A stretch of 64,000 nt of DNA, from the NCBI GenBank assembly GCA_031257675.1, contig JAIROG010000037.1:1-64000 (forward strand), written 5' to 3'. Source of the stretch: Treponema sp. (GTDB lineage: Bacteria > Spirochaetota > Spirochaetia > Treponematales > Breznakiellaceae). Positions 1-64,000 of this stretch are shown here, piece after piece. The notes beneath the pieces were generated by a model, which saw only the letters and a program-made list of their open reading frames with translations, ran no database searches and was not told where the DNA came from. The position numbers and the translations under genes were made by a program. The stretch's first letter is position 1. Each line of letters starts with the position of its first letter.

Positions 1-1
1 C

Positions 2-112
2 CACGGATACAATCATTTTGCGGTAAAATCACAAATTTACCTGGCATCACTGAAACGCGCGATGGAATTACTTTCTGCCTATAATATGGGGGATAATGGC
101 GCTTTTGCGTAA
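2..112 (+). CDS. C-terminal end of an unidentified CDS (partial at window start)
   Basis: Open frame from base 2 to TAA at 110-112 (HGYNHFAVKSQIYLASLKRAMELLSAYNMGDNGAFA); no family recognised. Confidence 0.3.
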   Translation, partial: HGYNHFAVKSQIYLASLKRAMELLSAYNMGDNGAFA

Positions 113-121
113 CATGAGAAG

Positions 122-589
122 TCACTTAAATCCTGTCAAAACAGCCCCGGTGAGAACTCTGAAATTATAGGCAATAACACTCCAGTATATCTTTTGTCTA
201 TAATGTTCCAACCCTTTCCACACGCATTTTGCTATATTCCTCTTCAAATTTGATATTACCCCCTCAATCCCGCTCCTCCATTTCTTCAGTTTTTTCTCAA
301 CACGCTCGTTTTCACATATATTCTTTAATGTTCCGAATATCTTATTGAATACTCTATTTGTGATCTTCTTCTCTATCGCGTGTTTCTGATTCTCAAGACT
401 CCCATACCCGCCGTCGGTTACCACTGACTTCGGCGTTATTCCGTAATCGCTCGTTACTTTGTCTAGCGCCCCCTGAAAAAGTCCGCTGTCCTTCGGGTTC
501 CCCTTCTCTATTTCACACGTCAGTATCATATTACTCTTTCCTGTCCCAAGAGTAACTTTATGTCCGAATTTCGCTTCCCATAATTTCAT
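122..589 (-). pseudogene. DDE transposase C-terminal fragment (IS5/ISNCY-like)
   Basis: 155 aa with VVTDGGYGS and WRSGIEGVISNLKR typical of the C-terminal half of DDE transposases; too short for an intact enzyme. Confidence 0.6.
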
Positions 590-1273
590 AATAATATACT
601 ATCACGCCATCTCTTTTTAGGCAATGTTTTTGACTTTATAGACAGACACTACATAGTCCATAAAAACTCCTTTTTTGCCGTTTGTTTTCAAGATCGCGAG
701 CGCTATTGTTTGTCAACTGGTAAATCTTCACCTTAATTTTACAAAAAAACGAGCTTCCTTCACGTGTACGCCACGCTTCATGGAGAATGCGACCTCAATA
801 AAGGCAGACTATTCGGGGGCGACAGCCAATAGGCTGAAAAGGCGTCCATCATGGGCGACTTCAGCAAGACAACCGGCGCAACCGGAAATATGCCCTTAAG
901 CCATCTTTCTAACAAACAACCGTCTCCATAAGCCAAAAGGATATGCATCTTCCTGTCGACGGCGCGCCGCCGTTGCCATCGCCTGAACGCTCCGCTTCTT
1001 TTCATCAAACGACTCCCTGACAAGTTCGCAACCTGCAAAGAGGCAAGGAGACCCTCCCTTACAGGCTGCGCGTCCGTGATATTCCGGGGAAGAACCGTAC
1101 ATTCAACGCTTTGCGAAGGTTTCCTTCATTTTTGATCATATACATCCTCTATTGAACAATTCTATTATACACAAAAACAAGTTCCCACGCCAGAGGCGCC
1201 GCCTGCGCATTGCCGACGGCTTTCATATTTCCGCAAAAACGCGCGAAGACACGCAATTCATGCGTCCGCGTTA

Positions 1274-1302
1274 TTGACAAACTGAGAACGTATTTGTATA
1301 AT
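1274..1302 (+). promoter_or_regulatory. Consensus sigma70-type promoter upstream of cysK/nitrogenase-like operon
   Basis: TTGACA (1274-1279), 17 nt spacer, TATAAT (1297-1302), about 60 nt before ATG at 1363. Confidence 0.75.
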
Positions 1303-1362
1303 ACATACTGTTTTTATCGTTTTTATAAACTATTAAACATAGAGCAAAAATAAGGCAAAAAG

Positions 1363-2331
1363 ATGTCAAATAGAGTGGCAGACAACCTGACGGAATTGGT
1401 GGGGAATACGCCCATCCTGCGGGCCCGCGCGTTCAGCAAGCTGGCGGGAATTGAGGGCGCCAACCTCCTCTTCAAACTGGAGTGCTTCAACCCCCTCTCC
1501 AGCGTGAAGGATCGCATCGCCAAAGCTATGATCGAAGACGCCGAAGCCAAGGGGCTTTTGAAAGCCGGCGCCGTGATCATTGAGCCAACATCGGGCAACA
1601 CGGGGATTGGGCTTGCTTTTGTGGCGGCGTCAAAGGGGTACCGCCTCATCCTCACCATGCCAGACACCATGAGCGTTGAGCGGCGGCAGTTGCTTTTGGC
1701 GCTGGGGGCGGAGTTGGCGCTGACTCCCGGCGCTCTGGGCATGAAGGGCGCCGTGAACAAAGCTCTGGAACTCAACGCCCGGATCAAAGGGAGTGTTGTT
1801 CTGCAACAATTCTCCAATCCCGCCAATCCGGAGATACACCGGAAAACCACAGGACCCGAAATTTGGGAGGCGACCGGCGGCAACATTGACATCCTCGTAG
1901 CCGGAGTGGGAACCGGCGGAACCATTACTGGAGCGGCCGCTTTCCTTAAAGAGAAAAAGCCTGATGTAAAAGCCGTAGCGGTGGAGCCAGACGCATCGCC
2001 GGTATTGTCGGGAGGCAAGCCGGGACCTCATCAGATACAGGGCATTGGCGCTGGTTTTACGCCTGACGCGCTCGACCTTTCGATTATTGACGAGATATTC
2101 CGGGTGCGGAATGAGGAGGCGGTGGACACCGCCAGGGCGCTTGCGCAAGAGGAGGGGCTTTTGGTGGGCATATCGTCCGGCGCAGCCGCCTTTGCCGCCG
2201 CGAAAGTCGCCGCTAGAACGGAAAACAAGGGCAAAACCATCGTGGGCATTCTTCCCGATACCGGGGAACGCTATCTTTCAACCATACTGTGGAAAGACAT
2301 TCCCAAAACAAAAAGTCCCATTTGGCATTAG
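1363..2331 (+). CDS. cysK: Cysteine synthase (O-acetylserine sulfhydrylase family)
   Basis: 322 aa; [16 protein letters not shown] (PLP Lys) and [12 protein letters not shown] motifs. Confidence 0.95.
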
Positions 2332-2388
2332 GAACCTCTGGAAACTCCGGTTGGGTTTCCAAAAGTTTCCATTAAGGAGGAACAAACG

Positions 2389-3729
2389 TTGAGCGCGATT
2401 ATTGACAGACCCCGGTATATGTGCGCCCTGGGAGGCGCGTTGGCTCTGATGAGAGCAATGAACCGGACTGTTCCCATTGTACATGCGGGCGCCGGCTGCG
2501 CGTACAATTACTTCATAGGCGGCAACGCCGGCGCGGGGTATCTGGGCGGCGGCTGCTACGGCGCGGTGACCACGCCTTCCACCAATGTGGCGGAAAAGGA
2601 AATCATCTTCGGCGGAGAGAGCCGCCTTGAAGAGCAGATACGCGCCACAGTGGAACTCATTGACGGCGATCTCTACATTGTCATCTCCGGCTGCCAAGTT
2701 GAAATGATAGGCGACGATATACGCATGACAGCGGAGGCTATTGAAGGGCTGCCTTCGCCGGTACTGGCCGTGCAGACCCCAAGTTTCAAGGGCAATTCCC
2801 AGCAAGGCTACGATATCCTCTTGGAAACGCTTGCGCGAAAGTACGTCGCCAAAACTGACGCAAAACGCAAGAACACGGTTAATGTGTTCGGCGTGATCCC
2901 CGGAAACGATCCTTTCTACAAGGGCAACCTGAAAGAGATCAAGCGGGTTCTCTCCCTCATCGGCGTTGACGCCAACACCTTTATCGGTGAAAGGGAAAAC
3001 CTTGACAATTTCCGCAACGCCGGAAGCGCCGAACTCAACATCGCGCTTTCCGATGTGTACGCCCCCCTGTCGGCGGAGGCGTTTAAAGAAGTCCACAATA
3101 TACCCTATATACGGGAACAGCTTCCCATCGGTTTCTTCCAGACCGAACGGTTCCTGCGCGCTGTGGGCGAGGCTCTTGCGATAGACGAGGCGGTTGTCAA
3201 TAGGGCGGTCAAGGCGGAAGAAGAAATTTACTTTGATTATTTTGAACGCATCGCCGACACCTACAATGACGTTGAACTCCAGCGTTACGGAGTTGTGGCG
3301 GCTGATTCCAATTACGCCCCGGCAATTTCCAATTTTATTTCCGATGAACTGGGCTGGATTCCCCACCTTACCATGGTGACTGACCCGGTTACCGAAGAAA
3401 ACAAGATCGCTCTGGACAGGCGTTTCAAAAATTACGCATCAAGGCTTGAGCCTACGGTGTATTACGATACAAACGCCTCAGCCCTGCGGCATTACCTTGC
3501 CGGCAGTTGGGAGCGGAATCGCAATCACATCTATTACGAACCTTTTTCGCCGGCGGTGATATTCGGCAGCGTGTATGAACGGGATTACGCTGAAGAGATG
3601 GGCGTTCCCCTACTTTCAATTTCGTTTCCCATAACAAACAGAGTTGTATTTAACAAAGCCTACGCGGGCTTTAATGGCGGACTCGCCTTGGCTGAAGACA
3701 GCTTCAGCCTGCTGGTGGCGGCGCGGTAA
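2389..3729 (+). CDS. Nitrogenase-like component 1 beta (NifK/MarK-like) subunit
   Basis: 446 aa; IVHAGAGC, LGGGC and ISGCQVEMIGDDI align with NifK P-cluster Cys positions (C70, C95, C153); TTG start 57 nt after cysK. Confidence 0.85.
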   Translation: MSAIIDRPRYMCALGGALALMRAMNRTVPIVHAGAGCAYNYFIGGNAGAGYLGGGCYGAVTTPSTNVAEKEIIFGGESRLEEQIRATVELIDGDLYIVISGCQVEMIGDDIRMTAEAIEGLPSPVLAVQTPSFKGNSQQGYDILLETLARKYVAKTDAKRKNTVNVFGVIPGNDPFYKGNLKEIKRVLSLIGVDANTFIGERENLDNFRNAGSAELNIALSDVYAPLSAEAFKEVHNIPYIREQLPIGFFQTERFLRAVGEALAIDEAVVNRAVKAEEEIYFDYFERIADTYNDVELQRYGVVAADSNYAPAISNFISDELGWIPHLTMVTDPVTEENKIALDRRFKNYASRLEPTVYYDTNASALRHYLAGSWERNRNHIYYEPFSPAVIFGSVYERDYAEEMGVPLLSISFPITNRVVFNKAYAGFNGGLALAEDSFSLLVAAR

Positions 3730-3744
3730 AATAGGAGGATGCAA

Positions 3745-5253
3745 ATGGCGTTGAAGATAGAACGGGCGGCGCCGCCCAGAGAAGACCGGCTTCAGGCGGG
3801 AACAGCCTATTGCGGAACCTGCGCGGAATTGCGAGATCGGCTGAGGCGCAAGGACGGCGGCTGTTTTAATCAGGCGAACCGGAGTTTTGGACAAAGTTTC
3901 GGCTGTCAGTTTACCCTGAGCCTCGCCATGCTCAACACCTTGCGGAATACAGTGGTGATTGTTCATGGACCTGTGGGCTGCGGCTTCTGGTCTATTGGCG
4001 GCGCCGGCGCGACCAGAACCATGAAGCGCCTGCGGGATCCCTCCCAGGGAAGCACGGTACAGATTTCCACCAACCTTGACGAAAGCGACGTCATTTCCGG
4101 CGGCGAAAAGAAACTGAGGGAGGCGGTGATCTACGCTGACCGGGAATTCCGTCCCGAAGCCATCGTGGTTACATCCACCTGCGTTCCCGCGCTCATCGGC
4201 GATGATGTCGACGCTATCCTTGACGGACTCAAGAAGGATGTTTCGGCGGATCTGGTGTCAGTCAACTGCGAGGGTTTTAAAACAAAACTCATGGCCACCG
4301 CCTACGATGCGGTGTACAATGGGATACTCAAGAATTTAAGCGAAAAGAAAATTGAGCGGGAAAGCCTCGTGGTCCCCGACAAGCTGGATGACATGCTCTG
4401 GAATTACAACAACGCCCATAGGGTCAACGTGTTCAATGTCGGTTCCATGGGACGGTCAGACGAGCTAGAGATTGTCCGGCTCCTCAACGCCCTTGAGCTT
4501 ACAGTCAATGTTATTCCCTGTTTCGCGTCTCCCAAAGATTTTCGCAAAGTCCTTGACGCCGCGCTCAATGTGAGCGTCTGCGGCACTCACGACGATTACT
4601 ACGTCAAGCGTATTGCGGAAGAGTACGGCATCCCTTACATCATCGACACCATGCCCATAGGCAGAAAAGGAACGGGGCGGTGGCTTATGAAAATCGCGGA
4701 ACATTTTCATCTTGAAGAACAGGCCGGGCGTTTAATAGAAAAAGAAGACGCCGCGCTCAACGAAGCCCTTGAACCGTACCGGAAGGCGCTCAAAGGAAAA
4801 CGGGCGTATATTTCAGGAGGCGAGATCCGCATATTTGTCACCGCCGAACTTGTACATGACCTGGGGCTTGAAATCGCGGGACTCAAAAGCCACCACATTG
4901 ATCATTTTGTTGAACCGGTCTTTGACGACGCGTCCATTGCCGGGGACACCTGCATCGACATCGCCTCCCAGCATCCTTTTGAACAGGCGAACCTGCTCCG
5001 CAAGATAAAACCCGACGTGCTTTTAATGCATGTAGGAGGCGGCAATTTCACGGCGAAACACGGGCTTCCGGTACTGCCCCTCTTTAACCCCGGTTTTAAT
5101 TACATGGGCTATTCCGGCGCATTCGAAGTCGCTTGCCGGCTTAAACGGATTTTGTCAAACAGCCAGTACAATAAAAACATCCAGAAACACCGCCCTCTCC
5201 CTTACCGGGAATCATGGTACGAAAAGGATGTGGGCGCGTATATCAAGGGGTGA
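3745..5253 (+). CDS. Nitrogenase-like component 1 alpha (NifD/MarD-like) subunit
   Basis: About 502 aa; SFGC, VHGPVGC and STCVPALIGDD (P-cluster Cys positions), NCEGF, and LNVSVCGTHDDYYVKRIAEEYGIPYI (Cys275 equivalent). ORF track begins at 3739; in-frame ATG at 3745. Confidence 0.85.
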   Translation: MALKIERAAPPREDRLQAGTAYCGTCAELRDRLRRKDGGCFNQANRSFGQSFGCQFTLSLAMLNTLRNTVVIVHGPVGCGFWSIGGAGATRTMKRLRDPSQGSTVQISTNLDESDVISGGEKKLREAVIYADREFRPEAIVVTSTCVPALIGDDVDAILDGLKKDVSADLVSVNCEGFKTKLMATAYDAVYNGILKNLSEKKIERESLVVPDKLDDMLWNYNNAHRVNVFNVGSMGRSDELEIVRLLNALELTVNVIPCFASPKDFRKVLDAALNVSVCGTHDDYYVKRIAEEYGIPYIIDTMPIGRKGTGRWLMKIAEHFHLEEQAGRLIEKEDAALNEALEPYRKALKGKRAYISGGEIRIFVTAELVHDLGLEIAGLKSHHIDHFVEPVFDDASIAGDTCIDIASQHPFEQANLLRKIKPDVLLMHVGGGNFTAKHGLPVLPLFNPGFNYMGYSGAFEVACRLKRILSNSQYNKNIQKHRPLPYRESWYEKDVGAYIKG

Positions 5254-5405
5254 TCCGGCGCGAACGCGCCGCGCTATTGGAGGACGGCGTATATCAGAGA
5301 CGCGATCTTTCCTGAATAGCGTTGTTCAGTACCTTCAGTTGTTGAACAAGTCCACTATACGCCCGCGCCCCGAATTGCAATTTTTTCTCTCAGGCAAGAA
5401 GCGCC

Positions 5406-6710
5406 TCACGGCGCAGCCGTGTCAAAAGCCTTTCCGAATTTCTTTACCGCATCGACAACGTAATCATAGGTCATAAAGAATCTGACTCCCTGTTCCGCAA
5501 GGCGGCGGCGTGGAGCATCGCCTATGCGCATGGCAATAACGCCGTCGCAGTCCTCCAGCGTGTCGAAAATCCCGTTGAGTCCTTCTTCATGCCATTTCAT
5601 TGCGGCATGTCCGCAGGTTTCTTTGCCTTGGCAGTACCTGGACACGTCCCGTTTTTCGATAAATTCAACCGCGCCGTTTTTATACTGATATATATAAAAA
5701 GCCGAGACATGCCCAAAATGCTGATCCACCGCAACGCCATTTTTGGAAGCCACCGCGAAGAGCAACGGACGAAGATTCTTTCCGGAATCCCTTCCAACCG
5801 GCGCCGAATCCGCAAAGATTGATCGTTCTGTTTCATCGTAACTTTTGCCGCCCGCAAACTGGAAGGAAATATCCTCATCCAAAGTCCCCACAGCGTCCGC
5901 GCGGCACTGGCGGCAATGGTACATCTGGGGCAGTATGGTCTCGCAGGTTTTCCGCATTTCAGTAAGCTCCGCGTTGCTCGCCATGGGGATATGTTCAAAA
6001 ATGGCGCCTCGCACCGGAATGAGTTGCATGATGTTGGTCATATCCGCGCCGGCTTCTTTCACCTTCGCCACAATCTCAGGGATTACGCCGTCATTGACGC
6101 CTTTGATCATGACAATGTTGACTTTCGTGACGATTCCCAGGTTCCACAGGCGCGAAATGCCTTCGTACTGGTTTTCAAGCAGAATGCCCGCGCCTTCGGC
6201 GCCTGAATAGCGCTTCCCCTCGTATTGTACAAAGCGGTAGATGCGCCGCCCTTCTTCAGGACTTGCCGCGTTCACCGTCACCGTCACGTGGGAAACGCCT
6301 AATTCGGCGATGTCGCCGGCGTATCGGGGAAGGAGGAGCCCGTTGGTTGAAAGGCAGAAAACAACGCCGCTGTCAGCCTTGCGGACGAGCGAAAAAGTCT
6401 CCCGCACCCGGTCGAATTCGGCAAGGGCGTCCCCGGGCCCCGCGACGCCGGCCACGTCGATCTTCCCCAACCGTTGGCGAGCGTCAAGGAATCGCTCCAA
6501 CGCCTTTTCCGGCGCAAGTATGTTAGCGGTTACACCGGGACGGCTTTCGTTGGCGCATTCGTACTTCCGCAGGCAGTAATTGCATTGGATATTGCAGGAC
6601 GGCGCTACAGGCAGATGTATGCGCGTGAGCTTCCCTCCGCAACCATTAAAACAGGGGTGCGCAAGAGACTTGAGCGCATTGGCTTTCTTCCGGTCATGAA
6701 TATCCCGCAT
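5406..6710 (-). CDS. NifB-like radical SAM protein with C-terminal NifX/FeMo-cofactor-binding-like domain
   Basis: 434 aa; CNIQCNYC radical SAM motif, NifB-like HPCFN start, C-terminal VDQHFGHVSAFYIY typical of dinitrogenase Fe-Mo cofactor-binding domain. Confidence 0.85.
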   Translation of the reverse strand: MRDIHDRKKANALKSLAHPCFNGCGGKLTRIHLPVAPSCNIQCNYCLRKYECANESRPGVTANILAPEKALERFLDARQRLGKIDVAGVAGPGDALAEFDRVRETFSLVRKADSGVVFCLSTNGLLLPRYAGDIAELGVSHVTVTVNAASPEEGRRIYRFVQYEGKRYSGAEGAGILLENQYEGISRLWNLGIVTKVNIVMIKGVNDGVIPEIVAKVKEAGADMTNIMQLIPVRGAIFEHIPMASNAELTEMRKTCETILPQMYHCRQCRADAVGTLDEDISFQFAGGKSYDETERSIFADSAPVGRDSGKNLRPLLFAVASKNGVAVDQHFGHVSAFYIYQYKNGAVEFIEKRDVSRYCQGKETCGHAAMKWHEEGLNGIFDTLEDCDGVIAMRIGDAPRRRLAEQGVRFFMTYDYVVDAVKKFGKAFDTAAP

Positions 6711-6736
6711 GATCTTCTACGTTTCCTCGTATAAGC

Positions 6737-7624
6737 TTATATGGCGGCGCCCTGCGATGTGATCTCGCCCTGTTCCAGAGCCAGAAGGTTATCTGCCCAA
6801 GAAGCCGCCCATGCCCGCAATTCAGCGGCTTCCAGGGGGGAAGGTGTTTTGGACTCGGTATGCTCGGCGATCTTGCGGGCAAGGGAACGATACACATTGG
6901 CTTGCTCAGACGCGGACGCCGCCTCGATAGTGGTCTTTCCCTGGAGTTCGCTCTTGGTCACCGTTATGGAACGGGGTATGTATTCGATCACGCGCGTGGA
7001 CGCGCGCTTTACAAAGTCGTTGATAATTTCCCGTGAATAGGGTTGTCCCATGGAATTGGCGATTACCCCGCCCAAAAGGGCGCCGCCTGAATTGGAGTAC
7101 TTGCTTATCCCCTTAAAAAGATTGTTGGAAGCGTAGATGGACATAAAATCCGCGGATGACACGGTAAACACATGTTCGGCAATGCCTTCTCTGATAGGGA
7201 CGGCGAAGCCTCCACACACCACGTCTCCCAGTACATCGTAAATAACCACGTCCAGACGCAGGTCTTCAAAAACATGTTGATGCTTGAAAAGCTCCACAGC
7301 CGTGATAATGCCCCTGCCCGCGCAGCCAACGCCCGGAGCGGGTCCGCCGGCTTCGACGCAGTAGATGCCGTTATAGCCCTCATAAATAACCTCCGAGGCT
7401 TTTACCGTTGACTTTTCCCGAAGTGTGTCCAGCACGGTGGGGATGAATTTGCCGTCCCGCAGGGTGTTGGTGGAGTCGCTCTTGGGATCACAGCCAAACT
7501 GCATCACTTTGAGGTTCATCTCTGAAAGAGCCGCGCTGAGGTTGGACGTGGTGGTGGACTTACCTATGCCCCCCTTCCCGTATATGGCGATTTGCTTTAT
7601 CTTATGCGCCAACATCTTCTCCAA
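6737..7624 (-). CDS. NifH-like Fe protein (component 2)
   Basis: 295 aa; YGKGGIGKSTTTSN P-loop, GCDPKSDST, GVGCAGRG and DVLGDVVCGGFAVPIR with both [4Fe-4S] ligand Cys. Confidence 0.9.
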   Translation of the reverse strand: MEKMLAHKIKQIAIYGKGGIGKSTTTSNLSAALSEMNLKVMQFGCDPKSDSTNTLRDGKFIPTVLDTLREKSTVKASEVIYEGYNGIYCVEAGGPAPGVGCAGRGIITAVELFKHQHVFEDLRLDVVIYDVLGDVVCGGFAVPIREGIAEHVFTVSSADFMSIYASNNLFKGISKYSNSGGALLGGVIANSMGQPYSREIINDFVKRASTRVIEYIPRSITVTKSELQGKTTIEAASASEQANVYRSLARKIAEHTESKTPSPLEAAELRAWAASWADNLLALEQGEITSQGAAI

Positions 7625-7985
7625 TACATATAAATATTATCGTAAAACTATGTTATATATGTAAGGCAGTCGCAAACTTGAGCTTTGAAACCGCATCTCA
7701 CACTTGGAGAAAATTGTATAAGCCTTGAGCGCTTTACTTATAAAGAATTAACAGTTCTCTCCTAAAGCCTGTTCCAAACCAACCCGAATGTAGTTCGCGT
7801 TTTGGAACAGACTTATACTACTAAACCTATCATTTATCTCTGTTTTTGTCAAGGCTCGACAGCGCTAATTTTTGGAAAGATTTTTCTTAGCAAGAGGACA
7901 GTGAAAAATAGCGCCATGATATATAAAACGCCTGACCGAAAGAAAAGACGAATCCCAGATTCGACGGACTTCCATCCCAGCCGCT

Positions 7986-9179
7986 TCAGCGCAAACCGGA
8001 CTTTTTTAAGGCTTGATCCATATCCGCGATGATGTCTTCTCCGTCCTCAAGCCCCGCGCTGAAACGAAAAAAACCCCGGTGAAATTCCGGGGGATAGAGA
8101 TATTGGCGTTCATCATTTTCACCTAAAAACACGATGAGGCTCTCGTCGTGTCCCAGGGAAACCGCAGAGGTGATCAATCCCAGATGGCTGACGAAGCGGT
8201 TATGGGCGTCGTGATCCGCGTCCAAGCCGAACGCCAAAACCCCGCCGAATCCCGGTGACATTTGGGAGACGGCGACGGCGCGCCCCCGGTGGCTTTCCAA
8301 CCCCGGATATGCCGTAAACCGGACGCAGGGGAGGCTTTCCAGATACTGCGCGACCCGCAGGGCGTTTTCATTGTGCCGCCCCATCCTCAGAGGCAAGGTG
8401 ACAGACCCCCGCATGATGAGCCATGCGTTAAAGGGACTGACAACGCCTCCCAAATTCACTTGAGACTGGGCGCGGATCAGTTCCAAATGGACTTTTTTGC
8501 CGATCACAGCCCCACCCATGGCGTCCCCATGACCGTTGATGTATTTAGTGAGACTTTCCACGGAAAAATCCGCCCCCAGTTCCAGAGGACGCTGGTTGTA
8601 GGGGGATGCGAAGGTGTTGTCCACCGAAAAAAGAGACCCGTTGGCGCGGGCAATTCCGGCGATTGCCCGAATGTCGGAAATGGCCAGAGTAGGGTTTCCC
8701 GGCGTTTCGATGTGAACCAGCCTGGTGTTGGGGCGCATGGCGCTCCGGACAGCTTCCAGATCGCTGGTGTCAACAATGGTGGTTTCGACATTGAATTTAT
8801 GGTTGAGCAATTCGCGCAACAGCCGGTACACCGCGATATAGGTTACGCTGGAAAAAACCACATGGTCGCCGCTTTTGAGCAAGGCGAAAAACAACCCGGA
8901 CAGCGCCGCCACCCCGCTGGCTAAAACCACGCAATCCTCTCCCCCGGAAAGGGAAGTCAGTTTTTCCTCCAAGTACTTCTGGTTGCTGCCCCCGTTCCGG
9001 GTGTAAAGGCTTGTATCCGCCCCGCTCCAGTTCATTTCCGAAGGATCGTAGGGCAACGCGTAGCTGTTTGCCATGGTGATGGGACGCCGGATAGCGCCGG
9101 TTTCTCCGTCCACATCGTTCCCGGTGTGAACCGCCCGTGTGGAAAATCCAAATTCTTGTCCGTATATGCGCTTTTTCAT
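7986..9179 (-). CDS. PLP-dependent Cys/Met metabolism enzyme (trans-sulfuration family; cystathionine lyase/synthase, methionine gamma-lyase or O-acetylhomoserine sulfhydrylase)
   Basis: About 397 aa; SVESLTKYINGHGDAMGG (PLP Lys), IETPGNPTL, HGRFFRFSAGLED-like end. Start chosen at MKKRIYG (9179). Confidence 0.85.
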   Translation of the reverse strand: MKKRIYGQEFGFSTRAVHTGNDVDGETGAIRRPITMANSYALPYDPSEMNWSGADTSLYTRNGGSNQKYLEEKLTSLSGGEDCVVLASGVAALSGLFFALLKSGDHVVFSSVTYIAVYRLLRELLNHKFNVETTIVDTSDLEAVRSAMRPNTRLVHIETPGNPTLAISDIRAIAGIARANGSLFSVDNTFASPYNQRPLELGADFSVESLTKYINGHGDAMGGAVIGKKVHLELIRAQSQVNLGGVVSPFNAWLIMRGSVTLPLRMGRHNENALRVAQYLESLPCVRFTAYPGLESHRGRAVAVSQMSPGFGGVLAFGLDADHDAHNRFVSHLGLITSAVSLGHDESLIVFLGENDERQYLYPPEFHRGFFRFSAGLEDGEDIIADMDQALKKSGLR

Positions 9180-9334
9180 ATTATTATTATCGGAAATATA
9201 ATATAATGTCAATGAAAAATATTCTGGAAGCTGTTCCAAAACGCGCAGGACGACGGTTCTTGGACACGCTCACTTTTTTATGTTTTTTAACGGGCAGGCC
9301 GTGATGTTACGAATTAACGCGCTTTTTGCGCTTT

Positions 9335-9937
9335 CTATCGCCTCGTCAAGCGGAACGCCAATTTCCCGTATCGCGCGGAATGTCCACGCTTCTTCTTCAA
9401 TACCGGACAGATCATAGGGCGTGTGTCAAATGTAAAGGACGAATCAGATATAAGAATATCAGCGCGGGACAGAATGCCGGCGTTGCCAGCGTCAAAATTC
9501 CAGCGGACGCCGGGTTCTTTCCCGGAGAAAAGAGATTGCCGCATGTCCAATGCGACACGAGTCCCGAAGGCGAATTGTAGAGCGACACGAGAAAAATGAA
9601 CGCCATACCGTAAAGTTGAGCTTTCTCGCGGGTTCCATGTCTTTTGCATACACCAGACAGCAGTTTATAACGGTCGTCACCAGCGGCATGATATTAATGG
9701 CGAGTCCGTTTATGACGAACAAATGATCCGCTTCGCCCAAATTCCGCAAAAAATAAAATGATTTTTCCGCCAAATCCGGCGTATGCGATAAAAACAGGAG
9801 GGGTTTGCATAGACGCTCGCCGCGACAATGGCGGCGCCCGGGTCGCCAAGTATTTTTTTGAAAAGAACGAAAAGAAATTCAATCAACGCATTAGGGAACC
9901 AGATGACCAGCGTATAGAATATGCCGGTAAAACTCAT
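9335..9937 (-). pseudogene. Decayed multi-TM membrane protein (possible sensor remnant)
   Basis: Hydrophobic segments continue across several frames on - (MSFTGIFYTLVIWFPNALIEFLFVLF; HLFVINGLAINIMPLVTTVINCCLVYAKDMEPARKL; MAFIFLVSLYNSPSG). Confidence 0.4.
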
Positions 9938-9964
9938 AGCGTCTCTTTACATAACAACAGCGCG

Positions 9965-11029
9965 TTACTTATACGCTTCCGAAATAGCTATAAATTCGTC
10001 CTGAATGTCAAACAGCACTCTGGTGAGCATGGGATCGAATTGGGTTCCGCTCCCATCGGTGATGATTTTGATCGCCTCCTCATAGGAAAAGGCCGCTTTG
10101 TACACGCGGGCGCAGACCAAAGCGTCGTACACATCGGCGACCGAGGCGATGCGCGCCGCAAGCGGGATGTCGTGGCCGGCGATTCCGCGTGGGTACCCCT
10201 TCCCGTCAAAACGCTCGTGGTGGCAATAGGCGATGTCGCGGCAGTGCTGTAGATATACGCCCTCGTTGTTTCTAAGGATGGATTCGACTATTTCTTTCCC
10301 CAAGGTCGTGTGGGTCTTCATAATTTCAAATTCATCAGGGTCGAGCTTTCCGGGCTTCAGCAGTATCTTGTCCGGTATGCCGATTTTTCCCACATCGTGG
10401 AGGGCGACGGACTTTATGATGATGTCAGGATCGAGTATTTTAAGCTGATAGGCGTATTCCACATACTTCGATGATCTTCCCATGATTTGATCGATGAGCG
10501 CCTCGGAATAAAGCTGCACACGCTTGACATGGCCGCCTGATTCAAGATTGCGGTATTCGATGATGTTCGCCATCGCCTGGAGCATGACATCCATTGATTC
10601 CATTATCTCGGCGGTTTTCTCCATCACGAGTTCCTCAAGGTGATCGCTGTAGTTTTTAAGCTCTATCTGGTTTTTAACCCGCAGCCTCACTATATCGGGA
10701 TTCGGCGGTTTGGAAATATAGTCAACCGCGCCCGCAGCAAGAGCTTTGCTTTCCTCTCTGTCCGCCGTGATAAAGATGACCGGTATACGTTTAAGAGAAT
10801 CGTCGGCCTTTATATTTCTAAGAGTCTCAAAGCCGCCCATTTTGCGCATCTGCACATCAAGCAGAACGACTTTCGGGAGAAGCTTGCTATGCCACAATAT
10901 ATCAAGCGCCTCTGTTCCGTCATTCGCTGTGATGACCGTGTACTCATCTTCAAGTATGCCTTCAAGCAACATCACGTTGATTTCTTCATCATCAACGACC
11001 AAAACGGAAGGTCTTGTTACATTATCCAT
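9965..11029 (-). CDS. Response regulator with HD-GYP domain (putative c-di-GMP phosphodiesterase)
   Basis: Receiver domain (VVDDEEINVMLLEGIL, VVLLDVQM) followed by HDVGKIGIPD, HHERFDGKGYPRG. Confidence 0.93.
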   Translation of the reverse strand: MDNVTRPSVLVVDDEEINVMLLEGILEDEYTVITANDGTEALDILWHSKLLPKVVLLDVQMRKMGGFETLRNIKADDSLKRIPVIFITADREESKALAAGAVDYISKPPNPDIVRLRVKNQIELKNYSDHLEELVMEKTAEIMESMDVMLQAMANIIEYRNLESGGHVKRVQLYSEALIDQIMGRSSKYVEYAYQLKILDPDIIIKSVALHDVGKIGIPDKILLKPGKLDPDEFEIMKTHTTLGKEIVESILRNNEGVYLQHCRDIAYCHHERFDGKGYPRGIAGHDIPLAARIASVADVYDALVCARVYKAAFSYEEAIKIITDGSGTQFDPMLTRVLFDIQDEFIAISEAYK

Positions 11030-11372
11030 TAGCGGCTAGAACTTCATCAATAGCTTTTTGCGTTTCATTAAAACAAGCGGTTATGCCGGCGACAGCGTCC
11101 GCGTCAATCGTCTGATTCTTTAACTGCGCGTCAAGTTCCGTGGCTTTTTCGCAGAGCGCGGTAAGAGATAGATTGCCGCTTAAGCCTTTGAGCGTATGAG
11201 CGGACGCCTCGGCTTTTTCGTAATTTTTTTCCGCAATGCAACTCAGGAGCTCGGTGAGATTTGTTTCATTTTTGAATTTAGTGAGCAATGTTATATACAA
11301 CTTTTTGTTGTTCCTCACCCGCTTCAACCCTTCTTCCTGATTAACATAGACAGCAGCCATATTTTCCTCCAA
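11022..11372 (-). CDS. HPt phosphotransfer domain protein
   Basis: 116 aa; EASAHTLKGLSGNLSLTALCEKATELD; overlaps the downstream HD-GYP start. Confidence 0.85.
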   Translation of the reverse strand: MEENMAAVYVNQEEGLKRVRNNKKLYITLLTKFKNETNLTELLSCIAEKNYEKAEASAHTLKGLSGNLSLTALCEKATELDAQLKNQTIDADAVAGITACFNETQKAIDEVLAANG

Positions 11373-11510
11373 GGCATGAATATGCTATTTTTTGTATCGC
11401 TATACAATACCATATAGCCTAAAATTTTACAAGAGCGTTTTGCCGCTGGTACAACGGCGGCGCGAAGTTTTTCCGGCGAATAGAAAAAAGTATAGTATAC
11501 TGCCGATGAT

Positions 11511-12180
11511 TTGTCAATGAATTTATCCGCCTGGATGAAAGGAATAATCATAAGCGTAAACAAACAGTACAAAGACAGCGCATTCCCCTTCCTCTTCAGC
11601 GATCCGGACGCCTTTCGGGGCTTGTACGGCGCCCTTGAGGTCGTGGATCCGTCCGCGCCTATAACGATAGACGCCTTTGCGGGCGCCCTGTTCGTGGAGC
11701 GGATCGACGGACTCTCCTTCGAGACAGGCGGCAAGGCGTCCGCGCTTATCGAACGCTAAAGCGCGAGAAACCCAACATGGCGGCGCGGTTGCCGCTGTAC
11801 ATAAGCGGCGTCTATGAGAAAATCGTGGACAACAAGGCGTTGTATCGCGCGAAAAAGGCGTACAACATCAACGAAAGGAAGTGGGAAGGAGGATGCGATG
11901 AGGAAAGCTGTTAAGCGCTGTGTGGAGCATGACATGCTGAAAGAGTTTTTGAAGGCTGTCGCGGCTGTCGCGGCTGTCGCTTGGGAGGCGATGAACATGT
12001 TGTTGACCGAATGGGACTGGAACGACGCGAGGGCGACTGGCGCGAGAAATGTTTGGAAGAGGGCATGGCTAAAGGCATTGCAAAGCGGGGGGATGAAAGT
12101 TATACAGGAGCGGCTTGCGGCGCGGCGCGGGTTTGCGGACGTGAAATGCGCCGATATGCGCGGACGTTTTCCTAATCCTG
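11511..12180 (+). pseudogene. Degraded Rpn-family (recombination-promoting nuclease/putative transposase) gene
   Basis: KQYKDSAFPFLFSDPDAFRGLYGALE...FVERIDGLSFETGGK..ALIER, then after stop/frame change NMAARLPLYISGVYEKIVDNKALYR, then AVKRCVEHDMLKEFLK..AMNMLLTEWDW; pieces of the family in order, interrupted and internally deleted. Confidence 0.6.
11954..11980 (+). repeat. 3 tandem copies of 9-mer GGCTGTCGC
   Basis: GGCTGTCGC x3 read directly; encodes AVAAVAAVA in frame. Confidence 0.95.
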
Positions 12181-12254
12181 AAACGAAAAGCGTGAAGCGT
12201 CCTCTCAAGCGGAACGTGTTGATTTTTTTTTCTCTCTATAATAGAGTACATCTT

Positions 12255-12710
12255 ATGGGAATAATAGACCGTCTGAGTGATGTCATCAGAAGTTACCTTA
12301 GCGAAGATTCGTTCAGCTACGAAAAGAGAAGGCGGACGTACAGCGCTGATTCTGATCTTGAAGCCGCCTATGAGGAATTAAACGAATTCCTTGGGCGCGG
12401 TGAGGGGCGCGGCGCGGCGCATGATTTTGAAGGGCAGTTCCGCAACGCTCATGCGGCTGCCGCGACAGCCGCGACAGCCGCGCCCGGCTCCCCGCCCGAA
12501 GCGCTGAGACCGGCTTTTGCGGAATTGGGCGTTCCGTTTGGCGCGGATCCGGAAGCGTGCAAAACCGCGTATAAAAAGTTGCTTAAAATCCACCATCCTG
12601 ACCGTCACGCGGAGCATGCTGAAAACATGCGGAAGGCCACCGAGAAATCCGCGCGAATCAACGACGCGTATGAAAGGATCGAGCGGTGGCGGTCTACCGG
12701 AACGGTGTAA
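12255..12710 (+). CDS. J-domain (DnaJ-like) protein, C-terminal J domain
   Basis: GADPEACKTAYKKLLKIHHPDRHAEHAENMRKATEKSARINDAYERI with HPD motif; Ala/Thr-rich repeat linker upstream. Confidence 0.8.
   Translation: MGIIDRLSDVIRSYLSEDSFSYEKRRRTYSADSDLEAAYEELNEFLGRGEGRGAAHDFEGQFRNAHAAAATAATAAPGSPPEALRPAFAELGVPFGADPEACKTAYKKLLKIHHPDRHAEHAENMRKATEKSARINDAYERIERWRSTGTV
12462..12479 (-). repeat. 2 tandem copies of GCGACAGCC (reverse complement of GGCTGTCGC)
   Basis: Read directly inside the J-domain ORF linker, inverted relative to the copies at 11954-11980. Confidence 0.95.
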
Positions 12711-12767
12711 GCCCGCCGCATTGACAACGCCGCTCGCTCTCATTCATGCATGCGCCGCCGGCAGCCT

Positions 12768-13787
12768 ATGAAAACATCGAATTTTTCCTTTGACCTTCCT
12801 GAACGCCTCATCGCCCAGCGCCCGGTTGCGAAGCGCGGCGCAAGCCGCCTCATGACGCTTGACCGCGCCTCGCATGAGCGGCGGCTCCTCCATGTCGCGG
12901 ACTTGCCGGACATTCTTGACGCCGGCGACCTCCTCGTGTTCAACAACTCGCGGGTGCGCAAGGCGCGGCTTTTAGGAACCTCGCCCAACACCGGCGCGCG
13001 CGTGGAATTTCTCCTGCTCAAGCGCCTTGGCGAATACACGTGGCAGGCTATGGCATCCCGTTCAAAACGCAGACGGATCGGAAGCCGCTGCTTGTTTGCC
13101 GACGGCACGCAGGCGGAAATCACCGGCTTGGACGGAGAATACCGCATCCTTTGTTTTGACGCGCCGGTTGACGATGCATGGCTTGACATCCACGGCCATA
13201 TTCCGCTTCCGCCGTACATTAAACGTCCGGATGCGCCGGAAGACGGCGACCGCTACCAGACCGTGTACGCAAAAAGCGCCGGCTCAGCGGCGGCTCCGAC
13301 AGCCGGACTGCACTTCACGGAAACCCTGCTTGCGCGGCTCACGGAGCGGGGCGTTGAAACCGCGTTTATCACGCTGCATGTGGGGTTGGGAACCTTCTTG
13401 CCGGTTCGGACGGACCATATAGAGGATCACACGATGCACGAAGAAGTCTTCAGCATAGACGAAAAGGCGGCTTCCGCGGTCGAACGCGCCAAAGCCGAAG
13501 GCAGGCGCGTCATCGCCGTTGGAACGACCAGCGTCCGCGCCCTTGAATCCGCGTGGACTGACGGACGCCTTGCGCGAGGAGACGGCGCGACCGCAATTTT
13601 TATATATCCGGGCTATGAATTCAAGGTGATAGAAGGGATTTTCACCAATTTTCATACGCCAGAATCCACACTGCTCATGCTGGTTTCGGCGTTTGCAGGC
13701 AGAGACTTTATTCTGGACAGTTATTGCGAGGCGATCCGGCATGAATTCCGTTTTTTCAGCTATGGAGACGCCATGCTCATCCTGTAG
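12768..13787 (+). CDS. queA: S-adenosylmethionine:tRNA ribosyltransferase-isomerase
   Basis: FDLPERLIAQRPV, SAAAPTAGLHFTE, LHVGLGTFLPVRTD, NFHTPESTLLMLVSAFAG. Confidence 0.95.
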   Translation: MKTSNFSFDLPERLIAQRPVAKRGASRLMTLDRASHERRLLHVADLPDILDAGDLLVFNNSRVRKARLLGTSPNTGARVEFLLLKRLGEYTWQAMASRSKRRRIGSRCLFADGTQAEITGLDGEYRILCFDAPVDDAWLDIHGHIPLPPYIKRPDAPEDGDRYQTVYAKSAGSAAAPTAGLHFTETLLARLTERGVETAFITLHVGLGTFLPVRTDHIEDHTMHEEVFSIDEKAASAVERAKAEGRRVIAVGTTSVRALESAWTDGRLARGDGATAIFIYPGYEFKVIEGIFTNFHTPESTLLMLVSAFAGRDFILDSYCEAIRHEFRFFSYGDAMLIL

Positions 13788-13796
13788 GAGTCTGTC

Positions 13797-14078
13797 ATGC
13801 CTGTTTTCCGTGTTTCCGGCGACGCCATCCTTCTTGACATAAAAGCCGTTCCCGGCGCGTCAAAAACAGCGATTGCGGGCGTTCAAGGGAACCGTCTGCG
13901 CATAAAAATAGCCGCCGCGCCCGAAGGCGGCAAAGCCAACGCGGAACTGCGCGCCTTCCTCGCAACATCGCTTTCCTGCGCCAAAAAGGACGTCGCATTA
14001 AAAACCGGCGAAAAATCCCGCCTCAAAACGGTCATGCTGCCGCTTGCGGCGTTACAAAAACTGGAAGCGCTGATTTAA
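13797..14078 (+). CDS. DUF167/YggU family protein
   Basis: DIKAVPGASKTAI...RLRIKIAAAPEGGKANAELRAFLA...GEKSRLKTV. Confidence 0.85.
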   Translation: MPVFRVSGDAILLDIKAVPGASKTAIAGVQGNRLRIKIAAAPEGGKANAELRAFLATSLSCAKKDVALKTGEKSRLKTVMLPLAALQKLEALI

Positions 14079-14188
14079 TGTCGCATTCGCGTATCGCGGC
14101 TTGACAATTTTTGAAAAATACTATTGACAAGCGACTAAGAAGCGCGCGCGCTTTTTCAAAATATATGAAAGGAGCGTTGACAGAAATA

Positions 14189-14575
14189 TGAATTTACTGG
14201 ACAATAATCAAACCGCGTCTAATAACGCCCCCGAACCACCCTCTAGAAACAACTTTTTATACTGTTCATAGCGATAATCATTGGACATGTCCGGCAACCC
14301 GGCTGATTGTCCCACAAGCCTCCCAAAAGATGCAAATTTCTACAGTAGGCGCATTCACGGCTGGCGGACAGGTTCATAATGGCGTCTTAAGCTCCACATC
14401 TTCAGTTGTATGGCATAAGATTCAATTTTCATCTCTTACCGCCATAACAATAATAGGTTATCTTGGTTCCATTGAACGATATGCGCTTGCCGGACAGTCT
14501 TATTATATGAAAGTCGAGGCGAATCCCTCAACTTCCTATACAGGGACATATAGGATTGGAATATTAGAACAATAA
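14189..14575 (+). pseudogene. Small surface/repeat-like protein, apparently frameshifted
   Basis: SD and ATG at about 14189 give MNLLDNNQTASNNAPEPPSRNNFLYCS*; the continuing frame (DNHWTCPATRLIVPQASQKMQISTVGAFTAGG...) runs to 14575. Confidence 0.35.
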
Positions 14576-14689
14576 AAAGTGCGCCATTGTATAAAGGCAT
14601 TCCGTAAAAACAGGCGGCGCCTGTAGGAATCGCCTTCCGCCGGAAAACCGCGCCGCCATGGAGCGTTCCTCCAAAGCGGCGCGGATCAC

Positions 14690-14880
14690 TGTACCGCAAT
14701 CTTCGCGGAAACCGGCTTTGCCGCGCCTTTCTCGACCGAAACGGCGAGCGGCTCCGCATCTGCGGCGTTCACCGTGCAGGAGCCGGAAATTTGAAGGCGC
14801 GGAGGCTTGGAGATGGATCGCCAGCGGTTCTTTGGATATAAGGACATTGATTTTCGCTTCCCGTTGAGCTATTGTCATAC
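14690..14880 (-). pseudogene. Internally deleted remnant of a GH3 gene (paralogue of 15297-17399)
   Basis: Matches both the 3' end (atcttcgcggaaaccggctttgccgcgcctttctcgaccgaaacggcgagcgg) and the 5' end (cctttgattttcgcttcccgttg-like, MTIxQREAKI) of the neighbouring GH3 gene. Confidence 0.75.
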
Positions 14881-15296
14881 CGACGCCCTTGCGTCCCCTT
14901 TTTTTATGAAAGATTTTTGATGATCCGCCTTGCCAGCGCGTCGTTGATCTTCGGGCGTCTTGGAACATCCGCACTCGGCTGAATACATTTGTCATGGTTT
15001 TTGCAATGCTTTACAAAAACACACCCTTGTTCCCGGGGAATTTTGAGGAGATCGCCCGCTTTATCCGGCAACAACCTTCAAATGTCCGGTCTTTTTCTCG
15101 ATATTCTTTTCCCGGTTTTCCTCAAGATAAATTTCCAATTTCCTGTTTCAGCATACTTTAAGCATATCCCTTCCGGCCATTCCCGGTCAAGATGACGGAC
15201 GACCGCCATGCGTCCTGAAACGCAAGGGCGTTAAATTTGGCGTCAGACACCCCTGCGTTACCATTAATCCGCGCCATTGTACATCAGCGGCGCGAA

Positions 15297-17399
15297 TCAC
15301 GCTATGACAATCTTCGCGGAAACCGGCTTTGCCGCGCCTTTCTCGACCGAAACGGCGAGCGGAGCCGCGTCAGCGGCAATCACCGTGTAGGAACCGGGAA
15401 GCAGTACGCTTTCACCCTTGTCATTGACGCTTTCAAACGCCGAAGAGTCAAGCGTGAACGCCGCCCGCGCCTGTCGTCCCGCGGGAATCGACACCCGTTT
15501 GAAAGCGCGGAGGCTTGAAGATGGATCGTCAGCGGTTCTGTCGTCCCTGACGATGTATAGCTGCACAACCTCATCGCCGTCCCGCGAGCCGGTGTTGGCG
15601 ACATTCACCGCAACCTCGACCGAACCGCCTTTGGAAAGGGTTTCCTCAGACAGGGCGAGGTCTGAAAAGGCGAATGTCGTGTAGGAAAGCCCGAATCCGA
15701 AAGGAAACAGGGGTTTTTCGGTCATGTAGCGGTAGGTGCGCCCCTTCATGGCGTAATCTTCATACGGCGGAAGCTGGGACGTGGAAGCAGGGAATGTTAC
15801 CGGCAGCTTGCCGGAGGGCGTTGTATCGCCGAAAATGATGTCCGCAACCGCGTCGCCGCCCCGCTCTCCCGGATACCAGACGAAAAGAATCGCGTCCGCA
15901 ATGTCTTCCGGTATGGCGATGGCGCTGCCGCCGGTCAGCGCCAGCACGATGGGCTTGCCCCGGTTTTTAAGCGCCCTCAGATAGGCGAGCTGGTGATCCG
16001 GCAACTCAATGGCATTGCGGTCGCCTTTGCTGTCGGAGGCGATGACATCTCCTTCCTCGCCTTCCATGGCGTTGTCAAGCCCGAACACCGCAATCACCAC
16101 ATCCGCGCTTTCCGCCATGCCGACCGTCCAGCCCATGTTGTGGTTTTGATCGTACATCATACACGCCTGATGGTAGTCCATGGTCATGTCGAACCTGCCG
16201 CGCATTTTTTCGGCAAGACCCTCCAGAATGGTGACCAGATGGGAACTCAACCCATGATAGTTCGCTATAAGCGCATGGATGTTCGCCGCCGCCGGACCCA
16301 TCACCAGTATCTTCCTGATGGAGCCGTTGTCTTTGAGCGGAAGCAGGTTGTTGTCGTTTTTAAGCAATACAATGGAGCGTTTGGCCGCTTCAAGGGCAAG
16401 CGTCTGGTGCTTTTCGCAGTTGACGATCGCGCCGTCCAGCGCCGCGTACGAATCGTCTTTCGGTTCATCGAACATGCCGAGTTTGAAGCGGGTGCGCAGG
16501 ACGCGCTCAAGCGCGGCGTCGATCTGTTCTTCGGTTGCCAGTCCTTTCCGGTACGACGCAACGAGGTCGGGATAGGTGCAACCGCAGTTCAAGTCGCAAC
16601 CAGCCTTGAGCGCCAGCGCGGCGGATTCTTCTGATGTTTTGGTTGTCTTGTGGTGTTCGTGGAAATCGCGGATCGCCCAGCAATCGGACACCACATGCCC
16701 CTTGAATTGCCACGCATCACGCAGAATTTCTTTTAACAGAAAGAAACTGCCGCAACACGGCTCGCCAAGCGTTCTGTTATACGCGCCCATGACGGACTCA
16801 ACGCCATTTTCCACAAGGAGTTTGAACGCGGGGAGGTAGGTTTCAAACAGGTCTTTCATGGAAACTTCGACGTTGAATTCATGCCGGAGCCTTTCCGGAC
16901 CCGAATGCGCCGCAAAATGCTTGGCGCATGCCGCGACCTTCAGACGCTCGGCGTCATCGCCCTGCAATCCCTTCATAAACGCAAGCCCGATTCTGCCGGT
17001 GAGATAGGGGTCTTCGCCGTAGGTTTCCTGCCCCCGCCCCCAGCGCGGATCGCGGAAGATGTTGACATTTGGCGTCCAGAAGGTCAGCCCCCAGTACTGC
17101 CCCCGGTTGTCCCGTTTGACGGCTTCGTTGTACTTTGCGCGGGCTTCATCGGAAATGGCTTCCGCAACCTGCCGGACAAACGCTTCGTCAAAGGTCGCCG
17201 CCAGCGCAATCGCCTGTGGAAACACCGTCGCAATGCCGGAACGGGCGACGCCGTGCAGACACTCGTTCCACCAATTATATTCTGGTATTCCAAGACGCGG
17301 AATAGCCGGACTTTCATACAGAAGCTGGGACACTTTTTCTTCCAACGTCATATTGGATACAAGTCCTTTGATTTTCGCTTCCCGTTGATCTATTGTCAT
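15297..17399 (-). CDS. Glycoside hydrolase family 3 (beta-glucosidase/beta-xylosidase-like)
   Basis: 700 aa; NWWNECLHGVARSG, KHFAAHSGPE, GHVVSDCWAI, C-terminal fibronectin III-like domain. Confidence 0.92.
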   Translation of the reverse strand: MTIDQREAKIKGLVSNMTLEEKVSQLLYESPAIPRLGIPEYNWWNECLHGVARSGIATVFPQAIALAATFDEAFVRQVAEAISDEARAKYNEAVKRDNRGQYWGLTFWTPNVNIFRDPRWGRGQETYGEDPYLTGRIGLAFMKGLQGDDAERLKVAACAKHFAAHSGPERLRHEFNVEVSMKDLFETYLPAFKLLVENGVESVMGAYNRTLGEPCCGSFFLLKEILRDAWQFKGHVVSDCWAIRDFHEHHKTTKTSEESAALALKAGCDLNCGCTYPDLVASYRKGLATEEQIDAALERVLRTRFKLGMFDEPKDDSYAALDGAIVNCEKHQTLALEAAKRSIVLLKNDNNLLPLKDNGSIRKILVMGPAAANIHALIANYHGLSSHLVTILEGLAEKMRGRFDMTMDYHQACMMYDQNHNMGWTVGMAESADVVIAVFGLDNAMEGEEGDVIASDSKGDRNAIELPDHQLAYLRALKNRGKPIVLALTGGSAIAIPEDIADAILFVWYPGERGGDAVADIIFGDTTPSGKLPVTFPASTSQLPPYEDYAMKGRTYRYMTEKPLFPFGFGLSYTTFAFSDLALSEETLSKGGSVEVAVNVANTGSRDGDEVVQLYIVRDDRTADDPSSSLRAFKRVSIPAGRQARAAFTLDSSAFESVNDKGESVLLPGSYTVIAADAAPLAVSVEKGAAKPVSAKIVIA

Positions 17400-17411
17400 A
17401 CTATTTCCTTG

Positions 17412-18446
17412 CTATTTCGCCCTGCTCAATGTTACCGCAGCCGTTACAACAATGTCGTCCACAGACGCGCCGCGTGAAAGGTCGCTTATGGGTTTGCGGA
17501 AACCTTGCAAGAAAGGACCGAAGGCTTCGGCTTTGCCGAGACGCTGCACGAGTTTGTACCCGATGTTGCCGGACGCGAGATTCGGGAACACCAGCGTGTT
17601 CACCTTGCCTTTGACGGGGCTGCCCGGGGCTTTTTTATCCGTAACAGAAGGAACAAGGGCGGCGTCCGCCTGCAGTTCGCCGTCAAACAGGAAGTCCGGG
17701 CAACGGGACTTGAGGATTTCAACGGTCCTCCGCACTTTGCCAACATCATCAAATCTAGCGTCAGCGGAACCTTTGGTGGAAAAGGAAAGCAACGCCACAA
17801 CCGGCTCCACACCCAGAAATTCCCGGCAGGACTGGGCTGCGCTTACGGCAATATCCGCAAGCTGCTCTTCGGTGGGATCAGGAATGACCGCGCAATCTGA
17901 GAAAATAAGCGCCCCGTCAACGCCCCAAGCGGGATCGCCGGTCTGCATGACGAAACAGGATGACGCGGTTTTAGAAGAAGCTCCCACGGTGTCGAGTCCG
18001 GCTTTTATCATGGCGCCGGTGGTGTTTTCAGCGCCCGCTATCATGGCGTCCGCGTCCCCCGCGTGAACCATCATGCCGCCCCAGTGGAGCGGCTCCAGAA
18101 TTTCCGCTTTCGCGGCTTCCAGCGTGGCCGGTTTCGGCACGGGCTTGCCCGCTTTGAGCTTGGCTTCGTCCTTTTCACGCTTCATCTCGTAGTAGGTACG
18201 CGCGTATGCGTCAAGGCTGGGCGAGGACGCCGGATCAACGATGGCTATTCCGTCCAGCGAGACGCCTTCCTGCGCGGCCACCGGCTTGATTTCCGCTTCT
18301 TTTCCGACAAGCGTTACGGATCCGGCGAGTTTTTCATCAACGAGAATACGTGCGGCCTTTATGGTGCGGGGTTCCGTCCCTTCCGCAAGCACAAGCCTTT
18401 TCCGCATGGAAGCGGCTTTTTCACGCATATTTTTTACAAAATCCAT
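17412..18446 (-). CDS. pta: Phosphate acetyltransferase
   Basis: 344 aa; KRLVLAEGTEPRTIKAA, GELQADAALVPSVTDKKAPGSPVKGKVNTLVFPNLASGNIGYKLVQRL. Confidence 0.95.
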   Translation of the reverse strand: MDFVKNMREKAASMRKRLVLAEGTEPRTIKAARILVDEKLAGSVTLVGKEAEIKPVAAQEGVSLDGIAIVDPASSPSLDAYARTYYEMKREKDEAKLKAGKPVPKPATLEAAKAEILEPLHWGGMMVHAGDADAMIAGAENTTGAMIKAGLDTVGASSKTASSCFVMQTGDPAWGVDGALIFSDCAVIPDPTEEQLADIAVSAAQSCREFLGVEPVVALLSFSTKGSADARFDDVGKVRRTVEILKSRCPDFLFDGELQADAALVPSVTDKKAPGSPVKGKVNTLVFPNLASGNIGYKLVQRLGKAEAFGPFLQGFRKPISDLSRGASVDDIVVTAAVTLSRAK

Positions 18447-18690
18447 TGTATGCTCCTTTATATGGTGTATATATTGGATATGATAGCGTAATGCCGTTGC
18501 TTGCGCAAGAGAGATCTTTTGCGCAACCGCATCGCGCCCTTCATCCGGCGGGGAGCCATGATATTTTACAGTTCGAATAAGAGGTTTGCGGCGGCAAAGA
18601 TCGGGGTTGCAAACAAGAAGAGACGGCTTTTTAACGACCGCGAAAAACCGGCTTACAAGAAACCGGAAACCGTGATATACTACTCATACC

Positions 18691-19464
18691 ATGCCGCTGT
18701 TAGCCGATTTTCACAACCATTCTTGTCTCTCTCCGTGCGGGTCACTTGATTTAAGCCCCCGTTGTCTGGCGGAACTGGCGGCGTCAAAAGGAGTCGCTGT
18801 CCTCGCGCTCACGGATCACAATTCAAGCCTGAACTGTCCGGCGTTCGCAAAAGTTTGCCCCCGGTACAACGTTCTGCCGGTTTTCGGCATGGAAGCCACC
18901 ACTTCGGAAGAAATTCACATGGTGTGCCTGTTTGCGAGCCTTGAGGCGAGCCTTGCCTTCAGCGAATACGCCTATTCCATTCTCACGCCATTTCCCAATG
19001 ATCCTGAGAAGACCGGAGATCAGGTGTTTGTCGACGAGCATGACGATATTGAAGGCGAGGTTGAGTATTATCTGGTGAATCCGCTTGATCTAAGTGTAGA
19101 CCAGATAGGCGGCAAAGTCGCGGAGTATGGCGGCGTCGTGATTCCCGCGCATGTTGATCGGCCGGCGTTTTCCATGACGAGTCAGCTCGGCGTGGTGGTT
19201 CCCGGACCTTGGTCCGCAGTGGAATGTGTGCGGCTGCCCCCCTCAATTGACACGCTGGGCTATCCGCTCACCACATCATCGGACGCGCATTATCCTGAGC
19301 ATGTGGCGCGGCGCCCTTTTTCGCTGGATATTAGCATGGAGGAGCTTGCGCCCCATGGTTTGGAGGGAGAGGCGGATATGGCGGCTTTGACGAAGGCGTT
19401 GCGGAGAAGACCCGCGTATGCGCCTCCCTGTCCTGAAAAACAGGATATTAAATTCTTTTTATAA
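18691..19464 (+). CDS. PHP-domain metal-dependent phosphoesterase
   Basis: LLADFHNHSCLSPCGS, LALTDHNSSLNC, PAHVDRPAF, TSSDAHYPEHV. Confidence 0.85.
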   Translation: MPLLADFHNHSCLSPCGSLDLSPRCLAELAASKGVAVLALTDHNSSLNCPAFAKVCPRYNVLPVFGMEATTSEEIHMVCLFASLEASLAFSEYAYSILTPFPNDPEKTGDQVFVDEHDDIEGEVEYYLVNPLDLSVDQIGGKVAEYGGVVIPAHVDRPAFSMTSQLGVVVPGPWSAVECVRLPPSIDTLGYPLTTSSDAHYPEHVARRPFSLDISMEELAPHGLEGEADMAALTKALRRRPAYAPPCPEKQDIKFFL

Positions 19465-19550
19465 AATAAAAACGTAAAAAATTTCTGTACTATGTAACGT
19501 TTATGCCGCTTCACTGTTTATTATAGTACATTCCTCCTATAAGACATATG

Positions 19551-19593
19551 TAATACCGTTGCCGTTCTCCTCCTTTCGGCAACGGTATTTTTT
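19551..19593 (+). terminator. Rho-independent terminator after the PHP gene
   Basis: AATACCGTTGCCG / CGGCAACGGTATT perfect stem followed by a T-tract. Confidence 0.85.
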
Positions 19594-19643
19594 TCGCCAT
19601 TGCCTTTTTTAGTGAAAACCGGTATTGTATACGCATAGCCCGA

Positions 19644-20276
19644 ATGAACACAAATAGAACAAGGCTTTTCATCTTTATATTTGTCAGCGCTTTGCATGCG
19701 TTTTTCCTTTTTTTCATAGCGTTTAAGATAAACACGGCGATCTCAAATGAAGAACCCGCGCCAAAGGTGATGAAACTCGCGGATATTCGGGAAGACACGC
19801 CGCCGCCCCGCAAGGCGGCCGCTCCGCCGGATAATCCGCAAAACACCGCGCCTGCGGTTGCGAAAAACATGATCGCAACCGACAAGCCGCCGGATGCGGA
19901 TCAAACGGCAGGCGATCCTGAATCTGCGGACTATGGAGGCGAACCCGCGGACATCGAGCCTGCCATAGAATTTCTTCCTCAACATAAAATATCAACGCCG
20001 CCTGCGCTGTCCGAAGATCAGATACGCAGAAATACGGAGTATCCCGCCATTGCCCTGCGTTCCGGCGTTGAAGGCACCGTGATTCTGGAGTTGTTTATCG
20101 ACAGCAAGGGAGAAATTAGGCGGATCAACATATTGAAGGAAGACCCGCCTGACCGCGGCTTCGCCGAAGCCGCGGTGAACGCATTCAGGGACGTAACGGC
20201 TGTTCCGGCTGAATCAAACGGCGTCGCGGTCGCTGTGCGCTACCGGTATCCGGTGCGCTTTAAGATTAAGCGGTGA
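19644..20276 (+). CDS. TonB-family energy transducer
   Basis: N-terminal TM, Pro-rich middle, C-terminal YPAIALRSGVEGTVILELFIDSKGEIRRINILKE. Confidence 0.85.
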   Translation: MNTNRTRLFIFIFVSALHAFFLFFIAFKINTAISNEEPAPKVMKLADIREDTPPPRKAAAPPDNPQNTAPAVAKNMIATDKPPDADQTAGDPESADYGGEPADIEPAIEFLPQHKISTPPALSEDQIRRNTEYPAIALRSGVEGTVILELFIDSKGEIRRINILKEDPPDRGFAEAAVNAFRDVTAVPAESNGVAVAVRYRYPVRFKIKR

Positions 20277-20320
20277 CGGGTTTCATACGCGGTTCGCGCC
20301 GCGTTGCCAAAAGGCAAAAG

Positions 20321-23300
20321 CTATTCCGCTCCTTTCATGGCTTCCGCCATCTTGATGCTCCGCAGCTTCGGCAGCATGAGAAGATCAACCGCGGCTGAAA
20401 AAAGCAGCGTGATAACGCCGGAAAGCGCAAAACCAAGTCCGGAAATGTCCCTTCCGAACATGAGGTCAGCGTTTTCCGCAACGCCGATGATAAACCGGTG
20501 CAACGGAACGCCCAAAAACAAGCCCGCGCCGGCGCCTATCACGCTCAACGCCGTGATTTCCCTGAAAATATAGGCGGCGGCTTCGCTCTGATGAAACCCA
20601 AGCACCCGCAACGTGGCAATTTCCCGCTTCCGCTCGTTGATGTTAATGTTGGTGAGGTTGTAAATGACCAGCATCGCAAGGCAGCCGGAGGCGACAATCA
20701 GGATGATCACCACAAAACTGATGCTGTTGAGCAGGTTGTTGTAAGAGACTTGGGTTTGCGAGGTGAATGAAAGCATCATCACGGCGTCGTTGGAGAGCAT
20801 TTTTGCGGTGAAAACGTTCTGGGCTTGCTCCTCGCGTATGCCGGTGATCGCCAGTATGGTTCTGAGCCGGATGGTTTCCTCATCGTTTCCATTGCTGAAA
20901 GCGCTTTTATAAGCCGCCCTTCCAATATAGCAATAAACCCCCACATAATTTTCCGTAACGCCCGACAGCCTGAATTCGCCCCTTTTCCCATCCGCATTCT
21001 CTATGGTGAACGCGTCGCCTACGCTCAAATTCAACCGTTCAGCCGCCTTTTCTGTCAAGACAACGGAATTTTCCGTGAAAACAAGGGCTTTTTTTGTTTT
21101 TCTCTCCCTTAAATTGACAAAATCAGGGAAGGCGTCTGCGGATTGAGGGACAATGAGCGATGATCCAAGCCTTTCATCGCCGCGCCTGATGAAACCCGCT
21201 TCGCTATGAACCGCAATCCACCGGCTCTCATCGTCAATGCCGTCAAACGCTTCGGACTTGAGTTCAATGCGGACATCGTAGAGAAGAATATCGGAGAATT
21301 CGGTGCGGGCGATGTCAACGATGGAGTCTCTCAAGCCGAAGCCGGCCACCATGAGCGCGGTGCAGCCCATGATGCCGATAATGGTCATAAAAAAATGCCG
21401 CTTCTGGCGGATAAGGTTGCGCACTGTAACCTTGTGGGTGAATTTCATCCGCTTCCAGATGAAGCCGATATATTCAAGCAGGATGCGTTTGCCAGCCTTT
21501 GGCGCGCGCGGCAACATGAGGGCTGACGGCTTTTCCCACAGCGAATGATAACAGGCGAATATGGTCGCCGTTGTGGTGGAGGCGAGCATGAGGGCGCATG
21601 CTATGAGACCAAAACCCCAGTTGAAAACCGTCACAAGGGGTGGCAGATGGTACAAGGTTCCGAATGCGTTGTAAATGGCTATGGGAAGCGCTCTAAACCC
21701 AATGACCATGCCAACCGCGGAACCCGCAATGCCGGTTGCGCCGCAGTACACGAGATATTTCACAAGAATCACCCGTTTCCTGTATCCAAGCGCTTTGAGC
21801 GCGCCGATTTGGGTTCGTTCCTCAGAGACCATGCGCGTCATGGTGGTGAGCGCCATAAGAGCCGCAATCAGCAGGAAAAACACCGGAAACACCTTTGCCA
21901 CGTCATTGATTTTTTCGGCGTTGCCCTTATATGCGGCCGCTCCCACATTGCTGTTGCGGTCGAACACATACCACACGGGCAACGGGACATCTATTTCAAT
22001 GGTTTGTGAACGGGCGTCTTCTATTTTTTCAGCGCCGCGCCGCAACTCCGACTCGGCGTTTCTCTTTTCCCGCGCAAATCGCGCTTCGCCCGCAACGAAT
22101 TCTTTCCGCGCATCCAGCAGCTTTCGCCTGTTCAATGCGATTTCCGCCTCGCCAGCGGCGATGTCCGCTTCCCGCGCCGCCAGTTCCCGCTCTGCGGAAG
22201 CGAATTCCGTTTCCGCCCGCCGCCTGCCCTCTTCGAGTTCCGCCCGACCCCGCCGCAACGCGGCTTCCTGTTCCGCAACGGTTTGAACGCCCGTGTTATA
22301 TGCCGCGACTCCCTCGTCATACTGCGTGACGCCCTCTTTCGCTTTCTTGCTCATCATAAGAAGCCTTGATGCGCGTACTTTTTCCACTTGTTCCCGCGCC
22401 GCGTCAAGCTGCGACTTGCTTTCGGCAAGCGTCCGCTTCGCCTTTGCGATTTCCGCCTCCCCCGCCTCAATAGCCCTTTCGTTGGCCGCGAGATCCCGCT
22501 CCGCTTGGGCTTTTTCACGCGCAAACAGCTCCCATCCTTGGGCTATTTGGCGTTTTCCATCCTCTATCCGCGTTTCAGCCTCGGCAAGCCGCGCTTCTCC
22601 TTCAGCGATTTCAGTCGCGGCTGCGTCCAACCGCTTCCTGCCCCGCTCAAGCTCGCCATAGGCAAGCGCCTTTCCTTTCTCGTATTCGGCTTCCGCTTCG
22701 GCAAGCGCTTCGTTTTTCTTTCGCTCCGCAATCTTCCGCGCTTCCGCGAGAATTTCTTGCCGCCTGACCAAAGAGCGTTTCTTGCCAAAGCCTTCAATGT
22801 GTTCAACAGCCCTGTCAACAAGCTCCTGATACGCGGGAGAAAAGGATTCCAGGGCGGCGGCGTCTTTCAGGGTGATGAAAAAATCCGTGTATGCGGCGAG
22901 ATTGTAACACCGCCTGTCAACGTATACAACCATGTCAAGGCTTCCGCTTCCCGCGGTACTCGGCTCCCGCTCCATTGACAGGAAGAGCGGGCTCCTGGCG
23001 ATTCCGGCGACCGTATACTCAATCACGTTGAAAGCGTCGCCAAGCGTCTCAAACGAGTCGTTGTATTTGAGGGTTTCCTCTGATATGGAGATTCTCGCGC
23101 CAACCGGCGGCGTAACAAGATGTCCGCCGCCCTGCTGTACAAGACATTCGTTGGGGGACTGCGGCATCCCGCCTTCCACTATCTCCAGTTTAGCAAGTCT
23201 CATGCGCTCAAAGGGAAGCCCATACACACGGGCGACCATCGTTTCATCAGCCTCCACCGTGACGAGCGCATCGAGCGCATAAACGCCCATCACCCGATCA

Positions 23301-23557
23301 ACCGCATCAAACGCGGCAAGTTCTTGTTCATCGTCCCGGGTCAACCCCATGGAACCCTTGACAAAGACATCCATCATGGACGTTTCGTCAAAATAGCGGT
23401 CAACCGACAGCATCATGTCCGGCGTAGTGGCGAGCAATCCGGACAGAAACCCAACGCCCAGCGCAACGATCCCAAAGATGGCGATAAACCTGCCGAGACT
23501 GCCCCGAATTTCACGGACGATGGTTAATATGTATGTTCCGCCTATTTCTTTCGACAT
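20321..23557 (-). CDS. ABC transporter permease (FtsX/MacB-like) with long coiled-coil segment
   Basis: About 1078 aa; RMVSEERTQIGALKALGYRKR and NINERKREIATLRVLGFHQSEAAAYI FtsX signatures; Glu/Ala/Arg-rich coiled coil. Confidence 0.88.
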   Translation of the reverse strand: MSKEIGGTYILTIVREIRGSLGRFIAIFGIVALGVGFLSGLLATTPDMMLSVDRYFDETSMMDVFVKGSMGLTRDDEQELAAFDAVDRVMGVYALDALVTVEADETMVARVYGLPFERMRLAKLEIVEGGMPQSPNECLVQQGGGHLVTPPVGARISISEETLKYNDSFETLGDAFNVIEYTVAGIARSPLFLSMEREPSTAGSGSLDMVVYVDRRCYNLAAYTDFFITLKDAAALESFSPAYQELVDRAVEHIEGFGKKRSLVRRQEILAEARKIAERKKNEALAEAEAEYEKGKALAYGELERGRKRLDAAATEIAEGEARLAEAETRIEDGKRQIAQGWELFAREKAQAERDLAANERAIEAGEAEIAKAKRTLAESKSQLDAAREQVEKVRASRLLMMSKKAKEGVTQYDEGVAAYNTGVQTVAEQEAALRRGRAELEEGRRRAETEFASAERELAAREADIAAGEAEIALNRRKLLDARKEFVAGEARFAREKRNAESELRRGAEKIEDARSQTIEIDVPLPVWYVFDRNSNVGAAAYKGNAEKINDVAKVFPVFFLLIAALMALTTMTRMVSEERTQIGALKALGYRKRVILVKYLVYCGATGIAGSAVGMVIGFRALPIAIYNAFGTLYHLPPLVTVFNWGFGLIACALMLASTTTATIFACYHSLWEKPSALMLPRAPKAGKRILLEYIGFIWKRMKFTHKVTVRNLIRQKRHFFMTIIGIMGCTALMVAGFGLRDSIVDIARTEFSDILLYDVRIELKSEAFDGIDDESRWIAVHSEAGFIRRGDERLGSSLIVPQSADAFPDFVNLRERKTKKALVFTENSVVLTEKAAERLNLSVGDAFTIENADGKRGEFRLSGVTENYVGVYCYIGRAAYKSAFSNGNDEETIRLRTILAITGIREEQAQNVFTAKMLSNDAVMMLSFTSQTQVSYNNLLNSISFVVIILIVASGCLAMLVIYNLTNININERKREIATLRVLGFHQSEAAAYIFREITALSVIGAGAGLFLGVPLHRFIIGVAENADLMFGRDISGLGFALSGVITLLFSAAVDLLMLPKLRSIKMAEAMKGAE

Positions 23558-24040
23558 AATGATCGCCTCTGTTTCGCGCCTCCAGCGGCATCCATGGATG
23601 CCGGAATCGCCTCTTATAATACGGGTATTGCGGGATATATGCAATACCTATGCTCAAATTCACCGCCTAGACGCGCTGGGAATGTATCTAAAAAAGTACG
23701 GCGTATTGACAAAACAGCGTATATATCCTATAAAATACATGGAATTATAAACTGTCCGGTTTCCAAAAACTGTCGCCTTGCGCGGTTTGGAACAAGCTCT
23801 AATTTATGAACCTGAACATGAAAACGCCACCTCTCGCGTCCGATGCGGTTTTGACGGTTTCACCGCAACGCACGCTGTATGGTCTTTCTTCCGTTTCTTC
23901 TTTATTAGCTTGCGGACGCGCGCATCTCAAGACAACTCATGTTAAAGGCGGAAAGCGACGCCATTGCCCGCTTCAATGCCGCTAGGCGCATGTGTGATTT
24001 CACCGCAAAATGGGTGAACCGCCTATTGACGGGTTCTGTT

Positions 24041-24493
24041 TTATGCTTTTATGACATGCCTCAACGTCCCGCCGTTTCTTGTAAAGCTCTTGAACCGGAC
24101 CCCTGCCATCGTTTTGTCATTGGCCGCCGAATGCCGCTCCCCCGCCGATCCGCCCTTGTTCTTAAAGACTTGTCTGTAAAGAATCGCCTGAAATTGTAAA
24201 CCTTTCAAAATAACCGGCGTTGGCGTCCCTTCGGGTGTTGACAAACCGGCCTTTCCATCTCCCTCTTCACTCCGCGCCGCCAGCCGGTTGTCTTTCATTT
24301 CAAACATAAAGGCTTTCGTCTTCTCTTGAAGAAATCTCATGATTTCATTCGAGCGAAACCATGAATCCGCCGCTATACACCCGAATTCCACTTCCATGAT
24401 GTTCAGCCATAATGATTTGCCGTTTAAGTCTTCCCCGTCTAGAAACCGGATTATTTGATCGCGGACTATCGCTCTATCAACCATATCTGACAA
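24041..24493 (-). pseudogene. IS4-like transposase fragment
   Basis: AADSWFRSNEIMRFLQEKTKAFMFEMKDNRLAA...LKGLQFQAILYRQVFKNKGGSAGER; ends out of frame, no intact DDE enzyme. Confidence 0.6.
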
Positions 24494-24678
24494 ACCGGCC
24501 GCCGCCGCCTTGTTGCGTCAACCCCTGCGTACCATGAGTTATAAAATAGTTTCGCATGTCTTGATTTTTTTTGTAAATGTCGCTATATTCTAACACTATA
24601 TGCAAAACAAACAGCGCTGGACGGCGTTTGGTTTTGCCCGATACAATTTGAGCATAGGAATTTGAGGAGAGTTATGTT

Positions 24679-26766
24679 ATGAGCATCGACATCTGTAAGA
24701 TGCGGAACATCGGAATCAGCGCGCACATTGACTCAGGAAAGACGACGCTTTCTGAACGTATTTTGTTCTACAGTAATAAAATCCATATCATCCGCGAAGT
24801 GCGGGGCAAGGACGGAGTAGGCGCGACCATGGACTCCATGGACATTGAGCGGGAGCGCGGCATCACCATTCAAAGCGCCGCGACTCAGGTGGAATGGAAA
24901 GAACATACCATCAATTTGATCGACACGCCCGGACACGTTGACTTTACTATTGAAGTGGAACGTTCTTTGCGCGTTCTGGACGGCGCGATTCTCGTGCTGT
25001 GCGCGGTGGGCGGCGTTCAATCCCAGTCTATCACAGTGGACAGGCAGCTTAAACGCTACCATGTCCCGCGCATCGCCTTTGTGAATAAATGCGATCGCGC
25101 GGACGCGAACCCTTTCAAGGTGAAAAACCAATTGCGGGAAAAACTGGGGCTTAACGCGGTTATGATCCAAATCCCCATTGGACTTGAAGACAAACTTGAA
25201 GGCGTGGTCGACCTTGTAACCCAAAAAGCCCTGTACTTTGACGGCGACAGAGGCGAAATCGTGCGGATCGCCGAAATTCCAGCGCACCTCAAAGCGGAAG
25301 TCGAAAAGCGCCGCGAGGAAATGCTTGACGCGGCTTCCATGTTCGATGATTCGCTCATGGAACTGATAATGGAAGGCGGCGATATACCGGAAGATACGAT
25401 CCGCGCGGCTATCCGCAAGGGAACGCTGGCGGAGAAGCTGGTGCCGGTGATGATCGGGTCAGCGTACAAAAACAAAGGCATCCAGCCCCTGCTTGACGGC
25501 GTTATGTATTATCTGCCAAACCCCACTGAGGTGAAAAACTACGCGCTTGACATCGACAACAACGAAGATCACATAGAACTGACGGCGGACGCAAAAAAAC
25601 CCACTGTCGCGCTTGGATTCAAACTGGAAGACGGCAAATACGGACAGCTTACGTATGTACGCATCTACCAGGGCGAGCTCAAAAAAGGCGACGAGCTTAT
25701 GAACACCCGCGCGCGCAAGCGGTTCAAGATAGGACGGCTGGTGCGTATGCATGCCAATACAATGGAAGACATCAGCGAAGGCGTTCCGGGCGACATCGTA
25801 GCGCTCTTTGGCATTGAGTGCGCGTCCGGCGACACGTTTTGCGGCGGCGGACTCAATTACGCCATGTCTTCAATGTACGTGCCGGAACCCGTGATCTCGC
25901 TTGCCATTACTCCTAAAGACAAAAAATCAGCGGATCAAATGGCGAAGGCGCTCAACCGGTTCACAAAAGAAGACCCCACGTTTCAGACCTTCGTAGATCC
26001 GGAATCGAATCAAACCATCATCAAGGGTATGGGCGAGCTTCACCTGGACGTGTACCTCACCCGTATGCGGCGTGAATACAACTGCGAGGTTGAAACCGGT
26101 ATGCCGCAGGTCGCGTACCGTGAAGCCATCACCACGCGGGCGGAATTCAATTACACGCACAAGAAACAATCCGGCGGTTCGGGACAATACGGCCGCGTAG
26201 CCGGCTACATGGAACCGTGCGAAACCGACTATGAGTTTGTGGACAACATCAAGGGCGGCGCGATTCCCACAGAATACATTCCGAGTTGCGACAAAGGGTT
26301 CCGTCAGGCGATTAAAAAAGGTTCGCTCATCGGCTTCCCCATTGTCAACACGCGCTGTCTCATCAACGACGGCCAATCCCATCCGGTGGACTCCTCGGAC
26401 ATCGCGTTCCAGTTGGCGGCAATAGGGGGGTTCCACGAGGCGTATGCCAAGGCGAATCCCTGCATCCTTGAACCGATCATGCGGGTTGCCGTCGAAGGTC
26501 CGACGGAATTTCAGGGAAATATTTTCGCCTCAATCAATCAAAGGCGTGGTATAATAGTTTCGTCCACCGAGGATGGAATAAATTCCCGCGTTGAAGCCGA
26601 AGTGCCGTTGAGCGAAATGTTCGGTTACTCGCCCGCATTGCGGGGCATGACCCAAGGCAAAGCCGAATTCTCCATGGAGTTTGAAAAATACGGGAAGGTT
26701 CCAGCAAGTATTTCTGATGCGCTCATCAAGGAATACGAAGAAAAGCGAAAGAAGGAGCAGAAATGA
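24679..26766 (+). CDS. fusA: Elongation factor G
   Basis: 695 aa; [52 protein letters not shown]; resembles the organellar-type spirochaete EF-G. Confidence 0.95.
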
Positions 26767-27464
26767 CTATAGAAGATTTGATACGGCGCAGCCCCATACG
26801 GATTTTTGAACAATCCATTCATGGAGGGTTGAAGGGTGGAGAAACCGGCGTCATCGCGGCGCCGAACGGCATCGGCAAGACTTCCGTTCTGGTGCAGATC
26901 GCCTTATATAAATTGTTGCAATCGCATAAAGTCATCCACGTATCGTTTGTCAGACACATAGATCATGTTCTTTCATGGTACGAAGATATTTTTGACGAAT
27001 TTACCAAAAAAAAGAGCCTTGAACACGCGAATGAAGTGAAAAACAGCCTCGTTAAAAATAGAGTGTTGATGAACTTCAATCAGGAGGGCATGACATGCGA
27101 ACAGATATTGAAGAGCTTGCGCTCCCTGATCGTTGAAGGCGGTTTCCAAGCCGAATCCCTCATCATAGACGGGCTTGACTTCTCGCTTACGGACGCCGGT
27201 TTTTTCAGAGCGGTCAAGCAATTCGGGTCTGAACTCGACCTCTCCGTGTGGTACAGTTGCTCGGCGCCTGAAGGCGCGTATGACAACCGGAAAATCCCGC
27301 TTGTGATCAAAGATTATGTTGACGCCCTTGATGTGGTCATTGCGCTTGAGCAGAAGCTTTCCTACATAGAGCTTTCCGTATCCAAGGATAGAAATGTGTA
27401 CACCCCGTCTTCCGCAACGCTGAAACTCGATCCCAAGACCCTGTTGGTGTTGGAAGTGGCGTAA
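26763..27464 (+). CDS. P-loop (RecA/KaiC-like) ATPase of unknown function
   Basis: [21 protein letters not shown] Walker [11 protein letters not shown] Walker B; ATG overlaps fusA TGA. Confidence 0.7.
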
Positions 27465-27499
27465 GTCAGGCGGCGGCGCTCAACGCCGCGACATTCAAA

Positions 27500-27840
27500 T
27501 TACCGCTAACGGTTAGGCGCTGGAACAGGCTATCCGCTCCAATTCCCAAGCAAACAGGGGGATAGAGCGCCTGTTGGGGAGGGGCAGCGGGTTTATACCG
27601 GCAGCGGATAGAGATTGCGTTCAAACGGTTAAAGTTATTGAAGAAGCCTATTATTCAAATGCCATGAGATGCCGGCGCATATTGAAGAGAGCGCCCGCGC
27701 ATGGTTTTATGGGAAATTGTTATTGGCGGCCCTTTGTGAAACATGGTCAAGCAAAGGGCGTTTTTCCCCTCTACGGGAAAAGGAGCCTGATAAGGAGCGT
27801 CCGCTCTGGTGTGAGCGACGGCTTATGCGGGTCATGATAA
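27500..27840 (+). pseudogene. Transposase 3' remnant (DDE, IS4-type)
   Basis: Frames containing MPAHIEESARAWFYGKLLLAALCETWSSKGRFSPLREKEP. Confidence 0.5.
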
Positions 27841-29143
27841 AGCATATGTTTTGAGACCATCTCCTTCATGAACATGTTTGAACATATTCATCAAAATTGT
27901 ACATTCTTATTAATTTCGCGTATTTTTCATTGGATTTATCGTATGCTACTCGTCAAAAGCGGTGGATTCCAAGTCCTATAAAACATTCCAATGCCTGTCT
28001 TCACCCACAAGCAAACAGACGACCCGGCGTTACGCAGCTTAAAATATTCGCTTTACAGCAAATAAGCTTCCTGTTTCAGCGGTTTTTTTCGTACAGGAAA
28101 TACTTTTGTCAGACATGGAGATGCGGTTTCTAAAAACATATAATCAGCATCGCAAGCGTCGGCAAAACCATATTCAATTTCGTATGCCTTGTTATATATA
28201 TATTCAGGTTTCCAATGTAATTTATTACATTTTCTTCCAATTCAAAAATTATATCCGGGAGTTCAAAAAAAAACGATGTCCTTCCGGATATACATATTTG
28301 AATGTGTGATATCCTGCCGGCAGTTTAATCGTTACAAGATCGCGCCCGCTTCGCAATTTTATAACAGCAGATGCGCTGGAAAAGAAATTGCCGGCTGTGT
28401 TTCTGTTTCGTTGATATATATTGATTGTCAAATTAGGAATATCTGTAGTGATTGCCGCAAACAAAAACGCTTCTGATTTTTTAGAAGGCAAAGAAGAGCC
28501 ATCTTTTACATCTACTGCGGCGCAGTCGCTCGCTGTAAAACATACACATATTCTGTACTAACATCTCCATTTGTCTCCATAGTTCAGAATTTGGAGACAC
28601 TTCAATAATATCATTCACCCTTTGTTCATAAACGGCTTTCTTGTCATTAATTACACGTTTTACCGCAGGTGTAGTGTAATGATTTCCATACACGAAAACA
28701 TAATTATGTTGTTGTATGCTCAACATTGTCGTGGCAAAAGCGCCAGGAACATCTATCAAGCCATTGATGCATCCCTTTTTTAAAGGTAAAAATCTTGACA
28801 GGCTGATAGGCTCTCCTCAAGCGGCTGTCTTAAATAGACGCTAATATAATAAATGAGACTATTTTATTCCATCCCGTTTTAGCTGTATTTACAACAAAAG
28901 AAGAGATTTCAGGCGTGACCGCCGCGCAAAATACGGCGAATCCTACCGCCGCCGCTGAAATCTGAAGTAATTGCATTCCAATTCAAGTCTACCAGGCAAG
29001 GCGGGGATTTACGTAAAACAATCAGTTTCACTTGTTCGTTGATGATTTTCGACTAATTTTTGTAAATTTTTCCCTTCCACAAGCCGTAAGGGCGCTATTT
29101 TTTGTTTCTGGCGAACAATTCGCAACGGACGCGCCGCGACAAC

Positions 29144-29914
29144 TCACTTGGATATTTGATCGATCCAACTCTTATCAAGACCGTCCATATCAATGGACTT
29201 AATGAGCTTCAACCAGTAGTTCGCTTCACTGTATGTTATATAGGGACCGCTACGGACGCGGTACACATTATTCCCTTTCACAACCGCCGGCTCAATTTTT
29301 GAGGGAATGCCTTTTTCTTTGAGGGCTTTTTGGGCGTTTTCGGCGTACGGCTTTGTGGCAAAGGAACCTGTTTGTATCCAATAGTTGTACGCCCTGGAGG
29401 AAGATGACGGCTTTGCGGCGCTTGGGGCGGACTTTGCCGCGGGTTTCGCCGCAGGCGCCGCGGGTTTCGCAGGCGTAGTCCGTAATGCGCCGCCGCTCTG
29501 TGAACTTTGTGAATTTTGCGCGCTTTGCGGCGCGGCTGGAGACGGGGAAGACGCGGGCGCCGCCGGCGACTGGACGGCGGGCGCCGCAGGTACGACGGTG
29601 ATCGTTACAGGTTCCCCTTCATTAGGCGCGAGTCTGCTTTCGGAATCCGCGTTGCCAGACGCATCGTAGTTGTTGATAATAACATTCTGCGCGCCGGGAG
29701 CCGCGACGGGCGGATTGACAATCGCGTCTCGTACATCCATAGACGCGGGACGCTCCGGAGGCGCCTCTTCCGGCTTGGGAACGCCGGAAACCGCAGGCTG
29801 GGTTGCGGCCAACTCCTCGTCTTTAGACGAAAGAAGCGATAGAGGAAGCGCTATCGCAATGAATAAAAAGAGGCCGATTATCACTGATACAAACAGTATT
29901 TTTTTCTTTTCCAT
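29144..29914 (-). CDS. SPOR-domain membrane-anchored protein
   Basis: N-terminal TM, Ala/Pro/Ser-rich linker, C-terminal YWIQTGSFATKPYAENAQKALKEKGIPSKIEP...VYRVRSGPY. Confidence 0.85.
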   Translation of the reverse strand: MEKKKILFVSVIIGLFLFIAIALPLSLLSSKDEELAATQPAVSGVPKPEEAPPERPASMDVRDAIVNPPVAAPGAQNVIINNYDASGNADSESRLAPNEGEPVTITVVPAAPAVQSPAAPASSPSPAAPQSAQNSQSSQSGGALRTTPAKPAAPAAKPAAKSAPSAAKPSSSSRAYNYWIQTGSFATKPYAENAQKALKEKGIPSKIEPAVVKGNNVYRVRSGPYITYSEANYWLKLIKSIDMDGLDKSWIDQISK

Positions 29915-30517
29915 CTATCTATCCTTTACAAAAGCCTGAATCACACGATCCAATTGTTTTCGAACATTTCTTCCCGCAGAGTTATTGATAATGTATATAT
30001 CGACTTTTCTATTATCGGCATTTTTCTGCAAATAGTGAGATGAAAAACCACTCTGGCAACGGAAGCGTTTTATAAGCTCAAGCCACGGCAAGCGGTCCCG
30101 TTTTTTGGCGCGGACGAGCCGCGTCGCAAATCCCGCCTTGACAATGACAATGGCGTCAAGGCGGTCAAACGCGATTGACCGGTGGAGCAACGCCGCGTTG
30201 ACAACGCAAGATTGTCCGCCCTGCGCCGCGATCCATTCGCTGGTGAGCGCGTTTGCCGCAGGATGGACAATGGCTTCGAGCGCCGCCAGTTCGCGCGGAC
30301 TCCCAAAGACTTTTTCTCCCAGCAGGCGCCGGTCTATTTCTCCGCTCTCCTTTCCCAACACATCAACGCCGAAACGCGCGGTTATCGCGTCCCGCTCCCG
30401 GCGGATCGCCTCGTGTCCCAGCTTGTCAACGTCAAGCGCGGGGAACCCCTGTTCTTCAAGCAACGAGGCGATGTAATTCTTCCCCGAACAATACAGTCCG
30501 GTTAAACCGACAAGCAT
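29915..30517 (-). CDS. coaE: Dephospho-CoA kinase
   Basis: MLVGLTGLYCSGKNYIASLLEEQGFPALDVDKLGHEA. Confidence 0.9.
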   Translation of the reverse strand: MLVGLTGLYCSGKNYIASLLEEQGFPALDVDKLGHEAIRRERDAITARFGVDVLGKESGEIDRRLLGEKVFGSPRELAALEAIVHPAANALTSEWIAAQGGQSCVVNAALLHRSIAFDRLDAIVIVKAGFATRLVRAKKRDRLPWLELIKRFRCQSGFSSHYLQKNADNRKVDIYIINNSAGRNVRKQLDRVIQAFVKDR

Positions 30518-30522
30518 GGCGT

Positions 30523-33321
30523 TTAATGAAAATCTCCCCAGCGTTTGCCGATCTCCACGCTGACCCTCAACGGGACTCTCAGCGAGATCGTGTTCTCCAT
30601 ATATTCCCGTACGAGCGCCGCGGCTTTTTCCGCGTCATCTTCAGGGACTTCAAGGATGAGTTCATCATGCACCTGCAACAAGAGTTTGGCGTTGCTGTGG
30701 GTCGCGGCAAGGGCTTTGTCGACGTTCAGCATGGCGGTTTTCACTATGTCCGCGGCGGAGCCTTGTATCGGGGTGTTCACCGCGACCCGCTCGGACGCGG
30801 CTTTTTCGGTCTTGTTTGTCGAGTTGATCGCCGGTATGAAGCGTCTTCTGCCCAAAAGGGTCGAGGCGAAACCGGTCTCCTCGCACTGTTTGACGAGGCG
30901 TCCGACGAGATTGTTGATGCCGGAATAGGTTCTGAAATAAGCTTCGATGAACGCCGCGGCGTCATGGCGGCTTATGCCAAGCTCATTGCTGAGCCTGAAC
31001 GCGCTCATGCCGTACATCACCCCGAAGTTGATGACCTTGGCGACGCGGCGCTGTTCAGGCAACACTTTATCCTCGTCAACGCCGAAAATGAGGCTTGCGG
31101 TGCGCGCATGAACATCTTTGCCGTCACGGAACGCCGAGATGAGGGCGGGATCTTCGGACAGATGCGCCAGCACCACGAGTTCGATCTGGCTGTAATCCGC
31201 GGAAATGAGGAGATGCCCGTCTTTTGCGATGAAGGCTTCCCGTATGCGGCGTCCCTCTTCGTCCCGAATCGGTATGTTCTGGAGGTTGGGATCCTTGCTT
31301 GAAAGCCGCCCTGTTACGGTGCCGGTTTGGAGAAAGCTGGTATGTACACGGCTTTCCGCATCGGCTTGGGAACCGAGCGAGTCAACATAGGTGGACTTGA
31401 GCCGCGAGAGGGTCCGGTGCCTCAACACCATGGCCGGCACCGGATCGTTGCGGGCAAGCTCCTCCAGCACCGCCATATCAGTGGAATAGCCGGTCTTGGT
31501 TTTCTTGCCGGGCTTTAGCCCCCGCTCCTCAAAAAGCACTTTTTGAAGCTGTAGCGTGGAAAAGATATTAAAATCATGCCCAACCAACGCGAAAATGCGG
31601 GCTTCCATATCTTCAAGCGCATCAGTCAATTCGTCCCCATAATCCGCAAGCGCCTGTTTTTCAATCATAATGCCTTCGCCTTCCATCTCCGCCAGAATCG
31701 GGAGCAGGGGCATTTCAAGGTTTTGGAAAAGCGGGAGCAGTTCGGCGCTCCGCAACTTTTCCTCAAGAAGCGCCTTCAAACGGAAACAAAGATCCGCGTC
31801 TTCCGCCGAATAGCGGGTCGCGGTCTCAAGCGGAACGGACGCGAACGTCTCGTCTTTCGGCACAATGTCTTTGTAAAGAAGGGGCGTATGGTTAAAATAG
31901 TAGCCCGCAAGCGAATCAAGGGAAAAGCCGGCGCGATCGGGTTCGTTGAGCCACGCCGCGATCATAGTGTCCCAGATGTTGCATTGCCAGCGGGCTATCC
32001 CCCAGCGCCGGGACACCTCGTAATCGTACTTTGCGTTATGGGCGATGATGGTCATGCCGGGGTCTTCAAACAGAGGTTTTATGGCGGAACGCGCCAACTC
32101 CGGATCAATAAAAGGACTGCCCATGCCGTGCGAAGCGACCGGTACATATACAGCCTCTTTGAGCGTGAAAGAGAGGGAAAAGCCCACCGGAATCGCGTTC
32201 CATGCGTCAAGGGAATCAGTTTCAAAATCAAACGCCATGAGGGAGCGTTTACGCGCTTCGTCAAGCAGGACGCGCAACTCCTCAATATCCAGTACGGTAC
32301 GGTACAATCCTTCGCCAAGCATCTCTTCATTGAGCGCGTCCGGCGTCCGCGCCGCCGGCGCTGCGGTTTGAGCGTCTTTTTCATGGAAGGAATTGGAGTA
32401 AACGGCGGCAACATCGAACATCTCCGCAGTTTCACGGCAGTTTTCACGAACAAGAATAGCGGCGCCCGCGCTCCTGCGTATGTTTTCTATCGAAAGCTCG
32501 TCAATCGCGGACACGGGAAGCGGCACATCGTCTTTCAGCGCGACAAGCGTTCTTGAAAACCACGCGCTTTCTTTTCCTTCCGCGAGTTTTTTGCCGATTG
32601 CGCCTTCAATGCCCGCGATGTTGTTGAAAATCTCCTCAAGCGATCCGTAACGCGCCATGAGCTTGACCGCGCTTTTCTCACCTATGCCTTTCACGCCGGG
32701 CACATTGTCCGAAGAATCGCCGGTAAGGGACAACAGGTCGAGCATTTTTGCCGGAGGCACACCCCATTCGGCTCTCACCTCATCGCCGCCGATCAAATCC
32801 CATGTCCCGCCGGCTGTTTTTGAGGGACGCAGTTCATAAACGCCGTCTCCCACGAGTTGCAACAGATCTTTGTCACCGGAAAGTATGTAACATTGGCGCT
32901 TTTCAGCGCGGCATTTCTTCACCAGCGTCGCAATGACATCATCGGCTTCAAAACCGTCCGCCCGCAGTATAGGGATGTTGAGGGCCGCTAAGAATTCTTC
33001 CACAAGCGGCACTTGCGCGTGAAGGTCTTCAGGCGTTTTTTGCCTGTTCGCCTTGTATCCGGCGTACAATTTGTGCCTGAACGTCTTGCTTCTCGGATCG
33101 AAAACAGCCGCGAGCATGCGCGGTTTTTGCGCGGTCTCAAGCGGTTTTCCTCGCTCATCGACCGCCGGAGCGCCGTTGTTCAAAAGTCCGGCAAGGCTGC
33201 GGGCAAAGCCGAACAGAACGGAGATGTTTTTACCCGCTGTGTTTCTCAAAGGGCGTTTCAGAAAGGCAAAATAAGAACGGTAGATAAGGGCGTATGAATC
33301 AATAAGATAAAGAGGAAGCAT
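30523..33321 (-). CDS. polA: DNA polymerase I
   Basis: 932 aa; 5' nuclease start, 3'-5' exo-like domain, DPNLQNIPIRDEEGRRIREAF, SADYSQIELVVLAHLS, QVHDELILEVPE. Confidence 0.97.
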   Translation of the reverse strand: MLPLYLIDSYALIYRSYFAFLKRPLRNTAGKNISVLFGFARSLAGLLNNGAPAVDERGKPLETAQKPRMLAAVFDPRSKTFRHKLYAGYKANRQKTPEDLHAQVPLVEEFLAALNIPILRADGFEADDVIATLVKKCRAEKRQCYILSGDKDLLQLVGDGVYELRPSKTAGGTWDLIGGDEVRAEWGVPPAKMLDLLSLTGDSSDNVPGVKGIGEKSAVKLMARYGSLEEIFNNIAGIEGAIGKKLAEGKESAWFSRTLVALKDDVPLPVSAIDELSIENIRRSAGAAILVRENCRETAEMFDVAAVYSNSFHEKDAQTAAPAARTPDALNEEMLGEGLYRTVLDIEELRVLLDEARKRSLMAFDFETDSLDAWNAIPVGFSLSFTLKEAVYVPVASHGMGSPFIDPELARSAIKPLFEDPGMTIIAHNAKYDYEVSRRWGIARWQCNIWDTMIAAWLNEPDRAGFSLDSLAGYYFNHTPLLYKDIVPKDETFASVPLETATRYSAEDADLCFRLKALLEEKLRSAELLPLFQNLEMPLLPILAEMEGEGIMIEKQALADYGDELTDALEDMEARIFALVGHDFNIFSTLQLQKVLFEERGLKPGKKTKTGYSTDMAVLEELARNDPVPAMVLRHRTLSRLKSTYVDSLGSQADAESRVHTSFLQTGTVTGRLSSKDPNLQNIPIRDEEGRRIREAFIAKDGHLLISADYSQIELVVLAHLSEDPALISAFRDGKDVHARTASLIFGVDEDKVLPEQRRVAKVINFGVMYGMSAFRLSNELGISRHDAAAFIEAYFRTYSGINNLVGRLVKQCEETGFASTLLGRRRFIPAINSTNKTEKAASERVAVNTPIQGSAADIVKTAMLNVDKALAATHSNAKLLLQVHDELILEVPEDDAEKAAALVREYMENTISLRVPLRVSVEIGKRWGDFH

Positions 33322-33364
33322 ACATAACTATTATAGACGGGAAATCGGGAATTGTCAAGAATAC

Positions 33365-33413
33365 AGACGGCTCCAGAGCCGTCTCACGGCGAAGCGCAAT
33401 ACGGCTCCGCCGT
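33365..33413 (-). terminator. Hairpin pair between the Rrf2-family gene and polA
   Basis: gacggctccagagccgtc and cacggcg...cgccgtg inverted repeats in the intergenic region. Confidence 0.5.
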
Positions 33414-33434
33414 GAACGTTTGTGTTGATGTATC

Positions 33435-33866
33435 TTAGATGCGGTACTCATCCCTGTCAATGCTTTTATAAGCGTCAACAAGGTCCTGCAAGCTGATTGC
33501 GTCAATACATTTGTTTATTTCCGTGTACAGTTCGCTCCATGTATGGCGTGAAAGACAGGCGCTCTGCATGGGGCAAATCTTTGAATGAACGCAGTCAACC
33601 GGCTCCATAGACCCTTCCACCGCGCGAAGCACTTCGCCTACCGTTATTTTGTCAACCGCCTTGCCCGGAAAGTAACCGCCCTGCGACCCGCGCACCCCGC
33701 GTACAATCCCCGCCTTGCGCAAAGGAATGAAAAGCTGCTCTAGATAACCGTCCGACATGCCGGTGTTTTCCGCAATGGATCTGGTGCTCGCGTACGTTCT
33801 TTCTGGAAGCAACGCCATATACAGCAAGGCTTCAAGTGAATAACGCCCTTTTGTTGAAATTCTCAT
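33435..33866 (-). CDS. Rrf2-family transcriptional regulator with putative Fe-S cysteines
   Basis: MRISTKGRYSLEALLYMA, LRKAGIVRGVRGSQGGYFP, CVHSKICPMQSAC. Confidence 0.9.
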   Translation of the reverse strand: MRISTKGRYSLEALLYMALLPERTYASTRSIAENTGMSDGYLEQLFIPLRKAGIVRGVRGSQGGYFPGKAVDKITVGEVLRAVEGSMEPVDCVHSKICPMQSACLSRHTWSELYTEINKCIDAISLQDLVDAYKSIDRDEYRI

Positions 33867-34026
33867 AAGAATACCCTCTTTACTTATAAAAATAATACGT
33901 TATAATGGTAAAGAAAGCAAGTGGAAAAAACGGCTCGCCTGACACGGCAAATCCAGCTTGCCGCGGCTTTCACCGGCTTTCGCCGGGATTTTACAAAAAA
34001 GAGGAAAGCTCACGAGCGCACCAACT

Positions 34027-35181
34027 ATGAATGAAGAAACAGCAATAGGATCCGCCCTACAGGAAACGCTTGCGGCGCATTTCAAATGGTTCCACAGCCA
34101 CCCTGAACTCGGACACCATGAAAGGGAAACGACCGCTCGCATACGGAATATTCTTATGGATGCCGGCGTGAAAATCCTTGACACGGGTCTTAAAACCGGA
34201 CTGGTCGCGCGCGTCGGCGGCGGCGAAATGGTTGTCGCTCTGCGTTGCGATATTGACGCCCTGCCCATCGCCGAAGCGACCGGCCTTGACTACGCCTCAA
34301 AAAATGGCTGTATGCACGCCTGTGGGCATGATTTTCACCTGACAAGCATGCTCGGCGCGGCAATGCTCCTGAAACAGCGGGAAAGCCGTCTTATGGGCGC
34401 CGTCAAGCTCATCTTTCAGCCTGCCGAAGAAACGGTAAACGGCGCGATTTCCGTGCTGGCTTCCGGCGTACTTGACGATGTGGCGGAGATATATGGGTTG
34501 CATACCGCGCCCGATATGCCTGTATCCATGATCGGGGTCAGCCCGGGCGCGGTGTACGCGGCCGTGGGATCTTTCACCATCCGTATACACGGGAAAGGCG
34601 GACACGCAGCCCATCCGCACGAGTGCCGCGACCCAATAGTCGCGCTCAGCCAGATCATAGGCGCGGCTCAAACCATTGTAAGCCGGCAGACCAGCCCCTT
34701 TGATTCTGCGGTACTGAGCTTCACCCATGTCGAGTCCGGCAATACGTGGAACATCATACCGGAAGAAGCCTTCGCGGAAGGCACGATCCGCGCCTTCGGT
34801 ACGGATCGCTTCAACGCCATAATGGAGCGGCTTGCTCGCGTATGTAAGGGCGTTGAAGAAACCTCCGGCATACAGATCGATTTTCAGTGCGAACTCAATG
34901 CGCCCGCCGTAAACAACGATGCTGAACTGGTGGAATTTGTAAAGCGTACGGCTCAAGAATTGGGTTTTAAGACGGTTCCAAGCAGCCAGACTATGGGAGG
35001 AGAGGACTTCGCTTTCTATCTGGAGCGCATTCGCGGGGTGTTCTGGAACATAGGCGTCGCCAGCCCGGAGCCTGCGCACAACCCGCGGTTTGTCGCAAAT
35101 CCGGCGGCGCTGGATACGGCGTCCGCGCTTTTGGCTTCCATTGCGGAGAAATCGCTGAAAAGGCTGCGCTCAATTGAATAG
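34027..35181 (+). CDS. M20-family amidohydrolase/peptidase
   Basis: WFHSHPELGHHERET, MHACGHDFHLTSMLGAA, QPAEETVNGA, GGEDFAFYLE. Confidence 0.93.
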   Translation: MNEETAIGSALQETLAAHFKWFHSHPELGHHERETTARIRNILMDAGVKILDTGLKTGLVARVGGGEMVVALRCDIDALPIAEATGLDYASKNGCMHACGHDFHLTSMLGAAMLLKQRESRLMGAVKLIFQPAEETVNGAISVLASGVLDDVAEIYGLHTAPDMPVSMIGVSPGAVYAAVGSFTIRIHGKGGHAAHPHECRDPIVALSQIIGAAQTIVSRQTSPFDSAVLSFTHVESGNTWNIIPEEAFAEGTIRAFGTDRFNAIMERLARVCKGVEETSGIQIDFQCELNAPAVNNDAELVEFVKRTAQELGFKTVPSSQTMGGEDFAFYLERIRGVFWNIGVASPEPAHNPRFVANPAALDTASALLASIAEKSLKRLRSIE

Positions 35182-35881
35182 CAAACGAATCCGCGGCATA
35201 CCGGTTCTTTTTGAAAATAGCGAGTGCATGGCGCTTGACAAACCCGCCGGGCTTGCGGTGCAGGGCGGAAAGGGAGTCGGAACCTCACTTGACCTCATTT
35301 TGAAGGCGGAATTTCCGCAACGTCCGTTGCTGATTCACCGGCTTGACAAGGACACGTCCGGCATCATCCTTGTCGCAAAAAACCGCGAAGCCGCCGCGTT
35401 TTTCGGCGGGCTTTTTTTCGCCGAAGATCGCGGCGGCGCGGGCGGCGTGATCAAGCGCTACCTTGCGCTGTGCAAGGGAACGCCTACGCCGGAGGCGGGC
35501 GACATCAGGCTCGATCTTGAGGTAAAAGGCGCATGGAAAACCGCCCAAACGCGGTACAAAAAAATCAACGAGAGGCGTGTCGCCATTGAAAATAGTGAGG
35601 AATTGTTTTCGCTGCTGGAAATTGAGCTTGGTACGGGGCGTATGCATCAAATCAGGCGGCACCTCGCCGGCATCGGCAACCCCATAGCTGGCGATGACAA
35701 ATACGGCGATTTCAAGCTGAACAAGCGGCTCCGCAAGCATTTCGGCGTCAAACGCCTGCTTCTGCATGCTTCACGCTTGATAATTCCGGCGCCGGCGATC
35801 TCAAAGCGGGGCGGATTCGGCGACAGCGCCTTTGAGATCGACGTTTCAAGTCCGCCGCCCGATTGTTTTTTTATAAAGTAA
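35174..35881 (+). CDS. RluA-family pseudouridine synthase
   Basis: LIHRLDKDTSGIILVAKN motif; TTG start overlapping the upstream gene. Confidence 0.9.
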   Translation: MNSKRIRGIPVLFENSECMALDKPAGLAVQGGKGVGTSLDLILKAEFPQRPLLIHRLDKDTSGIILVAKNREAAAFFGGLFFAEDRGGAGGVIKRYLALCKGTPTPEAGDIRLDLEVKGAWKTAQTRYKKINERRVAIENSEELFSLLEIELGTGRMHQIRRHLAGIGNPIAGDDKYGDFKLNKRLRKHFGVKRLLLHASRLIIPAPAISKRGGFGDSAFEIDVSSPPPDCFFIK

Positions 35882-35885
35882 TAAT

Positions 35886-35905
35886 CCACCGGCAGAGCCG
35901 GCGGC
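35886..35905. repeat. REP-like hairpin CCACCGGCAGAGCCGGCGGC
   Basis: Inverted repeat; near-identical core at 36236-36255. Confidence 0.7.
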
Positions 35906-35956
35906 TTTAGGAAGCCCCCTTGAAGGGGCTAAATTAAAATTCATCTCCGCCTAGAT

Positions 35957-36154
35957 TTAACGCGCCTTGCCTCCCATTGCCAAGATCCTCTTGGCTCTTG
36001 ATATATTCTCTTCTAAATCCTGCCGTACTTGCATACTATCCACCGCTTTCCGCCGAACATTCCCATACGGCGCCTTCCTTCGGCGTTTCGGCGCTATCGC
36101 AACATGACGCTCGCATACCCAGTTGGCATCTCCTAAACTTCTCCAATCTTGCAT
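35957..36154 (-). pseudogene. N-terminal fragment of an IS200/IS605-type (Y1) transposase
   Basis: WRSLGDANWVCERHVAIAPKRRRKAPYG resembles the TnpA N-terminus (..HIVFAPKYRRKxIYG); rest lost. Confidence 0.5.
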
Positions 36155-36235
36155 AGGCGCTCCTTGCGCCGCCTTGCCGGGCGCTTCACGAGGAGCATAC
36201 TAGCGTTCCCGCCTTACGGCGCAGCCTTTTCACGC

Positions 36236-36255
36236 CTCGCCGGCAGATCCGGCGC
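36236..36255. repeat. REP-like hairpin CTCGCCGGCAGATCCGGCGC
   Basis: Shares CCGGCAGAnCCGGCG core with 35886-35905. Confidence 0.7.
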
Positions 36256-36372
36256 TTTATTTTTTAATAAAGTGTAACACTTCGCGCCATGCGGCGTTGC
36301 AACGTCCCGTGTGATTATGTATTGGAATGCGCGGATGCAACGCCGCCCTATAGAGCTTTAGGGCGCGGCGGT

Positions 36373-37722
36373 TCATTTCTGGTTTTTCTGAGCGCCAACG
36401 GCGGCCACATTCAGTATGGCGGTGAAGCGGTCTTTTTCAATAAGGTCAATGAGACGCGCTTCGGTAAAGCGTTTGGCTTCATCACTGAACACCCCCATCG
36501 TGAAGCAGATGCCTTTGCCCGCCTTGACTTCCTTGAGATGGGAGTGAAAATCCCGCACGATAAGCTCTCCCACGGTACCCTGGCTTCTGACGAATCTGAA
36601 CGCGACCAAGTCTGACCATTTGGGAGTGTCAATTTCCGCGCTTATGTCCGCCCAGTCATTCTTTGTTACAGTGATGTCGGTGATTTTCACCTTTGCCCGC
36701 TGATAATAGCTCATTACGCTTTTTCTACAAAGGGCGACAAAATCCGCCTGACTTCCCATAAGGAAGATTTGAAGGTTTTTATTCGCGCTCAGTTCCTGAT
36801 ACCGGCTTATCAACGCGGGTACGTCTTTGTACCCCGGATTAGTCGTCTGTATTTGTTTGAGCAAAGGCAACGCCTTCCCAATATCGTTCCGTCTTATGTA
36901 CGACGAGGCTAATTTATACCGTAAGTCTAACGCTATATCGGGGGAGATATTCTCGTGCTTCAAGCCAATTTCAAAATTTTCTATCGCCTTTTCGTAATTA
37001 TGCGCATTCATATAGAGGGCGCCGGAAAGCAAGCATGCGTTTGGCCCCATAACCGGATCGGGACGCAGGTGCGTGAAGATTTTCAGCGCCTGCTCCGACT
37101 GATTCGCTTCAAAGTAGCACTCGCCTAAAACAAAGAGAGATTCTTTATCATCCGGCGCAAGATCTATCGCCTGACGGATAAATGACATGGCTTCCTTATG
37201 CCTGTTCAGTTTGAAAAAAGCATGGCCGAGGAGTCGCAACGTCGCGGCGTCTTCGGGATTTACAACACGGGCGCTGTGAAGCAGCTGCACCGTTTTCTCG
37301 TAATTTTTCTTCTGAAATTCAAGAACGCCAAGATTGAAATTTACATCAAAATCGTTTTGTCTCAGAGAACGGGCGACCGTAAGCCCTTTATATGCGTTGT
37401 CAACCAAGCCAAGTTTGAGAGCGCAGATGCCGTAACGGCAGTATACCGTAAATTCATCATTGCTGCCGCCAACCTCGGTAAGCGTTGTATATGCCTTATA
37501 CGCTTCTCCCCAATCGCCCAGCGTATAAAAATGGTCGGCCACTGTAAAAAGAGCGTCTGGATCTTTGGGATTTTGGGCGAGCCTTTTGGTTGCTTCTTTT
37601 AATCTAGCGTTGTTGTTGCCGGTGGAATTTCCGTCTTTTCCTCTTGAAACGCGTCCGGCAAGTATGACGCCAGCCGCCACTACAAAAATGACAACAAGCG
37701 CTATAGTAAGAATAAAAGTCAT
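36373..37722 (-). CDS. Membrane-anchored TPR protein
   Basis: 449 aa; N-terminal TM and repeated TPR signatures (LLHSARVVNPEDAATLRLLGHAFFKLNRHKEAMSFI...). Confidence 0.85.
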   Translation of the reverse strand: MTFILTIALVVIFVVAAGVILAGRVSRGKDGNSTGNNNARLKEATKRLAQNPKDPDALFTVADHFYTLGDWGEAYKAYTTLTEVGGSNDEFTVYCRYGICALKLGLVDNAYKGLTVARSLRQNDFDVNFNLGVLEFQKKNYEKTVQLLHSARVVNPEDAATLRLLGHAFFKLNRHKEAMSFIRQAIDLAPDDKESLFVLGECYFEANQSEQALKIFTHLRPDPVMGPNACLLSGALYMNAHNYEKAIENFEIGLKHENISPDIALDLRYKLASSYIRRNDIGKALPLLKQIQTTNPGYKDVPALISRYQELSANKNLQIFLMGSQADFVALCRKSVMSYYQRAKVKITDITVTKNDWADISAEIDTPKWSDLVAFRFVRSQGTVGELIVRDFHSHLKEVKAGKGICFTMGVFSDEAKRFTEARLIDLIEKDRFTAILNVAAVGAQKNQK

Positions 37723-37795
37723 ACTATTCTATCGGCAGAAATCACCGGTTATTGCAGAGTTTTTTCTATGTTAAGCGTTCTGTTAAAAAAACCTC

Positions 37796-37824
37796 TTGAC
37801 AAATACGGGGCGCGCTGGTAGACT
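37796..37824 (+). promoter_or_regulatory. Sigma70-type promoter of the bactofilin operon
   Basis: TTGACA (37796-37801), 17 nt, TAGACT (37819-37824). Confidence 0.6.
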
Positions 37825-37856
37825 TTTTTAATAATCTTGTTGGTTTGTTGGTTTAA

Positions 37857-37875
37857 CTTGACTTGACTTGACTTG
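37857..37875 (+). repeat. ACTTG pentanucleotide tandem repeat (about 4 copies)
   Basis: aacttgacttgacttgacttgaaaaaatgg in the leader before the ATG at 37898. Confidence 0.9.
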
Positions 37876-37897
37876 AAAAAATGGAGGCTATGAAATA

Positions 37898-38287
37898 ATG
37901 ACGGAATCCCGCAATGAAACGCTGGATGAAAGTGAATTTGATATTATATTATCTGATGATATAAATTTCTCAGGAACGGCGCGACTCGAAAAACCCTTGC
38001 TGGTGCGCGGTAAGATTACCGGAGAGATACTTTCGACCAGCCTCCTTGTTATTGATGAACCTGCGGTTGTAGACGCGGATATCACCGCCCCTCATGTTGT
38101 CATACGGGGGACCGTCAAAGGCAACGTGAACGCATCGGAAAAAGTCCACATCACGCTGACGGGCAAATTGCAAGGAAACATCGCCACCACCGAAATTTGT
38201 CTGGAATCAGGCTCTTTGTTCAATGGGCGTTGTTCCATGACCGCAAATCCCTCTCCTTCTGTACAAGAAACCGCGCCCAATTTATGA
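37898..38287 (+). CDS. Bactofilin (polymer-forming cytoskeletal protein)
   Basis: Repetitive beta-helix pattern GKITGEILSTSLLVIDEPAVVDADITAPHVVIRGTVKGNVNASEKVHITLTGKLQGNI. Confidence 0.9.
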   Translation: MTESRNETLDESEFDIILSDDINFSGTARLEKPLLVRGKITGEILSTSLLVIDEPAVVDADITAPHVVIRGTVKGNVNASEKVHITLTGKLQGNIATTEICLESGSLFNGRCSMTANPSPSVQETAPNL

Positions 38288-38940
38288 ACCCCTCCTCTGC
38301 GCGCCGTTGCATGAGGCGCATCAGCTTGTGCATGTTCCTGCTTTCCGCATTCAGACTTTTTCCCCAAAACTCCCAGACAAAACCGGACGCGGTTGTTGAA
38401 TACCGTACGGGCAACTACGAAAAAGCGGTGAGCATTTGTCAGGAAGAATTGGCCGGCAACGCCAACAACATCGACGCCCATGTTGTCGCGGCGTGGAGCC
38501 TCATACGGTTAGGCAGATACGAGGAAGCCTATACCTACGCGACAGCGGGACGCAATGTCAGCCGGTACGATCCGCGGATCATCGAAATTCTTGGAGAAAC
38601 CAACTATTATCAGGGTAGAAATCAGGATGCCCTGCGCTACTTTCAGGAATATGTCAATTACGCGCCTGAAGGGGCGTCCATCGATCAGGTTTACTTCTTT
38701 ATGGGCGAATTGTACATCAGGCTCGGCAAGTTCCGCTCGGCGGACATAGCCCTGACAACCGCGGTTCACTGGCAGCCGAAAAATGCGGAGTGGCTTGCCC
38801 GCCTCGCCTATGCCCGCGAAAGCGCGGGAGACTACGCCAACGCGATTTCGGCTTACGAGAAGGCTTTGTCAATTAACCCGCAGCTAACCGACGCGCGGCG
38901 CGGGTTTGAGCGGGCGCGGAAAGCGCTTAATGCGCGTTAA
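38284..38940 (+). CDS. TPR protein with probable signal peptide
   Basis: TPR repeats (GKFRSADIALTTAVHWQPKNAEWLARLAYARESAGDYANAISAYEKALSINP); ATG overlaps bactofilin TGA. Confidence 0.85.
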   Translation: MNPSSARRCMRRISLCMFLLSAFRLFPQNSQTKPDAVVEYRTGNYEKAVSICQEELAGNANNIDAHVVAAWSLIRLGRYEEAYTYATAGRNVSRYDPRIIEILGETNYYQGRNQDALRYFQEYVNYAPEGASIDQVYFFMGELYIRLGKFRSADIALTTAVHWQPKNAEWLARLAYARESAGDYANAISAYEKALSINPQLTDARRGFERARKALNAR

Positions 38941-39712
38941 GGAAAAAATGAAACCTTTTTTCAAAAAAGACGCCGAAATAACACAAAAAACTTTCAACGC
39001 TCTTGAAGATGAGCAAAAGGAAATGATACGGGGCATCATAGGACTCTCCGGCACCACGGTGAAAGAAATCATGGCGCCGCGCATTGACACGGTTTTTATT
39101 CACGCAAGCGCGCCGAGAGATGAAATTCTCTCCGCAATCACAGAAAGCGGACATTCCCGTTTTCCGGCGTACGAAGAGACCATAGACAATGTTATTGGCA
39201 TCCTCTATGCAAAGGATGTTCTTACCTGCCTTGTCAAGAATCAGGAATTCGACATTCAAAAACTGCTCCGCAAACCGTTTTTCGTGCCTGAGCCAAAACG
39301 CATTGACGAGCTTTTCAGGGAACTCAGGCGCAAACGGGTGCATATCGCGGTTGTAGTCGATGAGTATGGCGGCGTTTCCGGCATCGTGAGCATGGAAGAC
39401 ATCCTTGAGGAGATCGTCGGGGACATTCAGGACGAGTTCGACAACGAAACCGAGAACATAGTCAAAATAAACGAGAGCGTCTACCTCTGTGACGCCCGCG
39501 TCAACCTCGAAGACTTGGCGGAAGAGATCAACATCGACCTTCCGATTGACAATTTCGACACGCTGGGAGGCTTTGTTTTCGATCTTTTTGGAAAAATTCC
39601 TGTTAAATACGAAAAGACCGTGTATAATGGATGTGACTTCATCATTCAGGAAATGGAAGGCTACAAAATCCAGAAGGTAAAGATAGTGGTGAAGCGTGAA
39701 AGTGAGGAGTAG
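38930..39712 (+). CDS. CBS-domain CorC/hemolysin-like protein
   Basis: MAPRIDTVFIHASAPRDEILSAITESGHSRFPAYEETIDNVIGILYAKDVL; VVDEYGGVSGIVSMEDILEEIVGDIQDE. Confidence 0.93.
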   Translation: MRVKEKMKPFFKKDAEITQKTFNALEDEQKEMIRGIIGLSGTTVKEIMAPRIDTVFIHASAPRDEILSAITESGHSRFPAYEETIDNVIGILYAKDVLTCLVKNQEFDIQKLLRKPFFVPEPKRIDELFRELRRKRVHIAVVVDEYGGVSGIVSMEDILEEIVGDIQDEFDNETENIVKINESVYLCDARVNLEDLAEEINIDLPIDNFDTLGGFVFDLFGKIPVKYEKTVYNGCDFIIQEMEGYKIQKVKIVVKRESEE

Positions 39713-39715
39713 AAA

Positions 39716-41722
39716 ATGAAGCGCCGGATCATTCTTATCATTGCAATTCTATCCGCAACCGCCAGTTCCCTCCATGCGCAAGCCGCGCAAAGCGCGCAAG
39801 CTCCCGCAAGCGCGGCCTCATACTACAATCAGGGACGCGCCTTTATGGTGGAGGAAGACTGGTACTCCGCGTCGGAAGCCCTGCTTGAATGTCTGCGCCT
39901 CAGCCCCGCCCATGTGGAAGCCACCGCCGCGCTCGCCGAGTGTTACTACAATCTAGGCGAATTTGACGAAGCCCTCGCATGGGCGCGGAAAGCTCGCGTC
40001 CTTGCAAGGGGAAATATAGCCCTTGCCAACCTTGAAGCCTTTACCCTCATTGCGCTGGGGCGGCTTGACGCGGCTTCCCAAGTGATCGCCGAGTCGCTTT
40101 CCCGCGAACCCTACAACAAAGAAGCCTTGTTTGCCGCTTCGGAGCTTGACATCGCCCGCGGACATGCAGGGGACGCGGTTCGCCGCTATCAGGAAGCCGT
40201 CCGGCGTTATCCGGACGACAGACGCCTCCTCGTTTCCCTCGCGCTTGTGCAAGGCTCTCTCGGCAACACGGAGCAGGCGAAATCCTACATAGAACGCGCC
40301 ATGCTTCAGCACCCGGACGACTACCGTGTCTACTACTACGCGGCTTACCTGGACGCGGAAGCGGGCAGAATTAATTCCGCAATAACGTATGCGGAAAAAG
40401 CGCTCTTCTATAAACCAGGGTTTGATCCGGCGCGTTCCCTTCTTGCGAATCTCCGTTACAGAACAGGCAAATATGAAGAGGCGGCGCGTCTTGCTGATGA
40501 GGCAGTCGCGTTCAACCAAAAGAATTTGAACGCGTGGTACCTCAAGGGCATGTCGTACGCCCAGCTTGGACGCAAGGGCGACGCCAGAAACATTTTTATA
40601 AACGCTCTTGCCATTGACCAAGGCGATGAATTTATCCGCATTGCGCTGGAAGAGCGGCTTATCGCCGACACCAACCTCGAAGACCCGGCGCGCATTCGCT
40701 GGGCGGACTACCACTTCAACCGCGCTCGTAATTATAAAGCCGCCAATCTGTCGGATCAGGCGCTTTTTGAATACCGCCGGGGACTCCGCATTAATCCTTA
40801 CGCGCCTGCCAGAAAGGAATACGCCGAAATTCTCAGGCTGCAAGGCTACCCGACGCGTTATGTTGATGAGTTGCGCTTCATGCGGCAACTCGGCGTTGCG
40901 GACAAAACCGTGGAGGACGCGGTGGAAGCCTATGACGCTCTCCTGGCCGAAGCGCTTTACCGGCAATGGGGCGTTGATCCCGTGTCAAGCGTGGGATGCC
41001 ATTGGAATGTAGCGATATTCTCGGTTGTTTCCCAGTCGAGCTTTTATCACGCGGACGCCGGCGCCCTCACCGCTTCCTATATAAAAGATTTTATGATCCA
41101 CGATAGAAACATCATCCCCATGAACATCGAATTGAGGCAACCCTCTTTTTCCTCAGCTTTCAGGGAGGCGCGTTCAGCCGGCGCGGACTACTTTCTCATC
41201 ATATCGGTAAATGAGAATGAGCGGGACATAGCGGTTAAGGGCGAACTCTTTGTAGCCCGCACCGGCTCCCCCGCCAGTGTCTTTTCCTCCTACCGCACCG
41301 GCGCTGACAAACTGCGGAACGCATCCCGCGGAATCACCGAACAATTAAGCGCATCTCTCCCGTTCAGGGGCGTACTGCTCCAGCATAAACAGGGGCAGGG
41401 GCTCATTGACAAAGGAAAAGCGGACGGGGTGATATCCGGATCAACGTACGATGTGGTGAAAAAGGAGCGGCCTGTCATCAAAAATGAAGGCATAGGAATC
41501 CTCTACTCGCCGGAGGATGTGGTCGGCAAGCTGGTCATTACCATTGTTGACGAAGAAGTCGCATCCGGTACGCTTACCCGCATCGGCTTCTTTGACCGGA
41601 TTGCCGATGGAGACGAGGTGTTGTTGTTGCCGGAAGTTCAGGATGCCGCTTCGCCGCCGCGTACGGATCAACAGCCTGCGGCGGATCCGGAATTGCGCGC
41701 TTTGTTAAGAACCTTGCGCTGA
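39716..41722 (+). CDS. Large TPR protein, exported
   Basis: 668 aa; signal peptide and many TPR repeats. Confidence 0.85.
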   Translation: MKRRIILIIAILSATASSLHAQAAQSAQAPASAASYYNQGRAFMVEEDWYSASEALLECLRLSPAHVEATAALAECYYNLGEFDEALAWARKARVLARGNIALANLEAFTLIALGRLDAASQVIAESLSREPYNKEALFAASELDIARGHAGDAVRRYQEAVRRYPDDRRLLVSLALVQGSLGNTEQAKSYIERAMLQHPDDYRVYYYAAYLDAEAGRINSAITYAEKALFYKPGFDPARSLLANLRYRTGKYEEAARLADEAVAFNQKNLNAWYLKGMSYAQLGRKGDARNIFINALAIDQGDEFIRIALEERLIADTNLEDPARIRWADYHFNRARNYKAANLSDQALFEYRRGLRINPYAPARKEYAEILRLQGYPTRYVDELRFMRQLGVADKTVEDAVEAYDALLAEALYRQWGVDPVSSVGCHWNVAIFSVVSQSSFYHADAGALTASYIKDFMIHDRNIIPMNIELRQPSFSSAFREARSAGADYFLIISVNENERDIAVKGELFVARTGSPASVFSSYRTGADKLRNASRGITEQLSASLPFRGVLLQHKQGQGLIDKGKADGVISGSTYDVVKKERPVIKNEGIGILYSPEDVVGKLVITIVDEEVASGTLTRIGFFDRIADGDEVLLLPEVQDAASPPRTDQQPAADPELRALLRTLR

Positions 41723-41762
41723 CTCCCCGTCGAAGCGGACGTATGGCTGCGCCGCGTTAGGG

Positions 41763-42779
41763 CTATCGGACAACCGCTTCCCCGTCACCGCCGGATGGCT
41801 GTTCGCCAGCCGCCTCACCGGTTGCGGGTGGCGCCGCAACTTGCGCCGTAACGATAACCATTTGAGGGGCGCTTGCCGTCGCGCTGAGATACACGGGTAC
41901 ATTCACATCAACCGGCAAGGAAAAAGAACCCGCTTCCTGAATTCCCGCGCAATCCACGCTGAATGCGTCAAGCGCCATGTACCGGTCGAGATCGCGTTGC
42001 CTGCCCTCAACAGAGAGGCTTCCATTCTCAATGTTCAAAATCGCCGTCCAGCGGGTGGAATCCAGATTTTTCAGGGTAATGGGAATGTTTTCGTAGGTTT
42101 TCTGTGAAAGGATCTCCTGCACAACGCCTTTGAATTCCACTGTCGCGCCGCCCCGTAGTATAGCAAGCGGTTCATGATTCAGAATGTTCACCACAACGGA
42201 AAAGTCCGAATCATGATCGCCAAGCTCTACGTCTTCGGTGAAAAGCTCTGAAATATTTGCGATCACATCCGCTGGACCATCAATAACGGCTTGTTCCGGC
42301 GAAAGACTCCAGTCGGCGAGGTGGTAGCCGTTGCGCAGGCTGCCCCTGACATTTGTTTTAAGCGGCACAGTTTTGCTCGCCTTATGATCTATGGTCAACG
42401 ATATTTCTCCGGGCTCAACCTTTATTTCAAGAGGCTCAACGCCTAATGCGGTTCCTTTTTTCCGTATCTGTACCGGCGCGTGGTATGTGCCTTTGGTTTT
42501 CCCTTTAAGATCAATATAAGCGATAATGTCATCTTCCAGAATAGGGTAGACGCTGTTCGCTTCTCCACGCAGTCCCACACGGATCGTCTGGTCATACGGG
42601 CTGGAAGGCGTATAGCTTCCGTCAATTTCCAGACGCAATGGCGCCGAAAAAAAACGCTCCTCCATAGAAGACGCCTTGTGAAACGCAAACAACAGGATCG
42701 CCAGAACAACGGAAATCACCTTTGCCGTCCAGTTTTCGGCGATTTTCAAGAGCATTTTTCTATAGTCCAATGTTTTCAT
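41763..42779 (-). CDS. YbbR/CdaR-like protein
   Basis: N-terminal TM (KVISVVLAILLFAFHK), YbbR-type beta repeats; directly downstream of cdaA. Confidence 0.85.
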   Translation of the reverse strand: MKTLDYRKMLLKIAENWTAKVISVVLAILLFAFHKASSMEERFFSAPLRLEIDGSYTPSSPYDQTIRVGLRGEANSVYPILEDDIIAYIDLKGKTKGTYHAPVQIRKKGTALGVEPLEIKVEPGEISLTIDHKASKTVPLKTNVRGSLRNGYHLADWSLSPEQAVIDGPADVIANISELFTEDVELGDHDSDFSVVVNILNHEPLAILRGGATVEFKGVVQEILSQKTYENIPITLKNLDSTRWTAILNIENGSLSVEGRQRDLDRYMALDAFSVDCAGIQEAGSFSLPVDVNVPVYLSATASAPQMVIVTAQVAAPPATGEAAGEQPSGGDGEAVVR

Positions 42780-42780
42780 A

Positions 42781-43665
42781 TCAGAAGCCTCTCTTATTTC
42801 TTGAATGGGCGGCTTCCGCATTAACGCTGTCAAACGAGCCGTTTGCAAACGAGTTTGTATCGCCGGCATCCACGCTTGTTTCTTCAACACCGGCGCTGCG
42901 TTTCCCATGCTCAAGCAGGTCCCGCAGTTTTCGGGAGGACTCTATGGGCGAAAGATCGTAGTACAATTTTCCGTCAAAAGCGAGGCTGATAGACCCGGTT
43001 TCTTCGGAAACAATCAGAATCACCGCGTCCGATTGCTCGGACATGCCCAAAGACGCTCTATGGCGGGTGCCGAAACTCTTTTTAATGTCCTGTTGCTCGG
43101 ACAGGGGAAGAAAGCATCCGGCCGCCGCGATCCGCTCATTTTGAATGATCATCGCCCCATCATGAAGGGGGCCGTCAAACTCAAAAATGGCGACGATGAG
43201 GCTTGAAGAAATTTCCGCGTTGAGCTTTGTTCCCGTATCAATGATATTCTTGATGTTGATTTTTCGGGGAAATACGACAAGCACACCGCGCCGTTTTTGG
43301 GAAAGAATTTCCACAGCCGTGATGACGGCTTCCAAATGACCCGGATTCGGCTTCGCGTTTGGTCTGAAAAACTCGCTTTGCCCAAGCCGGAGGATAATTT
43401 TGCGCAATTCAGGTTGAAACACAATGGCGACCGCGATAAGCAGTCCAGGAGCGAGCGCCTTGAGTATCCACAGCAACGTGGTGAGTTTCAGCAAGGTCGC
43501 AAGTCCATACACCAAGGCGAGGAACCCCGCGCCCTTTATCATCTGTACGGCTTGCGTTTTCACCAAAAGACCATACGTCATGTACAGAAGCAACGCGAGG
43601 ATCGTTATATCCAGCGCCGGACGTATCACGTCATATATTGCCGAGAGTTTCTGCAACCACTCCAT
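42781..43665 (-). CDS. cdaA: Diadenylate cyclase
   Basis: FEFDGPLHDGAMIIQNERIAAAGCFLPLS and GTRHRASLGMSEQSDAVILIVSEETGSIS DAC-domain motifs. Confidence 0.95.
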   Translation of the reverse strand: MEWLQKLSAIYDVIRPALDITILALLLYMTYGLLVKTQAVQMIKGAGFLALVYGLATLLKLTTLLWILKALAPGLLIAVAIVFQPELRKIILRLGQSEFFRPNAKPNPGHLEAVITAVEILSQKRRGVLVVFPRKINIKNIIDTGTKLNAEISSSLIVAIFEFDGPLHDGAMIIQNERIAAAGCFLPLSEQQDIKKSFGTRHRASLGMSEQSDAVILIVSEETGSISLAFDGKLYYDLSPIESSRKLRDLLEHGKRSAGVEETSVDAGDTNSFANGSFDSVNAEAAHSRNKRGF

Positions 43666-44467
43666 TCAACACCTTTACCATGTCAACCGATTCTTTAACA
43701 TCGTGTACCCTGATAATATCCGCGCCGGCAATAATGGCGGCGGCGTTAGCCGCAAGGGAGCCGGCGAGCCTATGCGCCACGCCCCTGCCAGTCAGTTCTC
43801 CAATGAAGGTCTTCCGCGAAAGCCCCGCCAGCACAGGATAGCCTAAAGCGCAGATTGTTGCAAGGCGCCTGATGAGCGCCGTGTTGTCTTCCAGACGCTT
43901 TCCAAACCCAATGCCCGGATCCAGTATGATGTTCTCCCGCGCAACGCCCGCGTCCAACGCCCTCTGCGCCGCGTCTTGCAAGTAAGCGGCGACTTCCGCC
44001 ACAACGTCTTGATAGAACGGTTCCTTTTGCATTGTTTCAGGCGCGCCTTTCTTGTGCATAAGCGCGACTTTGGCGCCATGCGCCGCGCAGACCTTTCCCA
44101 TGTTGGGATCGTCTTCCAGCGCGGAAATATCGTTGATGATGTTCGCCCCGGCTTCCAACGCGGCGTCCGCAATCGCAGCTTTCCGCGTGTCCACCGATAT
44201 GGGTACAGTAGACTGGCGCCTGACGCCCCGAATGACCGGCAGCACCCGCCTGCCCTCCTCTTCCTCGTCTATGTACGCCGCGCCGGGTCTTGTCGATTCC
44301 CCTCCGATGTCGATAATATCCGCGCCGTCTTTCACGGCAAGCAACGCCTTTTCCACCGCCGTATCCGCGTCAGCCGCCCTGCTTTGCGGAAAAAAGGAGT
44401 CGTTGTTGCAGTTGACTATCGCCATGACAAGAACGCGGCGGGCAGTTTTATTGGTAGTAGTGATCAT
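43631..44467 (-). CDS. folP: Dihydropteroate synthase
   Basis: DGADIIDIGGESTRPGA, DPGIGFGKRLEDN; overlaps cdaA start. Confidence 0.95.
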   Translation of the reverse strand: MITTTNKTARRVLVMAIVNCNNDSFFPQSRAADADTAVEKALLAVKDGADIIDIGGESTRPGAAYIDEEEEGRRVLPVIRGVRRQSTVPISVDTRKAAIADAALEAGANIINDISALEDDPNMGKVCAAHGAKVALMHKKGAPETMQKEPFYQDVVAEVAAYLQDAAQRALDAGVARENIILDPGIGFGKRLEDNTALIRRLATICALGYPVLAGLSRKTFIGELTGRGVAHRLAGSLAANAAAIIAGADIIRVHDVKESVDMVKVLNGVVAETLGNI

Positions 44468-44545
44468 AACTCTTAAGTTGAGAGTATAAAACGGGAACGG
44501 AATAGCGTCAAGGGTTGGCGCAGGAATGAAAGCGGCGGAGCGCAA

Positions 44546-44575
44546 ACAAAAAACCCGCCGCTTTCATGCGGCGGG
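44546..44575 (-). terminator. Rho-independent terminator after the solute-binding protein gene
   Basis: CCCGCCGC-TTTCAT-GCGGCGGG stem followed on - strand by TTTTTTG. Confidence 0.85.
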
Positions 44576-44604
44576 CGATAATGCTCAATGCGCCGGATTA
44601 TGGC

Positions 44605-46005
44605 TTACATTTCCGCATTGGCGTCTTCAACAATAGCTTGCCATGACGGGGTGACTTGTTCAATAAGTTGCGCGGGGTTCTGGGCTACGCCGTCAACCCA
44701 CATATTCCACGCCATTTGACCTCTCGCAGCGTTGGTAAACCCACTCAGCAGGTTTTCATATTTGAAGATGCTGAAATCGGGATCACGAATCATAGCGACC
44801 GTTTCATCAACAGCGCGGGTGTCGCGGTAGATGTTATACTGAGCGGCTTTCCATGCGTTGTCATCATCGTTTCCCGGAGCGGGAGTCTGCCACAATCTAT
44901 AAGCGAACATAATATTGTCAACCTCCTCCGGCGTATAGGTTGAGGGAATTACACATACATTCTCATCTTGGCTGAACAGGTAGTTGGAAAGTTTTGGCCC
45001 CTTGGGAAACAGTACAAATCCCCAGTCATCCGGCATTTCAGCAAGTTGTTGGGCCACGTACTGCTGAGCTATACGCATGGCGATCTTTCCGTCATGGAAC
45101 AGCGGCTCGAAATAGTTCCAGTTCTCGTCAGCGCGTTGGGTTCTGACATAGCCGTCCAAGAACAACTGGCAAGAGAACTGAAGCGCTTCAAGGAATTCGG
45201 GCTTATTGATGGCGAGGACAAATTTACCTGTGGAATCTTTGTCAATGATACGGGCGCCGTTGCTGGCAATAATAAAATCAAGCGCGTCGGTGGATATTGA
45301 CGCGGTGGCATACACATCAACCACGCCGTCGTTGTCAACGTCGCGCTGCACCTTTCCGCAGATTTCGCGGAATTTTTCCCACGTCCATTCTCCTGACTTC
45401 TGCAAATCATAAGGCAGATTTGGGTCCAAACCAGCTTCTTCAAAGAGCCTTTTATTGAAAAACACCCCGCCTCCATGTTGCGATCCGCCATACCCAACGG
45501 TCATGGCATACGTATTTCCATTAAAATTAAAAGCGTCCCTAACAGATCTATTCCATTGTATAGGTTTTTCCTGATTAAAATCGACGCTCGGCACATTCAA
45601 CGGCGCAAGCAATTTCTGACCATACAGCGCCATCGCCCAGTTCGGCTGAAGTTGAATAATCTGCGCGAAAGGCGAACCCGCCATGATGGAAGACGCGCTT
45701 TCTTCCAGCATAAGTTCCCATGTGGCTACATTCGCCTCCCGCATCTTGAAGTTGTACTTTTCCTGAATTTCCTTGCGCCATTCAAGCGTCCTTTCATCGG
45801 CGGGGTTATCCGGTTCGTAGGTGTCCGTATCCCAATCAGCCCACCAATTCCCGTAAATGATTTCCATTCCGCCGAGATCGCGTTCCGCAACTTGCGCAAC
45901 CGGAGCGGTTTCACCGGCAGCCGGTTTCTTCTGACATCCCATACATACTACCGCGATTATAAGAGAGAGTGACACAACACCAATCTGTTTTACTTTTCTT
46001 GACAT
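44605..46005 (-). CDS. Carbohydrate ABC transporter solute-binding lipoprotein
   Basis: Lipobox (IIAVVCMGCQKK), extracellular binding-protein family 1 features. Confidence 0.85.
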   Translation of the reverse strand: MSRKVKQIGVVSLSLIIAVVCMGCQKKPAAGETAPVAQVAERDLGGMEIIYGNWWADWDTDTYEPDNPADERTLEWRKEIQEKYNFKMREANVATWELMLEESASSIMAGSPFAQIIQLQPNWAMALYGQKLLAPLNVPSVDFNQEKPIQWNRSVRDAFNFNGNTYAMTVGYGGSQHGGGVFFNKRLFEEAGLDPNLPYDLQKSGEWTWEKFREICGKVQRDVDNDGVVDVYATASISTDALDFIIASNGARIIDKDSTGKFVLAINKPEFLEALQFSCQLFLDGYVRTQRADENWNYFEPLFHDGKIAMRIAQQYVAQQLAEMPDDWGFVLFPKGPKLSNYLFSQDENVCVIPSTYTPEEVDNIMFAYRLWQTPAPGNDDDNAWKAAQYNIYRDTRAVDETVAMIRDPDFSIFKYENLLSGFTNAARGQMAWNMWVDGVAQNPAQLIEQVTPSWQAIVEDANAEM

Positions 46006-46094
46006 ATCTTTCCTCCTGATCACTTACAATAAAAGTGATTTTATATAAAAAACATCCGGTTTTTTCCCTACGTAATATTTTTTCTTGTATATTT

Positions 46095-46145
46095 GAGCGT
46101 GTTCCAAAATCAGCCCGGCCATAGCTCTCGTTCTGGAACACGCTC
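46095..46145. repeat. Palindromic element GAGCGTGTTCCA...TGGAACACGCTC
   Basis: 12-bp inverted arms; related to copies at 7769, 9231 and 23752. Confidence 0.75.
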
Positions 46146-46159
46146 ATTAAATAAAGAAT

Positions 46160-46179
46160 CCCCGCGGCAAGCCGCGGGG
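46160..46179. repeat. Perfect hairpin CCCCGCGGC-AA-GCCGCGGGG
   Basis: 9-bp perfect inverted repeat, followed by AAGATTTC-tcctt-GAAATCTT (46185-46205). Confidence 0.9.
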
Positions 46180-46254
46180 CGTTGAAGATTTCTCCTTGAA
46201 ATCTTTGCGTATGCGGGGGAACAAATCCCCCCACCCCAGTTTTTCCGCCCCAAT

Positions 46255-46268
46255 GGGGGGGGGGGGGG
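46255..46268 (+). repeat. Homopolymer G14 tract
   Basis: 14 consecutive G on + strand, intergenic between permease and solute-binding protein genes. Confidence 0.9.
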
Positions 46269-46328
46269 ATTAAACTCTTTCTTTATATTTACATGCAAGA
46301 GAGTTCAGTGAAATTTCTTGCATACAGG

Positions 46329-47351
46329 CTACATGCCGGCAATGCCCGTCCGGCTCAAACTCTGAACAAACGCTTTTTGGGCAAGAAGGTACAGGATGAT
46401 AAGCGGTATAAGGGTCATCAACATGCTGGTGGCTATGATCGCCTGCATATAGCCAACCGGCGGCAACGCGCCGCTTGCGTAACCAACGCTTAACTCCCAC
46501 CATTCACGCAGACGGTCGGAAACCGCGCCGAGTTGGGCGGCAAGCACCCTATACGTCGTCAGGAAGAGGCTGGAGTAAAAGGAGTCCGTCCATTGCCATA
46601 CAAAAGAGAACAAGAAGCATGACGTAACCATAGGCGCGGCGTCGGGGAGAATAATCTCGCCAAATGTCTTGAGTTTGTTGCAACCATCTATGCACGCGGC
46701 TTCTTCAAGCTCTTTCGGCATATTGCGGAAGAACTGTCTGAGCATAAAGATATACAAACCGCTCTTCAAGCCCATTCCCGTACTCGACAGCAACAAGTAT
46801 CCCGCCACGCTGTCCAACATGTTGATCGGTTTGCCGGTCAAGCCGCGAATAAGTCCGAATATGTCGAAAAACCGGAAATTCAGGTACAGCGGCGCCATTA
46901 TTGTCTGCGGCGGAACCACAATGATAAGCATGACGCAGGCGAACCAGAAATTTTTCAGGGGGAATTTGAAACGCGCAAATCCATAGCCGGCGAGCGTACA
47001 TGCGGCGATTTGCAATGTCGCGCTGATGACAACCAGCAGAAGCGTCCTGAGAAGCGAAGGGAGGAAACTCATCAATTGGCCCGCCAAGACGAAATTCTCC
47101 AGCGTGAAGCGCCGCGGTATGCTTATTACGGTCGGATCGTAGAGGTCATCCCTCTCCATAAAGGAGATGCTCAATTTGTCCAGCAACGGCTGTAGGATAA
47201 GAAAACACAGCCCGAACAGCAACAGAGCGCGGCATACTTTGAATAAAATGTCTCCTGTCGTCTTTTTAAGAAGGACTCCCTTTGAAGCGCGGTTCTGCTC
47301 CAAAAACCGCTTGATTTTTTCCAATATGTCCATAGTGGATATCTTACTCAT
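46329..47351 (-). CDS. Carbohydrate ABC transporter permease (MalG-like)
   Basis: EEAACIDGCNKLKTFGEIILPDAAPMV EAA-loop; multiple TM. Confidence 0.9.
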   Translation of the reverse strand: MSKISTMDILEKIKRFLEQNRASKGVLLKKTTGDILFKVCRALLLFGLCFLILQPLLDKLSISFMERDDLYDPTVISIPRRFTLENFVLAGQLMSFLPSLLRTLLLVVISATLQIAACTLAGYGFARFKFPLKNFWFACVMLIIVVPPQTIMAPLYLNFRFFDIFGLIRGLTGKPINMLDSVAGYLLLSSTGMGLKSGLYIFMLRQFFRNMPKELEEAACIDGCNKLKTFGEIILPDAAPMVTSCFLFSFVWQWTDSFYSSLFLTTYRVLAAQLGAVSDRLREWWELSVGYASGALPPVGYMQAIIATSMLMTLIPLIILYLLAQKAFVQSLSRTGIAGM

Positions 47352-48267
47352 AGTAGTACACCTTCTTTGAAATAATAAACGCCACGATGCCGAGAATGAC
47401 GGCGACAGCCAGAAAGTACACCCACGCCATCGCCGTCGCAAAGCCATATTCCAGACGCTGCATAAGTGTCGTACGTATTTTTGTCATCACCGTGTTATCG
47501 GTTCTTATGAAATAGTCAACCACGCTATAGATGACATTGACCAGTATCAACGGGCTTACCATGGGAAAAGTCACCTTCCAGAAACTTTCCCATTTAGTCG
47601 CGCCTTCAATATCCGCCGCTTCATACACGCTTGGCGAAATTGACTGCAACGCCGACAGGAAGATGATGATCTGTATGCCGGACGCCATCGCAATATCGTA
47701 CACCTGATTGACGACCGCAAAAATATAACCCATAAAATCGGCCACCGCGTTATCCCCCGATCCTTCGGAAACGACAAGAATATCCTCCAGTACGCCGGTG
47801 ACAGACGCCTTCATCGTGTTGCTGCTCCGTATCATTTCAGCCATGCCGTTTAAGAGCGTATTGTTCGTCTCAAGTCCAATCATAACGCCCGATGACAAAA
47901 TAACCGGCAGGAAGAACACCGCGCGCACAACCCCCCTCGCCTTAAACTCCTGATTCAGAATCAGCGCCACAAAAAGGCTGAAAATGAGTTCCGCCGGCAC
48001 AATCAACACCATGCGCCCCAATTCTTCGACCAACATCCGGTTGAATTCCGCGTCAATAAAGAAGACCTTGTTCAGGTTTGTCAAGCCTATAAAGGTCATG
48101 GAAAACCCTTGCTTCGCCGTATCGATTCTGACATCGCTGAATATCATCCTCAGCGACTCTATAATAGGAAACACTATAAACGCCACAAATCCAATAATAA
48201 ACGGCGATATGAAAAGATAGCCCGCTATGGCGTTTTTGTCTTCAAGCGTCAGATTATTTTCTTTCAT
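47344..48267 (-). CDS. Sugar ABC transporter permease (MalF-like)
   Basis: YEAADIEGATKWESFWKVTFPMVSPLILVN EAA-loop. Confidence 0.9.
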   Translation of the reverse strand: MKENNLTLEDKNAIAGYLFISPFIIGFVAFIVFPIIESLRMIFSDVRIDTAKQGFSMTFIGLTNLNKVFFIDAEFNRMLVEELGRMVLIVPAELIFSLFVALILNQEFKARGVVRAVFFLPVILSSGVMIGLETNNTLLNGMAEMIRSSNTMKASVTGVLEDILVVSEGSGDNAVADFMGYIFAVVNQVYDIAMASGIQIIIFLSALQSISPSVYEAADIEGATKWESFWKVTFPMVSPLILVNVIYSVVDYFIRTDNTVMTKIRTTLMQRLEYGFATAMAWVYFLAVAVILGIVAFIISKKVYYYE

Positions 48268-50838
48268 CTATTCCTCCTGCTTTATTACCGCATAATCATA
48301 CGAGGCTACGCTTTTGCCCTCATAGTTGTAACTCGTTTTGCTTGTGTTCACCAGAACCTTGACGCCATTTTCGTATACAGTCAACGTTACATTCGGCGCG
48401 AGCGCTTCATGGTTATCAATCTTTTGATTGAACAAACCGTCAAAATCACGCGCAAACCGCTGGTAGATGGCATCCGCGTCGCCCACCCATTTGTCATACT
48501 CATTGGCGTAAAATTGTCTGAATTTTGTTTCCTGAAGGATGGCACTGTCCTCGGTCATAAAACTGAAGTACAAACCAGCGCCGCCCTCAATGGATTTCAG
48601 CACATTAAGCCGGTAATCCTCGGCGAGATTGATCGCCCGTCCCGCAAAAGGCACGATCCCATGCAGAACGATTTGGTAGAAAGGCACCGATATGTCGGTG
48701 ATGCCAAACGCCTGATCCGCAAGAGGGATATCGGTGATGAAATCGGCGTAGGGCGCGGCGTACAGAAAGCCCGTATTCACAAGGAGTCCCCTCCCCTCTC
48801 GCTTTAATTCGGCGAGCGTTCCTTTTTGCATGTTCATGGACGCCTCGCGGCTTACAAACCGCTTTTCATAGTAATCGCCGCCGAGTTTCGCGCCGATTGT
48901 TCTGAACGCGATGTTTGTTACGCCCAGTTTTTTGACCTTTTCATCAAAACCCTTGATGAGTTCTTTCATATAAAAAGGCGTCGCCATATAATTGATCTTG
49001 CCCCAGTTTTTCCGCTCGCCGAACCAGACAAAGCTGTAAGGATAGCTCTCTATCCGCTTGCGGGTAACGTACCGCGCCGCGTCCGTATACAGACTGAACG
49101 TGTCGAAAAGTCCGTTGTCGCGCATGTGAAGGAAGTCGCCTTCAGCGTATAATTTAAAACCAAAGTCGCGCGCCGTGGAAACAAGTCTCCTGAATGTATT
49201 TTTGCGACCCAACTCGGAAATCAGGCGCACATCCGACGGCGCCGAATGATCGACGCTGCCATTAAACCAGCCGATCATCTTGACATTCACGTTTTTCCAG
49301 CCGAGAGCGGCGAAATCTTTCACCATTCCTTCCGCCTCTTCGTATGAAGTGAGCTTTAACGGCAGATCAAAAGGAACGCCGGCTCGATGCTGAGTCTTGT
49401 TCACCGCGCCGATGATCTCCACCGCGATAGGTACGCCGCCGTCAATATTGTCGTTCAGCCCCTTCTCTTTCGCAAGCAGGCGTTTTCTGAATTCTTTTGC
49501 CATTCCGGCATAGGTGTCTTCGGCGCAGACCATATACCGCTGAACGATCCGTTCTTCCGGGGGAAGCTGAGTCTGGTACATATACACGGCTTTGTCGGAT
49601 TTCGCCGAAATATCCAGACTCGCTCCATGTATGACGGCGTACTGCGCGTATACGTTGTTGTAGGAGCTGTTTCTGCCGGAAACATCCGCCCTGACGCTCG
49701 CGTAGGAGGCGCCCTCTTCGATCACGCACAGAAGCGCGGCGCCGTTTTTCTGGACGCCAAACGCCGGAAACGGACCCTTGTTGTCGTGGATGATCGCCTC
49801 GCGGAACATGCCCGCGTCCCAGCCATACACGTAGTTGTTGTACGCAAGCTGCCCCTGTTTGCCGTTGTTGAAATTGATAAGCGCGCCGCTTCCATCCGGC
49901 ACAAACAGATACCCCTCATCCTGAACGCCGCCCGCGCCAAAATACGGCAGAAGGCTCAACTGGGTTATGGGGAACGAAGGTCTGAACGTCAATTTATCAA
50001 ACGGGACGCTCACCACAAGGGCATTGCCGTCTAATTCGTAGCGGATGGTTACGTTAAACATTGGTTTTTCAGGCTCAGGCGGCGCATTGTACCGCGCCGC
50101 GTCTTCCTCGTAATCTTCCATAGTATACCCAACCGAGGCGAGCAAGTCGTCGATTTGCGCCTTCATAAAATCCTGCGTGCTGTCCCTCAGCACGTACACT
50201 CTTTCTTGCTCTAAATCCGGGTACGCCGCAAGAAGCGCGTCTTTGTTGTCGTTGGCGCGAAGCTTGTTGATGTCGTACAGACGGTAGCTTCCTTCAACCT
50301 TGTCATAATCCGATTTCTCCATTTTCTCAAGGAAGTCAACGAAGCGCTCTTCCCGAATCGCTTTCGGAATGTAGAAAACACGCGCCACATTGCCGGTCGT
50401 ATAGTTCACCTCAAGCCCGCCGTCAACTAGAGCGTATTCGAACATGCCTTTTTCAACGCTGTATCTGGAATTCGGCAGCGTCACTCCCACGCCCGCATCA
50501 TCCTGGTAAACCAACGCAAACTGCGATTGCAATATCTGTTTTGTCAAACCGTCGGCGAGCGGATCGTCCGCCGCATCTTCCGGAGTGGAGCGCCACACCG
50601 CGCCGGTGGACTTGTCTGTCAGTGTGAAGCCAGCGGTCTTGGGGAAAAAACGCAGTTCAAGCTGATTGTTTTGAAGCGTCACTTCCTGTTCGTTGCCGTC
50701 CCATTCGTACCACTGAGTCCTTTTATCCTCTGTTTTCACCTTGTTGCAGGAGATTAAAATGAAAACCGCTCCCACTATGACAGGCGCCAGCAAAACCCGT
50801 AAAACCGGCGGCAAGACCGGCGTAAATTTCTTTTTCAT
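48268..50838 (-). CDS. DUF5696-like lipoprotein
   Basis: 856 aa; GYLFVPDGSGALINFNNGK, lipobox-like start; position in ABC sugar operon. Confidence 0.65.
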   Translation of the reverse strand: MKKKFTPVLPPVLRVLLAPVIVGAVFILISCNKVKTEDKRTQWYEWDGNEQEVTLQNNQLELRFFPKTAGFTLTDKSTGAVWRSTPEDAADDPLADGLTKQILQSQFALVYQDDAGVGVTLPNSRYSVEKGMFEYALVDGGLEVNYTTGNVARVFYIPKAIREERFVDFLEKMEKSDYDKVEGSYRLYDINKLRANDNKDALLAAYPDLEQERVYVLRDSTQDFMKAQIDDLLASVGYTMEDYEEDAARYNAPPEPEKPMFNVTIRYELDGNALVVSVPFDKLTFRPSFPITQLSLLPYFGAGGVQDEGYLFVPDGSGALINFNNGKQGQLAYNNYVYGWDAGMFREAIIHDNKGPFPAFGVQKNGAALLCVIEEGASYASVRADVSGRNSSYNNVYAQYAVIHGASLDISAKSDKAVYMYQTQLPPEERIVQRYMVCAEDTYAGMAKEFRKRLLAKEKGLNDNIDGGVPIAVEIIGAVNKTQHRAGVPFDLPLKLTSYEEAEGMVKDFAALGWKNVNVKMIGWFNGSVDHSAPSDVRLISELGRKNTFRRLVSTARDFGFKLYAEGDFLHMRDNGLFDTFSLYTDAARYVTRKRIESYPYSFVWFGERKNWGKINYMATPFYMKELIKGFDEKVKKLGVTNIAFRTIGAKLGGDYYEKRFVSREASMNMQKGTLAELKREGRGLLVNTGFLYAAPYADFITDIPLADQAFGITDISVPFYQIVLHGIVPFAGRAINLAEDYRLNVLKSIEGGAGLYFSFMTEDSAILQETKFRQFYANEYDKWVGDADAIYQRFARDFDGLFNQKIDNHEALAPNVTLTVYENGVKVLVNTSKTSYNYEGKSVASYDYAVIKQEE

Positions 50839-50847
50839 GTCCTTCTC

Positions 50848-51516
50848 CTAAGTCAGCCTGAAAGCAATTTCTTTGTACAGCGATATGAAATAGGCTATCG
50901 CATCACTGATAAGACTAAAAAACATAAGAAAGATAAACACCATAACGCCCATCGCCACTATAGAAAGCAGGCTGGAAACGATCGCTTTCGTGGCGCTGTA
51001 ACTATGAACCATCATCATCGCCACCAACACCAGCAGAACCGACCACACAAGCGAAAAGTTGGTTAAGATATAATAGACGGAGCCTTCCTGCTCCGTAATA
51101 AACTGGCTTAATACTATCATAGCCGCATTGATGATAATATACGGGGTGAATGCGTACGCGGTGGCCATATAGATTTCAAGCAGGCGCCCCTTGCCGTCCA
51201 TCAAGGTCGTAAGGCTCCAATTTGCGACCGTCCACAAGAAAAGCGGCAGAAGGATGCGGAGCGCCACGGTGATGATGTTAAAATATTCCATATTTATAGA
51301 AACAAACTGAAAATTGGTTAAGGTGAGACGCAACACTTCAACCACCACTATCGCCGCAGTGATAACATTCGCGGCCGCAAGAGAACCCCGTTTTTCATGC
51401 GTCAAATCCCAAAACCCGTCAAATGGATGCGTTATAACATACAGCGCGTATCTGAGTGTTGTTCCCAAACGCGCCCACTTTGGCTTGTCCATTATGGGTT
51501 GAATCCCTTCATTCAT
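50848..51516 (-). CDS. Yip1-family membrane protein
   Basis: 222 aa, about 5 TM; HPFDGFWDLTHEKRGS start. Confidence 0.7.
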   Translation of the reverse strand: MNEGIQPIMDKPKWARLGTTLRYALYVITHPFDGFWDLTHEKRGSLAAANVITAAIVVVEVLRLTLTNFQFVSINMEYFNIITVALRILLPLFLWTVANWSLTTLMDGKGRLLEIYMATAYAFTPYIIINAAMIVLSQFITEQEGSVYYILTNFSLVWSVLLVLVAMMMVHSYSATKAIVSSLLSIVAMGVMVFIFLMFFSLISDAIAYFISLYKEIAFRLT

Positions 51517-53066
51517 TCTTCCATGACCTCCTTGCGGAATTTCAGTATACCTTTAACCAATTTAGGAACAATAATGACAATGGCAAGGACAAGCAGGATT
51601 TTCCACAAATTTTCTTCCATCCATTGCTTGCGGTAGAATTGAAACGCCTTGCCATAGCCCTTATCATCCCGCTTCAACTTGTAGTATTCCATCGCCTTCA
51701 CGTAGTCGCCCTGCCGGAGCGCGGCGCGCCCGATGCCAATATAGGCAAGATCATAGTTGCCATTCATTTTCAGCACCTGATCCCATTTCCCCGCGGACGA
51801 TTCGTACCGCCCCGCTTTATATTCATCCAACGCCTCATTAATAAGCAGGCCGTACGTAGTCAAGTCAAACCGGGTGAGCGTCGCGGCGCGTGAATCAAGA
51901 GCGAAAAGAGAATAGCCCATTTTGTCAATGGCGGCCGGAAGCAAAAAATAGCCTTTGTAATTGCCGAGCCCGCCGAACGCATACAGCAGATTTCCCTGAA
52001 AGTCGTACATGAAAATGCGTCCCCGGGTGCGGTCAAAGCAGGCGTAACTGTCGTTGTCCAGCGCCGCCGCGTCAATAAACTTGGACGACCCGCTGACGCC
52101 GCCCGCGTTGCCAAACGAAAGATCGCCCACCGGGTCTTCGTACCCGTTCCGTATCAAAATGTCCTGCCCCATTGCGTTAAGCCTGCGTATTGACGCTATG
52201 TACCAACTGCTGCTATTCGTCACGTAGATGAATCCGTCGTTGTCAAGGCAGAGGTTGTTGTATTCCGTGGGGATGAACAGATCCATCCGCTCCCGCTGCG
52301 CCTGCGTGGAAATCAACTTCCATATATAGTCAACAGGGTTGACCCACACCTTGTTCGCTCCCATGAACCCCACAAAAACGCCGTTCTTGTCAAATTCCAT
52401 AAGCCCTTTGTTGATGTTCCTCGCCTGGAGGAATATGCGCCCCGCATGATCAACGACTAATTTCAGCGGCAGGAATTCCGCATTCACGTCAAAACTTTCA
52501 TCAACCGGTTTTATTATTGAAGCGACGTAGTTCGCGTCCTTGTCAAGCCGGACGACCCTGTGGTTGTTCGTATCGCAGATAAAAATCTCGCCTTCACTGG
52601 TTTCAAACAGATCGGAAGGGAAATTAAACGCGCTTTCCTCTTCGCCAATCCAGAATGAGCTGATGATCCGTGTAAGATCATAGGAGCCGTCCGGTTTCGC
52701 CTCAAGCTGCACTATCCGGTTGTTGCCGGAATCGCAGATGTAGATGCGGTTGTCCTTGATGAACAAACCCTGCGGATCGCGGAAATTCCCGACGCCAAAA
52801 TCATCCCCCACAAGGTAGGCGCTCACATGGTACGGATCAGGCGAAGCGACCTGTTCGTTCCAATAATCGTAGTTATACGAATAGTTCGTCGCCACGTCCG
52901 CAAAGAGGGGCGATGCGAGAGGGAGAAAAAGCGGGATAAAAACGGCCGCGATTATGATTTTTGCGGATCCGCATAAAAAGAACGGCTTTGGCTCAACCAA
53001 TGGCTTCGCTAACGGTTCATGCATTTTTGACGCATCCATCAATCTTGAAAATAATGGAACCTTCAT
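51513..53066 (-). CDS. Exported NHL-repeat/TPR protein
   Basis: Repeated NHL signatures (DPQGLFIKDNRIYICDSGNNRIVQLE; FPSDLFETSEGEIFICDTNNHRVVRLD), TPR-like segment, C-terminal TM. Confidence 0.85.
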   Translation of the reverse strand: MKVPLFSRLMDASKMHEPLAKPLVEPKPFFLCGSAKIIIAAVFIPLFLPLASPLFADVATNYSYNYDYWNEQVASPDPYHVSAYLVGDDFGVGNFRDPQGLFIKDNRIYICDSGNNRIVQLEAKPDGSYDLTRIISSFWIGEEESAFNFPSDLFETSEGEIFICDTNNHRVVRLDKDANYVASIIKPVDESFDVNAEFLPLKLVVDHAGRIFLQARNINKGLMEFDKNGVFVGFMGANKVWVNPVDYIWKLISTQAQRERMDLFIPTEYNNLCLDNDGFIYVTNSSSWYIASIRRLNAMGQDILIRNGYEDPVGDLSFGNAGGVSGSSKFIDAAALDNDSYACFDRTRGRIFMYDFQGNLLYAFGGLGNYKGYFLLPAAIDKMGYSLFALDSRAATLTRFDLTTYGLLINEALDEYKAGRYESSAGKWDQVLKMNGNYDLAYIGIGRAALRQGDYVKAMEYYKLKRDDKGYGKAFQFYRKQWMEENLWKILLVLAIVIIVPKLVKGILKFRKEVMEE

Positions 53067-53080
53067 GCCGGTACCCCTCC

Positions 53081-53965
53081 TTATTCTTTAATGCCGGAAT
53101 TCGCCATTGTTTGAATGACATTGCTCTGGCACAAGACGAACATGACTAGAGGAACTATCATAACAAACAAAGTTACCGCGGCGCCGACGCCAGCTCTCGC
53201 CACGCCTGCGGTGATAATCTGCCCCAGCGCGTATGGCAGGGTCTTCAACTGCTCCGAATAGATGAAGTTTGAAGCGCGGGCGTTCCAAAGGTTCTGAACG
53301 GAAAATATCATAACCGTCAGCCACGCCGGTTTAATCATCGGCATGATGACTTGCGCGAATATCCGCGCCTCGCCCGCGCCGTCGACTTTCGCCGCCTCAA
53401 TGAGCGTGTTCGGTATGGTGTCAATAAACTGTTTGAGCAGGAAGAAGCCCATAGGCATGGCGAAAGCGGGAATGATTACCGCAAGGTAGGTGTCCACCCA
53501 ACCGAGCTTCGTCATAATCAAGTAGTTTGGAATCGCCGTTACGTACCCGGAAAACATGAGCGTAGTAATGACAATGGAGAAAAAGAATTTGCCCCCCGGA
53601 AACACATATTTTGAGACAACAAACGCGCCCATTGAAGCGAGAATGACAAGTCCAAGCGTCCCGCCGAAGGTGATAAACACGGTGTTGAAGATGTACCGGG
53701 AGAACGTCACCCAAGATTTGCTCATTATGATGAACAGATCCTGGAAGTTGTTCATGGTGGGCTGCTGGACAAAAAGCTTGGGCGGAAAGAGAAATATCTC
53801 GTTCAACGGCTTGAAGGCGTTGTTGATCGCGTACAGGAGCGGATATGCAAAAAACATCCCGAAAATCACGAGGATGACGCCGATAAAGATATCGCCTCCC
53901 AGTGACCGGTTCGGCCTTCTGCTATGCATTCTCTTCATTAATTTTCTCTTAGAGGACTTTTTCAC
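53081..53965 (-). CDS. Carbohydrate ABC transporter permease (MalG-like)
   Basis: LIEAAKVDGAGEARIFAQVIMPMIKPAWLT EAA-loop. Confidence 0.92.
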   Translation of the reverse strand: MKKSSKRKLMKRMHSRRPNRSLGGDIFIGVILVIFGMFFAYPLLYAINNAFKPLNEIFLFPPKLFVQQPTMNNFQDLFIIMSKSWVTFSRYIFNTVFITFGGTLGLVILASMGAFVVSKYVFPGGKFFFSIVITTLMFSGYVTAIPNYLIMTKLGWVDTYLAVIIPAFAMPMGFFLLKQFIDTIPNTLIEAAKVDGAGEARIFAQVIMPMIKPAWLTVMIFSVQNLWNARASNFIYSEQLKTLPYALGQIITAGVARAGVGAAVTLFVMIVPLVMFVLCQSNVIQTMANSGIKE

Positions 53966-53978
53966 TGTTTTCCCTCCC

Positions 53979-54911
53979 TCATGTTCCGACCCGGCTCAAC
54001 ATTTTCTGAACCGCTTTATTGCACAAAATCATGGCGAGAAACAGCAACGTCGCAATGGCGGAAGCGTAGCCCATTTCAAACCGGATTGAACCATAGTCGA
54101 CAAGGTGGTTCACCACCGTATGCACCGCATAGTCGGTGCTTGGGAAACCACACAACGCGGTCGTTACATCCGCGACGCCGAAAGATTGGGTGATCGCCAT
54201 GACCGCGCCGAACAGCAACATGCCTTTCATGTTCGGCAACGTGATGTACCACAGTTCCTGCCAGCGATTCGTTATGCCGTCCATGATGCCCGCCTCATAC
54301 TGGCTTTCGTCAATGGTGGAAAGCCCCGCGATAAACGCAAGGAAGCCCGTACCCAAGCTCATCCACAAGACGACGACGATCATAACCGGCATCATGTAGT
54401 TTGGATCCGTCAGCCACAACACCGGCTGATCGATTATGCCGAGCTGCATCAACAGACCGTTTATGTAGCCGTAGGCGTCGCCGGAAAAAATGATCGCCCA
54501 GATTATGTACACAGACCCTGAGATGGAAGGCGCATAGAAGACCAGCGTTACAAAAGCGCGAATATAGCGCGGCAACTCATAGATGAACCACGCGAACAGG
54601 AAGGACGCGAGGTAGCCGATTGGACCGGTAATCGCGGCAAGTATAAACGTGTTTTTCACCGCAGTCAAAAATACGTCGTCGCCCAAAAGCAGGTTGATGT
54701 AGTTGCGCAGTCCAATAAATTGGGGCGCTTCAAGGATGTTGTAATACGTAAAGCTGTAAAAAATCGAAACAATCAGCGGCGCCACAACGAAAAGCGCGAA
54801 TACAACCGCATACGGCAATAAAAAAAGATAACACGTCCTGGACCTCTTGATTTGTTGCAGAAGTTCGTGGAACCGGTTCTTTCTCTTTGCCACATAAGAT
54901 TTAAAACTCAT
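53979..54911 (-). CDS. Sugar ABC transporter permease (MalF-like)
   Basis: YEAGIMDGITNRWQELWYITLPNMKGMLLFG EAA-like loop, 6 TM. Confidence 0.92.
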   Translation of the reverse strand: MSFKSYVAKRKNRFHELLQQIKRSRTCYLFLLPYAVVFALFVVAPLIVSIFYSFTYYNILEAPQFIGLRNYINLLLGDDVFLTAVKNTFILAAITGPIGYLASFLFAWFIYELPRYIRAFVTLVFYAPSISGSVYIIWAIIFSGDAYGYINGLLMQLGIIDQPVLWLTDPNYMMPVMIVVVLWMSLGTGFLAFIAGLSTIDESQYEAGIMDGITNRWQELWYITLPNMKGMLLFGAVMAITQSFGVADVTTALCGFPSTDYAVHTVVNHLVDYGSIRFEMGYASAIATLLFLAMILCNKAVQKMLSRVGT

Positions 54912-54933
54912 TTATCATCTCTCCTTGACGGCT

Positions 54934-57822
54934 CTACTCAAGCCCGAATTCCTTTCGTTTTTTTATCAACTCATCGTTTATGGTGCGGCTGTAATCAAGC
55001 AGAGTTTCACGGGTGTCCTCGCCTTCGTTCAGCACGCGGCGCACCGCGTTTACTATATGGCGGTTGACGTAATAACCGCCCGGCACTTCCGGGGTGCCGA
55101 CCGTCCACGAGCGCTGCTCGCTTAGAACCGCCATTTCGCGGGAACCCCATGAAAGCCGCTCGAAGGCTTTGACATTTCCGGTCGGATAACGCGCCGCCGC
55201 GCCCATGACGCTCTCAAGCTCGCGTCCAAACCGCACCTGCGTATCCGCGCTCACCCACCACTTCAAAAACTCCCACGCGCTTTCTGGATTCTTCGCGTTG
55301 GAGAAGATCATTGAGGCGATCGAACCGGTAGGCGCGGAACGGTCAATCTCGCCGTTGGGTTGCCTCCTGCCGGGCATAAGCCCGAAATTCCACAAGCCCC
55401 GGATTTCCGGCGCAAACACTTCCAGCGTGTTGAATGTCGTGTAATCCGCAAAGCCAAGCGGCATTTCCCCGGTGCGGAAGCGGTTCACAAAGTCGTAGAC
55501 CGCCGGCGCTTTGTAATGGGTGAAGAACTTCGTGTATGCGTCAAAGGCGTCAACCGATATCTCGCTGTCAAGCAAGGTTCTTGAGCCGTCTTCATTGTAA
55601 AGCGTTCCATGCCGCTGGTAAAGCTGGGCGAGGAAGTTCGAGAAATCGCTTGTCGTCGCCACAGACGGAATGCCGACATTCATATTGCTTTTCTGAATGA
55701 CCGGCAGTATGTTTATCATGTCCTCCCATGTTTCGGGAGGGTCGACGCCGAGTTCCGCCATGATGTCCGTCCGGTAGAACATGACATTGAAGTACTGCGC
55801 CTCCGGCAAACCGTACGTGCCGCCGTTGTAGCGGAACGGCACGAATACGCTGTCATAGAACTCGGCTTTCATGCGGTCAAAGCCCTCGAACCGCGACAGA
55901 TCCATAGCCGCGCTGCGGATCGCGTAGTTCACCGGATCGGCTTGCGGTATCGAAAGCGCCGCGTCAGGCCCGGTTCCCGCGACTACTGCGGGCATAACCG
56001 CGTCCGGGGCGACAAGCTTGACATTTATCTTAATGCCCGTCAGGGGCGTGAACGTGTCGTCAATCATCGCTTTCAGAATAGTACTTTGGTCGCGTCCGCT
56101 TAACATCCACACGTCGACAACATCTTCGCCTCTGTGTACGTCGCCAAGGTTGTTATAGTCGACAAAAAACGACACGAAAAACGACCGCAATTCGTGCGCC
56201 GCAGTCACGAAAAAGTTTTCATGAACAACCGGCAGTTTCCCGTCTTTCGCGCTTACCACCAGATAATCTATGTCAAGTTGCGATTGGCCCAAGCTGTTTA
56301 AGCTGTCGCCCAGCCCGCTTATGTTGCCTTTGAAGTTTATGAGCATCTGCGGGATTTTATGCGGCTTTTTCACAAACAGTTCAAGCTGCCGCGCCAAAGT
56401 AAGCGCCGAAGCGGCCTGCGATCCGCGCTCGCCCGAATAGGCGGTCAAATCGTCAACCAGCTTGTATAAAATTTTGCTTTCCTTCGCCATCGCCGCGATG
56501 ACGTCTGGATACACGTAATCCACGCGGTAATCGCGGTAGGGATCAGGCTCCGGACCGGTCAAGACCAGAATTTTACGGTAAATCTCGTTCAGACGGAATA
56601 CGCTTTCTTCCATAACATTCAACATGCCGCCCAATTCCCCAAGCGTTATGTCAAACCGGATCGTATGCTTGCCTTTGGCGAGCGGGAAGTACAGATCGTT
56701 TCCGTCTTTGTCCTGGAATGTAACCAGCCTCCACTTGTTGTCATACTTGAACGGTACAGCCGCGACTTCCTGACAGGGGATTTCACCGTCAATCAACAGG
56801 GTGCGGTTTGACACGAAGCCGCGGTTGTAGTTCTGCCGCGCCTTAACGGAAATGCGGTACATGCCGTCTTCCGGCGCCTCAAATTCCCATTCTATCCACT
56901 GTCCCGAAACGCGCCAGCTTTGTCCGCCTATCATGTTCAGCTTGATTTTTGCGACGCTCGCCGGCTCCGTGGCGCCGGAAGACCGGTCGTACACCGCGTA
57001 AAGGGAGGGATCGGAGCGGTACAACGCGGTTTCACCCTGTATTTTTTCTATAAACGCTTGATTGGTGTTCTGAAACCTGCCGACATTGGCGTTTTTTATG
57101 TAGTCCGCATACGCCGGCGTGATCGCAACGCCCGTTACGCGTATCGCGCGGATCACCAAGGGCTCGTTTCTGCCTTCAAACCGGATGGTGTTGTCGCCCG
57201 CGTTAAAATAAAACTGATAGGGGGTGATAAAATAGCCAAGGTAATCTTTAAGGCGCGCCTTTTCCCAGCGCGGTTTTTCAACCTGCGACGGCCTGATCTC
57301 ATTGCCTTGGTTGTCAGTTTTTACGCCAGAGGGCGCGTCGCCCCACACTCTCTGGAACGCGAGTTGTTCAGCGCCCAAAAAGGGCGTTTCGCCGTTAATC
57401 AAGAGGCTCCGCTCAATAGAAATGCCGCGCGCCTCAACAGGAAAATATTCAAGATAGATGTTGTACAATCCGGCTTTTTCAACAAAAACATTGTATTCAA
57501 CGAATCCATGTTCCTCTGTTCTCAGCGCCCTGGACTCCCCATTGAAATCAACAAGCTCCGACACGCCGTCCGCCGCTGTATAGGAAAAAATATCAACCGG
57601 AATGTCCTTCGCGCCCACCACCGCCGCGCCCGCATAGCGATCCAGATATTTTGCGTAGGTATTTTGCCTGCCTGATTCGCCCGTTTTCAAATCAAAGCCC
57701 GTATATTTGGCGCTGTAGTTCACATCTCTGCTTCGGGTCGCAAGAAAAACCGTCAGCAATGAGGCAATAATGCCTATGGTAATCAGCGCCTCTTTATGCC
57801 TTCTCCACATCAAGACATCCAT
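54934..57822 (-). CDS. Large extracellular solute-binding protein with N-terminal carbohydrate-binding-like modules
   Basis: About 962 aa; C-terminal binding-protein fold (FYRTDIMAELGVDPPETWEDMI), N-terminal beta-sandwich-like repeats; SD aggagga before 57822. Confidence 0.85.
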   Translation of the reverse strand: MDVLMWRRHKEALITIGIIASLLTVFLATRSRDVNYSAKYTGFDLKTGESGRQNTYAKYLDRYAGAAVVGAKDIPVDIFSYTAADGVSELVDFNGESRALRTEEHGFVEYNVFVEKAGLYNIYLEYFPVEARGISIERSLLINGETPFLGAEQLAFQRVWGDAPSGVKTDNQGNEIRPSQVEKPRWEKARLKDYLGYFITPYQFYFNAGDNTIRFEGRNEPLVIRAIRVTGVAITPAYADYIKNANVGRFQNTNQAFIEKIQGETALYRSDPSLYAVYDRSSGATEPASVAKIKLNMIGGQSWRVSGQWIEWEFEAPEDGMYRISVKARQNYNRGFVSNRTLLIDGEIPCQEVAAVPFKYDNKWRLVTFQDKDGNDLYFPLAKGKHTIRFDITLGELGGMLNVMEESVFRLNEIYRKILVLTGPEPDPYRDYRVDYVYPDVIAAMAKESKILYKLVDDLTAYSGERGSQAASALTLARQLELFVKKPHKIPQMLINFKGNISGLGDSLNSLGQSQLDIDYLVVSAKDGKLPVVHENFFVTAAHELRSFFVSFFVDYNNLGDVHRGEDVVDVWMLSGRDQSTILKAMIDDTFTPLTGIKINVKLVAPDAVMPAVVAGTGPDAALSIPQADPVNYAIRSAAMDLSRFEGFDRMKAEFYDSVFVPFRYNGGTYGLPEAQYFNVMFYRTDIMAELGVDPPETWEDMINILPVIQKSNMNVGIPSVATTSDFSNFLAQLYQRHGTLYNEDGSRTLLDSEISVDAFDAYTKFFTHYKAPAVYDFVNRFRTGEMPLGFADYTTFNTLEVFAPEIRGLWNFGLMPGRRQPNGEIDRSAPTGSIASMIFSNAKNPESAWEFLKWWVSADTQVRFGRELESVMGAAARYPTGNVKAFERLSWGSREMAVLSEQRSWTVGTPEVPGGYYVNRHIVNAVRRVLNEGEDTRETLLDYSRTINDELIKKRKEFGLE

Positions 57823-58083
57823 CCTCCTCTTAATTAATAGGTTAACAGGTCTTGTCACAACACTTTCTCAAAATATGGTTTGCGTCTGAGAAATTCATGC
57901 TTTTCATCTTTATGAATATTGAATTGTATATTGCCATATAAACATCAGGCGAAAAATAGGGAAAAAGACCTAGCGCCAGAGAATATTCGATCTGAAACGC
58001 GCGGACGGAAAAATTAACCGGCGCCGACGTTCGCTTTACAAAAGCGATGAGATAAGGCGCGGTTTTCGAATAGAGGGTAAACC

Positions 58084-58340
58084 ATGCCAGAAATGACAGT
58101 GAAAGAGGCTGCGGAATGAGGGAAACCCTTGGTTTTAAAAAAGTCCGGGACGCCCTCATGGAAGATCGCAAGCAATTCGCGGAAAACGCCAAGCGACTGG
58201 CGGAAGCGAAGCGGACTGTGGACAGGGAGACCAACAACGCCGGCGGTCTGAAGCGATCCATGGAGGAATTGATCGAAACGCTTGCAGTCGCCCGCCTGTG
58301 AGAAAAGTTTCCCGTCTATGTCCGGGGGCGCCGCCGATCC
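58084..58340 (+). pseudogene. Fragment of a coiled-coil DUF3782-like gene
   Basis: MPEMTVKEAAE* then frameshifted ..DRKQFAENAKRLAEAKRTVDRETNNAGGLKRSMEELIETL. Confidence 0.4.
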
Positions 58341-58744
58341 CGGCGTAAAAGATTGCGCCTACGCATCCGGCTTTTTCGCGCGCGAGCTTGCCGGCGAGTC
58401 CGTCCGGCTTGTCCCCCGGCCGGAAGGCTTCGCGCCCCAAAAACGGCGGCGTGATCCGCTCCTGCGGCGCCGGGACGGACTTTCCCCGAACCTGAATTCA
58501 GGGAACCCACAGTTATCCGTTTGTTCGTCATGCGCCCTTCCTGAAGCGCGTGAAAAACACCCGCTGTTTTGGGAAGAGCCGGACGCTGTTATCCCCGCCG
58601 CTCCCATGTTATGTCCACGGATCCGCGTATATCATGTTTTCTTTGTGTGAACAGCCATGGCGCCGAACCGCGCCCCACCGCAGCATGCGTCCGTCTATAA
58701 AAAAACCGGATCGCCTTGTGGACGACGCCCGGATTTTTACTTGT

Positions 58745-59040
58745 TTATTTATGTCCTTTTACATAGGAATCCCAGTGAGTGTCCAACACCCCGCCAGCGC
58801 TCCATAAGTCCCGGAATCGGCGCCCGTTGAAGCAGTTGCGCGGCGTCTTCCATACGTTCCAGCCAATCACAACGGCGACCAGAACCGCCGCCGCTTCAGG
58901 TTTTTCGGCGCGGGAAAAGCGGGGGTATGTTTGTTCCTGTTCATTCAAGGTTTTCTGATCTCCCGCATCACAGCCGGCAAGAATCATGGCGAACAGCGCA
59001 ACTGCCGCCGCCAAAAGGCAAAAGGCTTCTTCATAAGTTT
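58745..59040 (-). pseudogene. Small lipoprotein remnant
   Basis: EAFCLLAAAVALFAMILAGCDAGDQ lipobox; the plausible ATG is in another frame. Confidence 0.35.
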
Positions 59041-59089
59041 CCTCTCTTTTGTAGGATCCCATGACTCGGCATGGCTCCCGTAAAATAGA

Positions 59090-59119
59090 GTTGTTCAATA
59101 ACTGAAGTTATTGAACAAC
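59090..59119. repeat. Perfect palindrome GTTGTTCAATAACT-GA-AGTTATTGAACAAC
   Basis: 14-bp perfect inverted arms with 2-nt loop. Confidence 0.95.
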
Positions 59120-59284
59120 TTCCGCTAAAAAACGGGCGGATTTGGCGTATTTTCGCAAAAAATACGCCGGATCCGCGAGACTTGTGAGACAACCAACCGG
59201 GTTGTTGAACAAGTCCAATATATGGATGCGGATAATCCGCATTCCGCAACGCGCCTTGGGCGCCGCGCCGGCTGGCGCCGATTG

Positions 59285-60529
59285 CTACACGGTCACCACC
59301 CGCATCGCCTGCGCCCGCATTGTCGCAAGCGTTTTGCCAAAAACCTTCCTGCCGGCAAACGCCGAATTTTTCCCTCTGGACTTGAACGCGGACGGCTCCA
59401 CGATCCACTCCGCTTCCGTGTCGACAAAAACGAGATCCGCGCGCAAGCCTTCCCGTATGACGCCTCTGTCCTTCAACCCCAGTATACGCGCCGGCGCCGC
59501 GCTCATAAGCGAAGACAGCTTTTGAAGGCTGACAACGCCGTTTCGTACCAGTTCCGTGCAACATACCGCGAAAGCCGTCTCAAGACCGGAGAATCCGGGG
59601 GCGCCGCCAGCCTTGTCTTGCGCGGCGTGCGGCGCGTGATCCGTGGCTATCGCGTCAATCACGCCGCCGGCGACGCCGGCGATAATCGCGCGGCGGTCTT
59701 CCTCAGTACGCAACGGCGGATTCACCCGTCCGAAAGACTCCGCTCCCAGTAACGCGGCGGTTTTTTCGGCAAGCGCGATGTGGTGCGGAGTCGCCTCGCA
59801 GGTGACGCGCGGGTTTTTCCGCTTTGCGTCCCGAATCATAGCCACAGCCTCCTTTGTCGACACATGGGCGATGTGAAGGGCGCATCCCGCCTGGCTTCCA
59901 AGCCGGATCGCCCGTTCCGTGGCGTTGTTTTCTTCAATGCGGCTCCAGACTTCACGCGGTTCTCCGGACTGTTTCGCCTTTTCCGCCTCAACGCCGCCAT
60001 TGTCGCAGTGGCAGGACACCGGCGAGCCGAGCTGCGCGGCTGCGGCGAGCGCCTCAAGAAAGAGGGCGTCGTCAAGAACGTCTTTGCCGTCTTCGGAAAA
60101 CAAGAGCGGCGGGTCTGGAATAGAGAGCGCGTGGTTTCCCTGTTTCATCAATCCCCGCTTAATGCCGGACAACTCTTTCCCTTCCATGCCTTTTGTCAGC
60201 GCCACAGCGGGATGCAAATCAATAAGCCCCAATGCGGCGGAACGCTCTCTAAGCGAGCGCGCCGCTTCAAAGGTGTCAAGCGGCGGCTTGGTGTTCGCCA
60301 TGCAGACTACGGTGGCGTAACCGCCCGCCCGGGCGGCAAGGCTTGCGGATTCAAGGGTTTCCTTGCCGGGAAAGCCCGGATCCCGAAAATGCGCGTGCAG
60401 ATCGATAAACGCGGGGAGCAGCGTCAGCCCTTTCCCGTCAATGACCGCGTCAGCATGCGCCGGCGTCCGTCCGCCACGCGGGATAACTTTCTTTATGACG
60501 CCGTTTTCAACCACAACGCAGCCTGTCAT
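59285..60529 (-). CDS. pyrC: Dihydroorotase
   Basis: LPAFIDLHAHFRDPGFPGKETLESASLAARAGGYATVVCMANTKP; DAIATDHAPHA. Confidence 0.92.
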   Translation of the reverse strand: MTGCVVVENGVIKKVIPRGGRTPAHADAVIDGKGLTLLPAFIDLHAHFRDPGFPGKETLESASLAARAGGYATVVCMANTKPPLDTFEAARSLRERSAALGLIDLHPAVALTKGMEGKELSGIKRGLMKQGNHALSIPDPPLLFSEDGKDVLDDALFLEALAAAAQLGSPVSCHCDNGGVEAEKAKQSGEPREVWSRIEENNATERAIRLGSQAGCALHIAHVSTKEAVAMIRDAKRKNPRVTCEATPHHIALAEKTAALLGAESFGRVNPPLRTEEDRRAIIAGVAGGVIDAIATDHAPHAAQDKAGGAPGFSGLETAFAVCCTELVRNGVVSLQKLSSLMSAAPARILGLKDRGVIREGLRADLVFVDTEAEWIVEPSAFKSRGKNSAFAGRKVFGKTLATMRAQAMRVVTV

Positions 60530-60738
60530 GTCAATACGCTCATCAACCAGATGAAAATTTTTTAGTACGTAAATTATGCTTTCCCTCCTTGACCTTTTTG
60601 AGTATCTTTATTATAGTAATATCTCAATTTGAGCGATATAATTCAAGAGAGGTTTTCCCGGCGGCTTGTCTCTGGCGGTCGCCCGCAAACGGGTGGCATT
60701 GAAGTTTTGGGAAAGACCCACTAGTATAAGGAGAACAC

Positions 60739-60894
60739 ATGAAAAGGACGTATCAGCCCAGTAAGGTTAAGCGCAACCGGAAATTCGGATTTCGGGCGCG
60801 GATGAAGACGCGAGGAGGCAGGCTGATTTTGAAAAGACGCCGGGCAAAGGGACGCTTTAAACTGACGGTTTCCGATGAGAAGAAGCCGTACTAG
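60739..60894 (+). CDS. rpmH: 50S ribosomal protein L34
   Basis: [51 protein letters not shown] (not in ORF track; read directly). Confidence 0.97.
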
Positions 60895-60896
60895 AC

Positions 60897-61304
60897 GTGG
60901 ACGATTCGGGGAATTCAGAAACAAGACGAAATGAAAGGGATCTGCGGTTCGGGCGGGATCGCCGGCTGAGAAAACGCGGAGAAATCAGAGCGGTATTTAA
61001 AGAGGGCAGGATTAGCTCCTGTTTTGGCGCAAAATTGTTTGTATTGAAAAATACTGTGGGGCATAACAGGATAGCGTTCACTTTTTCGCGTAAATTCGGC
61101 GGCGCCGTGGAACGGAACCGGTGCCGCAGGGTGGGAAGAGAAGCGTACCGTCATTTGCAGAGCGATGTTAGGCAGGGATTTGATTTGGCGTTGTTGGTGT
61201 ATCCGGTTGGCAAGGACACTTTTTCCGACCGCATGGAGCAGTTGCGGCGGTTGTTTTCCAAAGCGAACCTGTTTGCGGTGAATATACTGGAGGATCGGGT
61301 TTGA
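60897..61304 (+). CDS. rnpA: Ribonuclease P protein component
   Basis: [16 protein letters not shown]...[22 protein letters not shown]; directly after rpmH. Confidence 0.93.
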
Positions 61305-61543
61305 GCCGTGAGGGCAAGACATTGAGATCGCCGTTGCAGAAAGGCGCGCTCCTTTTAATACGGTTTTATCAATATGCAATTTCACCCTATATTGGCCCCT
61401 GTTGCCGGTATGTTCCGTCATGTTCCGCGTATGCGTTCACGGCGATAGAAAAATATGGTTTCTTCCGCGGCGGTTTCATGGCGCTCAAACGGTTGCTCCG
61501 TTGCCACCCTTTTCATGCGGGCGGCTATGATCCGGCGCCGTAA
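61301..61543 (+). CDS. yidD: Membrane protein insertion efficiency factor
   Basis: [62 protein letters not shown]. Confidence 0.95.
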
Positions 61544-61629
61544 GCGTGTTTCCGCAAAACAGATTGGGAAAGAAAGCGCCGTTGTGACGAATTCCTTCAT
61601 TAAAACTTAGAAAAAACAAGAGGCTCTTT

Positions 61630-63444
61630 GTGGAGAAAAATACAATATTAGCGGTGGTTCTTTCGATTATTGTCATCGTAGGGTTTTATGTTATTCAGGG
61701 TTCTTTTTATCCCATACAACAGCCCGCCGCGCCCGTTCCGGTGGAACGGACGGACGGCGCGACCGGCGGCGGAACGTCCAGCGTTTCGCCCGCTTCGCCC
61801 GTTTCGCCGGCCGCAGTTCAGCCGTCAGACGCGGCGCCGGTTGTCGCGGCTGACGCTGGGGCTTCCGTGGAGGCGGCTGACCGTGAAGAGCGGATAACCA
61901 TAGACAACGGACTTGTTGTGGTTTCGTTAAGCAACGCCGGCGGCGACATAGTTTCTTACAAACTCAAAGAACACCGCGATAGAGAAGATTCTGTGGAAAT
62001 GGTGTTAAGCGGCGGCCGCGAATCCCATGCGTTTGCCATCGCGTTCGGCGACATTAACGCCGCGCCGGTAACATCATTCTTCAATATATGCCGTGTTTCC
62101 AATTACATTGTTGAATTTTCCCGCGGCTTTGTTGTAACCGGCGATTCCGGAAACAACACGTTCCGGTTGGTAAAACGCTACGAATTCAAGCCGCATGAGT
62201 ATATGTTTGAACTTACCGTTACGCTGGAGGGCGCTCAAGGAATGGGCTTTAACTTTTCCGGCGTGGCCTATACGCTGGGATCCGCGCCGCAATTCGGACC
62301 CGCTTTTGACAAGCTCGATCAGCGCTATGAGTACCGGCATTATTACACGTATACAAACGGCAAGCTGAAACAGGAAAAAGTGACTGACAGCGGACCCGTC
62401 ATTATTGGCAACAGGCCGTCATGGGCGGGCGTCGCGGGAAAGTACTTCACATTCATCGCCATCCCCTATCCGTCCCAGTTTGACATAGCGTTTTCCACCA
62501 CACCGGAGCCGGGAATCCCCGGCGCATCCCGTCTGTACATCGTCCGTCCAAGCCTGAGCGGGTCCCGAACCGAAGACACCTACCGCTTCTACCTGGGACC
62601 AAAATCGCCGGATGCCCTTGCGGTCTACAACAACGGCAAAAACAGCTTCAACCTTACCAACACGGAGCTTATCAAGGTGGCGAACACCTCCGGCATACTC
62701 GCCCCGCTTGAGACCGGGCTGAAATGGCTGCTCATGCTTTTTTACAAAATTATACCTAACTACGGGGTCGCCATTATTCTTCTCACCCTGCTGGTAAAAG
62801 CGCTCATGTTCCCGTTGACCCGCAAAAGCTCGGAGTCCACCCTGCGTATGCAGGCGCTGTCTCCGAGAATCAAAGACCTCCAAGCCAAGTACAAAGACAA
62901 TCCCCAGAAGCTGAATCAGGAAATGGCGGAATTCTACAAAAAGGAAGGGTACAACCCCATGGCGGGGTGTCTTCCCATGCTGATTCAGATTCCCATTTTC
63001 TTTGCGATGTACAATTTGTTTAACACGCACTTCGATCTGCGCGGGGCGATGTTCATTCCGGGCTGGATACCGGACCTGTCCCTGCCCGAAGCCGTGTTCT
63101 CGTTCCCGAATAATTTCAGTCTGCCGCTGCTCGGCTGGACAGCCATCCGCGCTCTGCCCTTTATCTATGTGGCTTCCCAGCTTCTCTACGGCAAAATTAC
63201 TGAAACGCCTGGTCAAGCGGGAGGCGCACAAATGAAAATAATGATGTACGGTATGCCGGTGTTTTTCTTTTTTATTTTGTACGATGTGCCTTCCGGGTTG
63301 CTCATCTATTGGATCATGTCCAACGTATTGACCTTGATTCAGCAGTTGGCGATAAATAAGTACCTTGCGCCCCAACGCGCCGCGCTTGCGGCTAAAGCCG
63401 AAGAATCGCTTAAACTGCCGCCCAAGAAGAAAAAAAAGCGGTGA
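61630..63444 (+). CDS. yidC: Membrane protein insertase YidC
   Basis: 604 aa; periplasmic domain plus LMLFYKIIPNYGVAIILLTLLVKALMFPLTRKS, PMAGCLPMLIQIPIFFAMY. Confidence 0.97.
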   Translation: MEKNTILAVVLSIIVIVGFYVIQGSFYPIQQPAAPVPVERTDGATGGGTSSVSPASPVSPAAVQPSDAAPVVAADAGASVEAADREERITIDNGLVVVSLSNAGGDIVSYKLKEHRDREDSVEMVLSGGRESHAFAIAFGDINAAPVTSFFNICRVSNYIVEFSRGFVVTGDSGNNTFRLVKRYEFKPHEYMFELTVTLEGAQGMGFNFSGVAYTLGSAPQFGPAFDKLDQRYEYRHYYTYTNGKLKQEKVTDSGPVIIGNRPSWAGVAGKYFTFIAIPYPSQFDIAFSTTPEPGIPGASRLYIVRPSLSGSRTEDTYRFYLGPKSPDALAVYNNGKNSFNLTNTELIKVANTSGILAPLETGLKWLLMLFYKIIPNYGVAIILLTLLVKALMFPLTRKSSESTLRMQALSPRIKDLQAKYKDNPQKLNQEMAEFYKKEGYNPMAGCLPMLIQIPIFFAMYNLFNTHFDLRGAMFIPGWIPDLSLPEAVFSFPNNFSLPLLGWTAIRALPFIYVASQLLYGKITETPGQAGGAQMKIMMYGMPVFFFFILYDVPSGLLIYWIMSNVLTLIQQLAINKYLAPQRAALAAKAEESLKLPPKKKKKR

Positions 63445-63542
63445 GCGGCCTGTTTTTTAGAAAAGTTTTAATATGCGGGACGCTTTCCCAAAACGGACGT
63501 TTTGGATCCGCGCGTTGGGAAACGCCCCACGGGAGAAAATAT

Positions 63543-64000
63543 ATGGTTTATGAATTTGAAGGCCGCACTGAAAAAGAGGCTATAGATCGGGCCGCGGCGG
63601 AGTTGGGACTTGAAAAAGATGCGTTTGATGTTGAGATTGTCGAAGCTCAACGCGGCGGTTTGTTCAAAAGAGGATTTGTAAAAATCAAAATCCATACAAA
63701 TCAGGCGGCGGATGCGCAACGTGACGCAAGGCGCGGCGCTCTGCATGGGAGACAGCCGGCGGCAGCGCGGAATACGGAGACTTCCACCGCCGGCATGGGG
63801 GAAACAGAAGGCGAAAGAAAGCGTCAAACTGGTTTCAACGATCCCGCCGCTCAAAATGAATTTGAGCGAAAGCTGATCGGATTCTTGGAGACTCTTATTG
63901 AAAAAATGGGGTATTTGGGAAAAGCAAGCGTTCAATTCCGTGAAGACCGTAAAATCGGACTTAAAATTGAGTCGGAGAATTCGTCTATTTTAATCGGGAA
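63543..64000 (+). CDS. jag: Jag/KhpB-like RNA-binding protein (truncated by window end)
   Basis: MVYEFEGRTEKEAIDRAAAELGLEKDAFDVEIVEAQRGGLFKRG Jag-N domain; open to end of window. Confidence 0.9.
   Translation, partial: MVYEFEGRTEKEAIDRAAAELGLEKDAFDVEIVEAQRGGLFKRGFVKIKIHTNQAADAQRDARRGALHGRQPAAARNTETSTAGMGETEGERKRQTGFNDPAAQNEFERKLIGFLETLIEKMGYLGKASVQFREDRKIGLKIESENSSILIG

Follow-up and report, generated by a model that had tools for sequence, protein, structure and literature searches.

The locus described here raises the question of whether a nitrogenase-like D subunit whose active site departs from that of NifD still holds a large metal cofactor, through which residues, and for what chemistry. 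An earlier reading of this DNA, made from its letters only (hereafter the sequence-only reading), had claimed that the protein keeps the P-cluster cysteines and the Cys275 equivalent of NifD and lacks the distal histidine ligand. The window, that is, the whole stretch of 64,000 nucleotides that was analysed, belongs to contig C76; the assembly amounts to 2.37 Mb and is 83% complete. Judged by the NflD protein, its nearest named relatives are Treponema and Spirochaetaceae bins, and from these bins, the occurrence of Sporobacter termitidis among the relatives and a published termite spirochaete (PMC13067680) we infer that the window spirochaete comes from a termite gut.

Two convergent gene groups face each other in the window: cysK-nflK-nflD on the forward strand (1363-5253) and nflH-nflB on the reverse strand (7624-5406). 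The first group comprises cysK (1363..2331, +), encoding a cluster-linked paralogue of cysteine synthase (O-acetylserine sulfhydrylase; TIGR01139, 436.5 bits against a cut-off of 350.95), nflK (2389..3729, +), encoding a NifK/MarK-like subunit (PF00148, 214.5 bits), and nflD (3745..5253, +), encoding the NifD/MarD-like subunit. The second comprises nflB (5406..6710, −), for a NifB-type radical SAM protein with a C-terminal NifX-like domain (TIGR01290, 393.7 bits against 343.65; PF04055 and PF02579), and nflH (6737..7624, −), for a NifH-like reductase with Cys101 and Cys137 (TIGR01287, 397.4 bits against 394.35). Upstream of nflH, a gene for a PLP enzyme of Cys/Met metabolism (7986..9239, −; PF01053, 350.4 bits, under the cut-off of every NCBIfam model listed) is possibly part of the cluster; in other loci this gene is seldom linked to D/K. 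No ABC transporter gene adjoins the nfl cluster of the window, and an RNA family search of the window gave no match. Two 155-residue open reading frames at the two ends of the window had been taken for copies of a single insertion element, a guess that proved wrong.

The open reading frame of nflD is real and spans 3739-5253 (+), with 504 amino acids. Its start had been placed at 3745, which is probably correct because an AGGAGG at 3733-3738 stands six bases ahead of that ATG, favouring it over the one at 3739; residue numbers given here are counted from 3739 and are two lower for the 3745 start. The motifs SFGC, VHGPVGC and STCVPALIGDD, previously matched to NifD, do fall on the P-cluster columns of both MarD and NifD, with Cys56 (3904..3906, +) at NifD Cys62/MarD Cys66, Cys81 (3979..3981, +) at NifD Cys88/MarD Cys91 and Cys148 (4180..4182, +) at NifD Cys154/MarD Cys158. 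Cys81, Cys148 and Cys281 are identical in all 96 window-type relatives and Cys56 in 95 of them, far beyond chance. NflK contributes Cys12, Cys37 and Cys102, invariant among 12 K proteins, and the pair thus has the three P-cluster cysteines in D and three in K that characterize Mar, in support of the P-cluster-like centre proposed earlier. The single exception at the first cysteine is a close relative with Tyr in its place (L045:7574-9088), either a real variant or an assembly error.

On the active-site side, the segment formerly assigned to the Cys275 region, LNVSVCGTHDDYY, places Cys281 (4579..4581, +) in the column of MarD Cys270 and NifD Cys275, where it is found in 96/96 clade members and is the probable proximal cofactor ligand. 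A Cys-anchored cofactor, as had been suggested, is in this regard supported. The distal ligand tells a different story. The MarD structure (PDB 9FMG) has Cys270 and His429 as the cofactor ligands, the histidine sitting on loop I rather than on loop II, which carries His442 in NifD (PMC12552129). Window residue His431 (5029..5031, +; motif LMHVGGG), which falls in the Gly424 column of NifD, aligned with MarD His429 in a single-sequence search as well as in a 54-sequence profile, and when 133 D-type proteins were aligned together with MarD, every window-type (96/96) and every Mar-type protein (26/26) carried it. Since the window loop is one residue shorter than that of Mar, His431 could also be aligned with Arg428; in these alignments, the presence of a histidine on a MarD-type loop I is nevertheless not in doubt. 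The proximal cysteine and distal loop I histidine that define the Mar clamp are thus both invariant in the window type, and His431 is the probable distal ligand.

The segment in which no histidine had been seen, PLFNPGFNYMGYSG, does lie on NifD loop II without one, and no histidine was found on this loop anywhere in the clade alignment. The error of the sequence-only reading arose from comparing the protein with NifD alone: alignment to MarD places a histidine at the distal-ligand position on the other loop, the outcome that it had itself named as a refutation, and its headline consequently fails, whereas its motifs and its view of a pocket unlike that of FeMo-co stand.

The predicted structure is in line with this assignment. 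An AlphaFold2 model of NflD built on the 54-sequence alignment (pLDDT 89.5, pTM 0.90) has MarD 9FMG_A as its best fold match in the PDB (TM 0.81/0.88, rmsd 3.1), with all NifD chains behind at a TM of about 0.7, and it puts His431 directly after the strand 427-430. The only invariant histidine columns of the window type are His76, His284 and His431. His284 was considered as distal ligand and rejected, and His431 is preferred, because His284 lies only three residues past the proximal Cys281 and has no MarD counterpart. One may still ask whether His431 is merely a conserved loop residue, either because Cys281 binds the cofactor together with some other group or because the protein has no large cofactor. 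The clade is known from sequences and one predicted structure, His284 is equally invariant and a related D type without the loop histidine exists; but the position is the homologue of one that acts as a ligand in 9FMG (PMC12552129), its invariance extends over the 96 clade and 26 Mar-type proteins, and a NifB accompanies it, which makes this explanation decidedly unlikely.

The related D type just mentioned (L028:4612-6129, also L027, L029, L040, L054 and L138-L143) occurs in the same order and keeps the P-cluster and cofactor cysteines. It has a shorter loop I without histidine, no His375 equivalent, and Cys or His at the site of MarD Trp195, and several of its loci have next to them genes for ABC transporters whose binding proteins are of the SBP_bac_3 type. 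As its sequences read, the claim of a missing histidine would hold for this type.

If the clamp is that of MarD, the pocket around it is not. Arg428 beside His429 is the proposed hallmark of Mar (PMC12552129); the window D has Met430 at this position, and the clade as a whole has Gly, Thr, Met, Ala, Ile, Ser or Val. Nor are the Mar residues Trp195 and His194 near S2B found, their places being taken by Met185 (4291..4293, +; NifD Gln191) and Leu184, although Trp at the Trp195 site occurs in another subclade and His194 is not general even among Mar-type relatives. The possibility, raised beforehand as a challenge to the sequence-only reading, that MarD homologues might have a different pocket applies as well: the pocket is partly different, as Arg428, His194 and Trp195 are not conserved in the window clade. 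What the clade has instead is an invariant His284-Asp285-Asp286 motif after the cofactor cysteine (4588..4596, +; 96/96), where Mar proteins have Leu, Gly/Ser and a variable residue, and an Arg364 in the NifD Arg359 column (4828..4830, +; 96/96) that is not conserved in Mar. By analogy with the NifD structure, Arg364 may do at a belt sulfide what Arg428 does in MarD. His386 in the MarD His375 column (4894..4896, +) is common to both types (92/96 in the clade, 26/26 in Mar). Owing to these differences, the substrate is probably not that of Mar.

These features bear on the idea that NflDK is a functional methylthio-alkane reductase, releasing methanethiol from methylthio compounds for conversion to methionine by the nearby PLP enzyme. 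MarD is the closest solved relative, the Cys-His clamp and His386 are shared with it, and the PF01053 enzyme at 7986-9239 would fit. However, besides the absence of Arg428, His194 and Trp195, the window type does not group with MarD in the D tree and forms a clade of its own (SH-aLRT 96) that is distinct from that of Mar (100), NifD and NifE falling outside both; it is CysK that is linked, the PLP gene rarely so; and contig C15 of the same genome already encodes another NFL pair, which is canonically Mar-like and has Arg-His in loop I (L024:8615-10129). A Mar function is in consequence rather improbable for NflDK.

Two other D proteins show further patterns. A divergent one from Geobacteraceae (L101:19737-21467), on a very long branch, has Ala-Pro in place of Arg-His and Asp in place of His375; another from a spirochaete of the same family (L148:1501-2910) has Gly-Cys-Pro at the P-cluster cysteine sites and Asp at the cofactor cysteine, an IsrD-like pattern.

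Within its clade, the window D groups with those of other spirochaetes, Candidatus Adiutrix and Massilibacillus. The published names for group IV proteins are CfbD, MarD, IsrD and NfaD (PMC11423573, PMC9147875), and group IV-A has been reported near non-selenium mlp clusters and corrinoid methyltransferases (PMC10418091). Paenibacillaceae members fall in the window clade, and URO-D type methyltransferase genes lie nearby in 21 of the 29 members of its D-K-order subclade; judged by these members and neighbours, the clade is probably NFL group IV-A (Nfa). Loci of this subclade (L116, L119, L120, L053, L110 and others) adjoin genes for URO-D type methyltransferases, a corrinoid protein and a RACo activator, and because corrinoid methyltransferase genes often stand there instead of CysK, the chemistry may vary within the clade. 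In two Paenibacillus loci (L095:14841-16865 and L099:19553-20434) a BcrAD_BadFG ATPase resembling a double-cubane cluster protein lies near the NFL cluster, in one of them fused to an HGD-D domain.

As for the cofactor itself, NflB scores over the NifB cut-off and is the sole NifB found in the assembly. Neither NifD, NifE nor NifN was found there, and no NifV over its cut-off, with the assembly 83% complete; the partners that FeMo-co requires thus did not appear in it. The presence of NifB together with the absence of NifE/N and NifV from what was found leads us to expect an [Fe8S9C] cofactor. Equivalents of NifD His442, Gln191 and His195 are likewise absent from the window D, the Gln191/His195 region aligning with CEGFKTKLMATAYDA as had been noted, and both results agree with the earlier view that canonical FeMo-co coordination does not apply. 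A further explanation is that NflDK is a group IV-A nitrogenase that reduces N2 with an [Fe8S9C]-type cofactor made without NifEN. Diazotrophy by means of a group IV enzyme, in the absence of NifEN, is indeed reported for Endomicrobium proavitum (PMC9147875, PMC11257099, PMC8399215), and the arginine in the NifD Arg359 column is invariant. Against this, the three NifD pocket residues are absent, no NifV scored over its cut-off, the genes are linked to a cysteine synthase, and the [Fe8S9C] enzyme Mar does not reduce N2 (PMC12552129), so that nitrogen fixation has little to recommend it here.

The gene linkage points toward sulfur. CysK lies within 4.5 kb of D/K in 41 of 56 K-D-order loci, 8/8 loci of the PGF subclade and 12/29 D-K-order loci, against 5/25 Mar-type loci; these are raw counts that ignore kinship, drawn from Spirochaetota, Bacillota, Thermodesulfobacteriota and Planctomycetota. 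Moreover, the window CysK falls together with linked CysKs from other spirochaetes and from Candidatus Adiutrix and Massilibacillus, a grouping also seen for its D, and the unlinked CysKs encoded by these spirochaetes lie elsewhere in the tree, so that the genes appear to have travelled together. The linked CysKs do not all form one clade (the K-D-order group needs 15 changes), but within the subclade of the window they stay together. Nor is the cluster CysK the only candidate cysteine synthase: two further CysK-like genes are present in the genome, and it is therefore the linkage, not uniqueness, that carries the argument. A CysE-like protein is also encoded, matching below the curated cut-off.

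ABC transporters with binding proteins of the NMT1 type are encoded beside many relatives, and the Isr system of Rhodobacter capsulatus works with SsuCAB (PMC11423573), which would fit a sulfonate reductase like IsrBHDK, releasing sulfite. Membership in Isr is ruled out by the cysteine pattern and by NifB: IsrD has one of the three P-cluster cysteines and no Cys275 equivalent (PMC11423573), all of which the window D has, and NflB is over the NifB cut-off where IsrB is not NifB-like. In addition, sulfite reductase (PF01077) is absent from 10 of the 11 spirochaete genomes carrying the clade, the same search being positive in 11 of 14 control genomes, and such carriers could not assimilate sulfite by that route. 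Release of sulfite is accordingly quite improbable.

Together, these findings favour, with a probability of roughly one half, a reductase with a P-cluster and an [Fe8S9C] cofactor that breaks a C-S bond and supplies cysteine synthase with the sulfide. NflBHDK would work as an ATP-dependent, nitrogenase-like two-component reductase in which electrons from NflH reach a P-cluster bound by the three cysteines of D and three of K and then move on to an [Fe8S9C] cofactor; NflB would make this cofactor, and Cys281 and His431 of D would clamp it in the MarD manner. The substrate would most likely be an imported organosulfur compound whose C-S bond is cleaved reductively, the released sulfide being captured as cysteine by the adjacent CysK. 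The transporter genes beside many relatives fit such an import, but the window cluster has none next to it and its nflH and nflB lie on the opposite strand, which counts against this reading. Ligand positions, gene linkage and the missing companion genes are read directly from sequence, and the nature of the cofactor, cleavage of a C-S bond and sulfide as product are deduced from them. The enzyme, then, is probably a means of gaining sulfur from organic compounds and not of fixing N2. More tentatively, we suggest that it represents an additional type of nitrogenase-like C-S enzyme, in which the Cys-His clamp is that of MarD but the pocket is different and sulfide is handed to a dedicated cysteine synthase; a single NifB may then serve two [Fe8S9C] reductases, Mar and NflDK, in one organism.

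The invariance of the clamp in a second large clade that spans several phyla predicts the cofactor of that clade, makes its function testable and bears on the question of N2 fixation by group IV-A enzymes. The distal histidine had escaped placement by ancestral reconstruction (PMC12552129); its shared position suggests that the loop I histidine predates the split between Mar and the window clade. The gene set was already known of but uncharacterised, as a nifK-nifD-cysteine synthase operon of a termite spirochaete has been described (PMC13067680). The openly accessible literature that was searched contained no biochemical data on any clade member and no mention of the distal-ligand reading, the His-Asp-Asp motif or the co-inherited CysK.

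Among known systems, MarBHDK of Rhodospirillum rubrum (PDB 9FMG, 9D9U) stands closest, sharing the six P-cluster cysteines, the Cys270/His429 clamp, His375, a NifB-type partner and the fold; the window system differs in having K before D, a linked CysK, a separate clade and a pocket in which His-Asp-Asp and Arg364 are conserved instead of Arg428, His194 and Trp195. NfaHDK, or NFL group IV-A (Endomicrobium proavitum, Paenibacillus riograndensis, Heliophilum NflDK1), is probably of the same clade, a likeness drawn from Paenibacillaceae members and corrinoid methyltransferase neighbours, with the difference that E. proavitum is reported to be diazotrophic. IsrBHDK of Rhodobacter capsulatus is likewise an NFL system of sulfur metabolism with a radical SAM partner, but IsrD lacks two P-cluster cysteines and the cofactor cysteine, and IsrB is not NifB-like (PMC11423573). 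Mo-nitrogenase NifDK has in common the P-cluster cysteines, the proximal cofactor cysteine and the arginine of the Arg359 column; unlike it, the window D has no His442, Gln191 or His195, its distal histidine lies in the Gly424 column, and NifE/N and NifV were not found. Finally, the group IV operon of P. corrugata, a pillotinaceous spirochaete of the termite gut, is likened to the window by its published description, with K, D and cysteine synthase in one operon and B and H elsewhere (PMC13067680).
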